From positions 59,371-123,370 of the forward strand of contig JADYZP010000052.1 of NCBI GenBank assembly GCA_020853025.1: a stretch of DNA of 64,000 nt. The letters are read 5' to 3'. The first letter of the stretch is position 1. Each line of letters opens with the position of its first letter. Both the position numbers and the translations under genes were made by a program. The notes beneath the pieces are model-generated. The model was not told the origin of the DNA. It searched no databases and was given only the letters and a program-made list of their open reading frames with translations. This document shows, one piece after another, positions 1-64,000 of this stretch. Source of the stretch: Burkholderiales bacterium (lineage in GTDB: Bacteria > Pseudomonadota > Gammaproteobacteria > Burkholderiales > Casimicrobiaceae).

Positions 1-397
1 CCAGGAATATCTCGACACCTATCGCGACACCTTCCACGGACAGGTGACCGCGCTCGGCTATGTGCGCGTGGCCACCTGCGCGTCCTGTCACGGTGCACAC
101 GAGGTACTGCCGGCGTCGAATCCGGCATCGAAGGTTTCGCCGCAGAACCGGCTCGCAACCTGCCAGACCTGCCACGCGGGTGCCACCGCCAACTTCGCGA
201 GCTTCGATCCGCACGCCAATCGCCATGACAAGGCCCGCAATCCGCTCTACTACTATGTGGCGCTGTTCATGGAGATCCTGCTCTGGGGCGTGTTCTCCTT
301 CTTCGGCATCCACACGTTGTTCTGGTTCTATCGTGAACTACGTGTCAAGTTCGGCGCTGGTCGAAAGTCCGCTGGCAGCGGCAGGGAGAAACACTGA
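1..397 (+). CDS. Membrane-anchored multiheme cytochrome c, 5'-truncated by the window edge
   Basis: Open from the window start; CXXCH motifs CASCH and CQTCH, then a C-terminal TM helix (YYYVALFMEILLWGVFSFFGIHTLFWFY). Confidence 0.75.
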   Translation, partial: QEYLDTYRDTFHGQVTALGYVRVATCASCHGAHEVLPASNPASKVSPQNRLATCQTCHAGATANFASFDPHANRHDKARNPLYYYVALFMEILLWGVFSFFGIHTLFWFYRELRVKFGAGRKSAGSGREKH

Positions 398-1278
398 TGG
401 CGAGCGCAACGGGCAATCCGGTGACGGCCACGGCGACGGCCACGACCGCGGGTGGCGGCACCGCGCAACGCTACTACCGCCGCTTCACGCCCGCTCAGCG
501 TGTGCTGCACGCGCTGCTGATGCTTTCCTTCCTCGGCTGCGCGCTGACCGGTCTGCCGTTGATTTTTGCTGACCGGCCGTGGGCCGCCGCTCTGGCGCGG
601 ACGCTCGGCGGCTTCGAAAGCGCCGGCGTCATCCATCGCATCTGCGCCTTCGTGATGATCGTCGTCTTCGTCACCCACGTCGTCGCGGTTTTCGCGCGCG
701 CGATCGCCAGCGGTCGCCTGATGGCCACACTATGGGGGCCCGACTCGATGGTGCCGCAGCCGCAGGACATCATCGACCTCTACCGCAACTTCAAGTGGTT
801 CATCGGCGCCGGACCACAGCCCAAGTTCGACCGCTGGACCTACTGGGAGAAATTCGACTACTGGGCGGTGTTCTGGGGGATGCTGATCATCGGCGGATCG
901 GGCCTGCTGCTCTGGTTCCCGGTGTTCTTCGCCAGGTTCCTTCCGGGCTGGGTGTTCAACATCGCCTCGCTGGTGCACGGCGAGGAAGCGCTGCTCGCCG
1001 TCGGCTTCATCTTCACTTTCCACTTCTTCAACGGCCACCTGCGACCGCAGAAATTCCCTATGGACACCGTCATCTTCACCGGCCGCATTTCCGAGCACGA
1101 ATTGCGCGAGGAGCGTGAAGTCGAGTACGAACGCATGGTCCGTGAGGGAACGCTCGCCGACCGCGAGACGACTCCGCCGTCCGAGGAAGCCAAGTGGTTC
1201 GGCTGGATCGTCGGCGGCGCAGCGCTCGTGCTCGGGATCATCGCCATCATCCTGATCGTTTCCAGCATCATCGGCTAG
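397..1278 (+). CDS. Di-heme cytochrome b (formate dehydrogenase gamma / b561-like) membrane subunit
   Basis: 293 aa, multiple TM helices with conserved His; starts at the stop of the upstream cytochrome gene. Confidence 0.75.
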   Translation: MASATGNPVTATATATTAGGGTAQRYYRRFTPAQRVLHALLMLSFLGCALTGLPLIFADRPWAAALARTLGGFESAGVIHRICAFVMIVVFVTHVVAVFARAIASGRLMATLWGPDSMVPQPQDIIDLYRNFKWFIGAGPQPKFDRWTYWEKFDYWAVFWGMLIIGGSGLLLWFPVFFARFLPGWVFNIASLVHGEEALLAVGFIFTFHFFNGHLRPQKFPMDTVIFTGRISEHELREEREVEYERMVREGTLADRETTPPSEEAKWFGWIVGGAALVLGIIAIILIVSSIIG

Positions 1279-1384
1279 TCGCTATACTGGCATCCGCCGC
1301 GGTCGGCACGGCCTCGATGGGTGTGCCAGCATCGGCAGGGTGTGTGCCAACGACAGCGCGGGAACGACAGACGAGGAAGCGCCG

Positions 1385-2731
1385 ATGAAGTTCACACTGG
1401 GCAAGAAGACGTTCATGCTGGGCGCGGCGACGACGATCATCGTCGGCGCCATTGCGCTCGTCGTTCTCGGCGCCGGCGGTATCGTCGCCTGGGAGTACAG
1501 CAACAGCGACGCCTTCTGCACCAATAACTGCCACGCGGTGCACCCCGAGGAGCCGCGTGCCCACGCGGTCTCCGTGCACGCGCGTGTTCACTGCGTCGAG
1601 TGCCACATGGGCCGGCTGCCGACGCTGCAGTTGATGGCGCTGAAAGCCGCACACTATCAGGAACTGCTCGGCATGATCATCGGCTACGAGCGTCCGCTGA
1701 CGGCGACCACGCTGCGTCCGGCACGCGATTCCTGCGAGAACTGCCACTGGCCATCGGTCAACCACGATGACAAGATCCGCACCAGGATCCAGTTCCAGCC
1801 CGACAAGGACAACACCGAGGTACGCACGAAGCTCATCTTGCACACCGGCAGCGGAGAAGCCCGCGAAAAGGCGACACGCGGCATTCACTGGCACATCGAG
1901 CAGAACGTCGAGTTCGTCTCCGACGACGTGCAGAGGCGAACGGTTCCCTGGGTGCGCATCACCGGCAACGATGGCAAGTCGCAGACCTACTTCGACGCAA
2001 CGAGCGAGATCGGGCGTGCCGAGATGGACCAGAGGCCCCGGCGCCGAATGGACTGCACCGACTGCCACAACGCGACCGGCCACCCGTTCCGCAATCCCGC
2101 CGACCGGATCGATGAGGCAATGGCGCAGGGGCGCATCGACCGCAGCATCCCGTCGATCAAAGCGCGCGCACTTGCGATCATCGAACGGGCCTCACCGCTG
2201 CACGGCCCGATGGAGGCGCAGATTTCGACGTTCAAGCAAATCATCGCCGACGCGGCGCCAAAGGGGGAATTGAAACCCGAGCAGAAAGCGGCCGAGGAAC
2301 AGTTTGCGAAAACGATGCTGGAGATTGTTTCGCTATCGGAATTCGAGGCCAAGGACTTTTCCTGGAAGTCCTTCCCGAATCACGTGGGGCACAGGGACTT
2401 CCCCGGCTGCTTCCGCTGCCACGACGGCAAGCATTTCAACGAAAAGGGCGAGGCGATCCGCCTCCAGTGCACGCTGTGCCACGATTTGCCGCAGGTCAGC
2501 GTCGACGGCACGCTGAAGACGGTGAACTCGACCGTGGCTCCGGGCCTCACACCGCCATCCAGCCACAACGAACCCAATTTCATGCATGACCACCGGACCA
2601 AGGTCGACGACAGCTGCAAGATGTGCCACGGTCCGATCAAGTGGGGAACCGAAGGTGGCAGCTTCTGTGCCAATCCGGCCTGTCATGGTCGCAACTGGCC
2701 GGAACTGAGTCTCGACAGCAAGCGGAACTGA
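1385..2731 (+). CDS. NapC/NirT-like N-anchored multiheme c-type cytochrome
   Basis: N-terminal TM, six CXXCH (CVECH, CENCH, CTDCH, CFRCH, CTLCH, CKMCH) plus CTNNCH and CANPACH; ATG at 1385 preferred over the ORF-track start. Confidence 0.8.
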   Translation: MKFTLGKKTFMLGAATTIIVGAIALVVLGAGGIVAWEYSNSDAFCTNNCHAVHPEEPRAHAVSVHARVHCVECHMGRLPTLQLMALKAAHYQELLGMIIGYERPLTATTLRPARDSCENCHWPSVNHDDKIRTRIQFQPDKDNTEVRTKLILHTGSGEAREKATRGIHWHIEQNVEFVSDDVQRRTVPWVRITGNDGKSQTYFDATSEIGRAEMDQRPRRRMDCTDCHNATGHPFRNPADRIDEAMAQGRIDRSIPSIKARALAIIERASPLHGPMEAQISTFKQIIADAAPKGELKPEQKAAEEQFAKTMLEIVSLSEFEAKDFSWKSFPNHVGHRDFPGCFRCHDGKHFNEKGEAIRLQCTLCHDLPQVSVDGTLKTVNSTVAPGLTPPSSHNEPNFMHDHRTKVDDSCKMCHGPIKWGTEGGSFCANPACHGRNWPELSLDSKRN

Positions 2732-2947
2732 CGTCAGGCCCTGGGCGGAGACAAAAAAGCCGGCTTGCGAGCTCGGACGCGCTACTGGGAAAGCACCCGC
2801 TTGACCAGTGGCTTCAGATCGTCACCCTTGGCCTCCAGCGCCACGTCTGTGCGATTGCATCCTGATGCAGCATGCTCCCGCGGCCGATGCCCTCCGGCCG
2901 GTGCATGGCGCTTGCGCGCCTGGCGACGGTCGGCGGGAGGCCTCCGA

Positions 2948-3232
2948 TCACATGGCCAGGATCCACTTCACCAGTGTCGCCGTATCGGCGTCCGACGACT
3001 TGACGGCGGGATGGCCCTTGCCTGCCTTGAGTTCCGCCACAATCTTCGCCTGGGCGTCCGCCTTACCCTTGTACTTCGCCGCGACGTCCTTGAACGACGG
3101 CCCCATCTTCTTGGTCGCCACCGCATGGCAAGTCATGCAGCCGCTGCTCTTGGCCAGTTCCTCGGATGCACTTGCCACACCGGCCGCCAACAGGCCGGCC
3201 GCCACTACCACGGTCATCGCAACGACTTTCAT
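2948..3232 (-). CDS. Periplasmic small class I cytochrome c (c551/c552-like)
   Basis: Signal peptide MKVVAMTVVVAAGLLAAGVASA, one CMTCH, C-terminal LVKWILAM typical of class I cytochromes. Confidence 0.85.
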   Translation of the reverse strand: MKVVAMTVVVAAGLLAAGVASASEELAKSSGCMTCHAVATKKMGPSFKDVAAKYKGKADAQAKIVAELKAGKGHPAVKSSDADTATLVKWILAM

Positions 3233-3439
3233 TCTGACGCTCCTTTGAGAGTTTCCTGCTGTGCAGGCGGGCCTGGACCGCGGCGAGGGCACCCCCGCTG
3301 CGACCATCGAATACTCGTAACGCAAGACTCTGCTCATCACGATTCGACGCAATCTGCCGCCATCCTAACGCATGGCCGGAGGTTTGGTTGACCCGGCAGC
3401 GGCCGATAGCTCACGCGGTGGCGACCTGTTGCAGTTCGA

Positions 3440-5197
3440 TCACACGGCGGCGGCCACCGATTGCGCGGCGCGCCCGGCGCCGGCTGCGCCGCTGCGATGG
3501 CGTGCCAGGTAGAGCGGCGTGCGCGAGCGCGGCACCTTGCCGACGAAGTGGAATCGCGCGACGTGGTAACTGGGGTCGAAGCCGAAGAAATTCCGGTGCA
3601 TGCGCTCGAGTTCGGCGGCCCGGTACGCCGCCAGCGGCCGGTGCGCCTCGTCGGCGGCTCGCGAGCGCGCCTTCTCGGCGAGCAGGTACTCGTAATCGGG
3701 CGCCGCGGCCAACGCCTGCGCGCGCCTTTCGACCTCGCGCCGAAAGCCTTCCGGATCGGCGCCGAACTGCGCGTCGATCAGGCCGGCAGCGACTGCGGCT
3801 CGCGCCGTCATCGGCAGCCGCCCCTGGGTCAGCGCACGCGCCGCGTCGTCGCCGACGCGCCGTGGCAGCAGGTAGGTCCAGTACTCGGAACCGTAGAGGT
3901 TGCCCATGCCCTTGTAATGCGCATTGAGAATCACCGCGTCGCGAGCCCAGACGCGGTCGGCGGCGAGCGCCAGGAACGCGCCGCCGGCGCCGGCATTGCC
4001 CTGCATCGCGGCGATGGTCAGCTGCCGCGACGTCATGATGATTTCGCGGACCAGGTCGTTCATCGCGTTGATGTTGCGCCACGACTCCTCGGCCGGATGC
4101 TCGGCAGCCTCGATCAGGTTCAAGTGGATGCCGTTGGACCAGAAGTCGGGGCCACCCATCAGCACGATCACGCGGGTCGCACGCCGCGTCGCCGCGACGT
4201 AGGCGGCGCGCAATGCCTCGCAGTCGGCCGTACCCATCGCGCCGTTGTGGAACGGGAAGTGAAGATAGCCGACGGCGCCCTCCTCCACGTACTCGATGGG
4301 CCGCCACGTCGCGCCGTCGACACGCGCATCGGGCGCCAGCGCAAGCTCGGGGACTTCGGCGAGCCGGTCGCCCAGCACCTGCGCGGCCGGCAGCTTGAAG
4401 CCGTTGCCGTCGTCGCCGATGCGCTGAAGATGCGTGATCCACACTCCCCCGTCGACGGTGGCGCGCAGGATTGCGCCGGAGCGCTGCGCGACGACGGCGC
4501 CCGCCGTCGCCCCAGCAAGCGGCGGCGGCGCGTTGCCCTCGCGATGCGCGCCGTAGAGACGTACCGGAATGCCCAACACGGCGTCGGCGACGCCGGGCGC
4601 GCCGTCCGCCGCCCGGATCCGGCGCAGCACGGTCGCGGTGTCGTCGCGGCGCCAGTCGATGGCGCGGTCCGCCTGCTTCATCAGCGGACGCAGTCGCCCG
4701 CGTGCGTTTGCCTGCAGATCGGCCAACGGCTTCGGTGCGCCACCGGCGTTGATCGCCGCGAGCGTCGTCGTCAGCGCCGCCACCGCGGCGGCGGTGACCT
4801 CCTGGCGGTAGAGACTGCTCTTCGCCGCATCGCGCATCGGAAATTCGACGCTGGCCCAGACGTCGCCGGCGTCCATGTCGCCGTTGGCTTCGAGGATAGT
4901 GACGCCCCAGCGGCCAACGCCTTCGCTGATCGCCCAGTCGAGCGCGGAGGGGCCGCGGTCACCGGCGATGCCCGGATGCACGACGAGACAGCGATGGCGA
5001 CGCCAGACCGATTCCGGGATGCGCCGCTTGAGAAACGGCGCGATGACGAGTTCCGGTCGCCAGAGCGCGACCGCCTCTTCGGTCACGCTGTCGGCGATGT
5101 CGAATTCGATGGACACGTCGTGGCCCGCCGCCGTCAACGCGCAATGGACGCTCTGTGTCAGGCAGTTGTACGAATGCGCGAGCAGCAGGATGCGCAT
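3440..5197 (-). CDS. hypX: Hydrogenase maturation factor HypX/HoxX (formyltransferase + enoyl-CoA hydratase-like)
   Basis: MRILLLAHSYNCLTQ... N-terminal formyltransferase-like domain and crotonase-like C-terminal domain; last gene of the hyp cluster. Confidence 0.88.
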   Translation of the reverse strand: MRILLLAHSYNCLTQSVHCALTAAGHDVSIEFDIADSVTEEAVALWRPELVIAPFLKRRIPESVWRRHRCLVVHPGIAGDRGPSALDWAISEGVGRWGVTILEANGDMDAGDVWASVEFPMRDAAKSSLYRQEVTAAAVAALTTTLAAINAGGAPKPLADLQANARGRLRPLMKQADRAIDWRRDDTATVLRRIRAADGAPGVADAVLGIPVRLYGAHREGNAPPPLAGATAGAVVAQRSGAILRATVDGGVWITHLQRIGDDGNGFKLPAAQVLGDRLAEVPELALAPDARVDGATWRPIEYVEEGAVGYLHFPFHNGAMGTADCEALRAAYVAATRRATRVIVLMGGPDFWSNGIHLNLIEAAEHPAEESWRNINAMNDLVREIIMTSRQLTIAAMQGNAGAGGAFLALAADRVWARDAVILNAHYKGMGNLYGSEYWTYLLPRRVGDDAARALTQGRLPMTARAAVAAGLIDAQFGADPEGFRREVERRAQALAAAPDYEYLLAEKARSRAADEAHRPLAAYRAAELERMHRNFFGFDPSYHVARFHFVGKVPRSRTPLYLARHRSGAAGAGRAAQSVAAAV

Positions 5198-6243
5198 CAG
5201 CAGATCCTCGGCAACTGCTCGCCGGTCAGCCAGTCGACGACGCGCCGGCCGCCGAAGCTCGTGTCCATCTGTACGAAATGATGCGGATCCTCGATGACCT
5301 CGCCGATGATCGCCGCATCAACCCCCAGCGGGTGCGCGCGCATCGCAGCGAGCAGGCGCTGCGCGTCGGCATCTGCGCAAATCGCCACCAGCTTGCCCTC
5401 GTTGGCGACGTACAGCGGATCGAGTCCCAGGAACTCGCAGGCGGCGCGCACCTCCGCGTGCACGGGGATGCGCTCTTCGGCAATGACCATGCCGCAGCCG
5501 GACTGGCGGGCGAGCTCGTTCAGCGTCGTCGCCAGCCCGCCGCGCGTCGGGTCGCGCAGGCAGTGCAGGTCGGGCACCGCGGCGACCATCGTCGCGACCA
5601 GTCCGTGCAGCGCCGCGGTGTCCGAGCGCAGCGTCGTCTCGAAGCTCAAGTTCTCGCGCAGCGACATGATCGCCACGCCGTGGTCACCCAGCGCCCCGCT
5701 GACCAGGATGCGGTCGCCGGGGCGTGCCCGGTCACCGCGGATGTCCACGCCGGCGGGCACCACGCCGACGCCGGTGGTGGTGATGAAGACGCCGTCGCCG
5801 TTGCCCTGCTCGACGACTTTCGTATCCCCGGTAACGACGGGGACGCGCGCGTCGGCGGCGGCCGCCGCCATCGACCCGACGATCCGCTTCAGGTCGGCGA
5901 GCGGATAGCCTTCCTCGAGGATGAAGCCCGCTGCCAGATAGAGCGGCGTCGCCCCTGCCATCGCGACGTCGTTGATCGTGCCGTGCACCGACAGGCAGCC
6001 GATGTCGCCGCCCGGGAAGAACAGCGGCGACACGACATGGCTGTCGGTCGCCATCACCATGCGCCCACCCGGCACCGCGAACACCGCGTTGTCGTTGGCC
6101 TGGCGCAGCCATTCGTTGTCGAAGGCATGGACGAAGAGTTCGTCGATCAGCTGCGCCATCGCCCGGCCGCCACCGCCGTGCGTCATGTCGACGCGCCCGT
6201 TGCGGAAGTCGACCGGGCGGAGGGTGTCGTCGCGCCCGGCCAT
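5197..6243 (-). CDS. hypE: Hydrogenase expression/formation protein HypE
   Basis: HypE sequence with MTHGGGGRAMAQLI and C-terminal region; ATG at 6243 overlaps the hypD stop. Confidence 0.93.
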   Translation of the reverse strand: MAGRDDTLRPVDFRNGRVDMTHGGGGRAMAQLIDELFVHAFDNEWLRQANDNAVFAVPGGRMVMATDSHVVSPLFFPGGDIGCLSVHGTINDVAMAGATPLYLAAGFILEEGYPLADLKRIVGSMAAAAADARVPVVTGDTKVVEQGNGDGVFITTTGVGVVPAGVDIRGDRARPGDRILVSGALGDHGVAIMSLRENLSFETTLRSDTAALHGLVATMVAAVPDLHCLRDPTRGGLATTLNELARQSGCGMVIAEERIPVHAEVRAACEFLGLDPLYVANEGKLVAICADADAQRLLAAMRAHPLGVDAAIIGEVIEDPHHFVQMDTSFGGRRVVDWLTGEQLPRIC

Positions 6244-7397
6244 CAATCCGCCGCAGCCGCAACCGGGGCGATCGCCGCGTCCTTGAAGCGGCCGTAGGTG
6301 TAGTGCGCGGCGCAGGCGCCCTCCGCCGACACCATGCACGATCCCAGCGGATGGTCGGGCGTGCACGCGGTGCCGAAGACCTTGCACTGCGCGGGCGTCT
6401 TCACTCCGCGCAGGATGGCGCCGCATTCGCAGGCCTTATGGTCGGGCACCGACCGGTAGACGATGCCGTAGCGCGCCTCGGCGTCGAACGCGCGATAGCG
6501 CTCGCGGATGCGCAGCGCGCTGTACGGCACCTCGCCCAGGCCGCGCCATTCGAAGGTGCGCCGCAGTTCGAAGATATCGGCGACCAGCGACTTGGCGCGG
6601 ACGTTGCCGTCGCGGGTGACCGCGCGCGTGAACTCGTTCTCGACCTCGGCACGGCCCTCGTTCAGCTGCCGTACCAGCATCAGGATCGCCTGCATCACGT
6701 CCAGCGGTTCGAAGCCGGCGATGACCACCGGCCGCTGGTATTCCTCGGCAAAGTATTCGTAGGGCTGGCTGCCGATCACCGTCGACACGTGCGCCGGCCC
6801 GATGAAGCCGTCGAGCGGGACCGTGCCGTATTCGCGCACCTCCTTGCTCTCCAGGATGTTGCTGATGGCGGCGGGCGTCAGCACGTGGTTGCAGAAGACG
6901 CTGAAGTTGGCGAGCCCTTCCGCCTGCGCGTCGCGGATCGCGACTGCGGTCGGCGGCGTCGTCGTCTCGAAGCCGATGGCGAAGAAGACGACGTCGCGCT
7001 GCGGATGCTCGCGCGCGATGCGCACGGCATCGGCGGACGAGTACACCATCCGGATGTCACAGCCGCGCGCCTTTGCCTGCAGCAGCGAAAGGCCCTTCGA
7101 CGCCGGCACGCGCATCGTGTCGGCGTACGTGCACAGGATGAGTCCCGGGCGCTGCGCCAGCGCGATTGCGTTGTCGATGCGCCCGACCGGCAGCACGCAC
7201 ACCGGACAACCCGGACCGTGAATCATCCGGACGTTGGCAGGCAACAGGTCGCAGAGCCCATAGCGCGATATCGCGTGCGTGTGGCCGCCGCAGAATTCCA
7301 TCAGGTGATACCGGCGATCGCTGCGGACCTCGCGCGCGATTGCGGCAGCCAGGTCGCGTGCGAGCGCACCGTCGCGGAACTCGTCGATGTACTTCAT
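6243..7397 (-). CDS. hypD: Hydrogenase formation protein HypD
   Basis: MEFCGGHTHAISRYG, GPGCPVCVLP and GFETTTPP motifs. Confidence 0.95.
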   Translation of the reverse strand: MKYIDEFRDGALARDLAAAIAREVRSDRRYHLMEFCGGHTHAISRYGLCDLLPANVRMIHGPGCPVCVLPVGRIDNAIALAQRPGLILCTYADTMRVPASKGLSLLQAKARGCDIRMVYSSADAVRIAREHPQRDVVFFAIGFETTTPPTAVAIRDAQAEGLANFSVFCNHVLTPAAISNILESKEVREYGTVPLDGFIGPAHVSTVIGSQPYEYFAEEYQRPVVIAGFEPLDVMQAILMLVRQLNEGRAEVENEFTRAVTRDGNVRAKSLVADIFELRRTFEWRGLGEVPYSALRIRERYRAFDAEARYGIVYRSVPDHKACECGAILRGVKTPAQCKVFGTACTPDHPLGSCMVSAEGACAAHYTYGRFKDAAIAPVAAAAD

Positions 7398-7627
7398 CGC
7401 GCGGCGTCCGGCAGCAGCCCCGCCTGCGCGAAAGTGTCGAGCGTGCGCTGCGCCTCGTCCGGGTCGAGCCGCGTAAGCGCGTAGCCGACGTGCACGATCA
7501 CGTAGTCGCCGCAAGCGACGCCTTCGACTAGCGCCAGCGATATCTGCTTGCGAACGCCGCCGACATCGACCAGCGCCGTTTCCGGGTCGGGCATTTCGAC
7601 GATGCGCGCGGGTATGGCCAGGCACAT
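7394..7627 (-). CDS. hypC: HypC/HupF-family chaperone HypC
   Basis: MCLAIPARIVEM N-terminus; between hypF and hypD. Confidence 0.93.
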   Translation of the reverse strand: MCLAIPARIVEMPDPETALVDVGGVRKQISLALVEGVACGDYVIVHVGYALTRLDPDEAQRTLDTFAQAGLLPDAAR

Positions 7628-7629
7628 GG

Positions 7630-9969
7630 TCAGCTCGTTCCGGCAAGCGATTTCAGTCCGACCCACGCCTGGCCCAGCGCCAGGCCGCCGTCGTTGGGCG
7701 GCACCGCCTGCGCTTCGAGCAGGGCGAGCCCCCGCTGCGCGAGCGCCGCGCGCAGGCCCTCCGACAGCAGCGCGTTGAGAAAGCAGCCGCCGCCGCCCGC
7801 GACCGTGGTCAGCGCCTTCGTCGCCGCCGTGCGCGCCGTCCAGTCGGCGAGCGCGGCGACCAGCGTCGCGTGGAACAATGCCGCACCGAAGCCGGCGTCA
7901 TCGGTATCCGCGAGCCGCGCCAGCAGGCGCGTCAGGTCGAGCTCGTTGTCGGCGCTGATCGTGTAGAGCGCCGGGTCGGCGGGCACCGGTCCGTGCGCCT
8001 GCGCGCATCCTTCGAGCAGCATCGCCGCCTGGCCTTCGAAGGCCATTCGCTGGCGTACCCCCAGCATTCCCGCTGCCGCGTCGAACCAGCGGCCCATGCT
8101 CGACGTCGGCGGGGCGCGCACGCCCAGCGCGAGCATCGACGCCACGGTGCGCGCACCCGGCTCGCTGGCGAAACGCCGCTCGATTTCGGCGCCGCGGCCG
8201 GCGCGATCCAGCGCCGCCGCCGCCATCCGCCACGGCTCGCGCGCGGCGCGATCGCCACCGGGGAGCATGAGCGGCGCCAGGCGTCCGACGCGGTCGCAGC
8301 GCGTCCCTGCGACGACCAGCAGTTCCCCACCCCACGCGCCACCGTCGGTTCCGAGCCCGACGCCGTCGAGCGCCAACCCCAAAACCGGACCTCGATGACG
8401 ATGTTCGGCCAGCACCGTGGCAATGTGCGCGTGATGGTGCTGCACGCCGTGCAGCGGGACGCCGTAGCGCGCCGCCAGCCGGGCCGCGTGGCGCGTGCTG
8501 AAAAAATCGGGATGCAGGTCGTGCACGATCAGCGCCGGCGTGACGTCGACGGTCGCCAGCAGGTGATCCGCCGCGTCTTCGAGTGCGCGGCAGGTCGGCG
8601 CGTTGTCGAGGTCTCCGATATGCTGCGACACGAAAGCTTCGTCGCCGCGCGTCACGCAGACCGTGTTCTTGAAATAGCCGCCGACCGCCAGCACCGAAGG
8701 TCCGGCAACGGCGAGCGGAATCGCCCGCGGCGTGTAGCCGCGTGCGCGCCTGACGAACTGGAACCCGTGTGTGCCTTCTTCCGGCAGCGCGCGGACGACG
8801 CTGTCGTCGCAACCGACGACGATGTCGCGATCGTGGACGACGTAGCCGTCGGCGATAGCTTCGAGGCGTCGGCAAGCCTCAGCGTTGCCGGTGACCAGCG
8901 GCTCGCCTCCCGGATTGGCGCTGGTCATCACCAGCACCAGCGCCTGCGCCTGGTCACGCCACTGCACGCCCGCGGGTCGACCCGCCGCCTCGTGAAACAG
9001 CAGGTGCTGCAGCGGTGTGTACGGCAGCATGACGCCAAGCCAGCCGAGGCCCGGTGCTACACCGGCAAGCGCGCCATCGACGCCTTCGCGCTTGCGCAAC
9101 AGGACGATCGGCCGCTGCCTGGAGTCGAGCAACGCCCCTTCGCTCGCCGATACCTGCGCGAATGCCGCCACCGACGCCAGGTTCGCCAGCATGACGGCAA
9201 AGGGCTTTTCCTCGCGCGCCTTGCGCGCGCGCAGCCGCGCGACGGCATCCGCGTTGCGGGCGTCGCAGGCGAGATGGAATCCACCCAGACCCTTGATGGC
9301 GAGAATCTCGCCGCGGGCGATGCGCATCGCCGCTTCGGCAACCGCATCGACGTCGCGCAGTTCCCTGCCCGCGGCGTCGAGAAACGCAAGCCGCGGGCCG
9401 CACTCCGGGCAGGCATTGGGCTCGGCATGAAAGCGGCGATCGGACGGATTGCGGTATTCGGAAAGACAGCGCGGACACTGCGCGAACGTCGCCATGCTCG
9501 TCGTCGCGCGATCGTAGGGCAGCGAGCGCGTGATCGTGTAGCGCGGGCCGCAATGCGTGCAGTTGGTGAACGCGTAGCGATGGCGGCGATCGGATGGCGT
9601 GAAGAGTTCGTCCAGGCAGTCGGCGCAGACCGCGCTGTCGGATCCGATCGCCGTCGCACCCTGCCCCTTGACGCTGCCGAGAATCGCGAAGTCGCCTGCG
9701 CCGGTGCCCAACTCGCACTCCTGCAGGGTGACGCGGTCGACGCGCGCGTGCTGTGGCGCATCGTCGCGCAGGCGGCGGGTCAGCTGCTCGACGCATTCCG
9801 GGTCGCCCTGCACCTCGATCGTCACGCCGGCGGAGTCGTTGCGCACCCAGCCCGCCAGCTCGAGTTCGCGCGCCACCCGGTAGACGAAGGGCCGGAAACC
9901 GACACCCTGCACGATGCCCTGCACCTCGATGCGGCGGCGCACGACATGGGTCGTGATGGCAACGCTCAT
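7630..9969 (-). CDS. hypF: Carbamoyltransferase HypF
   Basis: Acylphosphatase domain VQGIVQGVGFRPFVYR, zinc fingers (CADCLDE, CTHCGPRYT, CPRCLSEY, CPECGPR), YrdC-like and Kae1-like domains. Confidence 0.94.
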   Translation of the reverse strand: MSVAITTHVVRRRIEVQGIVQGVGFRPFVYRVARELELAGWVRNDSAGVTIEVQGDPECVEQLTRRLRDDAPQHARVDRVTLQECELGTGAGDFAILGSVKGQGATAIGSDSAVCADCLDELFTPSDRRHRYAFTNCTHCGPRYTITRSLPYDRATTSMATFAQCPRCLSEYRNPSDRRFHAEPNACPECGPRLAFLDAAGRELRDVDAVAEAAMRIARGEILAIKGLGGFHLACDARNADAVARLRARKAREEKPFAVMLANLASVAAFAQVSASEGALLDSRQRPIVLLRKREGVDGALAGVAPGLGWLGVMLPYTPLQHLLFHEAAGRPAGVQWRDQAQALVLVMTSANPGGEPLVTGNAEACRRLEAIADGYVVHDRDIVVGCDDSVVRALPEEGTHGFQFVRRARGYTPRAIPLAVAGPSVLAVGGYFKNTVCVTRGDEAFVSQHIGDLDNAPTCRALEDAADHLLATVDVTPALIVHDLHPDFFSTRHAARLAARYGVPLHGVQHHHAHIATVLAEHRHRGPVLGLALDGVGLGTDGGAWGGELLVVAGTRCDRVGRLAPLMLPGGDRAAREPWRMAAAALDRAGRGAEIERRFASEPGARTVASMLALGVRAPPTSSMGRWFDAAAGMLGVRQRMAFEGQAAMLLEGCAQAHGPVPADPALYTISADNELDLTRLLARLADTDDAGFGAALFHATLVAALADWTARTAATKALTTVAGGGGCFLNALLSEGLRAALAQRGLALLEAQAVPPNDGGLALGQAWVGLKSLAGTS

Positions 9970-9982
9970 CGACGCTCGCTCG

Positions 9983-10942
9983 TCAGCTTCCGCGCGCGGC
10001 CGCAGCCAGCTTCGCTTCCAGCTCGGCAACACGGCGGCGCAGGCCCTCGGCGTTGCGATCGCGCGCATTGCGCGCCGCAGCGCAGCCGTGCTCGATCCAG
10101 GATAGCCACGCGGCCAGGCCTTCGCCGCTGGTGGCCGATACGCACATCACCGGCAGTCCTGGACGAATTGCGCGCGCCCGCGCGCTCGCCGCGTCGACGT
10201 CGAAGGCGACGTAGGGCAAGAGGTCGACCTTGTTGATCAGCATCAGGTCGGCGGCGCGGAACATGTCCGGATACTTCTGCGGCTTGTCGTCGCCTTCGGT
10301 GACCGACAGGATCACGACCTTGTGCGTCTCGCCCAGGTCGAAAGCGGCCGGACAGACCAGGTTGCCGACGTTCTCGATCAGCAGCAGGCTGTCCTCGGCC
10401 GGATCGAGTGTGGTCAGCGCATCGCCGACCATCTGCGCATCCAGGTGGCAGCCGCGTCCGGTGTTGATCTGCACAGCGGCGGCACCGGTGGCGCGGATGC
10501 GATCGGCGTCGAGCGAAGTTTGCTGGTCGCCTTCGACGACCGCCATCGCCAGGCTCGCCTTCAGCGCCTCGATGGTGCGCACAAGCAGCGTCGTCTTGCC
10601 CGACCCGGGGCTGGACACCAGGTTCAGCGCGAAGATGCCGCGGTCGTGCATCGTCTGCCGGTTGCGCTGCGCGAAGGCGTCGTTGCGCGCGAGGATGTCC
10701 TGTTCGATGGCCACGACCCGATCGGCGGCAAGCGCGGCGTCGTGCACGGCGCCGAGCGGCGCCGCATGTCTTGCCGGTCGCGCCGTCGGACGCAATGAAC
10801 CGTGCCAGCTGCCGTCGGCGTGGCGATGCAACGGCAGCGCCCGCGGATCCGCGTGGTGGAACGCGCTCCGGCTCCCGGTGCGCGGCGTCGGAACCCCATC
10901 GATGCGGGTTTCACCGTGACTGCAACCGCAGGTCGTGCACAT
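9983..10942 (-). CDS. hypB: Hydrogenase nickel incorporation GTPase HypB
   Basis: [11 protein letters not shown]-loop [19 protein letters not shown]. Confidence 0.95.
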
Positions 10943-10990
10943 GTCGATCGATCCTTTCCTGGCCAAGGCGCGGTATCCACGCGCCGCCGT

Positions 10991-11332
10991 TCACCTGACT
11001 CCGATTTCCTTCACCCGCATCTCTTCGCCGCCGACGACCTGCAGCTGATAGCTGCCGCAGTTGGGGCAGGCATCACCGAAACCTGCCAGCGCCACGTGCT
11101 CGCCGCAGGGCATGCACCAGGCCATGCCCGGTCGCGTTTCGATCTCCAGCGCCGCGCCATCGGCGACGCTGCCGCGCGTGACCGCGTCGAAACAGAATCG
11201 CAGCGCGCGCGGCTCGACGTGCGCCAGCGCGCCGATCTCCAGCCAGACCGTGTGCACGCGGCTCGCCTGGCAGCGGATCGCCGCATCTTCGACAATGCGC
11301 AGCACGCCTTCGGCCAACGCGACTTCATGCAC
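10991..11332 (-). CDS. hypA: Hydrogenase nickel insertion protein HypA
   Basis: MHEVALAEGVLRI start, zinc site CMPCGEH / CPNCGSYQL. Confidence 0.94.
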   Translation of the reverse strand: MHEVALAEGVLRIVEDAAIRCQASRVHTVWLEIGALAHVEPRALRFCFDAVTRGSVADGAALEIETRPGMAWCMPCGEHVALAGFGDACPNCGSYQLQVVGGEEMRVKEIGVR

Positions 11333-12479
11333 GCGCCACCTCGACCTTGCACGCTACGCACGGGTCCAGCGCGTGGATCGCCAGTCGCGCATGACGCAGC
11401 AGCGCCGCGTCGTCGCCGGCGTTGGCTCCGGTCAACGCATGCACCAGCGGACCTTCCGGATGGAAGTTCCAATCGGTCGGCGCGACGATCTGATAGTCGA
11501 CAATGCATTCGTCGTGAACGCGCGCGCGATGCAGCAGCACGCCACGCGCGGTTTCGACCACGCCCAGTCCATCACCGTCGCCGAGGCCGACGCTTTGTGC
11601 CCGGGGCAACGTCGGCATCGCATCCTGCTCATCTGCGAGTTCTGCGAACAGGCGCGCGACCTCGACCATGCGCGCGACGATCCGCGTGGCCGCGGTGCGG
11701 CCGAAGCGGCGCTCGCAGTCGGCGACCAACGGGTGCTCGTGCATGCGCGCCAGCGCACCCGTCTCCGCCGGCGCACCCGCCCATGTCGGCGCCCGCGGGA
11801 AGTCGGGATCGTCGCGCAACGCGGGAGCTATGACGTGGCGCACGCGATCGCGCGACAGTGGCGGCAGCAGGCGTACATCGTTGCGGCGCGGAACCTGCGC
11901 TTCGACGAGCACCTGCCGGAGCAGCCGCGCCGGCCCCGTCTTCGCTTCGGCGCACCACCGTTCGAGTGCCGCGACGTCGACCCGTTCGAGGAACGCGCCG
12001 GGGGCCATGGCGTAGATCGCGCCTTCGGCGAGGTGCGCGAGACGCGCCGCCAGTTCGCGCATCGCCTTCGCATCGCCCAACAGGTCGCTGCCGTCCGACG
12101 CGCGCGTCGACGTCGCGATCAGGTAACGGACGGCGGTGACAGCCGTGACCTGCGGCTCGGCGCTCATCGCGTTCGGCCAGCCGATCAGCAGGTGCCAGAA
12201 ATTCTCCTGCAGCGCCTCCACGATGACTCCCGCGGTGCGCGACGGGGATTCGGCGACAAAGCCCGCGGCGCCTGCCGCGGCCAGCGCACAAGCGGCAGCC
12301 GCACCCTGCGCCCCGCCGCAGACGCTGTACAGCAGCGGGATCGTCGTTGCGGCGTCGGCCGCCGTCCTGCCGGACAGGATGCGCGACGCGACCCGCGGCC
12401 GCGACAAGCGCACATCGACGTTGCGTACGGCCTGCGCGTCACGAGCGAGCGTCACGACCAGTTCACCTTCGAGGTTCAT
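11325..12479 (-). CDS. hupK: Hydrogenase assembly protein HupK (degenerate large-subunit homologue)
   Basis: Position in the hup cluster; C-terminal ALDPCVACKVEVA resembling the large-subunit terminus. Confidence 0.75.
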   Translation of the reverse strand: MNLEGELVVTLARDAQAVRNVDVRLSRPRVASRILSGRTAADAATTIPLLYSVCGGAQGAAAACALAAAGAAGFVAESPSRTAGVIVEALQENFWHLLIGWPNAMSAEPQVTAVTAVRYLIATSTRASDGSDLLGDAKAMRELAARLAHLAEGAIYAMAPGAFLERVDVAALERWCAEAKTGPARLLRQVLVEAQVPRRNDVRLLPPLSRDRVRHVIAPALRDDPDFPRAPTWAGAPAETGALARMHEHPLVADCERRFGRTAATRIVARMVEVARLFAELADEQDAMPTLPRAQSVGLGDGDGLGVVETARGVLLHRARVHDECIVDYQIVAPTDWNFHPEGPLVHALTGANAGDDAALLRHARLAIHALDPCVACKVEVARA

Positions 12480-12984
12480 CGCCTGTGGCACCGAGGCGCC
12501 CGCGCAGCAGGTCGCGCCGCGAAACCGGTTGCTCGAGCCTCCGTTCGACGCCGGCGATCGGCCCTTCGGCGTTCGGCGCCGCACGCTCGGCGTTCTCGGC
12601 GTCGAGCAGCGCAACCCGCGCATGTTGCGCCACCAGGCGCGCCGTCGGCTGGTCGGCGAATTCGCGCACCGGCGAGAACAGCGAGCACATGGCGTAGTCG
12701 CCGAGCACGTCGTCGCAAGCGCCGATGAACTCGAAGTCGCCGGCCGGGAATGCGTGCAGGCGCTTCACACCCGTCGCCAGCGCGACCCAGCGTTCGGGAT
12801 CGCGTGGCGCCAGCACCAGATTCATGAACCACGGCGTCAACAGCACGCCTAGCCAATGGTCCTTCCATGGTGCGAAGCCGATTGCCTCGACTTCGAGCGC
12901 GCAGTTGACCACATCCAGGCCCTGCATGCGCGCCGCCGCCACGCGATAGAAGTCGACCAGCCGCGGCGAGGGATCAGGTCGCAT
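12463..12984 (-). CDS. hupJ: [NiFe]-hydrogenase assembly chaperone HybE/HupJ
   Basis: N-AL-VEAIGF..W....GVLLTPWFMNLVL HybE-type motif. Confidence 0.85.
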   Translation of the reverse strand: MRPDPSPRLVDFYRVAAARMQGLDVVNCALEVEAIGFAPWKDHWLGVLLTPWFMNLVLAPRDPERWVALATGVKRLHAFPAGDFEFIGACDDVLGDYAMCSLFSPVREFADQPTARLVAQHARVALLDAENAERAAPNAEGPIAGVERRLEQPVSRRDLLRGRLGATGDEPRR

Positions 12985-13189
12985 CGGAAAGATCCAGGAA
13001 CTGATCCTGCGTCGCCGAACAGTTCGGACAGGTCCAGTGCGGCGGCAAGTCGGCGAACGCGGTTCCCGCCGGAATCTGCCACACGGGGTCGCCGACGCCG
13101 GGGTCGTAGACGTGCCAGCAGATCCTGCATTCGCGACGTCGCGGCGCTGCCGCGGAGGCCTCCGTGTCACACGCTTGTCGCGGATCCAT
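12974..13189 (-). CDS. hupI: Rubredoxin-type HupI/HoxR
   Basis: CRICWHVYDP...CPNCSATQDQF rubredoxin motifs. Confidence 0.9.
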   Translation of the reverse strand: MDPRQACDTEASAAAPRRRECRICWHVYDPGVGDPVWQIPAGTAFADLPPHWTCPNCSATQDQFLDLSDAT

Positions 13190-13196
13190 CGCCGGC

Positions 13197-14081
13197 TCAG
13201 CGCTGTGCCACGTCGGCGCAGGACTCGCCAATCCAGTCGACCAGTTCGGCGAGCCGCTCGCGGCTTTCCTCGAGGTCCTCGGGCGCTGCCAGCGCCACCA
13301 CAGGAACGTCGATGATTTCGACGGTATTGAGGATCAGCGTCTTCATGCTGTTGAAGTACTGGACGCGCCAGACGTCGCGCAGGCGCGTCGATGTGATGTG
13401 GCAATTGCCGAAACCGCGCGAAATCATCGCGACCGGTCCCACGGGGAGCGCCTGCTCGAGCACCAGGTGATCGTCGGGCGTCAACGGAAACAGCGTCAGG
13501 TTGATCACGTGCGCCGGCGCTTCATCGACGCGCTCGGCCATCTGGCTTGCGATCTCCGCCAGCAGAGCCGGCGAATTCATCGCTCCGGGCGGCAACGGCA
13601 CCAGCGGCGGTGCGGCGCTTGCCGCCGCTCGTGCGACGCCGGTGACGACCCGTGGCAGTGGTCCGGCTTCGAGCCGGTCGGAGGCGAGCATGCCGGCAGC
13701 GTCCAGCGTGCAGACGCGCCACAACCCGGTGAACACGCTTTCCTGTATGTGCAAGCTGCGGTCGCCGCCGATGCGAATCGACACCTCGCCTTCGCCGAGC
13801 ATTTCGTCCACAACTTCAAGAATCCGGGACGGCAGCCCTCCCAGATCGATCTGTGGGCCGTCGCCTGCACTCCCGGGATCCCAGCCGCGCATGCGTTCGA
13901 GGAACTGCGCAAGCACGTCGTACGCGCCGCGCAGCGCGACTGCGTCCGCGCGCTCGGGGACGACAGGCATGCTGAACGTGTTCATTCCCTGCGGCATCTG
14001 CAGATACTGCAACTCCGATTCTTCGACCGGCTGCGAGCCCGGGCCGATGGCGCGCACCGGAAGCGGGAACTCCTTCATCAT
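13197..14081 (-). CDS. hupH: Hydrogenase expression protein HupH/HyaF
   Basis: 294 aa, HyaF-like ...WRVQYFNSMKTLILNTVEIIDVPVVALAAPEDLEESRERL. Confidence 0.87.
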   Translation of the reverse strand: MMKEFPLPVRAIGPGSQPVEESELQYLQMPQGMNTFSMPVVPERADAVALRGAYDVLAQFLERMRGWDPGSAGDGPQIDLGGLPSRILEVVDEMLGEGEVSIRIGGDRSLHIQESVFTGLWRVCTLDAAGMLASDRLEAGPLPRVVTGVARAAASAAPPLVPLPPGAMNSPALLAEIASQMAERVDEAPAHVINLTLFPLTPDDHLVLEQALPVGPVAMISRGFGNCHITSTRLRDVWRVQYFNSMKTLILNTVEIIDVPVVALAAPEDLEESRERLAELVDWIGESCADVAQR

Positions 14082-14099
14082 GACTCCTCGAAAGTGTAC

Positions 14100-14576
14100 T
14101 CAGGCATGGCAACCGCCAGCGCCCTCGGCGCCACCGCGCACGGCGATGCCCACCGACGGCGGCCGCGTCGGTGCGGCGCGCAGCAGCAGGTTCATCGCCG
14201 CGATGTATTCGTCCCAATTGCGCAAGCCATCGATCGCGCCCACGTAAGCGCCGTCGGTGAGCATCACGACCGCGGGCCAGCGCCGGAAGCCGTAGCGCAC
14301 CGCCTCGCGGCGCGCGTCTTCCGGCAGCAGGACCCCGACTCGGAAGCGCCCGGGAAAGGCGCGCGCGAGTTCCGGAACGATCACCGCGAGATCCAGCGTT
14401 TCACGAAAGCGTACCGGGTCCTCGATAAAGAGCAGCAGCGCGTGGCCAGGTGGCGTCGTGAACGCGGCAAAGTTCTCCGCCGTCAGGCGCGCATAGCCAT
14501 GCTCCGCGAACAGGCGGGCGATCAGCGGATACGCCATCGGGTCGGCGTTGGCGCCGGGTGGCATCGGCATCGGCAT
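14100..14576 (-). CDS. hupG: Hydrogenase accessory protein HupG/HyaE (thioredoxin-like)
   Basis: FRVGVLLPEDARREAVRYGFRRWPAVVMLTDGAYVGAIDGLRNWDEY; position. Confidence 0.82.
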   Translation of the reverse strand: MPMPMPPGANADPMAYPLIARLFAEHGYARLTAENFAAFTTPPGHALLLFIEDPVRFRETLDLAVIVPELARAFPGRFRVGVLLPEDARREAVRYGFRRWPAVVMLTDGAYVGAIDGLRNWDEYIAAMNLLLRAAPTRPPSVGIAVRGGAEGAGGCHA

Positions 14577-14578
14577 CG

Positions 14579-14884
14579 TCACTGGATTTTTCCGCGCAGG
14601 TGCATCGGCAACTCGGGCTGGCGACCGACGAGATCGGCGAAGTGGGCGTCGGTCACCGCCTCGCCGGCGAGCACTGCCGCGAGCGCATCCAGCGCCGCGT
14701 TGGTCTGCGCGGCTTCGGTCGCACTCAGCACACGCATCGCGGCGCCGCGAAAGGCGAGCACCCAGGTGCCCGGCGCCGGCGCGTCGATCAGCGCGCAATC
14801 CAGCGCCGCCCGCTCGCCGCGCCCGACGCATTGCGCGATTCCTTCGTTCACGTTCTCCACCTGCATGGGGATGCCGATGCACAT
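14579..14884 (-). CDS. hupF: HypC/HupF-family hydrogenase-specific chaperone HupF
   Basis: MCIGIPMQVENV N-terminus, longer than HypC; adjacent to hupD. Confidence 0.87.
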   Translation of the reverse strand: MCIGIPMQVENVNEGIAQCVGRGERAALDCALIDAPAPGTWVLAFRGAAMRVLSATEAAQTNAALDALAAVLAGEAVTDAHFADLVGRQPELPMHLRGKIQ

Positions 14885-14885
14885 G

Positions 14886-15515
14886 TCAGCCCCGTTGGCC
14901 CAGCGCACGCTCGAGCACGCGCGCATCGCCGCTGCGCAGTGCATCGCGATCCGACGGTCGCTCGGCTTCGTAGGCGGCAAGCGCCAGCGCATGCGCATTC
15001 AAGGGCTCGCAGACGGCGCCCGGCGCGCGCGGCGCGCCGGGGAAGCCCCACGCCGCCAGTTGCTCGGTGGCGAGCGCCACGGCCTCGGGGATGCGCGTCC
15101 GCACGGCGTCACGCAGGCTGCCGCCGAAATCGTTCAACTCGACCGGCTGCACGCCGATGGCGACGATCGCATCGGGCGCGCGACCGTTCAGCTGCGCGAT
15201 CGCCAGAAGATCGTTGAAGCCGACCTGGTGCGGAGACAGCTTGGTGCGGCCCCAGGCGGGTACCTCGGCGTCGCGGAGCACGCGGAGCGTGCCCGGCGGC
15301 AGCGCGAAGTCGATGGCATCGAAGACCAGGATCCGGCGTGCCGACGTCAGGTCGTCGTAGAGAGCGAGGCCGAGGGTGCCGCCGTCCAGCAGCCTGACGC
15401 CGGTAGGGAACACGCACGCCTGGTGCAGCGCCTCGACCGCGCGCACGCCGAATCCCTCATCAGCCCACAGCAGATTGCCGATGCCGAGAACCAGAACTTC
15501 GCAACGCGCGCTCAA
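14886..15515 (-). CDS. hupD: Hydrogenase maturation endopeptidase HupD/HyaD
   Basis: LVLGIGNLLWADEGFGVRAVE; probable TTG start. Confidence 0.92.
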   Translation of the reverse strand: MSARCEVLVLGIGNLLWADEGFGVRAVEALHQACVFPTGVRLLDGGTLGLALYDDLTSARRILVFDAIDFALPPGTLRVLRDAEVPAWGRTKLSPHQVGFNDLLAIAQLNGRAPDAIVAIGVQPVELNDFGGSLRDAVRTRIPEAVALATEQLAAWGFPGAPRAPGAVCEPLNAHALALAAYEAERPSDRDALRSGDARVLERALGQRG

Positions 15516-15524
15516 GTCGCCCCC

Positions 15525-15542
15525 TGTTACCCTTCGTGTTAC
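15525..15542. promoter_or_regulatory. Tandem repeat TGTTAC-N6-TGTTAC between higA-like and hupD
   Basis: TGTTACCCTTCGTGTTAC, reverse-complement arrangement of the 19813-19830 motif. Confidence 0.4.
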
Positions 15543-15631
15543 TACAGGAGCAAGACTAGCGCTGCTGCGCGGCAGCGCCTTTGTGTTAGGTCAAGGCCGC
15601 TGCGCGCGCGTTGCGCGCAATGAATCAGCGG

Positions 15632-15988
15632 CTATTTGCGGCGCGTCGTGGCGAACTCGCGCATCGCGATATGCATGTCCCAGGCGACCTGCAGGTGCAT
15701 CCAGAACACCGCGTCGTTGCCGAAGAACATGGCGAGCCGGACCGCGGTGTCGGGCGTGATCGCGCGCCGTCCCTTGATCAACTCGTTGACGCGCCGGCGC
15801 GAGATGCCGAGCGCCTGCGCCAGTTCGGTCTGGTTGATCGACAGCGGCCTCAAGTACCTCGATTCGAGGAATTCGCCGGGACGCGGCGGACGGCGCGTGG
15901 CGACCGCCGGCACTCGCCGACGAGCCGCCAAAGAGCGGTGCCCGTGGACGACTTTGCCGGCGACCGCCTGCCCGGGTCGCGCGTTCAC
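15632..15988 (-). CDS. HigA-family XRE-type antitoxin-like / HTH regulator, no HigB partner
   Basis: PGEFLESRYLRPLSINQTELAQALGISRRRVNELIKGRRAITPDTAVRLAMFFGNDAVFWMHLQVAWDMHIA is HigA-type; GTG at 15986-15988 overlaps the hupC TGA (GTGA). Confidence 0.82.
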   Translation of the reverse strand: MNARPGQAVAGKVVHGHRSLAARRRVPAVATRRPPRPGEFLESRYLRPLSINQTELAQALGISRRRVNELIKGRRAITPDTAVRLAMFFGNDAVFWMHLQVAWDMHIAMREFATTRRK

Positions 15989-16695
15989 GCCCTGGGCGCT
16001 CCCTTCCACGTCCGGATACCGCTGATCATCGTACCGACGACCGATTGGCCGCTCATGATGTCCTCGCGGAACACCATATAGACGTGAATGACCGCGAACA
16101 GCAGCAGGTACCACATCGTCAGGCGGTGCAGCGTGCGCACCATTTGCGGGTCGCCGAAAACGACGAAGACCCAGCCCATGATGTTCATCGGCCACGTGCC
16201 CCAGCCCCAGGCCTCGGCGTAGAGCGCGAGTCCGGTGATGATGATGAACAGCGAGCCCAGCGTGTACATCGCGAACATCGCGAGTTGCGCGAGCGGATTG
16301 TGTCCGACCCACCGCTCGGACTCCTTTTTCAGGAACAGGTAGTAGCCCAGCTGGCTGAACAGTCCGCGCCACCAGCTCAAATTCCATACCGGCGGCAGGA
16401 AGATCGCCCGCGACGAGTGGTTGCCGACGAATGCCCAGTACACCCGCACCGCAAAGGCGACAGCGAAGACCATCGCGGCGATGAAGTGGATCATCCGGAT
16501 GTAGCCGAAGAAGTAGTGGAATGTCGCCTCGCCGCCGATCGACGGCGGGGGGCGGCCGATCATGTAGCCGGTGCCCATCAGGAAGAGCATCGCCACGACC
16601 ATCACCCAGTGCCACAGGCGAACCGGCGCCTCGTAGACATAGACTGGCTCCAGCGGGCCGGCAAGCACCTGGCCGGAAACGGGATTGACTCTCAT
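15985..16695 (-). CDS. hupC: Ni/Fe-hydrogenase b-type cytochrome subunit HupC
   Basis: VYVYEAPVRLWHWVMVVAMLFLMGTGYMIG; follows the large subunit. Confidence 0.93.
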   Translation of the reverse strand: MRVNPVSGQVLAGPLEPVYVYEAPVRLWHWVMVVAMLFLMGTGYMIGRPPPSIGGEATFHYFFGYIRMIHFIAAMVFAVAFAVRVYWAFVGNHSSRAIFLPPVWNLSWWRGLFSQLGYYLFLKKESERWVGHNPLAQLAMFAMYTLGSLFIIITGLALYAEAWGWGTWPMNIMGWVFVVFGDPQMVRTLHRLTMWYLLLFAVIHVYMVFREDIMSGQSVVGTMISGIRTWKGAPRA

Positions 16696-16714
16696 CGCTT
16701 CGCTCCTCGTCGGA

Positions 16715-18508
16715 TCAGCGTACCTTCACCGCAACCAGTTCCTCGCCCTCCGGTGACATCACGTGCGTCGCGCAGGCGAGGCAGGGGTCGAAGCTGTGGA
16801 TGGTGCGCAGGATCTCCAGCGGCTGCTGCGGATTGACCATTGGCGTGTTCAGCAGTGCGGCTTCGTAGGGACCGATCTGGCCCTTGGCGTCGCGCGGGCT
16901 CGCGTTCCACGTCGTCGGCACCACGCACTGGTAGCTGTCGATCCGCGTGTTCTTGATCTTCACCCAGTGCGCGAGTGCGCCGCGGGGTGCCTCGCAAGAT
17001 CCGATACCCTTGGCCTCGGCCGGCCAGGTCGACGGCTCCCACAGATCGACGTTGGCCGTCGCGTAGTCGCCCGACTTGAGGTTGGTGATCAGCTGGTCGT
17101 AGAAGTAGCGCATCTTGTGCGCGGCCCACGAGCACTCGAGACCGCGGGCGGCGGTACGCCCGAGCGTGCTGAACAGCGCGGTCACCGGAACGTCGAGCGT
17201 CTTCAGCACCATGTTGAGCTGCTCGGTGACCTCCTTGTCGCCGCGGGCGAAGGCGACGACGTAGCGCGCGAGCGGGCCGACCTCGACCGGATGGCCCTTC
17301 CAGCGCGGGGCCTTGATCCAGGAGTACTTGGCGCTCTCGTCGAGATTCTCGATATTGGTGCGCGTTCCCTTGGTGCCGGGGCCAAGCACGAAGTGGGGGT
17401 CGGTGACACCGTCGAACGGATGCAGGCCCTTCGACTCGTCGCCCTGCTTGTACCAGGAGTGCGTCACCCATTCCTGCACCTGGTCGGGTGCCTTCAGATC
17501 GACGTCGTGGACGTTCTTCAGGTCGCCGCCGAGAATGACACCGGCCGGCAACAGCATGCTCTTGTTCGAGTAGTCGTTGGCAATATCCGGAAACTCGCCG
17601 TACGCCATCACGTTCTGGCCCGACAGCCCGCCGCCGATCTTCGCCCAGTCCTTGTAGAACGAGGCGATCGCCAGCAGGTCGGGAATGTAGACCTGGTCGA
17701 TGAACTCGATCGTACTGTCGATGATGCCGCTGATCATATTCAGCTGCGTCATGTTGATCGCGCCCACCGCCCCGGTATCGTTGAGATTGATCGAGCACGG
17801 TACGCCGCCGACCAGCCAGTTCGGGTGCGGGTTCTTGCCGCCGAAGATCGTTTGGATCTTGACGATCTCCTTCTGGAAGTCGAGCGCCTCCAGGTAGTGC
17901 GTCGTCGCCATCAGGTTCGCCTCGGGCGGCAGCCGGTACGCGGCACTGCCCCAATAGCCGTTGGCGAAGATCCCGAGCTGGCCGCTGCCGACGAACTTCT
18001 TCAGGCGGTTCTGTATTTCGCGAAAATACGCCGGCGAGCTGTTGCGCCACGGCGAGATGCTCTGCTGCAACTCCGACGTCTTCTTCGGATCGGCGTTCAG
18101 CGCCGACACGACGTCCACCCAGTCGAGCGCATGGAGGTGGTAGAAGTGGACGAGGTGATCCTGCGCATACTGCGTCGTAAGCATCAGATTGCGGATGATG
18201 TTCGCGTTCTTCGGGATCTTGATCCCGAGCGCGTCCTCGACCGCGCGTACCGAGGTGAGTGCGTGCGTGCCCGTGCACACGCCGCAGATACGCTCGACGA
18301 AGGCCCACGCATCCCGCGGATCGCGGCCCTTGAGGATGACTTCGAGCCCGCGCCACATCGTGCCGGTGGACACCGCATTGCGAATGACGTTGCTCTTGTC
18401 GACGTTGACCTCGATGCGCAGGTGGCCTTCGATGCGCGTGATCGGATCGACCACGATGCGCTGGCCGCTGTCGTCGAGGGTGAAGCCCTGGGTCTGGATG
18501 GTTGCCAT
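16715..18508 (-). CDS. hupL: Uptake [NiFe]-hydrogenase large subunit HupL
   Basis: [26 protein letters not shown]-terminal DPCLACATH followed by a cleavable [15 protein letters not shown] peptide. Confidence 0.97.
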
Positions 18509-18510
18509 GA

Positions 18511-19617
18511 TTATTTCTCCACCTCGGAAACGCGGTCGTTGCGTGTCTTGCTGCGCGCCTGCTTGATGGCGCTGACGGCAGCGTGTGCGGCAATGGCGGC
18601 GCCGGCGACGCCCACCGCGACCAGTCCGATCTGGTCGGCCGTGCCTTCGATACCCGACAGGCCCGGGGCGCGGATCGTCGTCAGGTGGTCGTAGAACGAT
18701 CCCCTATCCCAGAAGTCGTCCTCGGAGCAGCCGATGCAGCCGTGGCCGGACTGGATCGGGAACGACGTGCCCTCGTTCCAGCGCACCGTCGAGCACGCGT
18801 TATAGGTAACCGGCCCCTTGCAGCCGACCTTGTACAGGCAGTAGCCCATGCGCGCTCCAGCGTCGTCGAAATGCTCGACGAACTGGCCCGCATCGAAGTG
18901 CGGCCGCCGGTAGCACTTGTCATGAACGCGCTGGCTGTAGAACATCTTCGGGCGGCCCTGCGCATCCAAATCGGGCAGCCGGTCGAAAGTCAGCATGTAG
19001 GTGACGACGCCCGTCATCACCTCGGCGATCGGCGGACAGCCCGGGACCTTGATGATCGGCTTGTCGGTGATCACCTTGTGCACGGGTGTCGCCTTGGTCG
19101 GGTTCGGCTTCGCCGCCTGCACGCATCCCCATGACGCGCACGAGCCCCAGGAAATGATCGCCTTGGCGTCCTTCGCGACGTGCCGCAGTTTGTCGACGAA
19201 CGGCCTGCCTCCGGGAATGCAATAGATGCCGTCGTCGGCGAGCGGCGGGTTGCCCTCGACTGCGAGGATGTAGTTGCCCTTGTACTTCTTGATCGTGTCC
19301 TCGAGCGACTGCTCGGCCTGGTGGCCGGCGGCGGCCATCAGCGTGTCGTCGTAGTCGAGCGAGATCATCGACAGCACGACGTCCTTGGCGAGCGGGTGCG
19401 CCGAGCGGATGAATGATTCGGTGCAGCAGGTGCATTCGAGTCCGTGCAGCCAGATGACCGGTGTGCGTTGCTTGGTTTGCATCGCCTGCGCGATCTGCTG
19501 CGCGCCTGCCTCGCCCAGTCCCAGCGACGCCGCAGTCAGGCTGCAGAACTTCAGGAAGCTACGCCGCGAAATGCCTTGCCGACGCATCAAGGCGTAATAG
19601 GTATCGGTTTCGGTCAT
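18511..19617 (-). CDS. hupS: Uptake [NiFe]-hydrogenase small subunit HupS, Tat-exported
   Basis: Tat motif [49 protein letters not shown]. Confidence 0.97.
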
Positions 19618-19719
19618 GGAATCCTCCGGGAAGTCGCGTCGTGCGGAGGCACGGGCGGCGTTCATGGTTCATGCAACGAGGTAACGTCGTCATTTAGACC
19701 GCAATCCCGACGCCTCTGG

Positions 19720-19733
19720 TTGATGAAAATCAA
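19720..19733. promoter_or_regulatory. FNR/ANR-type box TTGATGAAAATCAA upstream of hupS
   Basis: Exact TTGAT-N4-ATCAA dyad, about 100 bp upstream of the hupS start. Confidence 0.75.
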
Positions 19734-19812
19734 TAGTCGTGAAGTACGAGCGAGAGAGATGTTGGTCAAGCGCTTTTTCGTCTGGACCGACCCGCTTTCG
19801 GTGCCGCCCCGT

Positions 19813-19830
19813 GTAACATCACCCGTAACA
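19813..19830. promoter_or_regulatory. Tandem repeat GTAACA-N6-GTAACA upstream of hupS
   Basis: GTAACATCACCCGTAACA; the same architecture occurs at 15525-15542 on the other strand. Confidence 0.4.
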
Positions 19831-20004
19831 CTTTTTTGGGATTGGCACGAACGGCCGCAACCTCGGTGAACGACCATGTGCGCGACGGTCCGGCACGGTG
19901 ACTGCCGACGGCGCATCGCTCGTTGCCGGCGCGCACCTGCCGTCGCGTGTCCCGTCGCGCAGCGGCGGCCTTGTGCCTATAATCGTCCGCACGGAGGAAA
20001 CTGC

Positions 20005-20952
20005 ATGCCCCCAGCCGAACCTACACTCGCCGCGCTGCCGAATCCGCTGCTGCGCTATTTCCTGGCCACCCGTCCGCCGTTCCTCAGCGTGACGCTGGTC
20101 GCAGCGCTGCTTGGACTCGCCACCGCCTATCAGAGTGCGGTGCCGATCCACGCGGCGGCGGCGCTCGTCACCATCGCCTTCGCGCTGGTCGCGCACGCCG
20201 GCATCAACGTGCTCAACGACTACTACGATGCCCGCAACGGAACCGACGCCATCAATACCGAACGCGTGTATCCGTTTACCGGAGGTAGCCGCTTCATCCA
20301 GAACGGCGTGCTGTCGATGCAGGAAACGGCGATGTTCGGCGTCGTTCTGCTCGGCCTGGTCGTGCTCGCCGGTCTGTGGCTCACCGCGGTCAGCGCCCCC
20401 GGGCTGGTTTACATCGGTGCCGCCGGACTCTTCGTCGGCTGGGCCTACTCGGCGCCGCCGCTCAAGCTGAACAGCCGCGGCTTTGGCGAATTCTGCGTGT
20501 GGGCCGGTTTCGCGCTGATCGCCGTGGGCGCCGATTTCGTCCAGCGTGGCGCCTTGTCCATGTTGCCACTGCTCGCGGCGACCGGCTACGCGTTGCTGGT
20601 GACCAACATTCTCTACATCAACCAGTTTCCCGACCGCAAGGCCGACGAAACGGCGGGCAAGCACCACTGGGTGGTGCGTCTGGGCGTGCAGCGCGCGCGC
20701 TGGGGCTACGTCGTCATCGCCGTCGCCGCCTATGCGTTCGCGCTCTACGCGGTGTTGATCGGCACCCTGCCCTGGCTGGCGCTGGTATCGCTGCTGCCGG
20801 CGGCGATGTCGGCACGCGCGGTACGCGAACTCTTCCGCCACGCCGGCACCCCCGCCCGCCTCGCCCCGGCGATTCAGTTGACCATCGGCGCCGCGACGCT
20901 GCACGGCCTGCTGCTCGCCGCGACGATCGTCACCGCCCGCCTGCTGGGTTGA
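20005..20952 (+). CDS. UbiA/MenA-family prenyltransferase
   Basis: NDYYDARNGTD and polytopic membrane profile; PFTGGSR MenA-like. Confidence 0.8.
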   Translation: MPPAEPTLAALPNPLLRYFLATRPPFLSVTLVAALLGLATAYQSAVPIHAAAALVTIAFALVAHAGINVLNDYYDARNGTDAINTERVYPFTGGSRFIQNGVLSMQETAMFGVVLLGLVVLAGLWLTAVSAPGLVYIGAAGLFVGWAYSAPPLKLNSRGFGEFCVWAGFALIAVGADFVQRGALSMLPLLAATGYALLVTNILYINQFPDRKADETAGKHHWVVRLGVQRARWGYVVIAVAAYAFALYAVLIGTLPWLALVSLLPAAMSARAVRELFRHAGTPARLAPAIQLTIGAATLHGLLLAATIVTARLLG

Positions 20953-21126
20953 CACCACCGCGGTCGGATGCGCGCGGCCGCACACGCCCAGGCCATTGCC
21001 AACGCTGTCGATGACCCACCGTCCGAAGGATACGATGTTCGTGCGCAGGCATTCGCTGTGTGCCGTCAAGGCCAAGGCGCTCGCCAGACGCCCTGGCCGG
21101 AAGCCGCGCGCACAGCGAAGCCGGGC

Positions 21127-21579
21127 ATGAGGGAAGTCCACAAGACCGCGCTCGTCGCTCACGGCGCCGAGGCGATGTTCGACCTGATCGAGGCGGCCGA
21201 GGATTATCCGCACTTCCTGCCCTGGTGTGCGGGCGCCACCATCCTCGAGCGCAGCGACGAAGTGGTGGTGGCCAGGATCATCGTCAACTACCTTGGCGTG
21301 AGGCTCGACTTCACGACGCGCAATCCGAAGCGGCGGCCGGAGTGGATGGCCATTGATCTCGAGCAAGGGCCGTTCCGGCGTTTCGCCGGAGACTGGCACT
21401 TGAAGCCGCTCGGCGCAGCCGGTTGCAGGGTGGAGTTCAATCTCCGCTATGATTTCGCCAGTCCGGTGCTGGCGCGGATGGCAGGACCGGTGTTCGGCCG
21501 GATCGCCAACGCGCTGGTCGACGCCTTCGTCGCGCGGGCGGACGAGATGCGGCGCCGCGCAGCGGGAAATCCGGATTAG
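21127..21579 (+). CDS. RatA / COQ10-START family protein
   Basis: MREVHKTALVAHGAEAMFDLIEAAEDYPHFLPWCAGATIL. Confidence 0.82.
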   Translation: MREVHKTALVAHGAEAMFDLIEAAEDYPHFLPWCAGATILERSDEVVVARIIVNYLGVRLDFTTRNPKRRPEWMAIDLEQGPFRRFAGDWHLKPLGAAGCRVEFNLRYDFASPVLARMAGPVFGRIANALVDAFVARADEMRRRAAGNPD

Positions 21580-21628
21580 CGGCCCGCCGACCGGCGCGTT
21601 GTCGACAACGTTCCATGCAAGGAATGCC

Positions 21629-22114
21629 ATGACCGATCTCGACAAGATCGAAGCCTTGAAGAATTCGAAGCTCGGCGCGGAGCTCTCGGCAGAGCAGGCC
21701 CGAGTGCTGTCCGAATCGGTACGCCACCGCGAATTGGCCGACGGCGAGGTGCTGGTGGCGGAAGGCGAAAGGAACAACCACCTCTACGTGATCGTCAGCG
21801 GCAACCTGCGCGTCGTCCGCAATGCCGGGGCGGCGGACGAGGTCACGCTGTTCGTGCTGACGGCGGGCGACCTCGTCGGCGAGCTGTCGTTCATCGACGA
21901 TACCGAGCACTACGCGTCGCTGGTCTCGCGCGGCAACACGCACATCTTCGGCATCGAGCGCGAGCAGCTCGAAGGCCTGCTCAAGACCGACGCGGACATC
22001 GTCTACCGCGTGATGCGCGCGATCATCCGCACCGTGCACCAGATCCAGCGACGGCTGTCGATGCAGCAGGTCGAGCTGACCAACTACATCTACAAGCAGC
22101 ACGGCAAGTACTGA
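21629..22114 (+). CDS. Cyclic nucleotide-binding domain protein lacking an HTH
   Basis: CRP-type fold ...NNHLYVIVSGNLRVV...GDLVGELSFIDD; no C-terminal DNA-binding domain. Confidence 0.8.
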   Translation: MTDLDKIEALKNSKLGAELSAEQARVLSESVRHRELADGEVLVAEGERNNHLYVIVSGNLRVVRNAGAADEVTLFVLTAGDLVGELSFIDDTEHYASLVSRGNTHIFGIEREQLEGLLKTDADIVYRVMRAIIRTVHQIQRRLSMQQVELTNYIYKQHGKY

Positions 22115-22518
22115 TGACCGTACATGCCGCTCCGGTCTTGTCCGCCTCCGGCGACAACGTCGGCGCGTGGATGTCGGCGCTGCTCGCCGCAGTCGACGCC
22201 AGAGACACGCCGCGCTTTTTGCCGTTCCTCACCGAGGATGCGGCTTTTCGCTTTGCGAACCATCCGCCTGCGACCGGCCGCGCGGAAGTCGGCGCCGCCG
22301 TCAGCGCCTTCCTTGGCAGCATCCGGGAAGTGCGCCACGAGATCGACCACGCGTGGGCGCCTGCGGGTCACGCCATCTGCCAAGGCACGGTCACCTACAC
22401 GCGGGTCGATGGCAGTACGCTGACGGTCCCCTTCGCCAACGTCTTCGCAATGCGCGACGGCAGGATCCGCGATTACCGGATCTACGTCGATGCGTCGGCG
22501 CTCTACGCGCCGACTTGA
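22114..22518 (+). CDS. SnoaL-like / nuclear transport factor 2 family protein
   Basis: FLTEDAAFRFANHPPATGRAEVGAAVSAFL...; coupled to the previous gene. Confidence 0.7.
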   Translation: MTVHAAPVLSASGDNVGAWMSALLAAVDARDTPRFLPFLTEDAAFRFANHPPATGRAEVGAAVSAFLGSIREVRHEIDHAWAPAGHAICQGTVTYTRVDGSTLTVPFANVFAMRDGRIRDYRIYVDASALYAPT

Positions 22519-22544
22519 CGCAAACCGCGCGCTCGCAACGATCG

Positions 22545-22587
22545 AAAAACCCGAGGGAGCGACCGCCGTTGCCGGCGGTCTCCCTCG
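22545..22587 (-). terminator. Rho-independent terminator of the porin-cytochrome operon
   Basis: Hairpin CGAGGGAGCGACCGCC/GGCGGTCTCCCTCG, followed on the minus strand by GGGTTTTTC. Confidence 0.75.
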
Positions 22588-22656
22588 ACTCCCTGCTGGA
22601 GCACTGGCGACCCGCCCCGTACCCGACGGGGCCGCACTCGCCCGGTCTTCGGGCTG

Positions 22657-25365
22657 CTACTTTTTCGACTCGCCCTTGACCTGCACCTCGACGCGGCGGT
22701 TCGGCTGCAGGCATTCGATGAGTTCCTTGAAGGCCTTCTGGTCGCACTGCACGACCGGCTGCTTCTCGCCCATGCCGATGGTCTCGATCTTTGTTTTGTC
22801 GACACCCCTGCTGACCAGATAGTCGCGCACCGAGTCCGCACGTCGCTCGGACAGGCGCTGGTTGTACTGTTCGGTGCCGATACGATCGGTGTGGCCGGTA
22901 ACCAGGACGACGTCGAGTTTCTGAATCTCGGGCAGCTTGCCGACGACCTGGCTGTCGATCGCCGCCTTGCCTTCGGGCTTCAGCACCGCCTTGTCGAAGT
23001 CGAACAGCACCTTCGAGTCGAGCGTGATCCGCTGCACCTGCGGCGTCGGTGCGGGCGCCGGTTGCGGTGCCGGACGCGGTGGCGGTGCTTGTGCCACCGC
23101 CGGAGCCGACTTCGGCGCTTCCGCCATCTTCATCTGCGCGATCGGCAACTGCGGCGCGTCGAACTTGTAGGTCGCCAGCAGCCAGAAGATGTTCTGATGG
23201 CCATCGGTGAACGCGTTGTAGCCGTTGACGTAGCTCAGGTTCGGGGCGCTGGTGGCCGGGTAAGGCAGCGTGTATTGAGCGCCGTCGTAGGCGATGCCGT
23301 CCTGGCTGTACTTCTGGTAGGCATAGCCGCCGGTGAACGACCAATGTTTGTCGTACGCGTAGACCGCCTTCAGGTTGAACGACTGCTGCGTCGAATTATC
23401 GAAGTTCCCGATGTTCAGCGGGTTGCCGATATTGTCCTGCGCAGCGAACGTTGCCGAACCGTCGTTGTTCACGTACAGGTACGACGCCTTCAGCATCAGC
23501 GACTGCATCGCCGGCCAGTCGACGCCGACGCCGATCATCCAGGTCTGGTCCTTGGTCTGCGAATTCCAGTTGTAGGAGCCGGAGTTCGGCGCGCTCGACG
23601 GGCTGAAGCAGTTCGGATTCGCCGTCGTACACCATCCGGGAGGCGGGCTCGGGCCGTTCGAAACAGTGCCGATATAGCGGTGGCCCGACGGATACTTGAC
23701 CTCCTCCCAGCTGCCGAAGGCGTTGAGCATCAGCTTGTCGGCGGCGCCCCAGTTGCCGGAGACAAAGTAGCCCTGGCGATCGGCGCTGGTGCGACCGAAG
23801 GTGACGTCGTCGTAGTCCTGATTGACCCAGTTGCCCTCGAAGGAGAGCCCCAGCAGCGGCAGCGGATTCCAATCGAGCGTCAGCTTGATCTGGTTCGCCG
23901 TCATGTCCTGCATGTCGAACGACGACATATAGCGGAGCAGGTAGTTCGGGTCGTTGGGCGACACGCCCGCATTGCTCCAGTTGAGCGTCGCGTCACGCTT
24001 GATGTACTGGTACTTGAGCCGTGCGGACAGCGTGTCGAGCATCGTGTTCTTGTATTCCGCCCACAGCTTGTTCCAGTGCATCGCGTCGTAGTCGGGACGC
24101 GCCTGGTCGACGTCGTTGTAGTCCCAGCCAAAGCCCAGCCGCTGCTGGCGTGCGAAGCGCCACCAGACGTCGGCGCCGACGTTGCTCTTCGTGTAGTTGA
24201 AATGCTCGTTGTCGCAGTTCCCTGACACGAAGGTGTTCGGAGTGAGCCCGGGAACGCTGCCGCAGCCGAGACCTGAGGCCAGCGGCTGCGCCGGCGCTTC
24301 GCCAAACTCCACGAGGTCGGATTTGCCGTCGAGCTTGGTCCAGTAGTAGTAGACGCGAGTGTCGACGTTCGTCACCGGTCTTGCGGTCCAACCGAGCGCG
24401 AACGACTGGTTCACGTTCTCGCCGTTGAACGTATTCTGGTTGGGCAGTGTCGGCGCAAAGATCGGACCCGTATTGAGCGCGGATTGGCCGAGGGCGAAGT
24501 CGCTCGTGGTCTTGGCCCAGGTATAGCGGGCCGACAGCACCGACTTCCACGGCAGGTCGCGGTAATTACCGGTGATGGTGAACTTGTTGAACGTATTGTC
24601 GGGCGCCAGGTACGTCGTATCGAGCAGGTTGCCCCCGAAGAACGGATTGGTCCACTGCAGCGTAGGGTCCGAATTCTCGAACTTGCTGTAGTCCCAGCGC
24701 AGCGCCAGCGTCGCCTTGGTCGTCTGATAGCCGCCTTCCACGCCCCAGTTGCTGGTCGTCGTATTCGTCGGAAATGCGAGATCGACGTAGCCGGTGCCCG
24801 GGTTGGTGCCGTTGGCAGCCGAGCCCACCTTGGTCCCACTGAACGTCACCTGGTTGCCGTCAGCTCGAAAATACCAGGGGCTCGACTTCTGCCATTCGAA
24901 ATAGCCACCGGCGTCACCCCGCTTGTAGCCCAGGTCGAAGCTGTTCCAGTTGCCTGGGTCGGTCTGCGGGAAGGTGGCCGTCAGCAGATTGCCGCCACTG
25001 CCGTTGTACGGAGTCAACGCTCCGTAGGCGAAGGTGTGCGGAATATCGTTGAGGTAGGCACCCGCCTTGAAAATATCGTACATGCCGCCGCGCAGGAACA
25101 TGAACTGGTCGCTGCGGCCGAAGTTCTCGCCGTAGCCGTAGAACCAGGTCGTAGTGTTGCGGCCGCGCAGGTAGACACTCGACAGCCCGCCGTTGCCAAG
25201 ATCCTGGTACAAGTCGAGCTGCGACGCGTCTTTGGAGTTCGTGTTGTTGTAGATGCCGCCGAGCGTCGCCGAGCCTTCGACTCGCATCGGGTCTTCGCTC
25301 TGGGCAAGCGCCGGCGCGGCTGCGAACAGGCTGGCGATCAGGGTGGAAAGCAACTTCTTGCTCAT
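22657..25365 (-). CDS. MtrB/PioB-like outer-membrane beta-barrel fused to a C-terminal OmpA peptidoglycan-binding domain
   Basis: Signal peptide, about 730-residue aromatic beta-strand-rich barrel, Pro-rich linker (APPPRPAPQPAPAPTPQ), then OmpA domain (VLFDFDKAVLKPEGKAAID...TGHTDRIGTEQYNQRLSERRADSV...LQPNRRVEV); directly downstream of a decaheme cytochrome gene. Confidence 0.85.
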   Translation of the reverse strand: MSKKLLSTLIASLFAAAPALAQSEDPMRVEGSATLGGIYNNTNSKDASQLDLYQDLGNGGLSSVYLRGRNTTTWFYGYGENFGRSDQFMFLRGGMYDIFKAGAYLNDIPHTFAYGALTPYNGSGGNLLTATFPQTDPGNWNSFDLGYKRGDAGGYFEWQKSSPWYFRADGNQVTFSGTKVGSAANGTNPGTGYVDLAFPTNTTTSNWGVEGGYQTTKATLALRWDYSKFENSDPTLQWTNPFFGGNLLDTTYLAPDNTFNKFTITGNYRDLPWKSVLSARYTWAKTTSDFALGQSALNTGPIFAPTLPNQNTFNGENVNQSFALGWTARPVTNVDTRVYYYWTKLDGKSDLVEFGEAPAQPLASGLGCGSVPGLTPNTFVSGNCDNEHFNYTKSNVGADVWWRFARQQRLGFGWDYNDVDQARPDYDAMHWNKLWAEYKNTMLDTLSARLKYQYIKRDATLNWSNAGVSPNDPNYLLRYMSSFDMQDMTANQIKLTLDWNPLPLLGLSFEGNWVNQDYDDVTFGRTSADRQGYFVSGNWGAADKLMLNAFGSWEEVKYPSGHRYIGTVSNGPSPPPGWCTTANPNCFSPSSAPNSGSYNWNSQTKDQTWMIGVGVDWPAMQSLMLKASYLYVNNDGSATFAAQDNIGNPLNIGNFDNSTQQSFNLKAVYAYDKHWSFTGGYAYQKYSQDGIAYDGAQYTLPYPATSAPNLSYVNGYNAFTDGHQNIFWLLATYKFDAPQLPIAQMKMAEAPKSAPAVAQAPPPRPAPQPAPAPTPQVQRITLDSKVLFDFDKAVLKPEGKAAIDSQVVGKLPEIQKLDVVLVTGHTDRIGTEQYNQRLSERRADSVRDYLVSRGVDKTKIETIGMGEKQPVVQCDQKAFKELIECLQPNRRVEVQVKGESKK

Positions 25366-25380
25366 GTTTGTCTCCCGACC

Positions 25381-26361
25381 TTAGCGCGTTAGGTACTTGC
25401 CGCGGTTGCCCGGCGCGTTCGAGCCGTGGATCGCGTTGTGGCAGTTGAGGCACGCGCGTGTCACCAGCCGGTTATTCACGGCCGGATTGGGCTGACTGGT
25501 CTTGCCGACGCACGCCGGGTTGGTGTCGCCGGGCGCGCAGAGCCAGCCCCCCTGCCCGGCGTAGACCGTGCCGGGGTGCCGCGACCAGTCGTGGCAGTCC
25601 TGGCACAGATTCGGCGCATTCTCGTTCAGTAGCTTGGCGTGCACCGAACCGTGCGGGTTGTGGCAGGTCACGCAGTTTTCCTCGACCGGCGGATGATTGA
25701 ATACGTACGGGCCGCGTTTGTCCGCATGACACGTGTAGCACTGGTCGTTGATCGTCGGCTGCTTGACCATCGCCGGCGACAGCGCGCCGTGCGGGTTGTG
25801 GCAGTCGCTGCACTTGACCTTGCCTTCAATGATCGGGTGATGCGACGGCTTGAAGATCGCCGCGCGGATCTGCTGGTGGCAGTTGCCGCAGCCTTCCCAC
25901 TGGCCGGGCCGGAACGTCGTCACGAACTTGTTGATCGACGGCGCCAGCGCCTTGCCGTGGATGCTGTGACAGTTGCTGCAGGTCACGTCGTTCAACTGGT
26001 GCTTGCCCGCGGCCCAGAATGCAAGGTCGCGGTTGCCGGAGTGGCACGTCAAGCATACGGCGGTGCGCGTTTCCGCCGTGCCGGCCTTGCCGAAGGGATC
26101 GGCAGGCTTGACCTTGTTCGGGTCTTTGATGTGCGCAGACGCATCGCCGTGACACGATTGGCACATGCCGCCGTCGGCGTCGTTCTTGGCGCCGTGCGCC
26201 GTCAGGTCAGTCGATTTCCACTGTGCCTCGTGGCATTTCGCACACACGGGCGCCGTCTGCGCTGCTGCGGCGGGCTTGGGTTGAGCTTGCGCCGGCATCG
26301 CCGATATCCATATGAACGCGGCCACGACGCCAGTCATGGTGAGGATGGACTTGATTCGCAT
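25381..26361 (-). CDS. Periplasmic decaheme c-type cytochrome, MtrA/PioA/DmsE family
   Basis: Signal peptide and exactly ten CXXCH motifs; 15 bp upstream of the MtrB-like gene. Confidence 0.93.
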   Translation of the reverse strand: MRIKSILTMTGVVAAFIWISAMPAQAQPKPAAAAQTAPVCAKCHEAQWKSTDLTAHGAKNDADGGMCQSCHGDASAHIKDPNKVKPADPFGKAGTAETRTAVCLTCHSGNRDLAFWAAGKHQLNDVTCSNCHSIHGKALAPSINKFVTTFRPGQWEGCGNCHQQIRAAIFKPSHHPIIEGKVKCSDCHNPHGALSPAMVKQPTINDQCYTCHADKRGPYVFNHPPVEENCVTCHNPHGSVHAKLLNENAPNLCQDCHDWSRHPGTVYAGQGGWLCAPGDTNPACVGKTSQPNPAVNNRLVTRACLNCHNAIHGSNAPGNRGKYLTR

Positions 26362-26579
26362 GGACGCCCCCTGTTGTTGCATTGTCATCGAACCGCTGGC
26401 GGATTGCCGTTAGCGCCCGCGGCCGGTTTCACGCCTGCCGGTGATTCGTTTCAATCCTGGTCCGCATCACCCGGCTTTGCCATGCTCAAGACTCCCTCGC
26501 CTCTTGCGGTGGACGGCTTACCCGCCACAAGGATCGGTGCCATTGGATAACTTTCTACGCGCCGCGCACGGGCGAAACT

Positions 26580-26593
26580 TTGACTTCAATCAA
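26580..26593. promoter_or_regulatory. FNR/ANR-like box TTGACTTCAATCAA upstream of the decaheme gene
   Basis: TTGAC-N4-ATCAA, one mismatch from consensus; inside the CTTTGA...TCAAAG dyad. Confidence 0.6.
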
Positions 26594-26691
26594 AGCGGCC
26601 CGCTTGAGTCAACAATCCGGTTGGACCGTTGCGAAAGCCCCCACACCGGGGCGGGTAGCCGAGCGTCACCGGCATCCGGACCGGCGCTTGG

Positions 26692-26710
26692 CGTAACGCA
26701 AGGCGTTACG
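26692..26710. promoter_or_regulatory. Perfect inverted repeat CGTAACGC-aag-GCGTTACG
   Basis: 8-bp arms, 3-nt spacer, intergenic between the conduit operon and nqrM. Confidence 0.4.
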
Positions 26711-26861
26711 ATCGGGCGCGTGCGCCCCTAGCCTGCAGCGACCGATCCCATCGGTCCATGCAGCCCATGCCGGTCGTCGGGTAATCCCGATTTCGACGAT
26801 GCGTATGACCCGAGGTAATCACCCCCTCGCGCAAACGCACTGCGGACGCCTTGGCGGGGCA

Positions 26862-27056
26862 TCAATGCGGCCGCGCGCGGCCTCGACGATTGGGACAAGC
26901 CGCACAGGACAGCCGCTCGCCGCTCGTGGACGTCACCTCGGGACCGCCGCAGGATCCGCGCAGGCAGGGGCGGCGAAAGATGACGCCGATGGCCATCGCC
27001 AGCATGCCGACGGCGAACAGCGCCAGCGCCAGCAGGAAGGTCGCGAGCAGCGTCAC
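26862..27056 (-). CDS. nqrM: NqrM, Na+-NQR maturation protein (DUF539-like)
   Basis: TM helix then GVIFRRPCLRGSCGG...CAAC; immediately after apbE; probable GTG start at 27056. Confidence 0.75.
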   Translation of the reverse strand: MTLLATFLLALALFAVGMLAMAIGVIFRRPCLRGSCGGPEVTSTSGERLSCAACPNRRGRARPH

Positions 27057-27067
27057 GGTTATCGCCG

Positions 27068-28138
27068 TCAGCCAGAAACCGCGGATGCACCCAGCACGGC
27101 AAACGCCGGCGTGGCGAAGTCGCGAAATGTGCCTTCGCCTTCGCGCCGGATGAAATACGCGGCGACGCCGCGCTCGACCGCCAGCGCGTAGCCGCGCTCG
27201 GAGCCGAGCACGATCAGCGCCGTCGCCATCGCGTCGGCGCGCGCGCAGGACGCATCGACCACGCTGACCGACGCCAGTCCGTGGCGGATCGGTGCTCCGG
27301 TCGCCGGGTCGATCTCGTGGCAGTAGCGCGTGCCGCCTCGCTCGAAGTAGATCCGGTAGTCGCCGGAAGTCGCCATCGCCAGGCCGCTCATCGGCACGAT
27401 CCGGTGCGCGCGCCGCGGCACCGCGTCGGGTCGTTCGACGGCGATCTGCCACGGGCGCCCTGCGGCGTTGAGTCCGCGCGTGCGCACCTCCCCGCCGGTT
27501 TCGACCATGTAGTCGCCGATCCCCAGTTCGTCAAGAGCGCGAGCCGCCAGGTCGACGCCGTGGCCCTTGGCGATGCCAGACAGGTCGGCACGGAGGTCCG
27601 GGCTCTCCTTGGTTATCGTCATGCCGCGCGGATCCAGCGCGAGCATCCTCCAGCCGACGCGAGCTTCCCGCACACGACGCAGCGCTTCGGCGACCACGTG
27701 CTGCGTCTTGTCCCGGCCGAAGCCCCAGGCGTCGACCATCGGTGCCACGGTGACGTCGAAGGCGCCTCCCGTCGCCTCGCTGACGTCGCGCGCCAGCGCA
27801 AAGACCGAGAACGTGTCCTCCGACAATGCGAACGGCGCCGTCCGCACATGGCGGTTGAGGCGCGACAGTTCAGAGTCGTCGCGGTAGTGCGACATCCGGT
27901 CGACGACGCCAGCAAGCGCGCCGTCGACGGCGCGACGCGCGGCGGCCTGCGCCGCGTCGCTCAAGCCTCGCCCGGCGATCTTCACCGTGTAGGTCGAGCC
28001 CATCGTCTCGCCGCCGAAGCCGAGCGCCGCGGCGGTGTCGCGCGGACCTGGCGACCCATTGCCGCATCCGGTGACGAGGGCGGCCGCGCCCAGTCCTTGC
28101 AGCAACTGGCGACGGCGGGGGGAAAGCAGCGTATCCAT
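27068..28138 (-). CDS. apbE: FAD:protein FMN transferase ApbE
   Basis: MGSTYTVKIAG, DLSGIAKGHGVD, ETGGEVRTRG motifs; lipoprotein-like N-terminus. Confidence 0.93.
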   Translation of the reverse strand: MDTLLSPRRRQLLQGLGAAALVTGCGNGSPGPRDTAAALGFGGETMGSTYTVKIAGRGLSDAAQAAARRAVDGALAGVVDRMSHYRDDSELSRLNRHVRTAPFALSEDTFSVFALARDVSEATGGAFDVTVAPMVDAWGFGRDKTQHVVAEALRRVREARVGWRMLALDPRGMTITKESPDLRADLSGIAKGHGVDLAARALDELGIGDYMVETGGEVRTRGLNAAGRPWQIAVERPDAVPRRAHRIVPMSGLAMATSGDYRIYFERGGTRYCHEIDPATGAPIRHGLASVSVVDASCARADAMATALIVLGSERGYALAVERGVAAYFIRREGEGTFRDFATPAFAVLGASAVSG

Positions 28139-28187
28139 CAGCAGGCTCCGAAGTTGTGCGCAGGCATTGAATGAGCGACCGTCCGCA

Positions 28188-28646
28188 TCATCCGGAAGCA
28201 CCGGTCGCGGCGTCGCGCACCGCCGCCTCGAACCTGCCTTCACCGTGCTCGATCATCTGCCGCACCAGGTCGCCGATCGAGACCAGGCCGTGGACACGCG
28301 GTCCGTCGATCACCAGCAGGTGGCGATGCCGGTTGAGCGTCATCAGCGACAGCGCCGCCTCGACGGTCGTACCCGGCGACACGAAGCGCACGTCACGCGT
28401 CATCACCAGCGAGATCGCGGTCGTCTGCGGATCGCGACCCGCGTGCACGACGCGCGTCAGCAGGTCACGCTCGGTGAAGATACCGCTGACCAGGCCGTCC
28501 TCGTTCATGACCAGCACCGCGCCGATCCTGCGCTCGGCCATGACGGCGACCGCCTCGGCGACCATCGCGCCTGCCTGCACCGAGATCAGTTCGTCGCTGT
28601 CCTTGCGCTCCACCACCGTTGCGACCGTATCCTGCATGTCGTGCAC
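28188..28646 (-). CDS. Tandem CBS-domain protein
   Basis: Two CBS motifs (VMAERRIGAVLVMNEDGLVSGIFTERDLL; LMTLNRHRHLLVIDGPRVHGLVSIGDLV). Confidence 0.9.
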   Translation of the reverse strand: MHDMQDTVATVVERKDSDELISVQAGAMVAEAVAVMAERRIGAVLVMNEDGLVSGIFTERDLLTRVVHAGRDPQTTAISLVMTRDVRFVSPGTTVEAALSLMTLNRHRHLLVIDGPRVHGLVSIGDLVRQMIEHGEGRFEAAVRDAATGASG

Positions 28647-28673
28647 TCCTTTAAGGCGTCGCCGCGTTGCGCG

Positions 28674-29903
28674 CTACAGGCCGAAGTCGTCGAACATGAT
28701 GCTCTCTCGCTCGACACCCAGATCCATCAGCATCCTGATCACCGCCTTGTTCATCACATCGGGGCCGCACAGGTAGTACTCAATGTCCTCGGGCGCCGGA
28801 TGCGCGTCCAGGTAGTGCTTGCGCAGCGCCTGGTGGCGCACGAGGCCGACCGGCCCCGTCCAGTTGTCCTCGGGTCGCGGCTCGGAGAGCACCAGGTGCC
28901 ATTCGAAGTTCGCATGCTCGGCCTGCAGGCGGTCGAAATCCTCGATGTAGAACGCCTCGGAGAGGTTGCGCGCCGAATACCAGAACGTCATCTTGCGCTT
29001 GCTGTGCAGTCGCAGAAGCTGGTCGAAGATGTGCGAACGCATCGGCGCCATGCCGGCGCCCGCGGCGACGAAACACATCTCGTTGTCGGTGTCGCGGGCA
29101 AAAAACTCGCCGTAGGGCCCGGACACGGTGACCGAGTCGCCGGTCTTCAGGCTGAACAACCACGAGCTCATCTTGCCCGGCGGGATATCCTCGCGGTACT
29201 CCGGCGCGAAAACGATGCGGATGGTGAACAGCAGCGTGCCTTTTTCCAGCGGGTAGCTCGCCAGCGAATAAGCGCGTTCGACCGGCTCGTCGACCACCGA
29301 GCGGAAGCGCCACAGATCAAAGCGGTCCCACTCTTCGCGAAACTCGGGGTCGATGTCGAAGTCGCGGAATGACAAGGCATGCGGCGGGCATTCGACCTGC
29401 ACGTAGCCGCCGGCACGAAACGGCACGTCCTCCCCTTCGGGAAGCGCCAGCTTCAGTTCCTTGATGAAGGTCGACACGTTGCGGTTCGACAGCACCGTGC
29501 ACTGCCACTTGCGCACGCTGAAAATCTCGGAAGGAAGCTCGATCTTCATGTCGCGCTTGACCTTGACCTGGCAGGCGAGCCTGTAGCCGCGCTTCGCCTC
29601 GCCCGGCGAGACGAATCCGGTCTCGGTCGGCAGCAGCGTGCCTCCGCCCTCGCGGACGACGACTTCGCAGGCGCCGCAGGTGCCGCGCCCGCCGCAGCCG
29701 GACGGGATGTAGATCTTCCGGCTCGCCAGCGCGTTGAGCAGCGTGGCACCCGCGGCGACCCTCAGCGCCTTGTCCGGGTCCTCGTTGACGACGATGCTGA
29801 CCTCGCCGCTGGCGACGAGCTTGCGGCGCGCACCGAGCAGCATGGCCACCAGCACCAGCACCACCGCGGTGAAGGTCACGACGCCGGTGACGATACTGAG
29901 CAT
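28674..29903 (-). CDS. nqrF: Na+-translocating NADH:quinone reductase subunit F
   Basis: 2Fe-2[17 protein letters not shown]-binding reductase domain, C-terminus MFDDFG. Confidence 0.95.
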
Positions 29904-30517
29904 TAGATCTGGATCCCGGAGAACATCATGAAGGCGAGCGACATCAGCCCGGTCGCGATGAAGGTGATACCGAGCCCACGCAGGCCGCCGGGAACGTTCG
30001 AGTACGTCATCCGCTCGCGAATGGCGGCGAGCGCGACCAGCGCGATCGCGAATCCCAGCCCCGAGCCGAAGCCGAAGACGACGCTCTCGGTGAAGGTGTA
30101 GTCGCGCTCCTGCATGAACAGCGACCCGCCGAGGATGACGCAATTCACCGCGATCAGCGGCAGGAATACGCCCAAGGTCGAATACAGTCCCGGCGCGAAG
30201 CGGTCGACCATCATCTCGACCACCTGCACGGCGGCAGCGATGGTCGCAATGAAGACGATGAAGGCGAGAAAGTTCAAGTTGACGCCGGCCAGCGCGGGGG
30301 ACAGCCAGCCGAGTGCGCCGTCGCTCAGCAGGTAGCGCAGCAGCAGGTTGTTGAGCGGCACCGTCAGCGTCTGCACGAAGACGACGGCGATGCCGAGGCC
30401 GAGCGCGGTCTCGACCTTCTTCGAGCAAGCCAGGTACGAGCACATGCCCAGGAAATAGACGAGCGCCATGTTCTCGAGGAATATCGAGCGCACGAGAAGG
30501 TTGGCGTAGTGTTCCAT
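29903..30517 (-). CDS. nqrE: Na+-NQR subunit E
   Basis: 204 aa polytopic, [16 protein letters not shown]; order in operon. Confidence 0.95.
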
Positions 30518-30526
30518 CGTCGCGCC

Positions 30527-31171
30527 TCAATCCTTTTCCTGCAGCTCGGGCTTCCACTCGCGCAGCGCCCAGATCAGGAGGCCGACGATGAACAACGCCG
30601 AGGGTGCCAGCAGCATGAGGCCGTTGCCCTCGTACCAGCCACCGTCGCTGACGAGCGGCAGCACGGTGAAGCCAAGTACACGGCCCGCACCGGTCAGCTC
30701 GCGGACGAAGGCGACCAGCAGCAGCACCAGCGCATAGCCCAGCCCGTTGCCGACGCCGTCGAGGAACGACGGCCACGGCGGGTTCTGCATCGCGAAACCC
30801 TCGGCGCGGCCCATCACGATGCAGTTGGTGATGATCAGACCGACGAATACCGACAGCTCGAGCGAGAGCTCGAACAGATAGGCCTTCAGGAACTGGTCGA
30901 CCATGATCACCAGCGACGCGATGATCGCGAGCTGGACGATGATGCGGATGCTGCCCGGCGTGTAGTTGCGCACCAGGCTGACGGCGAGATTGGCCGCGGC
31001 GGCGACCAGGATGACGGCGGCGCCCATCACCAGCGCCTTGTCGATGCGTGTCGTCACCGCCAATGCCGAACAGATGCCGAGCACCTGCACGGCGATCGGG
31101 TTGTTGACCAGGATCGGCGTCAGCAGCACGCTGCGCGCCCGTGGCGGAAGCCATCTGTCGAGGACGCTCAA
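30527..31171 (-). CDS. nqrD: Na+-NQR subunit D
   Basis: [38 protein letters not shown] start overlapping the nqrC stop. Confidence 0.93.
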
Positions 31172-31968
31172 GATGTGTCTCCTGCGCGAAAGCGTGCGAG
31201 ATAGCGGCCGTAGCCTTCGTCGGAGAGCCAGAATCCGACCAGACGCGATACGCCGTTGCTGGTGATCGTCGCGCCGGATATGGCGTCGATCCGGTGCGGA
31301 TCGGTCGCCGGCGGACCGACGGCACCCTTGACCACCGTCAGCTTCGGCTCCCAGCTGGCGTCGAAGGCCTGGCGACCAACCCACAGCGCCTGCCATTTCG
31401 GATTGCTGATTTCGCTGCCCAGGCCCGGAGTTTCCTTCTGGTCGTAGAAGGTGATGCCGCGAACGGTCCTGCCGTCACGGTCGAGCGCAAGGAAGCCGTA
31501 CATCATGCCCCACATGCCGATGCCTTCGATCGGCAGCACCACCTGCTCGACGGGTGCGTCCTTGCCGCCGGCACGGACCAGGTAGACGGCGCCGTAGGTG
31601 GGCAGGCGCGAGATCTTGGCGGCGTTCGGCGGTGCCGGGCGGCTCAACGCCGGGTCGTTGCGTACGCGGCGCTGGTCATAGGTCTCGACGTCGATCCTGC
31701 CTTCGGCCATGTACTCGCCGGAGGCCAGGTCGACCAGCCGGACCTCGATGTGGCGATCGAAGATCTTGCGCATTTCGGCGCCGGTGGGCGCTTCGTCGGG
31801 CCGCAGCAACCCGGCTGCGAGCAGCACGTTCTTCTGCCGGAACAGCCGCTGGTTCTCCTCCTGCCGCGATTGCAGTCCGACCGCGGATGCGGCCACCAGC
31901 AGCGCGCAGACGACACTGACAATGGCTGCGAAGCCGATCGTGTAGCGGGTCGAGTTGACGTCAGGCAC
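31168..31968 (-). CDS. nqrC: Na+-NQR subunit C
   Basis: FMN-attachment motif [11 protein letters not shown]; ~266 aa. Confidence 0.95.
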
Positions 31969-33187
31969 GGCGGCTCATCCGGCGCCGGATGTTGGCGCGG
32001 ATCATCGGATAGTCGATCAGCGGCGCCATCACGTTCATGAACAGGATCACCAGCATCATCGCCTCCGGATACGCCGGATTGACCGCGCGTATCAGCACGA
32101 CCAGGATGCCGATGCCGATACCGAAGATCCACTTGCCTCGATCGGTGAACGGCGAGGTCACCGGGTCGGTCGCCATGAACACGGTACCAAAGGCCCAGCC
32201 ACCGAGCACCATGTGCCACCAGAACGGCATGCCGAAATAGGGATTGGTCGCCGAGCCGATCAGGTTGAACGCGCCGGACATCGCGACGGTGCCGAGCGCC
32301 ACGCCAGCCATCGTCCGCCAGGAGCCGATGCCGGTGGCGATCAGCACCCCGGCGCCGATCAGGCAGGCAAGCGCCGAGGTCTCGCCCATCGACCCCGGTT
32401 CGAGTCCGACGAAGGCGTTCCACCACGACAGGTCGAGCTTGGCGAAGGGCAGGCCGGCGTGCCGCAATTGCGCGAGCAGCGTCGCTCCGGAGAAGCCGTC
32501 GATCGCGTGCGCCGGGTCGACCGCTGTCCATACCTTGTCGCCAGAGATCGCCGCCGGGTAGGCGAAAAAGAGGAATGCGCGCGCGGCCAGCGCCGGATTG
32601 ACGAAGTTCATCCCGGTGCCGCCAAAGACTTCCTTCGCCAGCACGACGCCGAAGCTGATGCCCAGCGCCGCCTGCCACAGCGGCGTCGTCGGCGGCAGGA
32701 TCAGCGGAAACAGGATTCCAGTGACAAAGAAGCCTTCGTTGACCTCGACGCGACGGACGATCGCGAACAGCAGCTCCCACGACAGCCCGACGGCCATGGT
32801 CACGATGTACAACGGCAGGAAATACAGCGCGCCGTGAATCGTGCAGGCGACGATGCTCTGCGGCGAATAGCCGACGCCGAGCGCGCGCAGCACGTCGTGC
32901 CGCCAGCCATCCTGCGTCGCCGCCTTCGCCACGTCGAGCGCGAGATTGGCCTGCAGCCCGGTGTTGTACATCGCCATGAACACGCAGGGCAGCGCGGCGA
33001 TGACGACCAGCATCATCATCCGCTTCAGGTCCAGGGCATCACGGACGTGCGCGCCGCCGGCGGTCACCGCTGCCGGCGTGTAGAAAAACGTGTCCGCCGC
33101 CTCCCACAGCGGATACAGGCGTTCAAAACGACCGCCCTTCTCGAAATGACGGCCGACACGGTCGAGCATGGCGCGGAAGGCACGCAC
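31961..33187 (-). CDS. nqrB: Na+-NQR subunit B
   Basis: Flavinylation motif GFSGATLL, polytopic; GTG start overlapping the nqrA stop. Confidence 0.93.
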   Translation of the reverse strand: MRAFRAMLDRVGRHFEKGGRFERLYPLWEAADTFFYTPAAVTAGGAHVRDALDLKRMMMLVVIAALPCVFMAMYNTGLQANLALDVAKAATQDGWRHDVLRALGVGYSPQSIVACTIHGALYFLPLYIVTMAVGLSWELLFAIVRRVEVNEGFFVTGILFPLILPPTTPLWQAALGISFGVVLAKEVFGGTGMNFVNPALAARAFLFFAYPAAISGDKVWTAVDPAHAIDGFSGATLLAQLRHAGLPFAKLDLSWWNAFVGLEPGSMGETSALACLIGAGVLIATGIGSWRTMAGVALGTVAMSGAFNLIGSATNPYFGMPFWWHMVLGGWAFGTVFMATDPVTSPFTDRGKWIFGIGIGILVVLIRAVNPAYPEAMMLVILFMNVMAPLIDYPMIRANIRRRMSRRA

Positions 33188-34554
33188 TAGACCTGCTCCT
33201 TCTCGATGCGCTCGAGCGCCTGCCGCAGGAGCGGGCCGTATTCGACCTTGCCCGGGCACACGAAGGTGCACAAGGCGAGGTCCTCCTCGTCCAGCTCCAG
33301 CGCGCCCAGCTCGGTGGCGCGCTGATCGTCACCCATCAGCAGCGCCCGCAACAGAAACGTCGGCATCACGTCGAGCGGCATCACGCGCTCGTAAGCACCG
33401 AGCGGCACCATCGCCCGTACGCCACCGTGGGTCGTTGTCGTCAGCGGCAGCGCAGACTTGCGCCGCAGCGCGCCGAGCACCACATTGAATACCGAGAACT
33501 TGTCGCGGCCCGGCGCAATCCAGCCGAAGAGTTCGCGTTGGTCGCCTTCGGGAACGACCGCCACCTGCAGGTGATAGCGGCCGAGATAGCCGGTCTCCGC
33601 GCCGCTGGCGGTGCGGCCATCGAGTGCTGAGCCCGAGATGACCCGTTGCCTGCCGGGCTCGATTTCTCCCGCCACCAGCGCGTCCAGCGCCGCGCCCATG
33701 CGCACCCGCAGGTGGCGCGGGCGGCGCGCGCCTGGGCCCGCCAGCGTGATCACGCGTTCGACGTCGAGCGTTCCGGTCGTCAGCAGGCGGCCGATCGCTG
33801 CCACGTCCTGGTAGCCGATGTGCCAGGCGACGCGATCCGCGGCGGCCGGCGCCAGCACTTCGATGTGCACACCCGGCGTTCCGGCCGGATGCGGTCCCGC
33901 GAACTGCGCGGCGACCACACGTTCGAGTTCGGGCACGGCGATGCCGGCACCGGCGGCCATGCACACATAGGTGTTTCCCGTAGTCAATTTTGCAAGCGCC
34001 TCGATTCCCTCCAGGAAATCTGCGCTGCGTTTCGCGAGCACGGCATCGACGGCCGGCGCGTGCGGGCGGGTGTCCATCGCAGTGACGAAAATGGCGTGCG
34101 GCGACGAGTCCGGCGCCGGCACATGCGAAAAGGGTCGCGTGCGCAGCGCCGTCCACAGTCCCGATTCGACCAGCAGCGCGCGGACCGCGTCGGCGGACAG
34201 CGCGGCCACCGGCGCACCGGTGTACGAAGCGAAGGCAAGCTGCGCCTGCGGGCCATCGTCCGCCGCGACGGCGACGACCACCGACGTCAGCATGCGCCGC
34301 GCACCGCGGTGAATCGCGCTCACCGTGCCGGCGGCGGGTGACGTGAAGCGCAGACCGGAACCCTTCTTGTCGTCGAAGAGCACGGATCCGCGCAATACGC
34401 GGTCGCCGACCTCCACGCGCAGGCTCGGCTTCAGCCCGATGTAATCGGCGCCGAGCAGCGCGACCGATTCCGGCCGCGGCGTGGCGTCAACGACGGGCAG
34501 CGGTGCCCCGGCCAGTGGAATGTCGAGTCCCTTGGTGACCTGATGGACCGACAC
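33187..34554 (-). CDS. nqrA: Na+-NQR subunit A
   Basis: VTKGLDIPLAGAP, GLKPSLRVEVGDRVLRG; first gene of nqr; GTG start. Confidence 0.94.
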   Translation of the reverse strand: MSVHQVTKGLDIPLAGAPLPVVDATPRPESVALLGADYIGLKPSLRVEVGDRVLRGSVLFDDKKGSGLRFTSPAAGTVSAIHRGARRMLTSVVVAVAADDGPQAQLAFASYTGAPVAALSADAVRALLVESGLWTALRTRPFSHVPAPDSSPHAIFVTAMDTRPHAPAVDAVLAKRSADFLEGIEALAKLTTGNTYVCMAAGAGIAVPELERVVAAQFAGPHPAGTPGVHIEVLAPAAADRVAWHIGYQDVAAIGRLLTTGTLDVERVITLAGPGARRPRHLRVRMGAALDALVAGEIEPGRQRVISGSALDGRTASGAETGYLGRYHLQVAVVPEGDQRELFGWIAPGRDKFSVFNVVLGALRRKSALPLTTTTHGGVRAMVPLGAYERVMPLDVMPTFLLRALLMGDDQRATELGALELDEEDLALCTFVCPGKVEYGPLLRQALERIEKEQV

Positions 34555-34702
34555 CGCGCAACCTCCCTCTCGTCCGATGACATCCTCCCGCGACACCCGG
34601 CACTCCTACCCGCAGGCCGGCGCACGGTCGCCTGTTTTGCAGGGCAGCTTAACGGGCCGGCCGCCGGAGAATGTTGATCGAGGGCAAAGCCGGCGCAGGC
34701 CT

Positions 34703-36748
34703 TCACCCCGCGCGCGGAGCCTCGTCGCTTGCCGTGCCATCGCGCTGCATCGCCATTGCCACCAGCTCCGCGATATCGCGCGTCTCGATGGCGCCGACAC
34801 GGTCAAGTGCGGAAATGCCGTCGGCGATCATGACCGCGCAATACGGACACGCGGTCGCGATCGTCGTCGGCGACAGCGGCAGCGCCTGCTCGACGCGCAG
34901 GACGTTGATCCGGCGGCCGATGGTCTCCTCGAGCCACATCCGACCACCGCCGGCACCGCAGCACATCGCCTTCTCGCGATGCAACGCAAACTCGAGCGGC
35001 GCGTCGGACACGAGCGCGCGCAGGATCCTGCGCGGCGCCTCGTATTCGCCGTTGTGGCGGCTCAGGTAGCAGGGCTCATGGTAGATGACGCGTTCGGGTC
35101 CCGGCACGAGCGTGAGGCGGCGCTCATCGAGCAGCTTCGCGATCAGCTGCGTGTGGTGCAGCACTTCGTAGCGACCGCCGAACTCCGGGTATTCGTTCTT
35201 CAGCGAATTGAACGCATGCGGGTCGCAAGCGACAATGCGGGTAACCCCGAGTTCGCGCAGCGTTCCTGCCAGAGCCTTCGCCGTTTCCTGGAACAGGAGC
35301 TCGTTGCCTGCGCGGCGCACGCATTCGCCGGTGGAGGTTTCGCGGGCGCCGAGGATGCCGAATTCGACGCCGGCCTGTTGCATGATCGCGACCAGCGCAC
35401 GCGCGATCCGCTGGCCGCGTGGATCGAAGGACGCCGCCGACCCCACGTAGAAGAGGTAGTCGAGTCGGGCGACGTCGCCGGCGTCGCGGACAATCGCGAC
35501 ATCCAGATCGCGCGCCCAGTCGCCGCGCGTGTCGGCGGCGAAGCCCCACGGATTGCTCTGCGCCTCGTAGGCGGCGAAGACCGCCTTCAACGCGTGCGGA
35601 AACTCGCCGTCCATCAGCACGCGGTGCTGGCGCATCCGGTAGAACTTCGGCAGGTGCTCGAGCTCGATCGGGCATGCGGCCTCGCAATAGCCGCAAGTCG
35701 TGCACGCCCACAACGTGTCGTCGCCGATGACGCTGGGCACCAGCGGCGGCAGCGAATCTTCGGCAGCGGGTGCCGCCAGGATCGTGCCGCGCTGTGCCAG
35801 CAGATGCTGCTTGACGCTGTCATTCACCTGCTTCAGCGACAATGGCTTGCCGGTGAGAAACGTCGGACAGGCGTCCTTGCAGCGGCCGCATTCGGTGCAG
35901 GTGAACGCATCGAGCCCCTCCTTCCACGTCAGATCACGTGCGCTGCGGACGCCGATGCGCATCGACTCGGCGTCGGCATCGTCGGCGTAGACGGCCTCGA
36001 GATCGACCGCAGGCACCGAGTTCGCTGGCCGCCCCCGATGAAAGTAGAGCACCGGCAGCGCGGTGACGATGTGGAAGTGTTCGCCGACCGGCAGCAGCAC
36101 CAGGAAAGCGAGCACGACGACGAGTTGCGTCCAGTAGGCAAGCTGGTAGCCCGTGTGCAGCGCAGCCGGCGACAATGTTGCGAATGCGGAAGCGATTGCC
36201 GATCCGGCGAAGGCGAAAGAGCGCTCGTGCCCGATGCCGGCATCGCTGTCGGCATGGAGCGCGAAGCGAAAGCCGTCGAAGGCCAGATCGCTGACCATGA
36301 TCGCCAGGATCAGCGACAGGATCAGGAGCGCCTCGCGGTTGGGCTCGAGTCTCGCTGGGCGCCGGACGTAGCGCCGCCAGAACGCATAGCCGAGCGCGGC
36401 CAGCACGGCGATTTCGATGCCGTCCTTCATGGCGGCGAACGCGCCACCGAACACTCCCGGGTAGGTGAAGGGCTCGTAATAGCCGATGGCGATCAATTGC
36501 AGCTTGCGGAGGAGCAGCCCCAGAAAACCCAGGAAGATGATCGTGTGCATGAGTCCGGGCTTCCAGTCGCGCGCGAGCATCCGCCGCTGCAGCAGGCCAT
36601 TGACGACGACAGCGGAGAGCCGCGACCAGGGCCGGTCGAAGCGGTTCTCGGGTGCCAGGCGCGCGACTATGGCCAGCTTGCGCGCGACAAGCCAGCCGAA
36701 CCCGGCGAAGGCGGCCAGCAGCAGCAGGCTGGTGGCGACCGGATTCAC
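34703..36748 (-). CDS. Membrane-bound HdrD/FadF-like Fe-S oxidoreductase (NarI-like TM + 2x[4Fe-4S] + two CCG domains)
   Basis: N-terminal TM helices, CTECGRCKDACP and CTTCGYCEAACP, CCG region HEPCYLSRHNG...MCCGAGGGRMWLEE. Confidence 0.85.
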   Translation of the reverse strand: MNPVATSLLLLAAFAGFGWLVARKLAIVARLAPENRFDRPWSRLSAVVVNGLLQRRMLARDWKPGLMHTIIFLGFLGLLLRKLQLIAIGYYEPFTYPGVFGGAFAAMKDGIEIAVLAALGYAFWRRYVRRPARLEPNREALLILSLILAIMVSDLAFDGFRFALHADSDAGIGHERSFAFAGSAIASAFATLSPAALHTGYQLAYWTQLVVVLAFLVLLPVGEHFHIVTALPVLYFHRGRPANSVPAVDLEAVYADDADAESMRIGVRSARDLTWKEGLDAFTCTECGRCKDACPTFLTGKPLSLKQVNDSVKQHLLAQRGTILAAPAAEDSLPPLVPSVIGDDTLWACTTCGYCEAACPIELEHLPKFYRMRQHRVLMDGEFPHALKAVFAAYEAQSNPWGFAADTRGDWARDLDVAIVRDAGDVARLDYLFYVGSAASFDPRGQRIARALVAIMQQAGVEFGILGARETSTGECVRRAGNELLFQETAKALAGTLRELGVTRIVACDPHAFNSLKNEYPEFGGRYEVLHHTQLIAKLLDERRLTLVPGPERVIYHEPCYLSRHNGEYEAPRRILRALVSDAPLEFALHREKAMCCGAGGGRMWLEETIGRRINVLRVEQALPLSPTTIATACPYCAVMIADGISALDRVGAIETRDIAELVAMAMQRDGTASDEAPRAG

Positions 36749-36885
36749 CGTGAATGCCCATCGCAGCGCGCGAAGTTGGCGCAGGCGCAGTGGATCGCGG
36801 TCGGTGCGCAGTACACTTGCCGCACGCACCCGCGGCGCGATGCACGCGAGCCACCATGGCGCGATGTACGCGAAGGAGACCCACG

Positions 36886-37365
36886 ATGACCAAGCAAACC
36901 CGGCTGGAAGTACTGCGGATGCACCCGTTCGTCGAGGAGTTCGCACCTGCGCACCTCGCGCGGCTGGAAGCGCTCGCCCGAGAAGTGCATTTCGTCCGCG
37001 ACCAGGTCGTCTTCCACGAAGGTGACGAATGTCACGACTTCTTTCTGCTCGTAAAAGGGCGCGTCGCGCTCGAAATCGAGGAGCCCGACCATACGCTGCG
37101 CGTGCAGACGTTGACCGGCGGCGACGAACTCGGTTGGTCGGCATTGCTGATGGGTCGAGGCAAGCACTTCCAGGCGCGTGCGCTGGAGGACGTCGAGGCG
37201 CTGGCCTTCGACGGCGCCGAACTGCTCGCCGCTTGCGGCGACGACACGGCCTTCGGCTATGCGCTGATGTACCGGATGCTGGGCATCGTCTCCGAGCGCC
37301 TGCAGGCAACGCGACTGCAGGTGCACGACATGTACTCGCCCGTCGCCAAGCGTGCTGGCAACTGA
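36886..37365 (+). CDS. Cyclic nucleotide-binding domain protein lacking an HTH
   Basis: HDFFLLVKGRVALEIEEPDHTLRVQTLTGGDELGWSALL; no DNA-binding domain. Confidence 0.8.
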   Translation: MTKQTRLEVLRMHPFVEEFAPAHLARLEALAREVHFVRDQVVFHEGDECHDFFLLVKGRVALEIEEPDHTLRVQTLTGGDELGWSALLMGRGKHFQARALEDVEALAFDGAELLAACGDDTAFGYALMYRMLGIVSERLQATRLQVHDMYSPVAKRAGN

Positions 37366-37410
37366 CGCGGCAACTGACGTATTCACGCGGCCCTCACGAT
37401 TGGCACGCAG

Positions 37411-38805
37411 CTAGACGCGGCCGATCACCCAGCCGGGAAACACGGCGAGCAGCAGCACCGGAATCAGGCAGACGAGGCTGGTCACGACGGCCGCGCCGCG
37501 ATCCTGCCGCGCGCCCGCGGCAGCCTCCCCGGGACTCATGAACATGAGCTGGATCACGCGCAAGTAGAAGTAGATGCCCAGGTAGCTGCCGACCAGACCC
37601 AGCACCGCGTACGTCGTGTAACCGGCGGCCATCACGTTCTTGAAGACCAGGAACTTGGCGATGAACCCCGGCAGCGGCGGGATTCCCGCCAGCGACAGCA
37701 TCGCGATGCCGATCATCAGCGCGCCGAAGCGATCGCGGTGGAACAGCCCCGCCAGCCGGTCGAGGCGATCGCGCGACGCGTCGTCGCTACCGCGCGGCAG
37801 ACCGGCAAAGGCGAGCAGGTTCATAAGTCCGTAGACGACGACGTAGAACAGTACCGCCTGGTAGCGGCCAGGACCATCACCGAGGAGCGCGTAGTACAGG
37901 AAGCCGGCGTGGGCAATCGACGAATAGGCGATCATCCGCCGGAAGCTCGTCTGCCGCATGGCGGCGAGATTGCCCCAGACGATCGACGCCAGCGGCAGGA
38001 TCGCGAAAGCATCCACGAGCGTGCCTGACAGCGGTGCCGCGCCGACGATGCGCAGCACGGCGAGCAGGATCGCCGCCTTGACGATGGTCGCCATGAAGGC
38101 GGTGACCGGCACACTCGCGCCTTCGTAGGCATCGGGTGCCCAGGCATGGAAGGGAACCACCGCCGCCTTGATGAAAAAGGCGATCATCAGCAGTATCAGT
38201 GCCGCAATCGCCATCGGGTCGGGCACGACCATCGCCGCAGTGAACGAAGACAGCGACAGCGATCCGCTACCGCCATAGAGCAACGCCACCGCCAGCAGGA
38301 AGGTGGCGGTGGCGGTGCCGCCCAGCACCAGGTATTTGAGCGCCGCCTCGAGACTTCGCGTGCGCGCATGCCCATGCGCCATCAGCACCAGCACGTAGAC
38401 CGGCAGCGACAGCAATTCGAGTCCCAGGAACACCGTGAGAAAGCTGTCGGCGGAGAGGAGCAGGCAGGCACCGTAGAGCGATGACAGCAGCAGCACGTGA
38501 TAGGGAACGTTGTTGCCGAAGTCGTCGCGCGAAAGCAGCAGCACCGGCAGCGCCAGTGCCAGTACCACCGACTTGGCAAGCGAACTTTCCGGATCGGTCG
38601 AAAACTCGCCCGGAAACGGATGGGCGACGTAACCCGTTGCGTAGAGCAGCACGGCGGCACAGGCCGCGGCGGCCACGAAGAACAGCGCCAGGGTCGTCGC
38701 CCCGCGCGGCCTCGACACGACGATTTCCACGAGCAAAAGGACGACGATTCCGAGCAGCAGAATGTTCTCCGACGCGAGCGCCGTGGCGATGGTGAGCCAG
38801 TTCAT
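37411..38805 (-). CDS. nuoN: NADH-quinone oxidoreductase subunit N
   Basis: Proton-pumping Q_oxidored domain; order. Confidence 0.94.
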   Translation of the reverse strand: MNWLTIATALASENILLLGIVVLLLVEIVVSRPRGATTLALFFVAAAACAAVLLYATGYVAHPFPGEFSTDPESSLAKSVVLALALPVLLLSRDDFGNNVPYHVLLLSSLYGACLLLSADSFLTVFLGLELLSLPVYVLVLMAHGHARTRSLEAALKYLVLGGTATATFLLAVALLYGGSGSLSLSSFTAAMVVPDPMAIAALILLMIAFFIKAAVVPFHAWAPDAYEGASVPVTAFMATIVKAAILLAVLRIVGAAPLSGTLVDAFAILPLASIVWGNLAAMRQTSFRRMIAYSSIAHAGFLYYALLGDGPGRYQAVLFYVVVYGLMNLLAFAGLPRGSDDASRDRLDRLAGLFHRDRFGALMIGIAMLSLAGIPPLPGFIAKFLVFKNVMAAGYTTYAVLGLVGSYLGIYFYLRVIQLMFMSPGEAAAGARQDRGAAVVTSLVCLIPVLLLAVFPGWVIGRV

Positions 38806-38815
38806 CGCGGCAGCC

Positions 38816-40345
38816 TCACCGTGGCATCCGCGGCACGAGAATGAGCGCGCGGAATTCCTGCGCGGCGAGCTCGGATTTGCGCATCGGCCCATCCGGGAAC
38901 AAGCCGAGGGCGAAGACCGCGGCCACGATCGCGCCCAGGATCAGCTTCTCGCGCCAGACGAGGTCCATCACCGGTGCATGTGGCAGCTTCTCGGGGCCGA
39001 ACAGGAACGACTTCGCGAAGCGCAGCATGTACAGCGCGCTCAGTACGACGCCGGCGACCGCCGCGGCGCTCATCAGCAGCGGGAACACCGCGCCGTCCTG
39101 ATACTGTCGCCAGCCGGTGGTGGCGGTACCGAGCAGCACCAGGAACTCGCCGGTGAAGCCGCTGGTCGTCGGCAAGCCGATCGATGCCAGCGTAAGCACC
39201 ATAAAAAACACCGAGTAGATCGGCAGCGCACGGGCGAGCCCTCCATAGGCGGCAAGTTCCCGGGTATGACAACGCTCGTAGATCATGCCGACCATCAGGA
39301 ACAGCCCGCCTGCCGTGAGTCCGTGGCTCACCATCTGGATCACCGCGCCCTGGATACCGATGATGTCGAGGCTGATGAGCCCCAGCATCACGTAGCCCAG
39401 GTGACTGATCGAAGAATAGGCGATGATCTTCTTGATGTCGTTTTGCACCAGCGCGAGGCAGGCGCCGTAGATGATGCTGACTACCGCGAGCGACATGAAC
39501 AGCGGTGTCAGCTGTCGCGTCGCGTCGGGGAACAGCGGGAAGCCGAGCTTCATGAATCCGTAGCTTCCCATCTTCAGCAATACGCCGGCCAGGATTACCG
39601 ACCCGGCCGTCGGTGCCTCCACGTGGGCTTGCGGCAGCCAGGTGTGCAGCGGCACCATCGGCATCTTGATGGCAAAGGACAGCGCGAAGGCCGACAGCAA
39701 CGTCAACTGCACCGGCCGCGGCAGCCGCGCGCGGGTCAGGTCGGCAAACGCGAAGGACAGCTCGCCCGACGGCGACTGCAGCATATAGACCAGGTAGATG
39801 ATCGCCGCCAGCATCAGGATGCTGCCGAATGCCGTGTAGAGCACGAATTTGAATGTCGCGTAGATGCGCCGCTCGCCCCCCCAGATGCCGATGATGAGAA
39901 ACATCGGGATCATCATCGTTTCCCAGAACAGATAGAACAGAAACAGGTCCTGGGCGACGAAGGCGCCCAGCATCGCGAACTGGAGCAGCAGCACCATGCA
40001 ATAGAAGAACTTCAGGTCCTTGCGGATCGCGCTGAATGCTCCCGCCACGACCAGCGGACCCAGGAACACCGTCAGCAGCACGAGCAGCACGTTGTAGCCA
40101 TCGAGGCCGATCGCGTACTGAACGCCCCAGGCGGGAATCCAGGCAATGTGCGTCGCGAACTGCAACCCCACCGTCGCCGCGTCGAAGCGCAGGTACAGCG
40201 CACCTCCGATAACGAACTGCGCGAGCGTCACGACAAGCGCGACCGCGCGGATCGCATCCTCCTTCAGCGAAGGCAGCGCCAGCAGCAACGCGACGCCCGC
40301 GACCGGCAGTAGCAGCATCACGTTGAGCCAGGTCGCGTCAGCCAC
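38816..40345 (-). CDS. nuoM: NADH-quinone oxidoreductase subunit M
   Basis: KMPMVPLHTWLPQAHVEAPTAGSVILAGVLLKMGSYG. Confidence 0.96.
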   Translation of the reverse strand: MADATWLNVMLLLPVAGVALLLALPSLKEDAIRAVALVVTLAQFVIGGALYLRFDAATVGLQFATHIAWIPAWGVQYAIGLDGYNVLLVLLTVFLGPLVVAGAFSAIRKDLKFFYCMVLLLQFAMLGAFVAQDLFLFYLFWETMMIPMFLIIGIWGGERRIYATFKFVLYTAFGSILMLAAIIYLVYMLQSPSGELSFAFADLTRARLPRPVQLTLLSAFALSFAIKMPMVPLHTWLPQAHVEAPTAGSVILAGVLLKMGSYGFMKLGFPLFPDATRQLTPLFMSLAVVSIIYGACLALVQNDIKKIIAYSSISHLGYVMLGLISLDIIGIQGAVIQMVSHGLTAGGLFLMVGMIYERCHTRELAAYGGLARALPIYSVFFMVLTLASIGLPTTSGFTGEFLVLLGTATTGWRQYQDGAVFPLLMSAAAVAGVVLSALYMLRFAKSFLFGPEKLPHAPVMDLVWREKLILGAIVAAVFALGLFPDGPMRKSELAAQEFRALILVPRMPR

Positions 40346-42218
40346 GGCCGAGACTCCACGTCAGCAGCATCGCACTGCCGGCGAGCACCAGGAACAGGTA
40401 GCGGTGCAGGTTGCCGCTTTGCACGACGCAGAAGGCGGCCGCGGTTCGTCGGGCGAGCCTCACCATGCCGTCGAGAGAGCCGTCGAGGAGCACCCGGTCG
40501 GAGAGGCGCAGGAATACGGCGTCCGAGATCCAGGTCAGCGGACGACCCAGCACGCGCTCGTAGAACTCGTCGACGTAGTACTTGTTCGCGAGCACGCGCG
40601 ACAGAGCCGCGATGCGCGCGCCGAAACGCTCGGCACGCCGCGCATCGCCGCCGAAGAACCAGGCCGCCAGTGCGAGTCCGGCGAAGGCGATCACCACCGA
40701 CAGCCAGAGCAGCGGCGCCTCGAATTGTTGCAGGTGTTCCGCAACCGGCGGCAGCGGCAGCAGCGGCTCCAGGTAGTGCGGCACGGCGACGAAGCCGCCG
40801 GCGGCGGAGGCCACCGCGAGCACGACAAGCACGCCGGTCATCGATGTCGCCGACTCGTGTACGTGGTGCTCGACTTCCGGCGTCATCCGCGACCGGCCGA
40901 GGAAGGTGAGCCACAGCAGGCGGAACATGTAGAACGCGGTCAGCAGTGCGGTCGCCGCGCCGACCGCCCATAGCAGCACCGAGCCGCCATGGTCGCTGGC
41001 GAAGGCGTACCAAAGGATCTCGTCCTTGGAGAAAAAGCCGGCCAGCGGCGGGATGCCGGCGATCGCCGCGGTCGCCACGGCGAAAGTGACGAAGGTCACC
41101 GGTATGCGCCTGGCGAGCCCGCCCATTTTGCGCACATCCTGCTCGCCGCCGAGCGCGTGGATCACGCTGCCGGCGCCCAGGAACAGGCAGGCCTTGAAGA
41201 ACGCATGCGTCATCACGTGGAAGATCGCGACGCCGTAGGCACCGACGCCGAGCGCCACGAACATGAAGCCCAGCTGCGATATGGTCGAGTACGCGAGCAC
41301 ACGCTTGATGTCGTGCTGCGCGATGGCGACCGTCGCCGCGAAGAACGCCGTCGCCGCACCGACGACCGTGATCACCTGCGACGCCGTCTCGGCGTGCATG
41401 TAGACGCCCGACATCCTCGCCACCAGGTAGACCCCGGCCGTCACCATCGTCGCCGCATGGATCAGCGCCGACACCGGGGTCGGGCCGGCCATCGCGTCGG
41501 GCAGCCAGACGTGCAGCGGGATCTGCGCCGACTTGCCGGTGGCGCCGATGAACAGCAGGATGCCGATCAGGCTGGCCGGCACCGCCGGCGGTGGACCGGC
41601 GGCGAAGGCCGCGTTGATGCGGTCCATGTCGAGCGTGCCGACCGCGAAATACAACGCGAACATGCCGAGCAGGAAGCCGGCGTCGCCGATGCGATTGGTG
41701 ACGAAGGCCTTTTTGCCCGCGCGCGCCTTGTCGGGGTCGTCGAACCAGAAGCCGATCAGCAGGTAGGACGCGAGTCCGACACCTTCCCAGCCGACGAAGA
41801 GCACCAGCAGTGACCGCGCGAGCACCAGCAGCAGCATGAGGAACAGGAACAGGTTGAGATATGCGAAGTAGCGCGCGTAACTCTTGTCCTCCTTCATGTA
41901 GCCGATCGAATAAACGTGAATCAGCGAGCCGACGCCGGTCACGACCAGCGTCATCACCGCGCTCAAGGGGTCGAGGTAGAGCGCGACGTCGAAACCACTG
42001 CCGGCGATGGCGGCCCACGTGTAGAGGGTCGCCACCTGCGGCGCACCTCCACGCACCGAAAGCTCGGCAAACAACAGGATCGCGAGAGCGAAGGTCGCGA
42101 TCGGCAGGCTGCATCCGACCACCGACACGAAGCGGTGGCCAAGCCGGTTGCCGGCGAGGCCGTTGACAAGAAAGCCGAACAACGGCAGCAGGACGATCGC
42201 GGTGAGCGCAAGTGCCAA
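40338..42218 (-). CDS. nuoL: NADH-quinone oxidoreductase subunit L
   Basis: GKSAQIPLHVWLPDAMAGPTPVSALIHAATMVTAGVYL. Confidence 0.96.
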   Translation of the reverse strand: MALALTAIVLLPLFGFLVNGLAGNRLGHRFVSVVGCSLPIATFALAILLFAELSVRGGAPQVATLYTWAAIAGSGFDVALYLDPLSAVMTLVVTGVGSLIHVYSIGYMKEDKSYARYFAYLNLFLFLMLLLVLARSLLVLFVGWEGVGLASYLLIGFWFDDPDKARAGKKAFVTNRIGDAGFLLGMFALYFAVGTLDMDRINAAFAAGPPPAVPASLIGILLFIGATGKSAQIPLHVWLPDAMAGPTPVSALIHAATMVTAGVYLVARMSGVYMHAETASQVITVVGAATAFFAATVAIAQHDIKRVLAYSTISQLGFMFVALGVGAYGVAIFHVMTHAFFKACLFLGAGSVIHALGGEQDVRKMGGLARRIPVTFVTFAVATAAIAGIPPLAGFFSKDEILWYAFASDHGGSVLLWAVGAATALLTAFYMFRLLWLTFLGRSRMTPEVEHHVHESATSMTGVLVVLAVASAAGGFVAVPHYLEPLLPLPPVAEHLQQFEAPLLWLSVVIAFAGLALAAWFFGGDARRAERFGARIAALSRVLANKYYVDEFYERVLGRPLTWISDAVFLRLSDRVLLDGSLDGMVRLARRTAAAFCVVQSGNLHRYLFLVLAGSAMLLTWSLGRG

Positions 42219-42224
42219 GAGCCG

Positions 42225-42527
42225 CTAGCCTTTCAGTTCCGCGTAGGCGCCCGCGTCCAGCGTACGGCGTCTTCGAACCAGCAGCAGCACCAGCGGAATG
42301 GCGATGGCAATTTCGGCCGCGGCGACGACGAAAGCGAGGAAGACCAGCACGGCGCCGGCCGTCGTGTCGGTCTGCCGCGCCAGCGTGACCAGCGCCAGGT
42401 TGGCAGCATTGAGCATCAACTCCATGCACATCAGCATCACCAGCACGTTGCGACGGATGATGACCCCGACGAAGCCCAGCGCAAACAGCGCCAGCGCGAG
42501 GACCAGCAGCGCGGAAAGCTTATCCAT
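42225..42527 (-). CDS. nuoK: NADH-quinone oxidoreductase subunit K
   Basis: RNVLVMLMCMELMLNAANL. Confidence 0.94.
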   Translation of the reverse strand: MDKLSALLVLALALFALGFVGVIIRRNVLVMLMCMELMLNAANLALVTLARQTDTTAGAVLVFLAFVVAAAEIAIAIPLVLLLVRRRRTLDAGAYAELKG

Positions 42528-43041
42528 GGTCTTTGTCGTCCAGGCGCACGACGACGATGGCGGCAACGACCGCCGCGACCAGCAGCACCGACGTCACCTC
42601 GAACTGCAGCCAGTAGCGGGACAGGAAGTCGACGGCGAACTGCCCGATCCCGAACAGCGCGGTGGCCGGCTGCACTCCGCCGGTGTCGCGCCAGACCGCA
42701 TGTCCGAGCACCACGAAGAAGAGCAGCCCCGCCGCTGCCGCCGGCACGACCAGCCGCGTAAAGCGGTGCGTGAACGACAGGTCGCGGACGTCGAGCAGCA
42801 TGATCACGTAGACGATGAACACCATCACTGCGCTGACGTAGATCAGCACCTGGAACGCGGCGATGAAGTGGACGCCGAGCAGGCCGTAGATGCCTCCCAG
42901 AGAAATCATCGTGCCGATCAGCGCCATCGCCACGCGCATCGGATGCCGCAGCACCAGCATCGCCACCGCGCCGGCGAGCGCGAAGACCCCGAAGAGGACG
43001 AGCAATGCGGTATCCGCGTACTGGAGCGTGGCTTCGATCAT
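42520..43041 (-). CDS. nuoJ: NADH-quinone oxidoreductase subunit J
   Basis: Polytopic, AFQVLIYVSAVMVFIVYVIML. Confidence 0.93.
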   Translation of the reverse strand: MIEATLQYADTALLVLFGVFALAGAVAMLVLRHPMRVAMALIGTMISLGGIYGLLGVHFIAAFQVLIYVSAVMVFIVYVIMLLDVRDLSFTHRFTRLVVPAAAAGLLFFVVLGHAVWRDTGGVQPATALFGIGQFAVDFLSRYWLQFEVTSVLLVAAVVAAIVVVRLDDKDHG

Positions 43042-43619
43042 CGCGATTCTCGAAAGGTCGCCGTGCCGGTCTTTCCGGGATAGGGCTTGGCGACGTCGGA
43101 TTGAGGGTTCCAGCTCAACAGCTCCGGCAGCGTGATCCACATCCGTTCGCGGTCGCGGCCGGGGAAGTCGGGCACCATGCGGACCATGCGAATCGCGTCC
43201 TCGGGACACGCCTCGATGCACAGTCCGCAGAAGATGCAACGCGAATAGTCGATCGTAAATGCCGACGGGGACTTCGGATGCGCCGGATCGTCCGGGTCGA
43301 AGGCGGCGTCGATCTCGATGCACTGCGCCGGGCAGACGGTCGCGCACATGTTGCAGGCGATGCACTGCGGCCGGCCGTCGGGCCGCTGCGTCAGGATGTG
43401 CTTGCCACGATTGTTGGCGGCATAGTCGGCGCGCGTCTCCTCCGGGTAGTACGTCGTCAGCGCGCCCTTGCGCAGCGTCATCCACCGCCACATATTGCGC
43501 ACGAAGACGCCGCCGGTGATCGACAGGCCGCGCACGATCTCGGGCAGGTACAAGCGCTCCCACCACGACATCGTCGGCGCGTTCCAGTATTGCCTGCGAA
43601 CGTGCGGGCGGCGGTTCAT
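43038..43619 (-). CDS. nuoI: NADH-quinone oxidoreductase subunit I
   Basis: Two 4Fe-4S motifs CIACNMCATVCP and CIFCGLCIEACP. Confidence 0.95.
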   Translation of the reverse strand: MNRRPHVRRQYWNAPTMSWWERLYLPEIVRGLSITGGVFVRNMWRWMTLRKGALTTYYPEETRADYAANNRGKHILTQRPDGRPQCIACNMCATVCPAQCIEIDAAFDPDDPAHPKSPSAFTIDYSRCIFCGLCIEACPEDAIRMVRMVPDFPGRDRERMWITLPELLSWNPQSDVAKPYPGKTGTATFRESR

Positions 43620-44760
43620 CGCTGCAGCAGGAAGACGACGACCGCGGTGACGACCAGGTTGGCCAGGCACAGCGGCAGCATGAACTTCCACGCGAACATC
43701 AACACCTGGTCGAAGCGGAAGCGCGGCAAAGTCCAGCGGATCAGGATCTGGAACGACGACATCGCGAGCACCTTCACCAGGAAGGTGGAAAGCTGCAGCA
43801 CGACGACCGTGCCGTGCGCGAGCGGCACGACATGACCGCCCGGCAGCGCGAAGCCGGAGTCGTTCAGGAACGGCAGGTTGTAGCCGCCGAGGAACAGCGT
43901 CGTGAACAGCGCGCCGATGATCGCGATCTCGATGAACTCGGCGAACATGAACAGTCCCATCTTCATCGCGCTGTATTCGGTGTAGAAGCCGGCAATCAGC
44001 TCCGATTCCGCCTCCGGCAGGTCGAAGGGGATGCGTTTGTTCTCGGCGATCGCCGCCGTGAGGAAAAGCGTCGCGGCGAAGGGCTGATAGACGATTCCCC
44101 ATGCCGGCAGGAAGCCCAGCACCAGCCCCGACTGTTGCTGCACCATCGCGTTGAGGTCGAGCGTGCCGTAGATCAGGATCAGGCCGAGGACGGTGAGGCC
44201 CATGACCAGTTCGTAGGAGATCATCTGCGCGCCCGCACGCAACGCGCCCAGCATCGAGAACTTGTTCGACGACGACCAGCCGGCGAGCATGGCGCCGATG
44301 ACCGACAGGCCACCGAAGGCGAACACGATCAGCAGGCCCGCATCGAGGCGCGCGATCTGCATCGGGTAGCTGCGCTCGCCGAACCAGTCCGCGACCGCCG
44401 GCAGTGCCGAGAGCAGCTTGCCCGGGTCCAGCGTACCGCCGAAGGGGATGACGCCGAACACCAGCAGCACCGGCGTGAACACGACCCAGGGCGCGATCAT
44501 GTAGGCGAGGCGATCGTAGGCGGCCGGCTTCCAGTCTTCCTTCAGCAGCATCTTCAGGCCGTCGGCCATGCCGTGGAACAGGCCCCACCAGACAAGTTTC
44601 ACTTGCGTGAACGGGATGCGCACATAGGCGCGGTTGGCGCCGATGCGGTCGGACATCACCGCCGCCTGCTTGCGCTCGACCCAGGTCAGCACGGTGCCGA
44701 AGAGCAGCAGCACCGTCAGCGCGTAGCCGATGTAGACGATGGCGATGACGAGATCCTGGA

Positions 44761-44764
<4 letters not shown>
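43616..44764 (-). CDS. nuoH: NADH-quinone oxidoreductase subunit H
   Basis: WVERKQAAVMSDRIGANRAYV, NKRIPFDLPEAESELIAGFYTEYS. Confidence 0.96.
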
Positions 44765-47506
<2,742 letters not shown>

Positions 47507-47563
47507 TGGCGCGGCGCAGGCGGGTGAGGGGAAACCGCGGGTGCTGTGAGCGTGGAGGTCGCT

Positions 47564-48028
47564 TCATCCGAGCTCCCGCAGCAGCGCATCGAGCCGCTCG
47601 ATGCTCATCGACTCGTGATACGTCTCGTTGACCACCACCACCGGCGCCGTGCCGCAGGAACCCAGGCACTCGACCGTCGAGAACGTGATGCGGCCGTCGG
47701 CCGTGGTCTCGCCGGGACCGATGCCGAGCGATGCGCCGACGTGCGCGATCAGCCGTTCCGCCCCGCACATCGAGCAGCTGACGTTGCGGCAGGTCTGCAG
47801 GTGCCAGCGGCCGACCGGTGTGCGCCGGAACTGCGTGTAATACGACAGCACCTCCTCGATCTGGATGCGCGGGACCCCGAGGTAGGCGACGAGGCCGTCG
47901 ATGTCGCTGTCGGCGACGAAGCCACGATCCTCCTGGATGCGCCGCACGCAGGGCAGCACCAGCGACGACTCGAAACCGGCCGGGAAACGCGCCTTCAGCC
48001 GCTCGAATTCGGGGATCAGATGCTTCAT
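47564..48028 (-). CDS. nuoE: NADH-quinone oxidoreductase subunit E
   Basis: 2Fe-2S thioredoxin-like: CRNVSCSMCGAE...ECLGSCGTAPV. Confidence 0.94.
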   Translation of the reverse strand: MKHLIPEFERLKARFPAGFESSLVLPCVRRIQEDRGFVADSDIDGLVAYLGVPRIQIEEVLSYYTQFRRTPVGRWHLQTCRNVSCSMCGAERLIAHVGASLGIGPGETTADGRITFSTVECLGSCGTAPVVVVNETYHESMSIERLDALLRELG

Positions 48029-48057
48029 CGGTCGCTCATTGCCCGGTTATCGCTCAC

Positions 48058-49287
48058 TCATCGGTCACACTCGCCGCCGATCATGTTCACCGAACCGAAG
48101 GTCGGCACGATGTCGGCAAGCTGATAGCCTTCGAGCATCTTGTGGACGCCACCCATGTGGACGAAGCTGGGCGCGCGCACGTGCACCTTGTACGGGACCC
48201 CGCCGCCGGTACTGACCAGGTAGAAGCCGAGCTCGCCGTTGGGCGACTCGTGCGCGACGTAGATCTCGCCCGCCGGCACGGCCGGCCCATCCATCACCAG
48301 CTTGAAGTGGTTTATCAGCGACTCGATTTCCGTGTAGACGAGTTGCTTGTCCGGGAACGTGCAGCGGTGGTCGTCGACGTTGATCGGGCCCGCGGGCAGC
48401 ATCTCCATCAGCTGCCGGATCATGTGCACGGACTCGTCCATCTCGCGCATCCGAACGTAATAGCGATCGTAGTTGTCGCCTTTGATGCCGACTGGCACCT
48501 CGAAGTCGAGCTCGGCGTACGCGAGGTACGGCGTGTCGCGGCGCAGGTCGAGTACCGCACCGGTCGAGCGCAGTATCGGACCCGTATAGCCCCAGTGCAG
48601 CGCGTCGGCGGTCGAGATCACGCCGACGTCGCGCATGCGGTCGATGAAGATCCGGTTGCGGTCGATGAGCCCGTGCACGCGCGCGACGAAAACCTCGTAC
48701 TTGTCGAGGATGTCCGCGAGCCTGGTCAGCCAGTCGGCCGGCAGGTCGCGGGCGAGTCCGCCGATGCGGCCGTAGGTGTAGGTGACGCGCGCGCCAGTCA
48801 GGTTCGCCAGGTGCTCGTACATGTAATCGCGGACCATCACCAGATAGAGGAACGCGGTCATCGCGCCCAGCTCCATCAGTCCGGCGGCGATGCAGGTCAG
48901 GTGGTCGACGAGCCGCGAGTACTCCGACAGCAGCGTGCGCAGATAGCGGCAGCGCGGCGTGATCGTCACGCCCATCAACTGCTCGACAGCGTCGCAGTAC
49001 GCGAAGTCGTTGATCAGCGCCGACACGTAGTTCAGCCGGTCGACATAGGGGATCAGGTTGTGCCAGGTGTGCGATTCGCACTCCTTCTCGAAACCGCGGT
49101 GCAGGTAACCGGCGTGCACATCGGTGCGCACGACACGCTCGCCGTCGAGTGCGGCGATGATCTGCACGGTGCCGTGCGTCGCCGGATGCGACGGCCCGAT
49201 GTTGACGATGACGGGACCACCCTCGCCCTCCGGCGCGAAGGCCGGCCGGACCGGATTCGGCAGCGTGGCCAGCGGTGGCGGCTTCAT
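48058..49287 (-). CDS. nuoD: NADH-quinone oxidoreductase subunit D
   Basis: GPSHPATHGTVQI, HRGFEK, VHMGGVHKMLEGYQLADIVPTFGSVNMIGGECDR. Confidence 0.96.
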   Translation of the reverse strand: MKPPPLATLPNPVRPAFAPEGEGGPVIVNIGPSHPATHGTVQIIAALDGERVVRTDVHAGYLHRGFEKECESHTWHNLIPYVDRLNYVSALINDFAYCDAVEQLMGVTITPRCRYLRTLLSEYSRLVDHLTCIAAGLMELGAMTAFLYLVMVRDYMYEHLANLTGARVTYTYGRIGGLARDLPADWLTRLADILDKYEVFVARVHGLIDRNRIFIDRMRDVGVISTADALHWGYTGPILRSTGAVLDLRRDTPYLAYAELDFEVPVGIKGDNYDRYYVRMREMDESVHMIRQLMEMLPAGPINVDDHRCTFPDKQLVYTEIESLINHFKLVMDGPAVPAGEIYVAHESPNGELGFYLVSTGGGVPYKVHVRAPSFVHMGGVHKMLEGYQLADIVPTFGSVNMIGGECDR

Positions 49288-49757
49288 GGCGTCCGGTAGG
49301 GTACGAGCGGCTGCTCACGCTCTTTCGGATAGTCCTTGCGCAGCGGGTGTCCGACGAAGCCCTCGTAGAGCAGGATCGGCCGCAGGTCGTCGTTACCGAC
49401 GAAGCCGATACCGTACATGTCGTGGCATTCGCGCTCCATGAACGCCGCCGACCCGTAGAGCGTGGTCAGCGACGGCACCGCGGCGGCGCGCTCGGGCACC
49501 GCGGTCTTCAGGCGGACCCGCAGCCGCCGCTGCGTCGAGTAGAAGTGCCAGACGACGTCGAAGCGCAGCGGACGCTCCGGCCAGTCGATCGCGGTCACAT
49601 CGAGCAGAAGATCGAAGGCGAGTTCGGCCGCAAGCCGCGCCGCCGTCATGGCAACGGCGTCGGGCGCGACTTCGACGATCAGCAATCCGTGCTCGATGCG
49701 CGCCGGCCGGCCGTCGACGGCGAGCGCTTCCGCGAGTGTTTCGAGCGCAGTCGGCAT
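49284..49757 (-). CDS. nuoC: NADH-quinone oxidoreductase subunit C
   Basis: ERECHDMYGIGFVGNDDLRPILLYEGFVGHPLRKDYP. Confidence 0.95.
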   Translation of the reverse strand: MPTALETLAEALAVDGRPARIEHGLLIVEVAPDAVAMTAARLAAELAFDLLLDVTAIDWPERPLRFDVVWHFYSTQRRLRVRLKTAVPERAAAVPSLTTLYGSAAFMERECHDMYGIGFVGNDDLRPILLYEGFVGHPLRKDYPKEREQPLVPYRTP

Positions 49758-49763
49758 CTTGCG

Positions 49764-50285
49764 TCAGAAAGTGTCGGTCACGATCGGATGTTTCGACCGC
49801 GCGATCATGCCCTGCAGGCGCATGATGCCGTCGATCACCATCTCGGGCCGCGGCGGACAGCCGGGCACGTAGATATCGACCGGAATGACGCGATCGATAC
49901 CCTGCACCGCTGCGTAGTTCCGGTAGAACCCGCCGGAGGTCGCGCAAACGCCGAAGGCCATCACCCACTTCGGTTCGCACATCTGCTCGTAGACGCGACG
50001 CAACACCGGCGCCTGCTTGTGGGTGACGGTACCGACGACCATCAACAGATCCGCCTGCCGCGGCGAGAAGCGAGGCAGCGCGGCGCCGAAGCGGTCGGTA
50101 TCGTAAGGCGACGAACTCACCGCCATGAATTCCATTGCGCAGCAGGCAGTGACGAAGGGGTAGGGAAACAGCGAGAACTTGCGTGCCCAGCCAACCAACT
50201 CGTCCTTCTTTGTCGTCAAGTATTCGAACGCAGCGCTGCGGCCGCCAGCGTGGGCAATCGGATCGCCGCGCACGTCTGCGGTCAT
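49764..50285 (-). CDS. nuoB: NADH-quinone oxidoreductase subunit B
   Basis: TACCAMEFMA, VPGCPPRPE. Confidence 0.95.
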   Translation of the reverse strand: MTADVRGDPIAHAGGRSAAFEYLTTKKDELVGWARKFSLFPYPFVTACCAMEFMAVSSSPYDTDRFGAALPRFSPRQADLLMVVGTVTHKQAPVLRRVYEQMCEPKWVMAFGVCATSGGFYRNYAAVQGIDRVIPVDIYVPGCPPRPEMVIDGIMRLQGMIARSKHPIVTDTF

Positions 50286-50647
50286 TGCGTCACTGCCTCG
50301 AGCAGCCGCGCCCGGTAGACGTAGAGCAGGATCAGCAGCAGCAGGAACACGAAGATGCCAAAGGTTCCCAGCATGAATCCGGTGACCGGCTGCGCAGCCA
50401 GCGCCCAGATGAACAGAAAGACGGTCTCCAGGTCGAAGAGGATGAAAACGATCGCGACCGCGTAGTACTTGATCGGCACCGCCTTGACGTTGCGCGTGTC
50501 CACCGGTGTGGCGCCACACTCGAACGGCTCGAGCTTGAGTGCGCTGGCGACAGGCTTCGGCCCGAGCAAGCGGTTGAGCAGCAGCGTGACGAACACGAAG
50601 CCGAGTATGGCCAGCGCGTAGAGCAGGAAGATCGCGTACGGGCTCAT
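50282..50647 (-). CDS. nuoA: NADH-quinone oxidoreductase subunit A
   Basis: FECGATPVDTR, VFILFDLETVFLF. Confidence 0.94.
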   Translation of the reverse strand: MSPYAIFLLYALAILGFVFVTLLLNRLLGPKPVASALKLEPFECGATPVDTRNVKAVPIKYYAVAIVFILFDLETVFLFIWALAAQPVTGFMLGTFGIFVFLLLLILLYVYRARLLEAVTQ

Positions 50648-50678
50648 TCGCGGTTGCCTTCGTAGCGTCCGCTGGCGT

Positions 50679-52349
50679 TCACACGACGTAAGTCGCGTAG
50701 GTCGGCTCGTACATCGCGGCGCGAACGGCGGCCAGGATGTCGGAAGGCATCGAAGCCTCCGCCAGGCCATCGCGCCAGCCCACCTCCGCGACGGCAGCAG
50801 CGATCTGCGCGGAGACGTCCCGGATCGCGGTCAGCGGCGGATACAGGCTCCCCTGCGCCAGGTCGGCTGCGGTCACCTGCTGCGCGAGTGTGCGCGCTGC
50901 GATCAGGAACATGTCGTCCGTGATGTGTCGCGCGCGGCTGACGATCGCGCCCAGGCCAAGTCCTGGAAAGATGTACGAATTGTTGCCCTGCCTCGGCACG
51001 AACGTCGTCCCGCCCAACGAGACCGGCGCGAAAGGACTCCCCGACGCGAACAGCGCGCGCCCCTCCGACCACTCGTAGGCCTGCGCGGCCGTGCACTCCG
51101 ACTTCGACGTCGGATTCGACAGCGAGAAGACGATCGGGCGTCGGTTCTGCGCGGCCATTGCCTGCACGACTTCGCGGGTGAAGGCACCACCGACGGCGGC
51201 AACACCGATGATCGCGGTGGGCTTAAGCTGCCGCACCGCGCTGAGAAGGTCGGCGACAGGCGAATGCTCGTGCGCAAAGCGCGTCTTGTGCGCGGCGAGT
51301 TCGGTGCGCCCGGCGACGACCAGTCCCTTCGAGTCGACCAGCCAGCAGCGACGGCGTGCGTCGTCGGCGGTCAGACCCTCGGCGACCATCGCCGCGACCA
51401 CGAGTTCGGCGATGCCGGTGGCGGCCTCGCCGGCACCCTGAAACAGCAGTCGCTGTTCGCCGAGCGTGCCTCCTGTGATACGCAACGCACTCAAGACGCC
51501 GGCGAGCGCGACGGCGGCGGTGCCCTGGATGTCGTCGTTGAACGTGCAGATGCGCTCGCGATATCGCTCGAGCAGCCGGAACGCGTTATGGTTGGCGAAG
51601 TCCTCGAACTGGACGACGACGCCGGGGAAGACCTGCTGCGTGGCATGAACGAATTCCTCGACCAGACTGTCGTAGTCGGCGCCGGTCAATCGCGGCTGGT
51701 CGAGGCCGAGATACAGCGGATCACGGCGCAGGGCCTCGTTGTTGGTTCCAACGTCGAGCAATATCGGCAGGCACTGGTTCGGATGCACGCCGGCACCCGC
51801 CGTGTACAGCGACAGCTTGCCCACCGGAATGCCCATGCCGCTCGCGCCCAAATCCCCGAGGCCGAGGATGCGTTCGCCATCGGTGACGACAATGATCGCG
51901 ACCCGGCGATGCGGCCAGTTACGCAGAATGCTCACGATCCGGCCACGGTCGTTGGCGCTGATGAACATGCCGCGCGGTCGCTGGAAGATGTGTCCGAACT
52001 GCTGGCACGCGAGACCGACGGTCGGCGTGTAGATGATCGGCATCATTTCGTCGGGGTGATCGACGACGACCCGAAAGAACAGTGTTTCGTTGCGGTCGTG
52101 CAGGGCGGCGAGGTCGATGTAGCGCTCGAGGTCGTTCGGCTTGCGGCGGAAATTTTCCAGCACCCGCGCAACCTGCGCCGACTGCGACAGCACATGCGGC
52201 GGCAATAGTCCGCGCAAGTCGAGCACATCGCGCTCGGCTTCGGTGAATGCCGTCCCCTTGTTGAGCGTGGGGTCCTGCAGCAGCATCGCTCCACGCGGGA
52301 ACGATGCCGGCAGCAGCCAAGGTGCGGCGGTCGTGCCGTCGTCGGCCAA
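50679..52349 (-). CDS. NAD(P)-dependent malic enzyme
   Basis: IIYTPTVGLACQQF, VVTDGERILGLGDLGASGMGIPVGKL, FNDDIQGTAAVALAG; TTG start with GGGAGAA ribosome site. Confidence 0.93.
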   Translation of the reverse strand: MADDGTTAAPWLLPASFPRGAMLLQDPTLNKGTAFTEAERDVLDLRGLLPPHVLSQSAQVARVLENFRRKPNDLERYIDLAALHDRNETLFFRVVVDHPDEMMPIIYTPTVGLACQQFGHIFQRPRGMFISANDRGRIVSILRNWPHRRVAIIVVTDGERILGLGDLGASGMGIPVGKLSLYTAGAGVHPNQCLPILLDVGTNNEALRRDPLYLGLDQPRLTGADYDSLVEEFVHATQQVFPGVVVQFEDFANHNAFRLLERYRERICTFNDDIQGTAAVALAGVLSALRITGGTLGEQRLLFQGAGEAATGIAELVVAAMVAEGLTADDARRRCWLVDSKGLVVAGRTELAAHKTRFAHEHSPVADLLSAVRQLKPTAIIGVAAVGGAFTREVVQAMAAQNRRPIVFSLSNPTSKSECTAAQAYEWSEGRALFASGSPFAPVSLGGTTFVPRQGNNSYIFPGLGLGAIVSRARHITDDMFLIAARTLAQQVTAADLAQGSLYPPLTAIRDVSAQIAAAVAEVGWRDGLAEASMPSDILAAVRAAMYEPTYATYVV

Positions 52350-52440
52350 GCGATTCTCCCTCGTTGCACCTCGGCGAACGCCGTTAAGGACGTGGTCCCT
52401 CGTGGCGCCGTGAATCACGAATTCGCAGCACACTCCCCAA

Positions 52441-52537
52441 CGTCATTCCCCGGGAAAGCGGGAATCCAGAGACTTTCCGCCGTTGCAGGGCTCAAGGAAA
52501 ATCCACCAAACCGGGTTCCCGCTTTCGTGGAATCGAC
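52441..52537. repeat. REP/dRS3-like dispersed inverted repeat pair
   Basis: CGTCATTCCCCGGGAAAGCGGGAATCCAG paired with inverted GGGTTCCCGCTTTCGTGGAATCGACG across ~40 bp. Confidence 0.65.
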
Positions 52538-52574
52538 GATTGAAGTGTATGCGGCGAATTTCTGTCCAAATGCC

Positions 52575-54203
52575 CTAGTTCGTCTCCGGCACCATCATGA
52601 TCGCTCCGCACGGGCATTCGGACACGCAGATGCCGCAGCCCTTGCAGTAGTCGTAGTTGAACTCGAAGCGCTTGCCGGGCCCCAGCTTGATCACCGAGTT
52701 GTCGGGGCACACGCCGTAGCAGTTGTCGCACTCGAAGCAGTTGCCGCAGGAAAGGCAGCGGCGCGCCTCGAACAGCGCATTGGTCTCGTTCAAGCCGCTG
52801 ACCACTTCATCGAAGGTCGACGTGCGCCGCGCCAGGTCCAGCATGGGCCGCACCGTCTTCGGTGCATCCGCGTAATACCACGCATTGAGCTTGTCGAAGG
52901 CGGCGATCTCATGTTTCGGCGGCGCGACGTAGGCCGTTCCGCGCAGCCAGGCGTCGATATGCCGAGCCGCCTTCTTGCCGTGGCCGACCGCGACGGTGAC
53001 CGTGCGCTCGGACGGCACCATGTCGCCGCCGGCGAAGAGCCCGGGAAAGCCGGTCATCATATTGGCACCGACCTGCACGACGCCGCCCTTGATTTCGAGT
53101 CCGGGTACGTTCTCGAGCAGCGACAGGTCGACGTCCTGGCCGAGCGCCAGCACCAGCGAATCGGCGGCCAACGTCTCGATCTCGCCAGTGGGTTGCGGAA
53201 ATCCCTTGTCGTCGAGTTCCATCTTCTCGACGGTAAGCGTGCCCTCGTCGCCCATGTTCTTGATCGTCGACAGCCACTTGATCAGCACGCCTTCCTGCAG
53301 CGCCTCCTCGACCTCGAAGTCGTGCGCCGGCATTTTCTCGCGCGTCCGGCGATAGACGATGATCGACTCGGTCGCACCCAGCCGCTTCGCGGTGCGCGCG
53401 ACGTCGAGCGCCGTGTTGCCGCCACCGTAGACGACGACGCGGCGGCCGAGCATCGGCTTGTCGTCGCCTTCCATGCCGCGCAGAACCGATACCGCATCGA
53501 GCATGCGCGCGGCCTCGCCGGCCGGAATGTAGGCGCGCTTGGCGATGTGCGCGCCGACGGCCAGGAAGGCCGCTGTGCAGCCCTCGGCTTGCATCGCCTT
53601 GTGGATGTCGCTGACTTTGCGACCGAGTTCGAGTTCGACGCCCAGGTCGACGATGCGCGCCACCTCGCCGTCGAGCACGTCGCGCGGCAGCCGGTATTTC
53701 GGGATGCCGAAGCGCATCATGCCGCCCGCCATCGGGCCGGCCTCGACGATCTTCACCGCGTGGCCCATGCGACGCAGGTGGTAGGCGGCCGACAGCCCCG
53801 AAGGACCGGCACCGACGACCAGCACCTTCTTGCCGCTCGACGGCGCCGGTGGATCGAACTTCCAGCCGCGATGCAGCGCCTCATCGCCCAGGAAACGCTC
53901 GACCGAGTTGATGCCGACGGCGGCGTCCAGCTGGCCGCGATTGCAAGCACCTTCGCAGGGGTGGTAGCAGACACGGCCCATGATCGCCGGCAGCGGATTG
54001 TCGACGACGAGCGCGCGCCATGCCGCCTCGTAATCGCCGGATTCGGCATGGTAGAGCCAGTGCTGGATGTTCTCTCCGGCCGGACAGGCGTTGTTGCACG
54101 GCGGCAACCGATCGACGTACAACGGGCGCTGCGCGCGCCACGAGCCTGTCTTGTTGGCGAGGCTCGAGCCGACGTCGAGGGTGATCGCGAATGGCTTATC
54201 CAC
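52575..54203 (-). CDS. GltD-like NAD(P)/FAD oxidoreductase fused to a 2x[4Fe-4S] ferredoxin (delta-type) domain of 2-oxoacid:ferredoxin oxidoreductase
   Basis: CNNACPAGENIQHWL, VVGAGPSGLSAAYHL, C-terminal CDNCYGVCP and CKGCGICVSECPCGAI. Confidence 0.88.
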   Translation of the reverse strand: MDKPFAITLDVGSSLANKTGSWRAQRPLYVDRLPPCNNACPAGENIQHWLYHAESGDYEAAWRALVVDNPLPAIMGRVCYHPCEGACNRGQLDAAVGINSVERFLGDEALHRGWKFDPPAPSSGKKVLVVGAGPSGLSAAYHLRRMGHAVKIVEAGPMAGGMMRFGIPKYRLPRDVLDGEVARIVDLGVELELGRKVSDIHKAMQAEGCTAAFLAVGAHIAKRAYIPAGEAARMLDAVSVLRGMEGDDKPMLGRRVVVYGGGNTALDVARTAKRLGATESIIVYRRTREKMPAHDFEVEEALQEGVLIKWLSTIKNMGDEGTLTVEKMELDDKGFPQPTGEIETLAADSLVLALGQDVDLSLLENVPGLEIKGGVVQVGANMMTGFPGLFAGGDMVPSERTVTVAVGHGKKAARHIDAWLRGTAYVAPPKHEIAAFDKLNAWYYADAPKTVRPMLDLARRTSTFDEVVSGLNETNALFEARRCLSCGNCFECDNCYGVCPDNSVIKLGPGKRFEFNYDYCKGCGICVSECPCGAIMMVPETN

Positions 54204-55236
54204 GGGTGGCCTCGTCTTCGAGCAGTCCGAACTCCTCGATATTGCGATCGGCCGTGGCCTGAATCAGCGCGATGCGCTCGCGACCTGCAGGGCTTGCGAA
54301 AAGGTGCGCAAAGCGCTTCTGCAGCTTCAGGTATTCGTCGACGGCGACCTTGCGGCGGATCGGCGTGCGTGCCGACACATGGCCATCGCGCGCCTCGAAC
54401 AGCGGGAACAGTCCGGACTCCACGGCAAGCCGCGCGATCCTGATGGTGTCGGCAGGCAGCGAGCCCCAGCCGAGCGGACAGGGAACGTGAATGTGGATGT
54501 AGCGCGCACCGTGAAATTCCATCGCCGTCGTCACCTTCAGCTCGAGGTCGTGCAGGTTGGCGACACTGGCGGTGGCGACGTAGGGAATGCGATGCGCCAT
54601 CGCGATCAGAGGTACGTTCTTGCCGGTTCCGGAGACGTTGCCCGGCTCGCGGCCGAGCGCCGGAGTAGTCGCCGTGCGCGCACCCGGCGGCGTCGCGCTC
54701 GAACGCTGGACGCCGGTGTTCATGTACGCTTCGTTGTCGTAGCAGATGTAGAGCACGTCGTCGTTGCGTTCGAACATCCCGGACAGGCAGCCGAATCCGA
54801 TGTCGGTGGTTCCGCCATCGCCGCCCTGGGCGACGACGCGCACGTGCGGCCGCCCGCGGACGCGCTGCGCGGCGGCCACGCCGGAGGCCACCGCGGCGGC
54901 ATTGCCGAACAGCGAATGGATCCACGGAATCTGCCACGATGTTTCCGGATACGGCGTGGAAAACACCTCGAGGCACCCGGTGGCGTTCACCGCGACCAGC
55001 TGGTTGTCGGTCGCGCGCATCGCCGCGTCGATGGCGTAGCGCGCACCCAGCGCTTCGCCGCATCCCTGGCAGGCGCGGTGCCCGGAGTTGAGCGAATTGG
55101 TGCGTCCGATGTCGGCCTGCACCGATCGCAGATTTTCCGGCAGCAGTCGATTGCCGACGGTGAACGTTCCCGTCTGGTAGAACTTGACGGGCTGTCTTTG
55201 GGTCGGCAGCTCCATGAGCTTCTCGTGTCTGTTCAT
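54196..55236 (-). CDS. Pyruvate/2-oxoacid:ferredoxin oxidoreductase beta subunit (TPP)
   Basis: HRACQGCGEALGARYAIDAA, GDGGTTDIGFGCLSG, NEAYMNTGVQRSSATP. Confidence 0.9.
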   Translation of the reverse strand: MNRHEKLMELPTQRQPVKFYQTGTFTVGNRLLPENLRSVQADIGRTNSLNSGHRACQGCGEALGARYAIDAAMRATDNQLVAVNATGCLEVFSTPYPETSWQIPWIHSLFGNAAAVASGVAAAQRVRGRPHVRVVAQGGDGGTTDIGFGCLSGMFERNDDVLYICYDNEAYMNTGVQRSSATPPGARTATTPALGREPGNVSGTGKNVPLIAMAHRIPYVATASVANLHDLELKVTTAMEFHGARYIHIHVPCPLGWGSLPADTIRIARLAVESGLFPLFEARDGHVSARTPIRRKVAVDEYLKLQKRFAHLFASPAGRERIALIQATADRNIEEFGLLEDEATRG

Positions 55237-55322
55237 ATTCGCTTGCCTTCAATGACAGTCATTAATTCCGGCGTGGCGTATGGCGCGATGCCTGGACAGC
55301 CGTCCCGGCCGCGCGCCTGCCC

Positions 55323-56576
55323 TCACGCGATGCGCGAGGCCACCGTGCCCAGTCGGCGCAGGATTGCCTCTGCCGTCGGACCCGAGCGGCGCAGCGTCGT
55401 CTCGCGCTCCAGTTCGCCGGCGACGATGTCGGCGTTCAGGTCGAGGAACGTCACCTGCTCCAGTTCGTCGGCGCGTGCGTCGTCGAAAAGCTGCCGCAGC
55501 GAGCTCATCGTGATCGCGCGACCGCCCAGGCCGGCGATCACCGTGTAGCCCTTCAGCATGATGCCGGAGAGCGCCTTGCGCACGCCGTCGGAGACGATGC
55601 CACCCAGGCCCACGGCCAGGCATTTTTCCAGCACGACCACGCGCTTTGCACGCTCCAGCGCCTCGCGCAGGACGGCCAGCGGAAACGGCCGGAACGAGCA
55701 GATCGAAACGCAGCCGATCGCGATGCCGTCGTCGCGCATCGCGTCGATCACCTCCTTCACCGTGCCGATCACCGAACCCAGCGCGACGACAATGGTCTCG
55801 GCGTCGTCGCTGCGGTAGGTCCGGACGAGCCCGCCCGACTCGCGACCGAACTGGGCGACGAACTCGGCCGACAGCTTCGGGATCAGCGCAAGCGCGCGCA
55901 ACTGCTTGTGATGCGCCAGATAGCGCACCTCGGTGAACGCCTCGGGACCGACCATCGCGCCGATGGTCACCGGCTCGGAAGGATCGAGCACCTGGCGTGG
56001 CTCGAACGGCGGCAGGTACGCGTCGACCTGCGCCTGCGTCGGCATGTCGACGCGGTCGTAGGCGTGGGTGAGGATAAAGCCGTCCATGCAGACCATCACC
56101 GGGCACGACAGCTCTTCGGCCAGGCGAAACGCCTGGATGTGCAGGTCGAGCGCTTCCTGGTTCGTCTCCGCAAACAGCTGGATCCAGCCGGCGTCGCGCA
56201 TCGACATGCTGTCCGAATGGTCGTTCCAGATGTTGATAGGCGCTCCGATCGCGCGGGTGCCGATGGTCATCACGATCGGCAATCCCAGCCCCGACGCGTT
56301 GTAGACAGCTTCGGCCATGAACAGCAATCCCTGGCTCGACGTTGCGGTATAGGTGCGCGCGCCGGCGGCCGATGCGCCGATCGCCACCGACAGCGCGGCG
56401 AACTCGGATTCGACGTTGATGAATTCGCAGTTGGTGAGCTCGCCGGATTTCACCATCTCGCCGACACCCTCGACGATGTGCGTCTGCGGCGTGATCGGGT
56501 AGGCGCAGATGACCTGCGGGCGGCAAAGCGCGATGGCCTCGGCGACCGCGCGCGAACCTTCAATCTGCTTGAGCAT
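55323..56576 (-). CDS. Pyruvate/2-oxoacid:ferredoxin oxidoreductase alpha subunit
   Basis: AEAIALCRPQVICAYPITPQTHIVEGVGEMV; ESEFAALSVAIGASAAGARTYTATSSQGL. Confidence 0.92.
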   Translation of the reverse strand: MLKQIEGSRAVAEAIALCRPQVICAYPITPQTHIVEGVGEMVKSGELTNCEFINVESEFAALSVAIGASAAGARTYTATSSQGLLFMAEAVYNASGLGLPIVMTIGTRAIGAPINIWNDHSDSMSMRDAGWIQLFAETNQEALDLHIQAFRLAEELSCPVMVCMDGFILTHAYDRVDMPTQAQVDAYLPPFEPRQVLDPSEPVTIGAMVGPEAFTEVRYLAHHKQLRALALIPKLSAEFVAQFGRESGGLVRTYRSDDAETIVVALGSVIGTVKEVIDAMRDDGIAIGCVSICSFRPFPLAVLREALERAKRVVVLEKCLAVGLGGIVSDGVRKALSGIMLKGYTVIAGLGGRAITMSSLRQLFDDARADELEQVTFLDLNADIVAGELERETTLRRSGPTAEAILRRLGTVASRIA

Positions 56577-57147
56577 CGACGCTCTCCTCGGCGCGGCTGA
56601 CCAGCGCGAAGGCTTCCTCGGCTGCGGCGATATTCTGCTCGGCGATGGTTCGTGGAAACTTGTCGCGAATGGCGGCGACCACCGACTCCAGACGCACCTG
56701 CCGGCTGATCGCGGCAAAGCCGCCGAGCAGCGCGGCATTCGGCAGCGGGCGTCCGACATGTTTCATCGCCAGTGAAGTCGCGGGCACCGTGCAGCGCCGC
56801 CGGCGGTTGCCGCCGAGCGCCATCTCGGCAATCCCCAGCTCGCCGAAGCTGCGTCTCGAATTGATCAGGATGTAGCCTTCCGTTGCGAGACCGTTGAAGA
56901 CGTCGACCTGATGCAGCAGCGTCGAATCCTGGATGATCAGCGCGTCCGGCGCCAGCACCGGCTCGCGCAACCGGATTTCGCGGTCGTCGATCCGGCAAAA
57001 CGCCATTACCGGCGCGCCCATGCGCTCGGAGCCGAAGCTCGGGAACGCCTGCGCGTGGCGCCCTTCGATGAACGCGGCGACCGAGAGCAGTTCGGCGCCG
57101 GTGACGACCCCCTGCCCTCCACGTCCGTGAATGCGAATCTGGAACAT
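56560..57147 (-). CDS. Pyruvate/2-oxoacid:ferredoxin oxidoreductase gamma subunit
   Basis: MFQIRIHGRGGQGVVTGAELL. Confidence 0.92.
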   Translation of the reverse strand: MFQIRIHGRGGQGVVTGAELLSVAAFIEGRHAQAFPSFGSERMGAPVMAFCRIDDREIRLREPVLAPDALIIQDSTLLHQVDVFNGLATEGYILINSRRSFGELGIAEMALGGNRRRRCTVPATSLAMKHVGRPLPNAALLGGFAAISRQVRLESVVAAIRDKFPRTIAEQNIAAAEEAFALVSRAEESVDAQAD

Positions 57148-57260
57148 GACTGCACACCCGTCCTGCTGCGTTGCTGCTCGCCGTCACTGCGGCCCGCACG
57201 GCGTGTCTCACGCCGCATCCGAAGCTTTGGCGTATCCTGCACCTGCCTTCGAAATCGCGG

Positions 57261-57274
57261 TTGACCTATGTCAA
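57261..57274. promoter_or_regulatory. FNR/ANR-like dyad TTGACCTATGTCAA upstream of por gamma
   Basis: TTGAC-N4-GTCAA palindrome ~115 bp upstream of 57147. Confidence 0.55.
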
Positions 57275-57522
57275 TGGCAGCGAGGGTCGCGCGCAGCGCA
57301 TGGCGATCGAAGAGATAGCGCCAGTGCAGCGCAAGTGGGTGACGGTGCGATTGCGCTGCCGGCCGGGCCGAATCACATCCGGTCGTTCCGGGCGCCGTGT
57401 TGTCTCGCGATGCGCAATCGTTGCAACCAGCGGTGGCCCAGCCGGCCCAGCAAGTAGCCGCACGGTGTTCTGGCCTGGCGATGCGGCCTCGACCGCATGA
57501 ATGTTGCTGCGTCGCCGGCGCG

Positions 57523-58473
57523 TCACGCGGTCGGAATGCGGTCCCTGTTCGCCATCGTCCAGTCGTCGAAACTCTGCAACGCCGGATTCAGTGCGCGAGA
57601 CTGGTCGAGATCGCGCGCACCGACGAAATCGCCCTCGAAATCGCGCTTGAACTGGAACATGTTGCCCAGGTCGTCGGCACCGGGGAAGCCGAAGCTGCGA
57701 TAGGCTTCCGGCGTGACGGCGTTGTAATGGACGGGGCGGCCGAGCGCGCGTGCCAGCGCGGCCGCCATCTCGACTCCGGTCGGATGACCGCCGGCGATGC
57801 CGACGCGCTTGCCGATCATCGACTCGCCGCGTTTGAAGATCCCATACGCGCAGCGGCCGATATCCTCGGCGGCGATCCCCGGCAGCCTCGCCTCACCCAT
57901 CGGCAACGTGAACACCAGCTCGCCATCGGGTCCGGGCTTGGGGTTCATGCCGAAGGTGATGAGGTTGTCCCAGAAGAACGAAGTCAGCAGGTAGGTCGTC
58001 GGCACACCGGCGGCGGTGAACAACGCGTCGGACTCGCCCTTGCCGTCGAAGTGCGGAACCTTGTACTTTTCCTGCAGCGTCGGCATCCGGTCGTCGGCCA
58101 GCGGCAACCACCGCCGCGTGTCCTCGAGCGTGGACCAGATCGCGTGGCGAATGCCGGCGGCTTTCGCGGCGCGTGCCATCGCCCCGGCTTGCGCGATTTC
58201 CTTCTCGGGTGAAAAGTGATCCCAGAAGAAGGTCACGAAGTACGCGCCCCAGGCGCCCTGCAGCGCGCGAGTCAGGCTCGCGTCGTCGTCGATGTCGGCG
58301 GCGACGACTTCGGCGCCCATCCGTGCCAACGCACGCCCCTTCTCCGACTCGACATTGCGGGTGATCGCCCGCGCCGAAAAGCCGCCCTTCGGGTCGGCGA
58401 GAATCGCCCGTACCAGCCCACCGCCCTGCGCGCCCGTCGCGCCGACGATCGCAATGATCTTCTTCTCGTCCAT
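57523..58473 (-). CDS. NmrA-like NAD(P)-binding protein
   Basis: IIAIVGATGAQGGGLVRAIL Rossmann motif; NmrA/HSCARG-type sequence. Confidence 0.87.
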   Translation of the reverse strand: MDEKKIIAIVGATGAQGGGLVRAILADPKGGFSARAITRNVESEKGRALARMGAEVVAADIDDDASLTRALQGAWGAYFVTFFWDHFSPEKEIAQAGAMARAAKAAGIRHAIWSTLEDTRRWLPLADDRMPTLQEKYKVPHFDGKGESDALFTAAGVPTTYLLTSFFWDNLITFGMNPKPGPDGELVFTLPMGEARLPGIAAEDIGRCAYGIFKRGESMIGKRVGIAGGHPTGVEMAAALARALGRPVHYNAVTPEAYRSFGFPGADDLGNMFQFKRDFEGDFVGARDLDQSRALNPALQSFDDWTMANRDRIPTA

Positions 58474-58647
58474 CCAGGTGCTCCTTTGCCGGTGAGTGCG
58501 CAGCCGGATCCGCTGTCGCGACAGCGGAATCATAGACGAAGGTGCCGGCCCGCTTCGCTGCCGGAACCGAAACAGGCCGCGCGAGCGCCAAAGCCGCCGC
58601 GGCGCCGTCATAATGGCGCCTGACACGCTGGGAGCCATCAGGGTTCG

Positions 58648-59598
58648 ATGATGAAATACAAGGACTATTACGAAATTCTGGGTGTCGCACGCGACGCCGA
58701 TGCCGACGCCATCAAGACGGCGTACCGCCGTCTCGCGCGCAAGTACCATCCCGACGTTTCCAAGGAGAAAAATGCCGAGGCGAAGTTCAAGGAGATGGCC
58801 GAAGCCTACGAAACGCTCAAGGATCCGGAAAAACGCGCGGCCTACGATCAGCTCGGTCGCCACGCGCCCGGCGAGGACTTTCGCCCGCCGCCCGACTGGG
58901 GACAGCATTTTGCGCAGGGCCAGGGCGGTTTCGACGACATCGACTTCGCCGACCTCTTCGCCGGATTGGCAGGTCGACAAGGACGCGCCAGCGGTCCCCG
59001 TGCCGATCGTGCGATGGCCGGCAGCGACTACGAGGCCGTCGTTCGCCTTTCCTTCGACCAGGCGTTTCACGGCACCGAGATCGATTTCACGCTTTCGGCG
59101 CTGGAATGGAGCCCGGACGGCAGCATGCGCCGCGTGCCGCATCGGGTGAAGACGCGCATTCCGCGCGGCGTCACCGATGGCGAAAAGCTGCGCGTGCCGG
59201 GCAAAGGCGGCAAGGGGATCAACGGTGGACCCGACGGCGATCTCTACCTCGACATCGAAGTGACCGCGCATCCGCTGTATCGGGTATCCGGCCGGGACCT
59301 CTACGTCGACCTGCCATTGGCGCCGTGGGAGGCGGTCCTGGGCACCAGCGTCAACCTGCCGACCCCCGGCGGCTCGGTCGCGCTGCGCGTCCCGGCAGGC
59401 ACCCGCGCCGGACAGCAACTGCGGCTGGCGGGCCGCGGCATGGCGCGCGGTGGCGGCACGCCGGGCAATCTGCTGGCTATCGCGCGCATCGAAGTGCCGA
59501 CCACGCTCGACGATCGCCAGCGCGCGCTGTACCGCGAGTTGTCCGAGATCTCGAACTTCAATCCGCGCGCACAACTCGATGAGGAGACCGCCCGATGA
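58648..59598 (+). CDS. cbpA: DnaJ-class curved DNA-binding protein CbpA
   Basis: J-domain MKYKDYYEILGVARDADADAIKTAYRRLARKYHPDVSKE and DnaJ C-terminal domain. Confidence 0.92.
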   Translation: MMKYKDYYEILGVARDADADAIKTAYRRLARKYHPDVSKEKNAEAKFKEMAEAYETLKDPEKRAAYDQLGRHAPGEDFRPPPDWGQHFAQGQGGFDDIDFADLFAGLAGRQGRASGPRADRAMAGSDYEAVVRLSFDQAFHGTEIDFTLSALEWSPDGSMRRVPHRVKTRIPRGVTDGEKLRVPGKGGKGINGGPDGDLYLDIEVTAHPLYRVSGRDLYVDLPLAPWEAVLGTSVNLPTPGGSVALRVPAGTRAGQQLRLAGRGMARGGGTPGNLLAIARIEVPTTLDDRQRALYRELSEISNFNPRAQLDEETAR

Positions 59599-59909
59599 AT
59601 GTTGCGACCGACGATGCCGTTCGCCTGGACTCGGTGACCGAGATCACCTGGACGCAGCTCGTGGGCGCCTGCGCCATGCCCGAGGTCGAGTTGCGCGAGC
59701 TGGTCGCCTACGGCGCGCTGGTTCCGCGCGACCCGGACGCGCCGACGTGGACTTTCGAAGCGCGCGCGCTGGTCGTCGCGCGCACCGCATCGAAGCTGCG
59801 TCATGACTTCGAACTCGACGCGCACGGCGTCAGCGTCGTGCTCTCCTACGTCGAGCGCATCGAACAACTGCAGTCGGAAATTCGCAGGCTGCGTGCGCAG
59901 ATGGGATGA
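59595..59909 (+). CDS. cbpM: Chaperone modulator CbpM
   Basis: Small MerR-like protein coupled to cbpA. Confidence 0.82.
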   Translation: MNVATDDAVRLDSVTEITWTQLVGACAMPEVELRELVAYGALVPRDPDAPTWTFEARALVVARTASKLRHDFELDAHGVSVVLSYVERIEQLQSEIRRLRAQMG

Positions 59910-59987
59910 GACGTCCGCCACACTCGCTGCGCTTCACCTGGCGGCCGCGCGCGTGACACGGTCCGCGCACGCCGGCATTGGCACGGA

Positions 59988-60767
59988 CTACATCTGCCGA
60001 AACAGATGGGCGTAGGCACGACTGACGGCCAGCGTTTCCGGCCTTGTCTTCAGACGAACAGATACGCGACCCGCAAGGTCGCGCGTCGTCGTCGCAACGT
60101 GCGCGACGTTGACGATCGTGCCGCGGTGAATCTGCCAGAACCGCTCACCATCCAGTTGTGCGGCGAGTTCCCGCAGCGACGTGCGGATCAGCGCCTCGCC
60201 GTCGGCGGTGAACACGCTCGTGTACTTGTCGTTGGCCTCGAAATAGCAGACGTCGTCGACGGCGATCAGCCGCACCTGCGATCCCGCCGCGGCGCGGATC
60301 CAGGCCAGGCGTTCGGCGCCCGGCGGTGAAGAGCCCACGCCGAAATGCGCGCGCAGCAACGCCAGTGCCTGCGCGACATCCCCGGTCGCCGGCATGCGCG
60401 GCGTGGCCGTCAGACGGTCCTGGAGCCGGCGCACCGCTTCGGCGAGCCGCTCGTCGCCGACCGGTTTCAGCAAATAGTCGACGGCGGCGCGGTCGAACGC
60501 GGCCAGTGCGTATTCGTCGTGCGCCGTGACGAAGACGACGTGAACGCCGGCGAGATCGCGCGCGACGTCGAGTCCGGAAAACCCGGGCATCCGGATGTCG
60601 AGAAACGCGATATCCGGCGCCTCCGCAGCGATCAATGCGCGGGCCTCGGGTCCGTTGGCGGCAACGCCGGCGATAACCAGTTCCGGCCAGACGACGGCGA
60701 GCCGCTCGCGCAGATAGCGCGCGAGCCGGGGCTCGTCGTCGGCGATGACCGCGGTCGCTGCCTTCAT
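59988..60767 (-). CDS. LytTR-family response regulator
   Basis: Receiver domain IADDEPRLARYL...FLDIRMPG, LytTR domain VRLIAVDDVCYFEANDKYTSVFT...FWQIHRGTIVNV. Confidence 0.92.
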   Translation of the reverse strand: MKAATAVIADDEPRLARYLRERLAVVWPELVIAGVAANGPEARALIAAEAPDIAFLDIRMPGFSGLDVARDLAGVHVVFVTAHDEYALAAFDRAAVDYLLKPVGDERLAEAVRRLQDRLTATPRMPATGDVAQALALLRAHFGVGSSPPGAERLAWIRAAAGSQVRLIAVDDVCYFEANDKYTSVFTADGEALIRTSLRELAAQLDGERFWQIHRGTIVNVAHVATTTRDLAGRVSVRLKTRPETLAVSRAYAHLFRQM

Positions 60768-61630
60768 GCGCCCACCGGAATGCGCAAGGTGATCCGCGCC
60801 CCGGTCGGGACGTTGTCCTCGATGACGAGCGTTGCCGCCGCGCCATAGAGCGCTCGCAACCTTGCGCGCAGATGATCGATCTGCGCGGACAGCGTCGTCG
60901 ACTCGCACCCCGCTGCGGCGGCGGATCCGCGCAGCAGCGCGATCAGCCTTTCGATCATCTGCTTCGCGGTCGCCGGCTCGGAATCGATCAGGCTGACGAC
61001 GTTGGCCAACGTGTTGTAGAGGAAGTGCGGTTCCACCTGCGCTTCGAGCAACTTGAGCTGCGCGAGGGCTGCGGAACGCTCGGCGACCGCGACGCGCGCC
61101 TGCTCGTGCTCGAACGCCGCCTGCATGCGGGCGGCGCGGGCGCGCGGGATGAAAATGAGCAGCAGCACGCTGGAGATGATGACCGACACCGTGCCGATGG
61201 CGAGCGCGCCGCGTGGTGAAAAGATCGCGGCGCGCATCGTCTGGTAGTCCAGCAGCGTGGCGGCCAGCCAATATCCGATGAAGGTTCCGAAAAGCGGCAA
61301 CACCGTGTAGAACAGCGCCTTTGCACCCAGGCCGCGCGCGTTGATGTCTGGCAGCAAACGCTCGCCCGCGACGAACAACGCATGGATGCAAAAGCCGATG
61401 CACTGCGCAATGACGAATATCGGCCAAAGCATGGCCGACAACGGCGCGCCCGCGTTGAACAGCAGATTGAGCCCGACGAAGAGAAGCACGAACAACAGGT
61501 TCCAGATGAACGTGTAGACGAGGTCGCGCGGCAAAGAGCGCGGGATAAGGCGGAAGATCGGGATGAACTCGAGCGGATGCATCCCCTGCGTCGTCCGGCA
61601 TTGCGCGGGCTGGGTGGCGGTGTTCGACAT
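60764..61630 (-). CDS. LytS/YehU-type sensor histidine kinase
   Basis: TM helices then QLKLLEAQVEPHFLYNTLANV (His_kinase family). Confidence 0.9.
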   Translation of the reverse strand: MSNTATQPAQCRTTQGMHPLEFIPIFRLIPRSLPRDLVYTFIWNLLFVLLFVGLNLLFNAGAPLSAMLWPIFVIAQCIGFCIHALFVAGERLLPDINARGLGAKALFYTVLPLFGTFIGYWLAATLLDYQTMRAAIFSPRGALAIGTVSVIISSVLLLIFIPRARAARMQAAFEHEQARVAVAERSAALAQLKLLEAQVEPHFLYNTLANVVSLIDSEPATAKQMIERLIALLRGSAAAAGCESTTLSAQIDHLRARLRALYGAAATLVIEDNVPTGARITLRIPVGA

Positions 61631-61856
61631 CGCGAAAGTATCCTCCGGTCGGCTGCGGGCTCTCGTGTTCCAGCCCGTTGCCGAATTGTCCGGGATACCG
61701 CGCGCCGCCGGCGACGGGCGTGCGACGAACCAGCGCCGGCAAGCGCCAACGGTAGCCTGGCGGCGCCAACGGCCGGTGCCGGTCGCTGCGCAGACCAACA
61801 CGGCGGTGCCAGCCTCATCGCATGCGCCTCCCGCTACCAAGCTGCCAGAGGTGCAG

Positions 61857-62303
61857 ATGCAGCGGCGAACCCCTGCTGAGGCCGTCCGTGCGCCAAGTCA
61901 TGCGGAAACCAGGACGCTGGCATCCAATCCCGGGCGTCCCGTTGGGTCAACGAGCGAGAAGGCGCAGGAGATCGTCGCTCAATATGACAGGCTCATAGCC
62001 GAGGCCCGGCACAACATCAACGGCATGACCCTCCAAATTGACGAACTGCAGAAGCAGATCGTGGGGCTGAAAACGGACTCGAAGAAGACGGAAGAGTTGT
62101 TGGCCGAGGTATCCAAACAGGGATCGGCGCCGGGGAAGGTCCAGGCGCTGGTCGAACACCTGAAGGCGAACAACGAGGTCATCCACGACAAACTGAACCA
62201 GATCCAGTCCCGCAAGCAGAAGAGGAAAGAATTCGAGCACTTGATTGCGACGCTGCAAGAAAAGAAGGCGATAGTCCTCGCCAAACGCCAGGCAGCCAAG
62301 TGA
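61857..62303 (+). CDS. Hypothetical coiled-coil protein
   Basis: Lys/Glu-rich heptad-like protein EKAQEIVAQYDRLIAEARHNINGMTLQIDELQKQIVGLK...; start uncertain. Confidence 0.5.
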   Translation: MQRRTPAEAVRAPSHAETRTLASNPGRPVGSTSEKAQEIVAQYDRLIAEARHNINGMTLQIDELQKQIVGLKTDSKKTEELLAEVSKQGSAPGKVQALVEHLKANNEVIHDKLNQIQSRKQKRKEFEHLIATLQEKKAIVLAKRQAAK

Positions 62304-62378
62304 CGTCACGATTGACTGGACGTCGGCGGTCGAGTGGCGAAAGTGCTCTTCACGCGACGACACGGCGAAAGGCCTTGA

Positions 62379-63620
62379 CTATTGTCGGGCGCTGCGCTGC
62401 GGCTTGTTCCTTTCCAGGTTGGGCAGGAACCAGACCAGAAGTCCGATCGCCGGCAGAAAGGAACAAAGCTGATAGACAAAGGAAATGCTGTGGGCATCGG
62501 CGATGCGGCCCATGGCCGCGGCGCCCAGCCCGCCAAGGCCGAAAGCGAAGCCGAAAAACATGCCCGATACCAGGCCGATGCGTCCGGGCAGCAACTCGTG
62601 CGCATAGACCAGGATCGCCGGGAATGCCGAGGCCATCAGCAGGCCGATGATGATCGTCAGCACGGTGGTCCAGAACAGGCTGGCGTAGGGCAGCATCAGC
62701 GTGAACGGCAGCGCACCGAGGATCGATATCCAGATCATCGGCCGCCGACCAATACGATCGGAGATCGGGCCGCCGATCAGCGTCCCCACCGCAATCGCCG
62801 CCATGAACGCGAACAGCTGCACCTGCGCGGCCTGCACCGAAAGGTGGAAGCGCTCGATCAGAAAGAACATGAAATAGGACGTCAGGCTCGCCGTATACAC
62901 GTTCTTCGAGAACACGAGCAGCATCAGCAAGAACACGAAAAAGACCACGCGGCCTTGCGGAATCGCAGCGCCGGCGACGCCTGCAAGAGCGGGACGTTGC
63001 ACCGGGCGCAGCTGCGCCTTGTACCACGCGCCGACGCGCGCCAGAACCATCATGCCCAGCAGCGCGGCAAGCGAAAACCAGGCAATCGCGCCTTGGCCGC
63101 GGGGCAGCACGACGAACGCGGCGAGCAGCGGACCGATCGCCTGGCCGACATTGCCGCCGACCTGGAACACCGATTGCGCAAATCCGTAGCGCCCGCCTGA
63201 CGCCATCCTGGCGACGCGCGTAGCCTCCGGATGGAACACCGCCGATCCGGTGCCGACCAGCGCCGCTGCCAGCAGCACCGCGGCGTAGTTGCTGGCGATC
63301 GACAGCAGCACCAATCCGGTCAGCGTAGCGCCCATGCCGACCGCAAGCGAATAGGGCAGTGGCCTGCGATCGGTATAAGCGCCTATGGTCGGCTGCAGCA
63401 CCGCGGCCGTAAGCATGAAGGCGAGGGTGATCAGCCCGACCTGGCCGAAGTCCAGATGGAATTGCTGTTTCAGCATCGGATACAGTGCCGAAATCAACGA
63501 CTGCATCAGGTCGTTCAGCAGGTGGCAGAATCCGAGCGAGACCAGGATGGGGAGCGTGGCTGCGCGCCCTGTCATTGGGGCTCCAGGGCCGGGGATCGCG
63601 CTGACGGCAATTTTCTGCAT
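62379..63620 (-). CDS. MFS transporter, fosmidomycin-resistance (Fsr)-like
   Basis: 12-TM profile, LGFCHLLNDLMQSLISALYPMLKQQFHLDFGQVGLITL. Confidence 0.85.
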   Translation of the reverse strand: MQKIAVSAIPGPGAPMTGRAATLPILVSLGFCHLLNDLMQSLISALYPMLKQQFHLDFGQVGLITLAFMLTAAVLQPTIGAYTDRRPLPYSLAVGMGATLTGLVLLSIASNYAAVLLAAALVGTGSAVFHPEATRVARMASGGRYGFAQSVFQVGGNVGQAIGPLLAAFVVLPRGQGAIAWFSLAALLGMMVLARVGAWYKAQLRPVQRPALAGVAGAAIPQGRVVFFVFLLMLLVFSKNVYTASLTSYFMFFLIERFHLSVQAAQVQLFAFMAAIAVGTLIGGPISDRIGRRPMIWISILGALPFTLMLPYASLFWTTVLTIIIGLLMASAFPAILVYAHELLPGRIGLVSGMFFGFAFGLGGLGAAAMGRIADAHSISFVYQLCSFLPAIGLLVWFLPNLERNKPQRSARQ

Positions 63621-63800
63621 TGACCTATCGTCCACTTTCCAGGTTCGGAGAACCGGCATTATCCAGCATTGCGCATCTCGTCTTTCAGCTTGCCGTGGTC
63701 CTCACCGGGGTAGTGTGGTGAGGAGCTTGCATGATGAGAGGCAAGAGCTCTTTCGGCCAACGTTCAAATTCAATGCTGCTATGCATGCGAAGTGCCGGTC

Positions 63801-63911
63801 ATGAATCTGATCTGACTTGAAGGCTTCCTGGCGCTGGTCACCGCGGGCAATTCTTCACGCGCGGCAGGGGACCGGCACGCACTGACCGCAGCCCGTCGGC
63901 GGGTCTTCGGG
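63801..63911 (+). pseudogene. Remnant of a LysR-type regulator N-terminus with an in-frame stop
   Basis: Manual translation MNLI*LEGFLALVTAGNSSRAAGDRHALTAARRR matches LysR HTH start; TGA at codon 5 and degeneration after ~30 codons. Confidence 0.5.
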
Positions 63912-64000
63912 TCAGTCGACTTCCTGCTCCCTGGCCTGGCGCGCTTCCTCTTCGAGGCGCACGTCATCAATCTCACGCATGATGGCAGCGAGATCGACCA
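63912..64000 (-). CDS. Possible 3' end of an unidentified gene entering from the right edge
   Basis: Minus-strand open frame ...VDLAAIMREIDDVRLEEEARQAREQEVD* with charged helical composition. Confidence 0.3.
   Translation of the reverse strand, partial: VDLAAIMREIDDVRLEEEARQAREQEVD

Follow-up and report, generated by a model that had tools for sequence, protein, structure and literature searches.

The way in which electrons pass the periplasm and its peptidoglycan on their way to outer-membrane conduits is not settled. Solved MtrB is a barrel of 26 strands, and heme A1 of MtrA lies about 20 Å inside the periplasm (PMC7198977). PioAB is described as a decaheme-barrel pair with no extracellular cytochrome (PMC6831781). 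Attachment to the cell wall has been described for another class of proteins, and in Acinetobacter baumannii OmpA an Asp and an Arg bind diaminopimelate (PMC5974059). Here we analyse a 64,000-nucleotide stretch of DNA (the window) in which a decaheme cytochrome gene is followed by a gene that joins both kinds of protein. The features of this locus are:

25381-26388, minus strand: decaheme c-type cytochrome, MtrA/DmsE/MtoA-like, gene 1 of the two-gene unit (CXXCH count, TIGR03508, 6r2q_A)
22657-25365, minus strand: MtrB/PioB barrel-OmpA fusion gene, 902 aa (ORF and Pfam profiles)
25300-25365, minus strand: N-terminal signal peptide MSKKLLSTLIASLFAAAPALAQ (from the sequence, cleavage site by eye; low-confidence N-terminal helix in the model)
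23161-25281, minus strand: 26-strand beta-barrel, residues 29-735 (PF11854, AlphaFold2, Foldseek)
23029-23160, minus strand: Pro/Ala-rich linker of 44 aa, residues 736-779, predicted disordered (pLDDT)
22660-23028, minus strand: OmpA-like peptidoglycan-binding domain, residues 780-902, with D827 and R842 (PF00691, alignment)
22541-22586, minus strand: intrinsic terminator 3' of the barrel gene, a GC hairpin of -28.2 kcal/mol and then a T run

A decaheme cytochrome and an MtrB/PioB-type barrel form an apparent two-gene unit

A first-pass annotation of the window had proposed a 902-aa frame at these coordinates, preceded by a decaheme gene of the MtrA kind, and both proposals hold. The frame lies on the minus strand in the interior of the contig, starts with ATG and, on inspection, is unbroken, with no internal stop. 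The upstream gene carries 10 CXXCH motifs, passes the curated cut-off of TIGR03508 (232 bits against 192, E 6.5e-69) and matches the solved MtrA chain 6r2q_A (E 2.8e-52). It ends 15 bp before the barrel gene. A ribosome-binding-like stretch lies 5' of the barrel gene and the strong terminator 3' of it, so that the two genes appear to form one unit. The fused gene is also preceded by a decaheme gene in two other genomes (G061 and G002, see below).

Both profile and fold assign the barrel to the MtrB/PioB type. Residues 66-694 match Pfam MtrB_PioB (PF11854) with E 2.2e-64 and 218.6 bits, against a gathering score of 23. The stricter NCBI model for MtrB/PioB, TIGR03509, gives 175 bits, under its curated 240, and the protein is therefore a divergent member of PF11854 outside the NCBI subfamily. 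An AlphaFold2 model built with 18 relatives (mean pLDDT 70.7) has about 26 strands over residues 29-735 by hand count. Compared with the PDB by Foldseek, this model is closest to MtrB (6r2q_B, E 1.3e-38, TM 0.85 by target length), the next-best matches being TonB-dependent receptors at E 4e-10 or worse. An unrelated porin, which the annotation had named as one outcome that would overturn it, is ruled out by the profile together with the match to 6r2q_B.

The linker and the tail also conform to the earlier description, with the Pro-rich segment and the quoted OmpA motifs present as written. AlphaFold2 gives pLDDT below 50 at residues 737-778, and the linker measures 38-52 aa across the four fusions described below. 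The annotation had suggested that the tether could fix the inter-membrane distance for periplasmic electron transfer; a linker predicted to be disordered would limit this distance rather than set it. As judged from its sequence, what follows is, as had been claimed, a complete OmpA C-terminal domain, and both predicted diaminopimelate-binding residues are intact. Pfam OmpA (PF00691) matches residues 787-878 (E 1.7e-21, 76.8 bits against a gathering score of 27.2, profile positions 1-92 of 98), AlphaFold2 folds the tail as an OmpA-like alpha/beta domain, and the tail aligns along its length with solved OmpA domains. In this alignment D827 and R842 are the equivalents of the diaminopimelate-binding Asp and Arg, an assignment based on the conserved motif HTD..G...YN..LS..R, and both are unchanged in all four fusions.

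Among the genomes searched, the fusion is confined to one family and occurs in two conduit lineages

The PF11854 profile was run against the 64 available genomes of the window's family and against sampled genomes of its order (399), its class (369) and its phylum (399), for a running count of 1,293 genomes, and other phyla were covered through named relatives. The 1,293 genomes gave about 150 matches above the cut-off, fragments included; matches whose frame left room for a 160-aa tail were retrieved and checked for OmpA. This survey of domain architectures, which the first-pass annotation had suggested, shows a fusion that is real but restricted to four genomes: the window's own, G002 (Betaproteobacteria 4_1_Oct_SF_Bin16), G061 (uncultured beta proteobacterium Ja1_bin-0608) and G029, all in the window's family and spread over three genera. 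The copy in G029 is weaker evidence than the others, since it sits at the end of a contig and a frame change divides it. A fusion widespread in MtrB is ruled out by the presence of OmpA in just these four genomes among the long-frame matches tested, and two initial candidates, G035 and G015, turned out to be unfused. Several MtrB_PioB proteins (L027 in G025:C26, and L029-L035) have unusually long frames, of up to 1058 aa, with no OmpA domain. The C-terminus coincides with the final barrel strand in 16 named unfused relatives, Acidobacteria among them, with two exceptions that run on by five residues (DMANR) and by one. Close relatives do without the tail, and a conduit can therefore dispense with it.

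The barrel tree places the window's protein and that of G029 inside a group of unfused conduits, and those of G061 and G002 on a branch of their own. A single clade of fused barrels was rejected (p-AU 0.009), and the decahemes of the fused genes give the same picture (single clade rejected with p 0.023, G029 left out); both p values assume a group named in advance, and some of the branches are long. The OmpA tails show a different pattern: those from the window, G029 and G061 cluster at 95/94, with stand-alone OmpAs elsewhere in the tree, and a single clade holding all four tails was not rejected. Between the window and G061 the barrels are 35% identical and the tails 79%, a difference of which slow OmpA evolution explains part. 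The window's tail is 55-74% identical to its best stand-alone OmpA match in each family member, against roughly 41-53% for stand-alone OmpAs from other families of the order. Given fused conduits in two lineages and tails resembling the family's own OmpA, the tail was probably gained more than once or moved between lineages; on the simplest account it was gained inside the family at least twice, or once with a later transfer to the second barrel lineage. One old fusion followed by many losses is disfavoured, both by the rejection of single fused clades for barrels and decahemes and by the greater closeness of the tails to the family's OmpA than to those of the order's other families. The stand-alone OmpA proteins of the family (L040:3729-4493, L008-L021) have a short N-terminal part followed by a Pro/Ala linker, apparently with no eight-strand barrel, and resemble the fusion tail.

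Hydrogenase genes and possible electron partners

Further genes of interest are found around the conduit:

15985-19665, minus strand: [NiFe] hydrogenase hyaA-hyaB-hyaC-like genes of the Hya (hydrogenase-1) kind, same strand as the conduit
18511-19665, minus strand: hydrogenase small subunit
16715-18508, minus strand: hydrogenase large subunit
15985-16695, minus strand: hydrogenase cytochrome b
L079:1584-5346 and G015:C1:26832-28622: Hya-type genes near other conduits of the clade, which has them by fused and unfused members (the window's set included)
2-2731, plus strand, continuing to the left in L109:6131-10102: row of 11-heme, b561-type and octaheme genes

The small subunit contains a CTCCTES stretch, which we take to be a feature of oxygen-tolerant hydrogenases and regard as a lead. 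Hydrogenase genes lie directly upstream of the decaheme gene in G061; in G015 about 10 kb separates them from the conduit, a stretch that holds the same cNMP-binding and SRPBCC neighbours. A close hydrogenase is found in 5 of the 7 family genomes that have this conduit clade and in 16 of all 64 family genomes (hypergeometric p 0.009; with one hydrogenase-rich genus set aside, a choice made post hoc, p = 5e-5). Because G015, whose conduit is unfused, has the hydrogenase too, the link belongs to the conduit clade and not to the tail, and a hydrogenase tied to the fusion itself is ruled out. At the Hya loci listed above, a conserved short gene follows the hydrogenase genes; judged by eye, it resembles a gene for a HigA-type antitoxin or an XRE regulator.

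The fused barrel is the only PF11854 barrel in the window's genome, which is 94% complete, encodes RuBisCO and gave no TIGR03507 match for MtrC/OmcA. Its sole NapC/NirT-type match is the octaheme, NapC/NrfH-like protein encoded at the window's left edge, in a row with a b561-type membrane protein and an 11-heme cytochrome, and we regard this octaheme protein as a candidate inner-membrane partner of the conduit. Upstream of the conduit and on its strand there are apbE and NQR/RNF-type subunit genes (window 27068-34596, minus strand). The fused gene of G029 overlaps at its end with a gene for a four-heme class I (c4-like) cytochrome (L024:2870-4315, minus strand), whose product is a possible periplasmic partner.

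A probable wall-tethered conduit and its alternatives

We consider it probable that the gene pair encodes a peptidoglycan-tethered outer-membrane electron conduit of the MtrAB/MtoAB type. The ten-heme cytochrome would sit inside the 26-strand barrel and electrons would cross the outer membrane through it, while from the last barrel strand the flexible Pro/Ala linker would lead to an OmpA domain bound to diaminopimelate in the peptidoglycan. So held, the conduit would neither drift nor be shed in vesicles, and its periplasmic heme end would stay close to the peptidoglycan or at it, in the path of periplasmic carriers, with a possible benefit for electron transfer. A lithoautotroph taking up electrons through the conduit would fit the lack of an MtrC match, the RuBisCO and the Hya-type hydrogenase; the same gene content would also fit the opposite flow, in which electrons from H2 are disposed of through the conduit. 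The family and fold of the barrel, its decaheme partner, the intact OmpA domain, the restriction to one family, the two lineages and the hydrogenase synteny are computed results. The fullest version of the proposal, a wall-tethered conduit linked to Hya, with at least two origins in one betaproteobacterial family, whose tether improves the hand-over of electrons across the periplasm, is tentative, and we would sooner doubt it than adopt it.

OmpA-type domains are common in envelope proteins, and the tail may therefore be there for the envelope and not for electron transfer. It could be a general staple between outer membrane and wall, the barrel, which was in the membrane already, having been recruited as a further anchor, with electron transfer unaffected by the tether; we take this as a serious possibility, somewhat short of an even chance. 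The resemblance of the tail to the family's stand-alone OmpAs speaks for it, as do the long disordered linker, which would hold no rigid distance, and the influence of OmpA-family anchors on vesiculation and periplasmic shape (PMC7947798). However, the window's genome already encodes a stand-alone OmpA-domain protein (254-aa frame), leaving no obvious gap to fill, and the tail is found on the one PF11854 barrel of that genome and on two separate conduit lineages.

We think it improbable that the tail chiefly helps the barrel to fold or to be retained, for instance against loss in vesicles, with no peptidoglycan binding in the cell: although the case for binding is one of sequence, the diaminopimelate-binding residues and the motif around them are unchanged in every fusion and match solved OmpA domains. 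We see similarly little chance that the conduit serves a DmsEF-type surface respiratory enzyme and not minerals, H2 or electrodes. The NCBI name of the decaheme family, 'DmsE', points that way, but the family also covers MtrA and MtoA, no molybdoenzyme was seen adjoining the conduit, and several of the genomes have hydrogenase genes nearby. Finally, an assembly or gene-calling artefact, a concern of the first-pass annotation in a group where metagenome-derived drafts are common, is hardly conceivable for an unbroken frame in a contig interior whose architecture recurs in three other assemblies.

Comparison with known systems

The first-pass annotation knew of no description of this architecture, and we found no report in the open literature of MtrB, PioB or a porin-cytochrome fused to OmpA, subscription papers being mostly outside the search. 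The papers examined that name OmpA do so in other connections. An MtrB/PioB barrel joined to OmpA thus appears to be undescribed so far. Published surveys could have missed it, since a large survey of mtrCAB discarded hits with additional domains (PMC8805035). If the gene pair is a tethered conduit, as we read it, nature provides one whose wall anchor can be taken off and whose near relatives have none, so that the effects of position and tethering can be tested directly. In engineered cells, the architecture may also be of use as a part that fixes conduits in place.

Shewanella MtrCAB (6R2Q), whose MtrAB part is the best fold match, shares the decaheme and the 26-strand barrel; there, however, MtrB stops at the barrel and MtrC is present, whereas none was found in the window's genome. 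MtoAB of Sideroxydans and PioAB of Rhodopseudomonas are likewise decaheme-barrel pairs without an extracellular cytochrome, but an OmpA tail has not been reported for them, and PioA has a long N-terminal extension that the window's decaheme lacks. The C-terminal OmpA domain is shared with OmpA, OprF and Pal-type peptidoglycan-binding proteins, which are held in the membrane by a small barrel or a lipid anchor and not by an electron-conduit barrel. Cyc2, a fused cytochrome-porin, is also an outer-membrane electron-transfer protein that arose by domain fusion (PMC5566968), but in Cyc2 it is a heme domain that is fused to the porin, whereas here the conduit barrel carries a putative wall anchor.
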